From NCBI GenBank assembly GCA_001600495.1, contig BCKE01000017.1:562522-584494 (forward strand): 21,973 nt of DNA. Reading direction: 5' to 3'. The DNA comes from Pilasporangium apinafurcum. Taxonomy: Eukaryota; Oomycota; Peronosporomycetes; Pythiales; Pythiaceae. This document shows positions 1 to 21,973 of the stretch, piece after piece. The position numbers were made by a program, and so were the translations under genes. Each line of letters opens with the position of its first letter. Positions within the stretch are counted from its first letter, which is position 1. Under the pieces are notes generated by a model that searched no databases, was not told the DNA's origin, and was given only the letters and a program-made list of their open reading frames with translations.

Positions 1-326
1 CCTCAATCCACGTTTGTAGGCAAATTTAACCGGATTTTTTAGATTGCCAACCACCTACGTATTTTAGTCTGATTGATTCAGAGACTGCGTGTTAAAACAA
101 TAATTCAGTTGCTAATTTTCCTCCAAAAGAGTAAGTCTCTTTCGATTTTCCTCTTTCTTTTCCTCTTGATTGACGACGTCCGTCACCAATCAATTGCGCT
201 TCCTCACTGCACAACAGTGTACGCCAGTAAAAGAATTACCCTTTTACAAGCTTGAACAAAGTTTAGACCAGCTGTTATACGTCTTCTCCCACTCAACAAT
301 CAGCTCTTGATGGGGATGAGACGTTG
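1..326. other. No gene recognised
   Basis: AT-rich sequence upstream of the LINE relic. The open frames present are short and read as low-complexity Phe/Leu/Ser stretches. It may include more of the decayed retroelement, but no motif supports that. Confidence 0.4.
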
Positions 327-872
327 ATGGCATCCATTACTGAGGAAGCACTGTCTTCAATTGAATCGCTTCAATACACTAACGACTTCTACGAGGATCG
401 TGCAAATGCACTGGCTCCTGTCCTCAGCGGCACCTGTAATCAAATCGAAGACAAGGAAATATCATCATCATTTTTGGAAGACTTTGCTATGCCGAATCAG
501 AAAAAATAGGCGACTCCATGAACGCCACAAACTATCGGTCCATCATGCTTCTCCAGTCCAATTATAACATTTTCGTCAAAATTCCAGAAATGTGATTGCA
601 GAATGATTTATCCTCTATTATTGGTGAACAACAATAGGCTTTGTGTGAATACGGCAAATGGAGAAATTTTTCTTCATTATGCTCGCAGTTTACACCAACC
701 ACCGGCAAACGATATGCAATGCCTGGATAAGTTGTCAAGAATCGTGGTGCTCGACTTCAAGAAAGCGTATAACATGTTTGAGCATATGTTCCTCCTCCTA
801 GTATTGCCAATCTGGCTTTTCGATCCACTTGTGTGGCTAATTGGTCATATTCACGAACATCCTCATTGGTAG
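327..872 (+). pseudogene. Decayed L1-like LINE reverse transcriptase fragment
   Basis: Three successive pieces on the plus strand line up in the order expected of an L1-type reverse transcriptase. Bases 327-509 read ITEEALSSIESL, then a DFYED..LAPVLSG..NQI stretch, then SSFLEDFAMPNQKK. These resemble the usual 'lTeeEi..ai..l', 'FYk...eLapvL...fN.il' and 'p.sf.ea.i.liPKk' blocks. Bases 518-594 read NATNYRSIMLLQSNYNIF, the 'NYRPItLLn.dYKIf' block. Bases 750-773 read LDFKKAYN, the palm motif A whose first Asp is catalytic; the usual final Asp is Asn here. The pieces lie in different frames with stops at 507-509 and near 592, so the copy is dead and truncated at both ends. No YADD box, endonuclease or poly-A tail was seen. 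Family assignment rests on motif order only. Confidence 0.75.
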
Positions 873-886
873 CATGCATCGAGATC

Positions 887-1386
887 GCTGTCTGGATTAG
901 CATCTCCAAGCAACTACATGACTGTGATTAGGTACTCAATGCAGCCTTGTCTTCTTGTACAAATTATCCTTTTGATCAATATCTGCTACACAGCTCACCT
1001 AGAGCAGTACCTCAATCACTGTCGCATGACCTTCGCTAGCGGCAATATGCAAAGTCGTTTTGTCATTAGCGTCCGTGTCGCTTATGATGAGCATTCTGTT
1101 AGCCGATATCGCTTGAACAACCAGCCCTTAGCAGCATCTCTATCATACCCATGTGTCCTTATTCAGCAGTGACGTACACAACTGCCTTTTGGCTAAGTGA
1201 CTCCATATTGATAATACAGGCTGCAAGCATCACCATATTTTGTACCGTCATGGCGTTGACAGTCTCTACCGTCTCAAATATCGTAGGTGTTCGGTCTTTG
1301 GAGCTCATATCAGTAAAGCGCTTACAATTATCGCCGCGAGGCGTGTTCTCCGCATTTCCATATCTTCTTCTTTTCCACTTCCGGGG
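887..1386 (-). pseudogene. Decayed ankyrin-repeat gene fragment
   Basis: The reverse strand contains ankyrin-repeat signatures broken by stops and frame changes. Read from 1386 downwards, one frame gives AVVYVTAE, a stop, then GHMGMIEMLLRAGCSSDI, which matches the 'GH..iv.lLl.aGas.d' half of an ankyrin repeat. A second frame, entered near 1098, gives DTDANDKTTLHIAASEGHA followed by TVIEVLL, a nearly perfect 'D..g.TpLHiAa..Gh..vv..LL' unit, then a stop at 999-1001. DIDQKDNLYKKTRLH follows at the start of a third unit. At least three in-frame stops make a functional product unlikely unless several introns are hidden here, and no convincing splice sites were found. Ankyrin proteins mediate protein-protein contacts; nothing indicates this copy's former partner. 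Confidence 0.65.
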
Positions 1387-1677
1387 ATGACTTGGCTTGT
1401 TGCGATATGATGAAAGTTACCAAAGAGAAAGCATGAAAAGAAGAAATTGGTGTGTAAAAGAATTCAGCAGACTATGGGACCCAATTATATCTCGGATGAT
1501 ATGGGCGATCGATTGTGGGAAGGCGAACGTTCATTAATTTGTGGAATTTGACAAACCCATACAATTAGAAGCGATTTTGTTTAACAACACGAATCTCTAC
1601 TTCAAACGTATCATCATTGGGGAAGTTTGACGGGTTGGAGCTGCGGTGTTTAAACCCTTTATTATATGACGCTGCTA

Positions 1678-2228
1678 CTACAGAATCCCTTCTTCTGTTA
1701 ATCGCTGAATGATCAACTTTTCCACGTACGCAAATAATTCTGGGACGTGGTCTGGCAACTGGCACGAGACAAAGCACTGCCGTTGTGTACGTCTCGCAAG
1801 CCGCTGCGCGATTTGGTGTTCCTCCATCTCCGGAGCACCAACGATAGACGTGATGAGCGGCATGGGGCTGTATCGAGTGGTGATCGCTGTCGACATGGTA
1901 CTATACATCCAGTAATGCATGATAAACGAAAAAATGCACATACAAAGTCAAACTCCAATCGAATATGTATGTTGAGGTGCAAATTGAGGAGCTACGCACG
2001 GCATACGCGGCTTGTCGTTGCCCGATCCCATCCAGACAAAGACAGCATTCGCTAACAGCCAGATCTGCACCAGATACGTCTGGTCTAGTAGTGAACCAGC
2101 CATATCAATCACACGTAACTGCCCTTTTTCACCCAAATCTATACAGTTAGTTGCCAACACAACCATTAAACAAGTTGACACCACAAAGAAGATCGTTTGA
2201 TGCAGTATTTACCGGGATTTAGTTGCAT
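1678..2228 (-). CDS. PSMG4-like proteasome assembly chaperone 4 (three exons)
   Basis: Proposed coding exons on the minus strand are 2228-2213, 2138-2007 and 1886-1678, giving about 118 residues; human PSMG4 has 123. Introns are 74 and 120 bases, GTAAAT..TATAG and GTATGC..GACAG, and phases agree (1 and 1). The protein starts MQLNPDLGEKG. It continues with an AGSLLDQTYLVQIWLLANAV helix block and VFVWMG, matching the PSMG4 'lWeqlv..v..L.DSlFLWvG' core. The last exon carries ITSIVG, then AQRLARRTQRQCFVSCQLP and FAYVEKLIIQRL, matching the family's 'LAqRLArKTnkQvFVSyNL' and 'f.llVE.rI..E' blocks. PSMG3-PSMG4 helps assemble the alpha-ring of the 20S proteasome in the cytosol. It is divergent from the next gene across 415 bases. 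The tiny first exon is the least certain part; the 3-prime two exons are strong. Confidence 0.8.
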
Positions 2229-2643
2229 ATTTTGCAGATCCTGGACTACTTCTGCGTCTACAATCCATGCAAATAGGTTTAGTTGTCATTAGTTGTCTGG
2301 AAATAGTCGTTCCTGATGCTTTATAGCAGCGCACGTTCTCCCGTTCTACCTGCTGTCACTGTTTGCTCCGCCATCTTTGGTTGTGTTTTATGGTCGTTCC
2401 GCCAAAATTCCTGATTCTCTACCACTGATTGGCTAAAATTGCGTGTGTCTTGGGATGTTTACACTGATACAAGTACGTAATAACCTTTCTCATACGAGCA
2501 ATAGCAAGATACATAGGAATAAACTCAATCTATCGCACTTCAATGTGACGGTTGATGTTCACTCTCGCATCAATCAACGCTTGCGCACGAAATCATTTCT
2601 CAACTTTTGTTTGAACTGAAAGGAAAAGTAGACCAGCCAAAAG
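2229..2643. promoter_or_regulatory. Shared divergent promoter region
   Basis: This 415-base gap separates the start codons of the PSMG4-like gene (minus) and the OCIA-like gene (plus). It contains no credible coding frame. An inverted CCAAT box (ATTGG) lies at 2428-2432 and an initiator-like element at 2593-2609. Assigning promoter function is inference from the head-to-head layout. Confidence 0.5.
2593..2609 (+). promoter_or_regulatory. Possible oomycete initiator-like start site
   Basis: TCATTTCTCAACTTTTG lies 35-51 bases upstream of the ATG at 2644. It resembles the oomycete initiator core (roughly TCATTYYNCAWTTT), with one deviation after the CAA, followed by a T-rich flank. Position and sequence fit a transcription start, but the match is by eye. 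Confidence 0.4.
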
Positions 2644-3664
2644 ATGTCGGATGTATTTGGCCACCCGGTGGAAGACGTTCCGGGTCACTACAAAGCAGAT
2701 CCGAAGCAGCTAAAGAAAGACACAAAGCGAGCCATTCGCCTTGTACTGCACCAGATGGATCGCCGCATGCGCTTTAATTCGTAAATGGCTACAGTTTTTT
2801 TCAGCATATACATCTTTAACTGTTGTACACTTTAGTTGTATCATTTGATATTCTGTTGCGTAGACCTGAGGAGCTCAAGGTAATGGAGGAGAATATGAAG
2901 ATCGCGCGGAACCAATCTTTGTTGGGAATGTTTGCTGGAGGTGGAGCCACAGCTCTCGGTAAACGAGTGATGGAATGCTGGGTATCTGACATTAGCTGTT
3001 TTAATGTTACAACTGATACTCAGCTATGCTTCTATGTCGTTTTCAGCGTGGCGCTGGGTAGTTGGCAAGCCAAACACCTTCTTTGCGGCTGCATGTAAGT
3101 GATGCTACACATATGCTCGATCATATTGAGGAAAACTTACGTGTTAGGTGGATGGATCCGATGACGGTGAAAGCCGGTGCGTTGGTTGGCATGACAATTG
3201 GAATGTTTAGCGTGCGTAGCAAGCTCTTCCTCGATCTGCTCACAATTCCGAAAGATCGGTCGCCGTTTGCGTGTGAAGCAACCCAAATGTAAGCGCTCCA
3301 CTCCTAGAAGTCACTTTTTCGCCTATATATTACGTTGCTAATTTGTAATCTAAAAGATTGGAGAAGGAAATGCCACAAAGCGTTATCCTTAAGGAAATTC
3401 GGTACCGCCAACGGCTCCTGTACCCTTCGCGCGATATTAGGTAAACCCATCTCTCATCGGATCGGCAAAATCTACTTGACGATTGTGTTTAATACATACT
3501 CTAGTGAGGGAAGATTTATCGAAACGGAACCACCGTCAGCCAACTCATTCGCCGATTTTTCTAACGGGATGCGAAATGATTCACTCCACCAACGCAATCA
3601 ACGATGGTGTCAGCAAAATGATGATGGATCTGGTTGGAGTGATGGCGATCGAGCGAATGGGTAA
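2644..3664 (+). CDS. OCIA-domain-like two-pass membrane protein (six exons)
   Basis: Exons proposed at 2644-2780, 2864-2958, 3047-3094, 3174-3288, 3357-3440 and 3505-3664 give 212 residues. Introns are 83, 88, 79, 68 and 64 bases, all GT-AG, and all phases close. The N-terminus is soluble and charged. Two small-residue-rich hydrophobic helices follow, about residues 64-82 (SLLGMFAGGGATALG) and 90-108 (ASGALVGMTIGMFSV). After the second helix comes SKLFLDLLTIPKDRSPFACE. Helix pair plus 'K.FL.L..SP...' tail resembles the OCIA domain of OCIAD1/2, which act in mitochondrial and endosomal membranes and in complex III assembly. The C-terminal 50 residues are polar and probably disordered. The intron-3 acceptor at 3172-3173 was preferred over the AG at 3146-3147 because only the former keeps the frame. 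The gene structure is more certain than the family. Confidence 0.65.
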
Positions 3665-3988
3665 AATGATAAAGACACTGTGGATGCAACTAACCCACCA
3701 AGGCCATCGATGACATGGGACGACATTTGATGTGGTTGCCGCTCGCCCTAAAGTTATCAATAACCCGCAGACCTCGGTATCGAGAAGCTTGGCTAATTTG
3801 TGCAACCAATCAGATCCATTCGACAAGATTTTGTTAACTCAATCAGTAATAGCTACATTTGATCTAAATATCGTAAATGGCAAAATATATTCATATCCTA
3901 AATTTTAAAATGGGTACATTTGATTCACATCGATGACCCAGCGATCTGGGCTTGAAAAATCCCATTTTGCCACAGCATATGGAAGCAC
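3665..3988. other. No gene recognised
   Basis: 3-prime flank of the OCIA-like gene. It is AT-rich after 3840 and has no supported coding frame. It presumably contains the polyadenylation region of the upstream gene. Confidence 0.4.
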
Positions 3989-4147
3989 ATGGGGAAAATG
4001 CGTAACGCCTTCCTCTACACGAGCTTGGGCAGTATAATATTTGTGTTAACTACTTTTATGGATGAGGACAAGGTGAACTGTAAATACACCTCGAAGTTAC
4101 GACATTTGCTGCGTCTGTTGCCAATCGGCAGCGAAAAAAAGAAGTAA
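3989..4147 (+). CDS. Possible small single-pass membrane protein (52 aa)
   Basis: An ATG at 3989 opens a 52-residue frame ending in TAA at 4145-4147. The peptide starts MGKMRNAFLYTSLGSIIFVL, forming one hydrophobic segment at about residues 6-23. An acidic turn (MDEDK) follows, then a basic tail with a Leu-rich amphipathic stretch (KLRHLLRLLPIG) ending SEKKK. This layout is seen in small inner-mitochondrial-membrane assembly factors and subunits, but no family was recognised. The in-frame stop upstream at 3953 limits extension unless an upstream exon exists. It could be a chance frame. Confidence 0.3.
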   Translation: MGKMRNAFLYTSLGSIIFVLTTFMDEDKVNCKYTSKLRHLLRLLPIGSEKKK

Positions 4148-4366
4148 ATACGCTGAACGAAAGCATTTTTAAGCTTCTGGACTGATGATTGATACCAGAT
4201 TTAATTTTTAAATATCCACACGCATACACATCCACATGGAAATTTCAAGTGATCATGTATTATACATGCGTTGAGTAAAAGATGCAACCACGCCATGAAA
4301 ATGAAATTTATGTTACGCTGTTGTACATGTTGGGATACAAAGAAGAGGTCAATGTAGCCACCCTAT

Positions 4367-4903
4367 TTAAGGAGGCGACGAATCATGGCATCCAATGCCC
4401 CCATACTTGGTTGCCTTGCAGCCAGGGCACCACTCGACGCCAAAGAACATTGAAACATCATACTCGGTTGTATTCGTCTTGATCTCGCCAAGCCGATCCA
4501 TCAAATGGCGATATTTTAACACTTTTTTTGCGACTTGAGCACTCGTAGTGCGGGCGTCAGGGTCTCGCTGCAAGGAATCTATGAGTCCTTGCGCATTTCG
4601 ACAAAAATGCGCACGAATATCCTCGTCTTGGCAGCGAAAGCGTACGCGCGGCAGCGGTAACTCCATTGGATTGATATGCGTTCCACGAGAGCCATTGACT
4701 TGCAGCATTGTTTGTTGCTGTGGTGGAGCAACTGAATGATTGGATACTTGCCACGGTCCATAGTTTATTTCGCCATCACTGGAATGATCAGTTAAGCGAT
4801 TGCGACGGAGCAAACTGGTAGTTGCTTCCTCCTGTTGCGAGCGATGGAGATCATCAGCGTAGCGGCAGGTCGAACGATTGGTACATATGCATGCCCGAGC
4901 CAT
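4367..4903 (-). CDS. Hypothetical 178-residue protein
   Basis: An uninterrupted minus-strand frame starts with ATG at 4903 and ends in TAA at 4367. The N-terminus is Cys-rich (MARACICTNRSTC). A Gln/Glu/Arg-rich linker follows, then a polar segment with GPWQVSNHS and PPQQQ. The C-terminal half looks helical (AHFCRNAQGLIDSLQRD, then SAQVAKKVLKYRHLMDRL). It ends with an aromatic and Cys-containing piece, FFGVEWCPGCKATKYGG, whose CPGC resembles half of a zinc knuckle. No signal peptide or membrane span is visible. The length and composition favour a real gene over the antisense frames, but no family was recognised. Confidence 0.5.
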   Translation of the reverse strand: MARACICTNRSTCRYADDLHRSQQEEATTSLLRRNRLTDHSSDGEINYGPWQVSNHSVAPPQQQTMLQVNGSRGTHINPMELPLPRVRFRCQDEDIRAHFCRNAQGLIDSLQRDPDARTTSAQVAKKVLKYRHLMDRLGEIKTNTTEYDVSMFFGVEWCPGCKATKYGGIGCHDSSPP

Positions 4904-5023
4904 AGTTCACACGAGACTCGGCACATGTAACAACTACTCTACCAGACCAAACACAGAAGTACCCGTTGTTGGGAAAATGCGAAAATGACAACATTGGCAC
5001 TCAACGATTTCCAGTGCGGAACA

Positions 5024-5673
5024 TCATGAAGCTTCGTTAAGATATACACCAGGAAGGGGCGATCCCATTTTAAAATAGTATACAAAATGAGGGAAGCCAG
5101 GGGCGACTGAGCAATGGATATTTAGGGTGGCGGTGCTGTTTTGTGGAAAGTTACTAAGGGTCAGTAGCGATGTTGACTTTCTGAGGACAAACATGAACAG
5201 TTGATAAAACAAAAAATGCAACATCCAAACTTCGCCATGCAAAAACGCTCGGGTTGTGATTTGTATTGAGTGTCCCCTCGTCTCCCTAACATGACAATAT
5301 GTTCGTTAGCAAATATGAAATGTCGCATCGAAAGCCTGTCACATCAACGGCGGGATGCTTGCATAAGAAGGGCCATCGCCACCATTGTTCATGTTATTAC
5401 TTGCGACATGGGCTAGAGAGTCATGTAAGAGCAAGATGTTTTGCTTGACATGATTTGGTAAACCTAAGATGAATTGGTGTTGGATGACTTTGGAAACGAA
5501 AGGCGTCGCTTCGCTTTGTCGACCATCAATAATGTAAAAGTACCATGTAGGACCAATCCATCATAGGGATTGAAAACATGCATCAGATTATTCCATTTGA
5601 AGGCTGCTAGCTCAGGCAGTTGGCTTTGCCCACATGCAGTTGCGTAGCACGGAGGATGCCAAACAACTTTCAA
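5024..5673 (-). other. Broken coding-like sequence, origin unknown
   Basis: Read on the minus strand, one frame from about 5570 down to 5350 gives a protein-like run, including TPFVSKVIQHQFILGLPNH and QNILLLHDSLAHVASNN, ending in a stop just after PPLM. Further down, 5242-5024 gives another run including NIHCSVAPGFPHFVYYFKMG. The runs are separated by stops and no splice pattern joins them. The composition looks like former coding sequence, perhaps a mobile element, but no diagnostic motif (RT, integrase or DDE) was seen. Confidence 0.3.
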
Positions 5674-6362
5674 TCTCTCATAACTGATATTCTAGCCGTA
5701 CTACTTGTACCGAGCATGCAACACAACTTTCCGCAGATTGTTGTCAAACTGCCCTTGTTATCTGCGGCAATTCCTTTTGCGTGTTCAAGATGTGCGTTTA
5801 CACTTAAATTCTACTGTTGACTAACACATAGTTTCTGCTTAATGGCACCTGAGAATCGGGTGGGCGAAACAAATCCTACCAATCTTTTGACGTCCGCGAA
5901 CACTTTGGGTCTATTTCCATTAAGAGATCTTTTTTTCGCTCGCTTGAAAAACAGCCTCATAGAGAGCATTTCTGAAGGTCAGCTAGTCTTGATAGCCTTG
6001 TGGCTCAAGCACGTTTTTTTGCTTGTTTCGGTTATTTCAGTACAATATAAAAATGCAATCACTTTGAACTTGTACTCCATCAAACTCTGGTTCTGTCAAC
6101 GCTCGATATCTAAGACTGCAATCCAATAAAGTTGAGTATAGCTACGAAACTACTGTAGCTCTCCAATCCGCCTTTCTATTGGAATTTGGAACCTGAAATC
6201 TTCATGAATGACGAACGCGATCTAATTTTTTCTTTGGCGCAGCAAAGAAGGCGAAACCCATCTTTCTAACAGATGCATCCCCGACTGCACCATGTTGGTC
6301 TACCACAATGATAGTAATGAAGTCCACCGACCAAAAATGGCACATCCGTTTTCACAAAAAAC
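5674..6362. other. No gene recognised
   Basis: The longest frame here, 5842-6129 on the plus strand (95 residues, starting MAPENRVGETNP), becomes hydrophobic and Leu/Ile-rich with no motif. It is within the length expected by chance in AT-rich DNA. Confidence 0.4.
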
Positions 6363-6939
6363 TCACAAATGTGTTAGGCATATTGATAATTTGCCAAAAT
6401 TTTCGCTTGCTATTTGCCAACTGTAAGACAAAAATGATATTTGTAGTATCAATTTAGGAAGCATAAAAATAATTCCAAATTTCAAGCTCTGTCTAATCAT
6501 TGGGCCACATCGTGGAGATGTGGCCCAATCAGAGGCAAATTTAGTGTTGAACTTGAGTAAAAGAATTTGCAAGCAAAAATCTAGATTTAGCACATCTCCG
6601 CTCTTCCAAGATCTCAGAAATGCCCTCTCTCTTCTTATGGCTCCCTCATACTGCTCTCTTTTCTCTGCTGCCTTCTGCACTATGCAGCCCAATGTGCATT
6701 GGCAATGCTTGCTGTCGTGGCGTTTAGACAAGAAGTACCTGGATGACCACGCTACGTCGAAATGGAGCTTAGGATTGTAGTCGCACCTGTGATATATATC
6801 TTCAGGTTAAGCCATGTAAAGATCAGACCGGTGCTATGAACTGGGGCACGCAATGAGACCTTTTGTGTTTAACAAATACTCACGCCAGGAGTTACACAAG
6901 TAGAACTCGAAACAGTACGATTCCTTCATTCTCGCCCAT
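6363..6939 (-). CDS. Candidate two-exon gene, function unknown
   Basis: ATG at 6939 starts a 44-base exon (6939-6896) encoding MGENEGIVLFRVLL. A 109-base GTAACT..CACAG intron (6895-6787) joins it in phase to VCDYNPKLHFDVAWSSRYFL. That is followed by a Cys/His and then Glu/Arg-rich helical segment (HCQCTLGCIV; AEKREQYEGAIRRERAFL). The frame runs on to a stop at 6363, but the last 90 residues are low-quality and span a perfect hairpin. The real 3-prime end may therefore be another intron or the locus may be degenerate. A possible later acceptor (GTCTTACAG) lies near 6423. No family recognised. Confidence 0.28.
6499..6529. repeat. Perfect 13-bp inverted repeat with 5-nt loop
   Basis: ATTGGGCCACATC at 6499-6511 is followed by a 5-base spacer and its exact reverse complement at 6517-6529. 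Pairing stops at a C-C mismatch outside the arms. It could fold as a stable hairpin in either strand. No poly-T tail or transposon end was identified next to it. Confidence 0.85.
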
Positions 6940-7209
6940 TATTCATGCAACTCCAATTGAAAAGTGGGGTGAAAATTTATTCGTACGGCAGTTTATTATC
7001 ATAACGTTATAATACTAGTAATTGCACATGGTCGCTGGCAAACGCTGGAGAGGAATATGACCCACCCCATCATACAACAAAGATAGAATAAAAAGAAGGG
7101 TGAAGAACGAGAATAGCAACACGTCTTTCCTCGACTTCTCCACAAATAAAAAAATGCGGCAAGCGATAATCGACGAGCGTTTTGGTCCGCTTGTTCGAGC
7201 ATTTTCAGT

Positions 7210-7902
7210 CTAGATCCATTCGCTCTTAGTGCCGTTTTTCACGCCGAGCAGCAAAGGTTTTGACTCGATCTCTGGGATTCGAAATCGACCATCACTTGGG
7301 TGCAACGCATGTTCCAGCGTGTGAATGGCTTCTTCGTAGAGCTGTGTGGCATGGCTCATACGTCGACTGACTTCCTGTGAGAACGCTGGTTCATCTGCTT
7401 GATTATCTTCCAACACGCCATCGAGATCATCGACAGTATGTACGGATTCGTTGTCGTCGTCGTCATCGCCACTATTATTTTGCGGCTCGTTGTTTTCTTT
7501 GTTGGCTTCATCCTTGTTATCAGCACTCTCATCGAGTATCTCTACCTTTTCTTCTTCATATTCACCTGCCATACGTTTTTGCTGTGCCTCTAGCAATGTA
7601 TCTCTTGACTGCCTCTTCATTTCGAGCAATTGTTGCCGTAAAAAGCTCTGTTGCCGCACAGGTTTCTGTCGGGACCCATCCTGATTATTTGATTGGCTTG
7701 CAGTCACTGCGCTGATGTGTCGAGTTGGTCGCTGCTGTTGCTGCCTTCGTAGTCGATCGGCCTGTGCGGTTTCCTCGTCTTGGTCACGGATGTATTGAGT
7801 TTTCTTGGAGAATTTCTTGAAGAACCAGGACGTGGCCTTCTTGTTTGCTTCTTGTTTTTGCCGGTCCAAATAGGAGGAAGAGGATTGTGAAGCGGAAAAC
7901 AT
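7210..7902 (-). CDS. Coiled-coil, acidic-linker protein of unknown function
   Basis: A single-exon frame of 230 residues from ATG at 7902 (MFSASQSSSSYLDRQKQEAN) to TAG at 7210. An upstream near-start is not an ATG, so 7902 was chosen. Residues 12-35 are basic and aromatic (SWFFKKFSKK). Residues 38-120 are rich in Gln/Arg/Glu with heptad-like spacing (RQQSFLRQQLLEMKRQ, LLEAQQKRMAGEYEEEK), likely a coiled coil. Residues 120-170 form an acidic, Asn-rich linker including five consecutive Asp. Residues 175-200 are a second amphipathic helix (RMSHATQLYEEAIHTLEHAL). No signal peptide or membrane span. Codon use and composition look like a genuine conserved oomycete gene, but no named family was recognised; a cytoplasmic scaffold role is only a guess. 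Confidence 0.7.
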   Translation of the reverse strand: MFSASQSSSSYLDRQKQEANKKATSWFFKKFSKKTQYIRDQDEETAQADRLRRQQQQRPTRHISAVTASQSNNQDGSRQKPVRQQSFLRQQLLEMKRQSRDTLLEAQQKRMAGEYEEEKVEILDESADNKDEANKENNEPQNNSGDDDDDNESVHTVDDLDGVLEDNQADEPAFSQEVSRRMSHATQLYEEAIHTLEHALHPSDGRFRIPEIESKPLLLGVKNGTKSEWI

Positions 7903-8733
7903 GATTGATTTGAGTTTCAATCAACTAACTCAGTGCTAGGAGCTATGTTGGTATTGGAGCTGCTCGTCAATTCGAAAGCGTATACTGACTTTTATAATGA
8001 CCGGCGGCCACACGACCACACACACACGCACAACCACACGGACACACGCACACACACACGTCCACACGCACGTTGCACACAAGTGTGGCTTTCGAGTTTT
8101 TCGTTGTGGTTGCAAACGCAAGCGGAAAGACTGTGGATGGGGCGATGGGTTTGTACTCACACACCTGCACACAGCCACGCGGAGGAGGAAGAAACAACAG
8201 AGTTTCGTTATGCCCGCGGAAAAATGCTGGACGGAAGTCGCGCGCATCCAGGGGAAGGAAGTCATTTTCTATCCACTATCTTTAATCTATTGTAGATGGA
8301 CGGGGTGAATTTAATTGTCAGGTCGTGGGGCCCACGTCCCGTTTTTGTCTCGCTTGGGTGGGTTTGTACTGCAAAGAACTTCATAAATTATGAGATACGC
8401 TTCCATGCAAAGCGGAGTGTAAAAAAACACATAAACAGAGCACGAAAGTGTGTGAGCTAACGATACGTAAGTCGCATTTTTTCGAATTTCGGCTCCAACA
8501 TATGTGCGTGTTGTTCCTTTTTCCATCAACAGCCATCACCAACTACAAGGAGCCGTTAGAAGAAACAACGGCACGTAGTCCTATGACGTATGATCGGTAT
8601 ATATCGTTTTTACTCACTAACTACTCTGGTACACCGTGGTCACCTTACGCATTCGTGGTGCTTGTCTATACAAAAGCACACAATCATCACTTTATGCATG
8701 TCTATTATCGCTTTTCACTTTTGTGTACTATAT
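7903..8733. other. Intergenic region with CA microsatellite
   Basis: Upstream flank of the coiled-coil gene and downstream flank of the methyltransferase. Apart from the CA-rich repeat at 8009-8081, no coding frame has protein-like composition; the open frames around 8000-8300 are products of the CA repeat. Confidence 0.5.
8009..8081. repeat. CA-rich microsatellite (imperfect)
   Basis: About 73 bases of imperfect (CA)n interrupted by CG, GA and CC units (for example ACCACACACACACGCACAAC). It lies about 110 bases upstream of the coiled-coil gene's start, so length variation could affect that promoter, which is inference. Confidence 0.9.
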
Positions 8734-9513
8734 CTATATATGGTTTTTCACTTCAAGGATCTCTAGGCTCGCAAAGTGCTGCGTCTTGGGCCGGTGGATC
8801 TCAAATAACCCAAACTCTTTGCTTTGATACGCAATGGGTAGTTGTTGGTCCGAAATCTTATAGTATTCAAACCCATCTTGCTCCAGTTGATGGAAGAACG
8901 AGACGTCTGTATCGGCGCGATTTAACCCCAACAACACGAGTGTACGCTCATTTGCGATCTGGCGGAGCGTGTGAAGCAAGGGTTCGTACAACTCTCGCAG
9001 GTACGCCACGTCCGTACCCAAGACAACGTCCACTTGTGCTCCCCCTTCTTGTTCTTCTAGTGCGTGCAAGAACGCTGTTTCCTGGGGTACACTCCCCCAT
9101 GTGAGCTCCGCGACATGTACATTTACACCCGGTTGTAAGGTGCTGGCGTTCCTGGCCACATTCCGCTCCAGACATTCGATATGACTGGCCAGATCCGTGA
9201 GATAGACGTGCTTTGGATTGAAACACACCGCCGTCATCAATCCCACGTACCCTGTGCCGCTGCCCAGTTCCACAATGCATTTGCCATCAAAAAGCTGTCG
9301 GTAGCGCTGTTGCTGGGACTGCAAGTGCTGAGCCAGGATTTCGCCACTGGTCCAGATGGACCCGCCGATGCCGATGTCCCAATCACATTGAAACTGTAAT
9401 ACATGCGGCTCCTGTTGGCCATCCACGTGGACAGGGAGCGGAACCAGTGTCACTAGCTTGTCATGCTGCGCTTGCTCGTTGTTGTGTGCGCTCGTTGTCT
9501 CTTCGTTACTCAT
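8734..9513 (-). CDS. METTL21-like (family 16) protein lysine methyltransferase
   Basis: Single-exon 259-residue protein from ATG at 9513. It carries the seven-beta-strand SAM-methyltransferase fold in METTL21 style. DWDIGIGGSIWTSGEILAQHL at 44-64 matches the 'G...W.sa..La..L' entry block. Motif I is VELGSGTGYVGL at 81-92. An acidic SAM-ribose position is LTDL at 105-108 (Asp107), and LTWG lies at 137-140. VDVVLGTDVAYLRELYEPLL at 161-180 contains the DXXY signature (Asp168 to Tyr171) typical of METTL21/VCP-KMT lysine methyltransferases. A predicted final strand holds FFHQLEQDGFEYYKI. These enzymes methylate lysines on chaperones or elongation factors in the cytosol; the substrate here cannot be read from sequence. 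It is divergent from the TPR gene with 272 bases between starts. The first 20 residues are polar and probably disordered. Confidence 0.85.
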   Translation of the reverse strand: MSNEETTSAHNNEQAQHDKLVTLVPLPVHVDGQQEPHVLQFQCDWDIGIGGSIWTSGEILAQHLQSQQQRYRQLFDGKCIVELGSGTGYVGLMTAVCFNPKHVYLTDLASHIECLERNVARNASTLQPGVNVHVAELTWGSVPQETAFLHALEEQEGGAQVDVVLGTDVAYLRELYEPLLHTLRQIANERTLVLLGLNRADTDVSFFHQLEQDGFEYYKISDQQLPIAYQSKEFGLFEIHRPKTQHFASLEILEVKNHI

Positions 9514-9785
9514 TTGTGATCGTTGAGCATGCAGTCATGCAACGTACTTGATGTTTAGCAACCACCCAAATCAACAGTGACACAAAGTGCATATTCACTG
9601 GCGTGGCATAATTTTAGCCAATAATATATCCGTAAAAAATATTGATAACCAATGGTGGCGTAGCATTCTGAACCCAAAATACTTCGAATGTATCCATTTT
9701 GTGAGCAGTTAAAAATGGCCCACCTCCCATCATCAATATCGCAATAGACCAACGAGAGGGCCTTTACCTGCGCTTACTTAAAACG
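9514..9785. promoter_or_regulatory. Divergent intergenic region (methyltransferase / TPR)
   Basis: 272 bases between two start codons facing apart, so it must hold both promoters. TCAATATCGCAATAG near 9736 on the plus strand is weakly initiator-like for the TPR gene. No other motif is convincing. Confidence 0.4.
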
Positions 9786-10931
9786 ATGGATAGCGCAGGA
9801 GAGGACGGAGATTTAGAGCTGACGGAGCTGGATGGCATTGATGACGGCGAGCAGCCCCAGCATTCAAAGCAAAAGCACGAATGGAATGGCACAGAGCCCG
9901 AGCGATTTCAGTCTCTCAAGGACAAGAAGCAGACTGAATTGCTCGAAGAAGTACGGTTTATTGAAAACCAGAAAGAATTGATTGCACTGCAGCGCCTAGA
10001 CGATAAGTGCACACAATTGCAGCAGGAAGGGAAATATACAGAGGCACTGGAATGTATGGAGAAAGGGCTGGTGTTGAGGCAACATTTCTTTGGGGCAGAC
10101 AGCGATGAGGTCTGGAACTCCTGCAAAACTGTCGGCGAGATGTGCAATTTGCTGGCGATGACATATTTACAACAGGAAGAGTTTAGTGTTGTGCTGGAAT
10201 TACTCAAGAAAGCGGAGATTCTCACTGAGAAGCACCCAGCGGGTCGAGCGGTGACGCTGAATAACTTTGCATGTTACTACCGTCGTCAGGGAAATTTGCA
10301 CAAAGCGTTGACTTATTTAACTGAAGCCATTAAGATCGAGTCCAAGCTGGAGAATATCTCGAATCGAGCAGATACACATTTGAATATGTGTGCCGTACTC
10401 TCACAACTCGGCAAGCACCAAAGCGCACTGAGCCATGCGCAGTCGGCACTTATCTTTCTTCACGAGGAGCTCCAACTTTCTCGCTTTGGTGGTAGCAGTC
10501 CCAGTAAAAACAACAATAACCATCATCATTCTGTTGGGAGCAAGGAAGAAATTGACCCAGCCAAGCTAGATCGGGTAGCTGTCTTGGGTATTGCGTACCA
10601 TAACGTAGGCGTGGAGCAAGAATTTCTCAAGTGCTGGGATTTAAGTCTCCAGTCATATCAGAAAGGAGTGGAGCTGACGAGTCGCTACTTGGGAGAGAGT
10701 CATGGCATCGTCATCACCTTGCAAAATTCTATGCTCACAGCAAAGAGAAGCATGGCCAGCAAAACGCGAACAGATGGGGGGACTGGAGATGGCATCAGTC
10801 GATTACCACAGAAGAAGACAACATCAGGGAATCGCTTTGCACAGTTGAAGTCATCAATTAAATCGTCGCTAGGAAAGAAAAAAACAGCGCCAAAAATCGC
10901 AAAGAACAGCCGTGTCGCAACAGAGGGATAG
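9786..10931 (+). CDS. Tetratricopeptide-repeat protein
   Basis: Single-exon frame of 381 residues. The N-terminal 40 residues are acidic (ELTELDGIDDGEQ). Residues 45-75 form a charged helix. Helical hairpins with TPR character follow at about 73-106 (LQQEGKYTEALECMEKGLVL), 117-150 (CNLLAMTYLQQEEF), 155-188 (TLNNFACYYRRQGNLHKALT), 195-228 (LNMCAVLSQLGKHQSALSHA) and 265-303 (GIAYHNVGVEQEFLKCWDLS). The 34-residue spacing and the Gly/Tyr/Ala positions fit TPRs of the kinesin-light-chain/nephrocystin type. An Asn/His-rich insertion (SKNNNNHHHS) splits repeats four and five. The last 60 residues are Lys/Ser-rich and basic. TPR proteins scaffold complexes; a flagellar or trafficking role is possible but unproven. 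It ends 62 bases from the convergent glycosyltransferase. Confidence 0.85.
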   Translation: MDSAGEDGDLELTELDGIDDGEQPQHSKQKHEWNGTEPERFQSLKDKKQTELLEEVRFIENQKELIALQRLDDKCTQLQQEGKYTEALECMEKGLVLRQHFFGADSDEVWNSCKTVGEMCNLLAMTYLQQEEFSVVLELLKKAEILTEKHPAGRAVTLNNFACYYRRQGNLHKALTYLTEAIKIESKLENISNRADTHLNMCAVLSQLGKHQSALSHAQSALIFLHEELQLSRFGGSSPSKNNNNHHHSVGSKEEIDPAKLDRVAVLGIAYHNVGVEQEFLKCWDLSLQSYQKGVELTSRYLGESHGIVITLQNSMLTAKRSMASKTRTDGGTGDGISRLPQKKTTSGNRFAQLKSSIKSSLGKKKTAPKIAKNSRVATEG

Positions 10932-10993
10932 ATAACAAACAACTTATAATTTGTATCCTGTACTAATAATATTATCCATAATCACGAGAACGC

Positions 10994-12940
10994 TCACGTC
11001 ACATGACCACGTTTGACCAAGCGTTCAAACAGTTTCTCATATTCCGGAATTCGCTTCTTTTGAGAAAAGCGCTTCAATACAGTCTGGCGGGCATTATTTC
11101 CCAGTCGAGACCTTAACTCTGGATCTTGTACAAGTGACAGGATCGCATCCCGAAAACCATCTGCCACTGGTTGCTCATAAATGCCTAAACAATTATATCC
11201 GTCTTCTAAAAACTCACTCGTTCCTCCTGAAATGAAACCAACTACCGGAATCCCCACGCTCATGGCTTCTAAGACTGCGATCCCGAGTGTTTCACGCAGC
11301 AATGGACTGATAAATACGTCTAGTTCTTGAAAATGGCGGATCAATGAAGTTTCGTCGTTGTAAATTCCATTCACAAATTCGACGACATCGCTTAATTTCC
11401 ACTCGTGCGCCAGCGTCATCAATTGCGTTCTTATGGCTCCATCCCCTACCAGTCGAATGCGGCAATGAGCGCATAGCGGCTGTAACAATCTAGCGGTTTC
11501 TATCACGATACCCACTGATTTCTCTGTCGAGAGACGTCCCACATACCCAATCATAAACAAATTTTTCGAGGATTTATCCTGTGTTTTCGTCAGCGGTGGT
11601 TCAAAGCGATCTGTATCAATACCAGTAGTAAGTACTAATGTTCGCTTTGCCACGACATTTTGTGTGACTGAGGGATGGTGAAGTGCAAAATGCGATGGAG
11701 CCATCAGCACATCCAAGGAAAGCGTAACGGGGAAAAGATTGGCGAGTTCCATGATGACAGAGCGAACACCAGCGATCCGCGCAGCACAGACTAACATTTC
11801 ATCGCTTAAGCTCCTCGAATTGGCAAAGATTAACACGCCATTCGAACATGATCGCAACTGATTTACCATTTTCTCCCATAACTGAGATGCGAAACGTGGG
11901 GCGATGGTGTCTAACAGATCTTCCGTGGCTTGGCGGAACTCAACGCCCGAAGCACAGGTTCTGTTGATTTCTGGAAATGCCGTGTAAAAGCTTTCTAACA
12001 ATACGCTGTAGATATCATCCGGAGAAATCTCATGTTTTGTTAGTTCTTGCTTGGGAATCTGCAAACAAAAGAAATATACTTGATCGCTTCAAATGCTAGC
12101 AATCCTTTCATCGTTGTTTGCACTACTTACATCCAATTGCAGACCATCGAGAGTAACGTTGAGTTGCTCAAGTTTTTGTGTCCATGGAGCTTTCTGCTCT
12201 ACATCTTGAAATGTCTTCACAGAAAACTGCATCCAGGCTGGTGATGATGGGTTCGACTCTGTCAGTATCTCCATGAGTTGCAACCACATTTTCTTTTGGC
12301 CGTCAAACGCACCAGAAGTAGACATAATATAACATATTGGAATGGCTTTGGTGGCTGTTAATATAGACAGGGAATCATTTTGCTTTCGACTTGTACCAAG
12401 GTTTCCTAAGTTGGTGAAAATGACGGGTTTCTTCTCCGTGTCCTTCAAGATGTAGTGCCATTGAGGGTCATACTGAGCCGCACCAGTATTACAATACAGC
12501 GGCACAATGACTTCGATATGCAGCCTTTTTTCTGTTCCTGGAACTCGCGAGTGGTTCCGAAAAACCAACTCAAGTGTCCAAAAATGACTGCCTGGTTCAA
12601 TATTACTCATTTTCATCGATAGGCTCTTTGTGGCATGACGATAGTGACCTGCATCGCTGATTTTCTCGCCCGTAACCAACAAATAGCCATCTTCCGGTAT
12701 CAAGAAGTTCTGGATATGGAAATGCACCGCTAACACCCCCAATGTTCCTGTATCGCATGACACTTGCCACCACGAATGTGTACGGGGAAACGTTATCTCT
12801 AGTGATGGGTGTACATAGAGTTTCTCCTTGTTATCATTATGGATGCCGCCGGGATTAGAATGCTGAGGCCATGCGGCTACAAAGACAATGAGCAGAACAA
12901 TCAGATACGACACTACAAGCTGGACAATCATCATTCCCAT
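10994..12940 (-). CDS. Membrane-anchored GT4-family glycosyltransferase with N-terminal beta-rich domain (two exons)
   Basis: Exons 12940-12131 and 12058-10994 are separated by a 72-base phase-0 intron (GTAAGT..TTTGCAG) and encode 624 residues. Residues 4-24 are a hydrophobic signal-anchor (IVQLVVSYLIVLLIVFVAAW), so the rest probably faces the ER/Golgi lumen. Residues 30-270 are an unfamiliar beta-rich region with several NxS/T sequons. The C-terminal half has the GT-B features of family GT4: GIDTDRFEPP at 416-425, GYVGRLSTEKSV at 441-452, LVGDGAIRTQL at 473-483, and the nucleotide-sugar-binding EX7E motif (Glu526 to Glu534, RETLGIAVLEAMSVGIPVVG). GGTSEFLEDGYNCLG closes the donor site. It should transfer a sugar from a nucleotide donor with retention. 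Donor and acceptor are unknown. Convergent with the TPR gene, divergent from phytochelatin synthase. Confidence 0.88.
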
Positions 12941-13834
12941 TCACCAATTGAGCTTACGACTCTTCATGCTAAGATCGCGTTAAATCGAACGGCTAGTCCA
13001 GGTTGGCGTTAATCATTGCTTTAGCAATGTAATGCTGGATAAATACATTGAATGCATCACTCTAGATATATGATAACTATCGTATTTGATATAACATCTT
13101 TTCAACTTCACATGCTAAATGATATTCCCACATTTGAGAACAATAGATCGTAAAAAAATTCGAGGAGACACGAGAAAGCAAAACTCGGAAGAAGTTGAAG
13201 ATGCACGCGCCTGCATCAGGTGTATTCATGCCTTTGTGAAGTGAAGGCGCAGGTCAATGGCCATGAAATCGAAATGATTGGATGAAAGCATCATTCCTCG
13301 CACCAATCAAAGTAACCAAATACTCTCGGTAAGAAAAAGTCACTCTAACTGTTTCTGTATCCCTAACCTCATAGGAAGAAGCATCATGCTGGCACGCGCC
13401 TTCCACGTGCTTGTTGGTGTTTATTTTTTTCCAGTTCCAGAAATTCTAGTATTAAATATTTATTTTTATATGTAAATGTAAACGAAATTCTGGACTTGTA
13501 TTTTCCGATGGTATTTACACCACTTGCTGCCTCGAAAAAACATATGTAAAGTTTAACGACAGAAACCGTTGAATAGTCATATTTTTATGTAAAATATTGC
13601 AAGAGTTAGTTATTTTTACATTTTCTGTTATTCAGCTGGAGCGTTTGTGGTATTGGGGTGGTGCGTGTGAGCGAGCAGAGCAAGCTCCACACCTTCCTAC
13701 TCAGAACGCAAAACCAAAAAAGCACCAGCAACGCCAACTGCGCAACGTCCATTTTCTAAATCGAGCGCTCTCAGATTCGCCAGATTCGGCGATCGGTTTC
13801 TCTTCTTCGCGTTTCTCGTTCCGCCGTTCTAGAG
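12941..13834. promoter_or_regulatory. Divergent intergenic region upstream of phytochelatin synthase
   Basis: 894 bases with no supported gene. Bases 13430-13620 are very AT-rich. A TGCACGC heptamer at 13202-13208 fits the animal metal-response-element core (TGCRCNC), but one match of seven bases is weak. Frames at 13278-13475 and 13597-13854 look like chance. Confidence 0.4.
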
Positions 13835-15444
13835 ATGTGGCCGCGGAGTCGTGAACTTTACACGCGCCGTCCACGTTCGACAGTCGCCTCACACAAGCAC
13901 TGGGTTTTTGTGTCATCTGCGTCTGCCGCCGTTCGCACCAGCAGCCCACGTCGCCATCGCTTGACACCGACACCACAGTATCAGAATCATTTTCGTCTCG
14001 CGCCATTTGTCTCTTCATCTGTGAAGCCAGACAGTAGCAGCAGCTCCACCACTACCAAGAGCGTCGGGATCACCATCTACCACGAAAAGACCAAACCAAA
14101 GTACCAACTCTCGGCATCGTTAGCTGCGCTTTGGAAAGACTCCCCGCCGGTCGTTGTTTCGAGCCGTATCAGCAGCAGTAAAACAAGTGGATTTAAACCC
14201 ATCATGTCACCAAACACAGCAGATCAACAACAGGAAGAACTGAAAGAGTGCAATTTGCCGATGGAGATGGAATGTGGTTGCAAGACAAAACGGCTTAAGG
14301 AAATGCAGGAAGCGGAGATTCTAGCTAAAGCGGCGGCAAAACTAACAGCCATTTCTGTTGCGGATATCGCAACTACTGCGCTGAACAACCAAGAGGATCG
14401 TGATGGTAGTATCACAGTCACGCGAACCGATTCTTCCACCGCAGCTGCTATTGTGCATCATCACCATACGCGCTCAATCGCGTTTGAATCGACTTTTCAT
14501 CGACGGATTCTGCCACAGGATTGCATTGCATTTTCCAGTCCAGAGGGGCGGAAATTATTCACCGAAGCTATTAACAGCCCGCACAACTACATGCAAATCT
14601 ATTTCCCACTCGCAGAACAATTCATCACACAGGCAGAACCCGCGTATTGTGGGCTGGCAACGCTGGCAATGTGCTTAAATGCGCTGCAGATCGACCCGGG
14701 TCGGTTATGGAAGGGCTCGTGGCGCTGGTTTAGCGAAGAACTCTTTGATTGTTGTACCTCGCTCAGTGTGGCGAAAGAAAAAGGTATCAGCTTATCAGAG
14801 TTCATCTGCCTGGCCAGGTTAGTTGATTTCTTTTTGGGTATCATTTTGCTGGTTATATATTGAACTAATCTAGTGTCCTGTTGCCAATAGATGCAATGGT
14901 GTGATGACGGAGGACATGCGCGCCACGAGTGATTTTACGCTGGAGGATTTCCGCTCCATTGTACAGCGCAGTTGCTCGACGAGCTCCGAGATTGTAGTGC
15001 TGAATTACAGTCGCAAGGTATTGGGACAAACTGGCGATGGCCATTTTTCCCCTATTGGTGGATACCATGCAGAGCGCGATATGGGTACGTTGTCGAATAT
15101 GCCTTATTTTTTTTTCATTTCTAAAAGGCTAACATTATCCACTTATTGCAATTGATACAGTACTTCTACTGGACGTAGCTCGGTTCAAGTACCCTCCTCA
15201 TTGGGTGCGACTCTCATTGGTATATGAAGCTATGCAACGCCTTGACGAGTCGATTGGCCTGCCTCGTGGTCTCGTGGTTCTGAAGGAAAGCGCCCATGCA
15301 ACGGGTCCAACGCTGGTGAAGCAACTTGTGCACAGTGCTGATCCGTCAACGCCCGTGAAACCTGCGCCTCATCTCTGCTGCTCCAGTTCAATGGCCATTG
15401 AATCAGCTCGCCATGTGTCGGGGGTGGCAACGCAGCAGCACTGA
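13835..15444 (+). CDS. Phytochelatin synthase (glutathione gamma-glutamylcysteinyltransferase), three exons
   Basis: Exons 13835-14817, 14891-15084 and 15161-15444 (introns of 73 and 76 bases, GT-AG, phases closing) encode 486 residues. The enzyme transfers gamma-Glu-Cys from glutathione to make metal-chelating phytochelatins. The papain-like catalytic domain runs from about 218 to 450. It contains AEPAYCGLATLAM with nucleophile Cys272, DPGRLWKGSWRWF, TGDGHFSPIGGYHAERDM with His379, and LLLDVARFKYPPHW with Asp397. Triad spacing (107 and 18) matches the plant enzyme (106 and 18). Residues 1-215 are an extra N-terminal region rich in Ser/Thr/Arg, with Cys pairs (ECGCK at 146-150) and a four-His run; the first 60 residues are basic and could be a targeting peptide. 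The usual long Cys-rich C-terminal domain is almost absent, leaving a CC pair near the end. An internal start at Met124 is possible, so the N-terminus is uncertain. Confidence 0.93.
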
Positions 15445-15840
15445 TGACGGAAATTGATTTACATTGCTCACAGACTTTCTTGGAGTAGAGAGCATTACTA
15501 TCTATTGCATTTTCTCCTCTTTTGGCGAGAGAGAAACTGCAGCACAATTGGGATTTTTTTAATCCTTTAATATTGTATCAATATAACTAAGTACATACAT
15601 AAATCTGGCAAAAAAGACGTTTGCATTCACCCCCTTCTGCATTAGCATGTGAACATTTTGTTGTTCCAACTGCAGCATCAAACTGGTATTTATCGTCTCA
15701 TATTCACTACATCATGGGTTCGGGTTTAAAATATGGGTTCGCGCTCATATATTTGTACTGTACCGTACTGCTCCGAATAGTACCCATTTGAAAGATTATC
15801 GAATGGCTTTTGTTACCAAATGCAGTACGACATTCAATAG
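15445..15840. other. Intergenic, no gene recognised
   Basis: 3-prime flank of phytochelatin synthase, AT-rich. A short direct repeat ATGGGTTCG occurs twice between 15710 and 15745. The N-terminal half expected of a full-length Fanzor protein was not found here. Confidence 0.4.
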
Positions 15841-16514
15841 ATATCTACGCGAGAGTACAAGCATCTCGCCAGAATGACCAAGTGTACGTTCTGGCACGAG
15901 AACTTGAAGAAGAGAGAACATGAGTACGGAAAGATTATCGGGACGATACCTTCGTTTAAGACGGCGTCGTATGAGCAGTATATGACAAACGTCAAATACG
16001 TGGGAGACATTTTGACTTCTTGGTGAGCTTTTGTGCATCACATCCATTTCGTAAATGGCGTTTCCTTCAGTCGAGATTTAGTCAGAAGACGTTGTCACAT
16101 CTGGTAAAGTGGTTGGTACCCATGCCAAGTCCTCAGGTTTGCATTGATCTCGGTGACTGGAGTTAACAGGATTTCGTCAAGGGTCACGCGCATGGACTCG
16201 TGAAGCGGTTCACACGTGAGCTGGCAAAGCGCGCAACCGTGCTGCAGGTCGATGAGTACTGCACGAGTAAGCGATGCTCCGAGTGCTACCAGTAGTTTGA
16301 GGAGACGCCATTTCCGATAAAAAAGGCTGATGGAAGCGCAAGCGTCAAGTTTTCCCACCAGGTTCTCCGATGTAGCAACAGCGAGTGCAGAATGACGTGG
16401 GAACGAGATGTGAATGCGTCAAAGAACATCCTCACACTCGCTATATGTCTCCTACATGGACTTCCAAGATCGTCAGAGTTACGACGGGGAGAAAAGAATG
16501 TAGGAAGCGAATAG
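15841..16514 (+). pseudogene. Fanzor-type (eukaryotic TnpB-like) RNA-guided nuclease relic
   Basis: First frame (15841-16021) reads EYKHLARMTKCTFWHENLKK then EYGKIIGTIPSFKTASYEQY, a helical block known upstream of the RuvC parts in Fanzor proteins. After a frameshift near 16020 a second frame continues to 16514: HPFRKWRFLQSRFSQKTL, then CIDLGDWS, a stop at 16164-16166, KGHAHGLVKRFTRELAKRA, VDEYCTSKRCSEC from 16251, a stop at 16293-16295, VLRCSNSEC from 16362, and WERDVNASKNIL around 16398-16433. The two Cys pairs (CSEC and CSNSEC) are the TnpB/Fanzor zinc ribbon. ERDVNASKN is the RuvC-III motif with its catalytic Asp, and DEY..TS supplies the acidic residue typical of Fanzor. The N-terminal REC/wedge part is missing. 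No terminal inverted repeats, recombinase gene or omega-RNA was identified. With two stops and one frameshift this copy is dead. Confidence 0.85.
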
Positions 16515-17045
16515 AGTGTAGGAAAAGTATCCGTGGACATTGGGGGAGTCAACCGACTTTTCAAACGTGTCCGCACGGTTAGTCCGTATTCTGGTAATCG
16601 CCAGTAAAAAAGCAACTTGATAGTGAATGAGGGATTGGAGGGGCACTCTCTCGACAGCATGACAAGTATGGTCGGATGGAGAATAGTTCTAGATACACAC
16701 CTTGGAACGAGCGGGCGCGTCTACTCACCGACCATATCCAGTGTTGCCCTGATAGCCCACTTGTACAAACAATTCTTTCCGCACTCGGTGTAGGTTACTG
16801 AGTGCAGAAGAAGAGCAGTTGAAGAAAGAGTGTGTGTCAATAGAACAAAAACGCGTGCGGAAAAAGTGATAAACACGTCCAAGACGCAGAATATACTAAG
16901 CAAACGCACGGAATTAGCGGGCTTGTCGGTGAAGAATGACAGTGCATCGATGGATGCCTCTTTTCGGTAAATTTTGAGGCTCTAAGCTATGTAGATGATA
17001 GGCTTCGGTCGACCATAGCTGATGAGATGATGATTTCTCTTTTAA
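16515..17045. other. Between Fanzor relic and giant gene; no firm gene
   Basis: A short plus-strand frame with protein-like composition occurs at 16676-16801 (41 residues from ATG, including SRYTPWNERARLLTDHIQ). It may be a piece of the same mobile element or an older gene. The final 100 bases should contain the promoter of the solenoid gene, whose ATG is directly preceded by an in-frame TAA. Confidence 0.35.
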
Positions 17046-20000
17046 ATGTTGCTATTAGGGATGTTGATAAGTCTCACAGGACTTTCCTCCATCATGACAT
17101 CGCTTGCACAATTGACCAAAACTGACCTAGCCACACCTCCACTTAAGCCAACTGGAGCCCAGGATGCGGATGTGCAGGCAGATATGCAGCGCAAGTTGGC
17201 ACGCCGGTTGCTCGAAACAACTACAACATCGATGCCGTCACCTCACGATCCTTTCATGTTTGGTACGTCTCTCTGATGCCGGTGTGCATGCGTGTAAATT
17301 GCTTCTCTAATTACGACAATTGATAATGGATGTACCGTAGACAATCATCTTGTGGGAAACGTCATGGTGGAAAGTCACCCAGTGTACGGATCAGCATCCT
17401 TCTCCATTCGGTCCGGCAGGATATACCGAACGATCGCTGTGGTAGGGTCGAATGGTGCGCCAATCGGTGCGACACAAGTCCCTACGCAAACTGACGCACG
17501 GTATGCATTAATAAATTTTCGCCATTGAGTTAATGTTCATGGTCTGACAGTGTTGCTTTACAATCTCCTACAAAGGAAGTATATTAATGTCGGTGATGTT
17601 GTCTTCTTTAATCAAATGGATTCAAGAACTGTGGTGGGTGTGAGCACATCCAACATTTATATTGATCAAGGTCTTCAGCATTCAATGGCTGGTGGTGAAA
17701 GTATTGAAATTCGCAAACAATTGATGTCGATGAGTGAAGATACATCTTTGCAAGGAGTAATCAATTCGCGAGGATTTCGCCTTCAATCACGTGACGACAC
17801 TATCGAAGCTGCTACCGCTCACAAATCGTTGCATATTCGCCATTTTGCAGATGGTAGTTCCACACAAGCGAGATTACTACCAGGAAATGTGTCTGTAGAA
17901 CACGGTAGCGATGCTGTAGTAACGTTAGTCGATTTGTCCGTAGAACTCTCCGGAAGCACTTTTATTCGCCTTGCTGGGGACTCGTATTTGGTAGATCCTA
18001 TGCGCGCCGTAAACAGTTCGATGTTCTTCCTTGATCGACCTTACGCTGGCCCTACATACGATGATTTACCGATCTATGTCGATGGTATTGGGACGGGTGT
18101 ATTATTCCATGTAAACGGTATGTCTGGTGTGGAAGCTGGAGCAAGTATTGACGTAATCGCTGCAGTATCGGATGAAGACAACTCAACGGATGTGCTTCTT
18201 TCTACAACCACCAATGGTATTGCAACAAGCAGATTGAAAATAAACGAAGCTGGGATCCAGCTTCTTGGTAAAACGTCCATGATTTCGTCTGAGGTCGATG
18301 ACATTAAAATTCAATCCGCAAAGCATTTATCCTTGACCGCAGGTGCTTTGAATAATAAACCCGGCTCAAACGTTGAAATACATGCTGGTGCATCCAATTA
18401 TCAACCAGGCGGTAATATCGTCCTGATATCGGGGCAAAGCATGCAATCTTCATCTGGAAATGTTTTTATTGGTTCAGCTCCATCTGTAGCTTATGCCACC
18501 ACTTCTGGTTTAATTGAGTTGGGTACTGGCAAGGGAAGTAATGGATCGTCCGGTACTTTGACTATCCACTCCGGTGACGCCTTATCAGGTAATTCGGGTG
18601 ATATTCATATTTTTTCGGGGTTGGCAAGCAAAGCCAAGTCCGGTGATGTGATACTTCAGACTTCGCAAGCTAATGGTACAGCTGGTTCCATAATGCTTTC
18701 AGTCGGTGCTACCAACGATACCAGAGGCGGATCGGTGAATATTACAGCCGGTACTTCGCTAGCTCCCAGTTCCAGTAATAATGGTGGTAGTATTTTCGTT
18801 CACGCTGGTTCTGGTCCAAACTACGGCGGAAATGTAGATATTATTGCTGGAATTGGCAACGATACTCGAGGTGGCCATGTGCTCATTGCTAGTGGAAATA
18901 GTATCGGCGGATCGAGCGGCAATATATCAATTAAAACTCGAACTTCTGGTACTGACGGCAGCAGTGGTTCGGTGTCTATATCGTCTGGAATTTCCAAAAA
19001 AGGTGATTCAGGCGAGATCTTAATTGCTACATCAGCTGCCTCCAGCGGTATGGCGGGCTCAATCTCGCTTCAGGTCGGTAGGGGCGACATTTCTGAAGGT
19101 GGAAAAATATCTATCTTTGGCGGAAACACCACTAAATCTGATGGCGTTGGAGGGTTCATTTTGCTGAAAGGTGGTGATGGGCAAGTTAACGGAGGCAACG
19201 TTAACGTCATTGCTGGGGCTGCTCAAGGTACAAAGGGAGGAAATGTTACGATTACAAGTGGCGCTGGCAAAAGCTCTGACAGTGGCGATATCGTAATTGC
19301 AACCCCAGCATCAGGTATCAATCGCACAAGCGGTTCATTGACATTTTTTACCGGCAACTCGAATGGTGGGAGCTCTGGTAACATCAAAATCTCAACTTTG
19401 GACGCTGTTAACGGAGAAAGTGGGTCCATTCTCGTGGAAGTAGGAAGCAGTGATGTCGCGAATGGAGGCACAATCAATCTTGTTGGTGGTAATAATACGG
19501 TCGATACGGGAGGTATAATATCAGTGACTGGTGGATTTGGCGTTTCTGGAGGGGGTAACGTATCACTCAATGGTGGATCTACTAGTAACGCAGTCGGTGG
19601 CAGCATACGCATCATAAGTGGAAGTGGAACCGATGCAATCAGTGGAGACATAGTGATTGGCAGCGACAATTCAGGGATTGGTGGGACAAGTGGGTCTTTG
19701 GCGTTATTTACGGGCGAATCAAGTGAAGGCGACTCAGGCAATGTATCATTGTCGACATCAAACGCTAACAGTGGAAGAAGTGGTTCCATTTCATTGACTG
19801 CGGGATCTGGAAGTACCATTGACAGTGGATCAGTGAGCCTTACGGGTGGATCCAGTTCGGATAATGACGGACATGGCGGTCCTGTTTCAATCCTCGGTGG
19901 TGCTAGTAAATCTGTTGGTGGTAGCGTATCAATACTTGGCGGAATTGGAGACAATGAGTATGGTGGGGACGTGGTGATCTCAAGTGGGAATGGTAGTGCT

Positions 20001-21973
20001 GCTTCGAGTGGCAACGTGACCATAATGACTGCTGCTGCTGGAGCTGCGGATAAGCCTAGTGGATCTCTCGTGTTCTCAAGTGGGCTATCTGAGAACGCTA
20101 ATACTGGTGACATAGTCGTTTTGACCTCTGATTCTACCAACGGTATGAGCGGTGCAATTTCGGCTGTAGTGGGGTCAAGTGGTGCTGATGCAGGTAACGT
20201 GATACAAATGTCTGCTGGAAATGGATTCTTGGAAGGTGGAGCGATCATACTTACTGGAGGACATGGAAGCGACATTGGTGGATCTATCCATTTGACTGGT
20301 GGTAGTGGGAATAGCACGAAAGGTGGGAACATTCAAATAACTAGCGGCGCTGGTAATACTGGATCCGTTTTGATTGGTACAGCAAATTCAAGTCCTGGCC
20401 ACGATAGTGGTCCACTGGTATTGTCAACTGGTACATCAAATGCTGGTGACTCTGGCGATATTTCTATTTTGACAGGTAATGCAACAGACGGAACCAGCGG
20501 AACCATTGCTATTTCCGTCGGCGTCGGTGACGACGACATCGGAGGCGATGTAACCATTTCTGCTGGTTCGTCAAGCAACATTGCCGGGACTGGTGGTCGA
20601 GTACTGATTGAAGGTGGCGTAAGCGAGAGCGGTGGTGAGGTCGTAATTTCGGGTGGTGCCGGTAACTCGATGTTTGGTGGCGACGTAAAGATTGAAAGTG
20701 GTGGCGGGTCAAACGTGACGAGNGGCAACGTGTTGATTGCAAGTTTAGCTTCTGGTAGTACACAAACGAGTGGATCATTGTTATTCTCGACTGGTGTATC
20801 CACTGGGGGAGATTCTGGATCAATTGACATCGCAACATCTAATGCTATTGATGGACAGTCTGGTTCGATTCGTTTGTCGGTGGGATTAAGTGATTCGAAG
20901 TATGGCGGCGATGTTACGATTAGCGCTGGTAATAGTTCGAACGATGTTGATGTAGATGCTGGTATTGGTGGTCGTGTCATCCTCAGCGGTGGCAGCGGTA
21001 CATCAATGGGTGGTGATGTAGAAGTGATGGGAGGTGCTGGATTAGCCAAAGTTGGTGGATCCATCCGTGTCATAAGTGGTTCCAGTACTTCTGCCACCAG
21101 TGGTGACATTGACATCAGAAGTGCTGATGCAAGTTCGTCGCAGACCAGTGGGTCAGTGATAATGTCCAGTGGTATATCGTACAATGGGGACTCGGGTAGT
21201 GTGAATGTGAGTAGTTCAAGTGCTAGTGGTGGACGTGGTGGGACCATCATGTTAAGTGTGGGATCGGGTGATGCCGAGAAGGGTGGTGCATTGACCATTG
21301 AAGCAGGAGAGTCGCGCGATTCGAGTGGTGTTGGTGGTACCGTCTCTATCGTCGGTGGTGTAGGTATGTCTGATGGAGGTGATGTTACGATATCAGGCGG
21401 GAACGGATCGACCCAGGTTGGGGGAAGCGTTCGTATAATAGGCGGAGGTAGTGATGAAGTCAACAGTGGTGATGTGGCAATTGGAAGTCGTGGATCAATT
21501 TTGGGTGAACGAAGTGGCTCTGTGACGTTGTCTACCGGTGCAACTGCAGCAGGCGAATCCGGTAATATTTCTATCTCGACTTCAGATTCAACTGGTGGTA
21601 AGAGTGGTTTTATTAAGATCAGTGTTGGTTCGGGTGACAACAAATATGGAGGATCGTTGGATTTATCTGGTGGTACAAGTCGACACAACGATGGAGTTGG
21701 TGGATTGGTATCGATTCGTGGTGGTATTGGTTCCGACATTGGCGGTGATGTGGTGATCAACGGCGGATTCGGTAACTTTACTGGTGGTGGCAACGTGCAA
21801 GTGACAAGTGGTGAAGGCTATGGTGCGAACAGTGGTGACGTAATTATTGGCACTGCTCATGGTGATCCAAGTCAGTCGAGCGGTTCATTGACATTTTTTA
21901 CCGGCAACTCGAATGGTGGGAGCTCTGGTAACATCAAAATCTCAACTTTGGACGCTGTTAACGGAGAAAGTGG
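17046..21973 (+). CDS. Giant secreted Gly/Ser-rich beta-solenoid protein, 5-prime part (three exons so far, runs off the window)
   Basis: Exons 17046-17262, 17341-17500 and 17576 to beyond 21973 (introns of 78 and 75 bases; phases 1 and 2 close) encode at least 1,591 residues without a stop. The ATG at 17046 follows an in-frame TAA. Residues 1-21 are a signal peptide (MLLLGMLISLTGLSSIMTSLA), so the protein should be secreted or enter the secretory pathway. Residues 22-370 are a non-repetitive head domain with beta-like segments (VVGVSTSNIYIDQG, LQGVINSRGFRLQS, FIRLAGDSYLVDP), recalling fibre or adhesin heads. From about residue 373 on, the chain is a regular array of ~15-residue coils of form [SG]G-x-[IV]-x-[IVL]-x-x-G, expected to fold as a right-handed beta-solenoid. 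Many NxS/T sequons occur; Cys is essentially absent from the array. No family was recognised. A cell-surface or extracellular adhesive role is inference. The C-terminus lies outside. Confidence 0.85.
19329..19423 (+). repeat. Exact 95-bp repeat, copy 1
   Basis: Identical base for base to 21879-21973, 2,550 bases (seven higher-order units, 850 codons) downstream and in the same reading frame. Sequence upstream of the repeat differs between the copies. Confidence 0.97.
21879..21973 (+). repeat. Exact 95-bp repeat, copy 2, at the window end
   Basis: Identical to 19329-19423. The match runs up to the last base of the window, so its true length is unknown. Other higher-order units of the array are far less similar to each other. 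Confidence 0.97.

Follow-up and report, generated by a model that had tools for sequence, protein, structure and literature searches.

A giant, predicted secreted protein of Pilasporangium apinafurcum built from an eight-coil unit, a candidate phage-like fibre

The question raised by this locus is what kind of protein is encoded by a very long, repeat-rich reading frame that runs off the end of a contig, and whether it is the solenoid-type adhesin or surface fibre proposed in the original prediction. The window, meaning the whole stretch of DNA analysed (21,973 nucleotides), closes contig C17 (C17:562522-584494) in a genome of 36.5 Mb in 136 contigs, and this genome was searched as a whole. 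The same genome gave at least 50 matches to elicitins, a family characteristic of oomycetes and with no match in 14 control genomes.

In the gene model used here, exon 1 (17046-17262, + strand) carries the start codon, a signal-peptide-like N-terminus (MLLLGMLISLTGLSSIMTSLAQ) and the start of the head in an open frame that closes on a GTACGT donor. Exon 2 (17341-17500, + strand) continues the head, with a TAG acceptor and a GTATGC donor leading into the open frame and alternative donors possible, and the first part of exon 3 (17576-18407, + strand) holds the remainder of the non-repeat head, likewise open. No Pfam match was found in exons 1 and 2, and none at or above the cut-off in the first part of exon 3; the main part of the head (17604-18365) occurs a single time in the species' own genome. 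The three-exon structure put forward earlier stands in so far as a stop-free version of it exists, but its second intron is ambiguous. Within the limits set, the GT-AG models that stay open number 13 with one intron and 159 with two, and 12 of those listed rank above the model used by a simple splice score. Residues 2-20 form the most hydrophobic 19-residue stretch in the entire product (score 1.79, the next elsewhere 1.42), which agrees with the predicted signal peptide on hydropathy, the sole measure applied. The end of the protein, read from the sequence of contig C53, has no hydrophobic tail.

Contig C17 ends within the gene, and C53 starts with the stretch at 20088-21973 (+ strand; C53:1-1886), which is identical in the two contigs save for four positions, each an N on one side; C53 then extends the gene as far as a stop codon at C53:8098-8100. 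The frame is open over 1,481 codons in C17 and over 2,699 codons in C53 up to the stop, and the giant open frame foreseen from the window is borne out. Joined, the two contigs give a product of at least 3,662 residues. Its hydrophobic N-terminus leads into a unique head of some 380 residues, followed by about 200 coils with 23 full units among them and by a C-terminal domain of about 200 residues. The C-terminal ~220 residues have one occurrence in the genome.

The coil array spans 18408 to the end of the window and is built of coils of about 15 residues. Its first 11 coils (18408-18914, + strand) lie ahead of the strict register and are followed by eight full eight-coil units (18915-21830, + strand; 117-125 residues each as cut, from the coil listing, self-identity and slot table) and by part of a ninth unit up to the contig end (21831-21973, + strand), in agreement with the number of units read originally. 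The two nested periods described at that time, a coil of about 15 residues within a unit of eight coils and about 122 residues, are equally upheld, self-identity reaching its maxima at lag 122 (0.235) and lag 15 (0.228) over a mean of 0.124. When 77 coils picked by pattern were classed by their first residue as G or other, the class was the same in 59 of 69 pairs standing eight coils apart, a fraction reached at any period from 2 to 15 by none of 10,000 shuffles. The order within the unit, originally given as four coils beginning with SG followed by four beginning with GG, holds at its two ends: in every one of the 23 full units of the window and C53, the coils in slots 1-3 open with S or T and those in slots 6-8 with G. 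These units are partly non-independent (units 3 and 10 are identical, units 2 and 9 differ in their first coil only, and unit 11 starts like unit 4). The border slots are mixed, however, with S in 14, A in 5 and G in 4 units at slot 4, and G in 14, S in 6 and A in 3 at slot 5. Coil length also depends on the slot, the commonest lengths from slot 1 to slot 8 being 16, 15, 15, 15, 17, 14, 15 and 15 residues, with 16 residues at slot 1 in 18, 17 residues at slot 5 in 16 and 14 residues at slot 6 in 19 of the 23 units. The eight-coil unit is confirmed.

Nevertheless, the total length of the array has to be read with the assembly in mind. An 854-bp block (block R; 19329-20182, + strand) has a second copy that starts at window position 21879 and runs on into C53:1792-2645; the copies lie 2,550 bp, or seven units, apart, show zero called differences and have sharp ends. 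As this block recurs without a called difference, the number of 2,550-bp loops is given as at least one, and each further loop would lengthen the product by 850 residues. A partial assembly artefact, affecting this duplication or even the entire array length, would be in keeping with such difference-free and sharply bounded copies, with the presence in both contigs of the stretch between them, and with the position of both contig ends 95 bases into a block R copy, the pattern to be expected of a graph assembler at a repeat. On the other hand, the eight-coil unit does not depend on block R, and 16 other two-unit stretches aligned to the query stretch with only 36-48% identity (one four-unit alignment, which fell out of register, was left out), so that an artefact of this kind is judged improbable.

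Regarding the fold, a regular short coil with alternating hydrophobic residues is present, the 15-residue coil keeping its register over the 23 units. Among 115 coils picked by a pattern that itself requires G at position 2 and hydrophobic residues at positions 4 and 6, position 8 is T, S, G, V or A in 99% and position 11 is G, S, A or T in 98%, position 14 being mostly small as well. Such a coil, with its hydrophobic positions 4 and 6 and small positions 8, 11 and partly 14, would fit a small triangular turn of a monomeric, single-chain beta-solenoid. Beta-solenoids rise by about 4.8 Å per coil, and the protein would then be a rod of about 100 nm serving as a surface or cell-wall adhesin, with any phage-like tip arising by convergence. 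An AlphaFold run on two units, with 17 in-register rows, reached a best pLDDT of 72.3 and a pTM of 0.56, the other models ranging from 65 to 48, and this best pLDDT would be compatible with the single-chain rod. DSSP gave no secondary structure for the two-unit model, possibly through a failure of the program, and a three-unit run with seven rows gave hardly any strands at low confidence (pLDDT 50.4). Single-chain solenoids are as a rule well predicted by AlphaFold. The beta-solenoid of the original prediction fits the coil pattern but is not confirmed by the two runs, neither of which produced a single-chain solenoid, and for the two faces suggested with it the sequence pattern is the only support. 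The PDB, moreover, held no significant match to the protein by sequence or by fold. Taken together, a monomeric rod seems doubtful. Strands pairing between three copies of the chain would produce such an AlphaFold picture, as would a poor model.

The low confidence of the three-unit model would also suit a flexible, largely disordered Gly/Ser-rich matrix protein of the cell or cyst wall, comparable to loricrin, and the array is indeed 24% Gly and 19% Ser. A fixed alternation of hydrophobic residues and coil lengths fixed by slot are, however, unexpected in a disordered chain, which leaves this explanation with a slim chance.

When the two-unit model was compared by Foldseek with solved and with viral structures, no PDB match was obtained, whereas 15 matches up to E 10 were obtained among viral models. 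Three phage proteins stand among the latter, with E values of 5.5e-6 to 7.5e-4 and rmsd values of 14-20 Å, and these matches look sequence-driven.

The profile search of the head and units suggested with the original prediction led to no known family, as the head and repeat had no significant match in Pfam, NCBIfam or PDB, exons 1-2 being covered by Pfam alone. The best sub-threshold Pfam values were E 0.066 for the head and E 0.1 for the C-terminal domain, and no RTX, TSP1, EGF or pectate-lyase domain appeared up to E 1 in a Pfam search of the window frame, the C53 frame and exons 1-2. A PDB search with the repeat profile gave no match; nanobody matches to the window protein in the PDB were at chance level (E 0.15) and were set aside. 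In viral contigs, searched by pattern and then by tblastn, the C-terminus gave 1, the head 4, a short repeat alignment 5, one unit 18 and a piece of the array on contig C127 116 stretches, none of which was confirmed. Two units searched in the same way against prokaryote contigs gave 594 pattern matches, none confirmed by tblastn, a step in which low-complexity filtering may mask repeats, and two units found no match among phage proteins. PHROGs gave no match below E 0.19 with the window frame and none below E 0.05 with C-terminal pieces. A viral insertion was considered and is deemed unlikely, because those neighbours in the window that match Pfam families look like cellular genes and introns seem to be present in the gene.

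It is the extreme C-terminus that resembles phage proteins. The last part of the C-terminal ~220 residues (IGDFRFDASRLYICAESSKWRYVAM) is like the end of phage structural proteins, and its last ~35 residues can be aligned, without a gap, to a profile built from 12 phage tips, of which 9 come from proteins annotated as structural, tail or depolymerase and 3 from unnamed ones. The score is 18.7-19.6 bits, whereas none of 2,000 shuffles exceeded 6.8; this bit score is somewhat selected, because the profile was made from relatives of one non-significant match (E 0.5) of this same query. That match came from a tblastn search with the C-terminal domain, which reached E 0.5 only, to a cyanophage structural protein and a Klebsiella phage tail fibre, and the motif became visible on reading these proteins. 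The cyanophage tip matches 165 phage records, and in 10 of 10 phage records examined the tip ends 3-27 bases short of the annotated gene end. Over 80 kb of the species' own DNA, the profile placed the tip first of 2,492 stop-to-stop pieces, with 14.4 bits against 8.5 for the next; these 14.4 bits, scored on the whole C53 frame in the 80-kb set, amount to only E 0.0037. PHROG matches to the tip were weak (E 0.053), the tip profile matched no solved structure, and a PDB sequence search with the C-terminal domain returned a phage baseplate protein at E 0.1, which is not taken as proof. Both cysteines of the 3,662 residues, the only two, lie within the tip. These alignments give the tip motif moderate statistical support, and it is likely of phage type.

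A second line of evidence comes from a paralogue. Two genome searches with repeat queries, whose counts are lower bounds, located the array at two loci, namely C17/C53 and C127. On C127 (15 kb) two long minus-strand frames carry the array, in a looser register (lag about 240), and a Peptidase_S74 domain lies within it (E 1.5e-13), beginning with SDRRLK; behind the domain the frame stays open through many further coils. Upstream on the same strand an open frame has a Cys-rich stretch and a sub-threshold PSI match (E 0.0032), and this frame presumably belongs to the C127 array gene. Peptidase_S74 is a self-cleaving chaperone that aids the trimerisation of phage tailspikes, as established for endosialidase tailspikes. 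By Pfam, the domain is absent from the window frame, the C53 frame and exons 1-2, and the genome search found none at those places. Three further S74 loci were found in the genome, on C52, C89 and C111, of which the C52 protein matches phage tail-fibre families. The C89 and C111 loci adjoin reading frames of viral look.

The phage-like tip and the S74 domain of the C127 paralogue, both outside the window, lend indirect support to the adhesin or fibre originally proposed. The reading preferred here, albeit tentatively and at somewhat less than even confidence, is that the gene encodes a giant secreted fibre, possibly a trimer, which follows the design of phage tail fibres and would serve for attachment or coating. 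It is based on the coil lengths and first residues fixed by slot across 23 units, the long open frames, the N-terminal hydrophobicity, the tip profile scores and the position of the tip at gene ends in the phage records, S74 in C127, the Foldseek matches to three phage proteins and the location of both cysteines in the tip. Weighing against it are the lack of S74 in the window protein itself, the E 0.5 of the tip seed, the weak PHROG matches, the large rmsd of the Foldseek matches, the low-confidence three-unit model and the absence of a confirmed relative of the array, head or C-terminal domain in the phage, viral and prokaryote collections. According to this phage-like fibre reading, the protein would be exported, and each coil would add one short strand, hydrophobic at positions 4 and 6, to a long thin rod. 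The chain would most probably be trimeric like phage fibres; the C-terminal tip would nucleate the trimer or close it, and the rod would hold the tip or the head off the cell. The fibre may then serve for attachment or as a surface coat, for example of zoospores or cysts. The eight-coil unit is most readily explained as the ancestral duplication unit, retained by selection on coil length and register.

A flagellate (zoospore) stage is plausible, because radial-spoke and IFT46 matches were found in the genome. These flagellar matches, together with the giant size and predicted secretion, would also accommodate a part of the tubular mastigonemes of the anterior flagellum. Known mastigoneme proteins are Cys-rich, however, against two cysteines in the whole product here, and a mass of about 64 kDa is reported for a mastigoneme protein (PMC12223298), so that little probability is given to this assignment.

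A bolder version of the fibre reading, regarded as unlikely, would have the oomycete lineage take over the phage tail-fibre plan, with its repeat shaft, C-terminal trimer tip and, in a sister gene, S74 chaperone, and enlarge it into secreted trimeric fibres well over 100 nm long with an eight-coil growth unit, for zoospore or cyst attachment or as a flagellar hair. Should the indications from the tip and from the S74 paralogue prove right, a eukaryote would have reused phage tail-fibre architecture for a giant extracellular fibre. Little is known of the adhesive or coating material of zoospores, for which such a protein would be a specific candidate; it would likewise be a natural example of a fibre that lengthens by a fixed module of eight coils. 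In the open-access literature, searched by title and opening of the abstract, no paper describing this architecture was found. As far as the collections searched can tell, the parts appear to be of known kinds, and what appears new is that a eukaryote combines them with a strict growth module of eight coils. Novelty to oomycetes is not claimed, because the species' own genome was the sole eukaryotic genome searched and similar unnamed repeats may occur in stramenopile genomes.

Compared with known systems, the protein is closest in its tip to the tail fibres, tailspikes and other structural proteins of Caudoviricetes, whose tip consensus is VPASATAxGTxGxIAxDxxYxYVCVATNTWKRxALxTW. It shares with them the C-terminal position, a gapless alignment over 32 columns and the G-D, D, LY-C and W core, but differs in a second Cys and ten extra residues past the motif, and in being encoded by a eukaryotic gene that has predicted introns and begins with a signal-peptide-like stretch. 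Fibres with Peptidase_S74 (PF13884) are matched by the domain of the C127 paralogue with its SDRRLK start, and C52 also encodes an S74 protein; unlike them, the window gene is devoid of the domain, and in C127 the domain stands in mid-chain with more coils behind it. Among oomycete proteins, the repeat of the ventral-vesicle adhesin is of thrombospondin type, whereas the window protein has neither a thrombospondin nor a Sushi domain by Pfam. The zoospore vesicle proteins, comprising this adhesin, the Sushi-domain protein PnCcp and a large-peripheral-vesicle protein, are stored or secreted around encystment (PMC3869178), and this is the role supposed for the window protein. The giant extracellular proteins of fructophilic lactic acid bacteria (3,000-8,000 residues) are bacterial and are likened here by description (PMC12863079); they too are giant surface proteins, and the term beta-solenoid occurs 61 times in that paper.

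In the paralogue of the array gene, on the 15-kb contig C127, a Peptidase_S74 domain, the chaperone domain of trimeric phage fibres, lies on the minus strand (C127:4418-4603) in mid-chain of the array protein and is followed on the same strand by a long stretch of more coils with no stop. The usual place of this domain is C-terminal. From this order of domains in the sequence, self-cleavage would split the C127 protein into two.

In the window, the neighbours of the array gene include the N-terminal part of a phytochelatin synthase (13835-14863; PF05023, E 1.6e-38) and, at 8734-12064, a Methyltransf_16 protein, a TPR protein and a Glycos_transf_1 glycosyltransferase, which are of cellular type. 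Long open frames of 369 and 486 aa run antisense to the array on the minus strand (window 19223-21793) and are probably a side effect of its Gly/Ser codons. On C53, the contig that extends the gene to its stop, an ORF at 10021-10620 resembles by eye the end of a nuclease of the TnpB/Fanzor type, with a sub-threshold match to Cas12f1-like_TNB (E 0.0011).

Three further S74 loci are found on other contigs of the genome. The S74 protein on C52 (57383-60562) matches phage tail-fibre families (phrog_5668, E 1.9e-22), and a neighbouring frame contains a Sel1 repeat (E 9.1e-11). Next to the S74-tipped ORF of C89 (91457-94606) lies an ORF of capsid-like appearance, judged by eye and without a Pfam match, and the S74-tipped ORF of C111 (30402-33548) adjoins a match to the packaging-ATPase family Pox_A32 (E 2.5e-5). 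The C89 and C111 loci are possibly endogenous polinton-like viruses.
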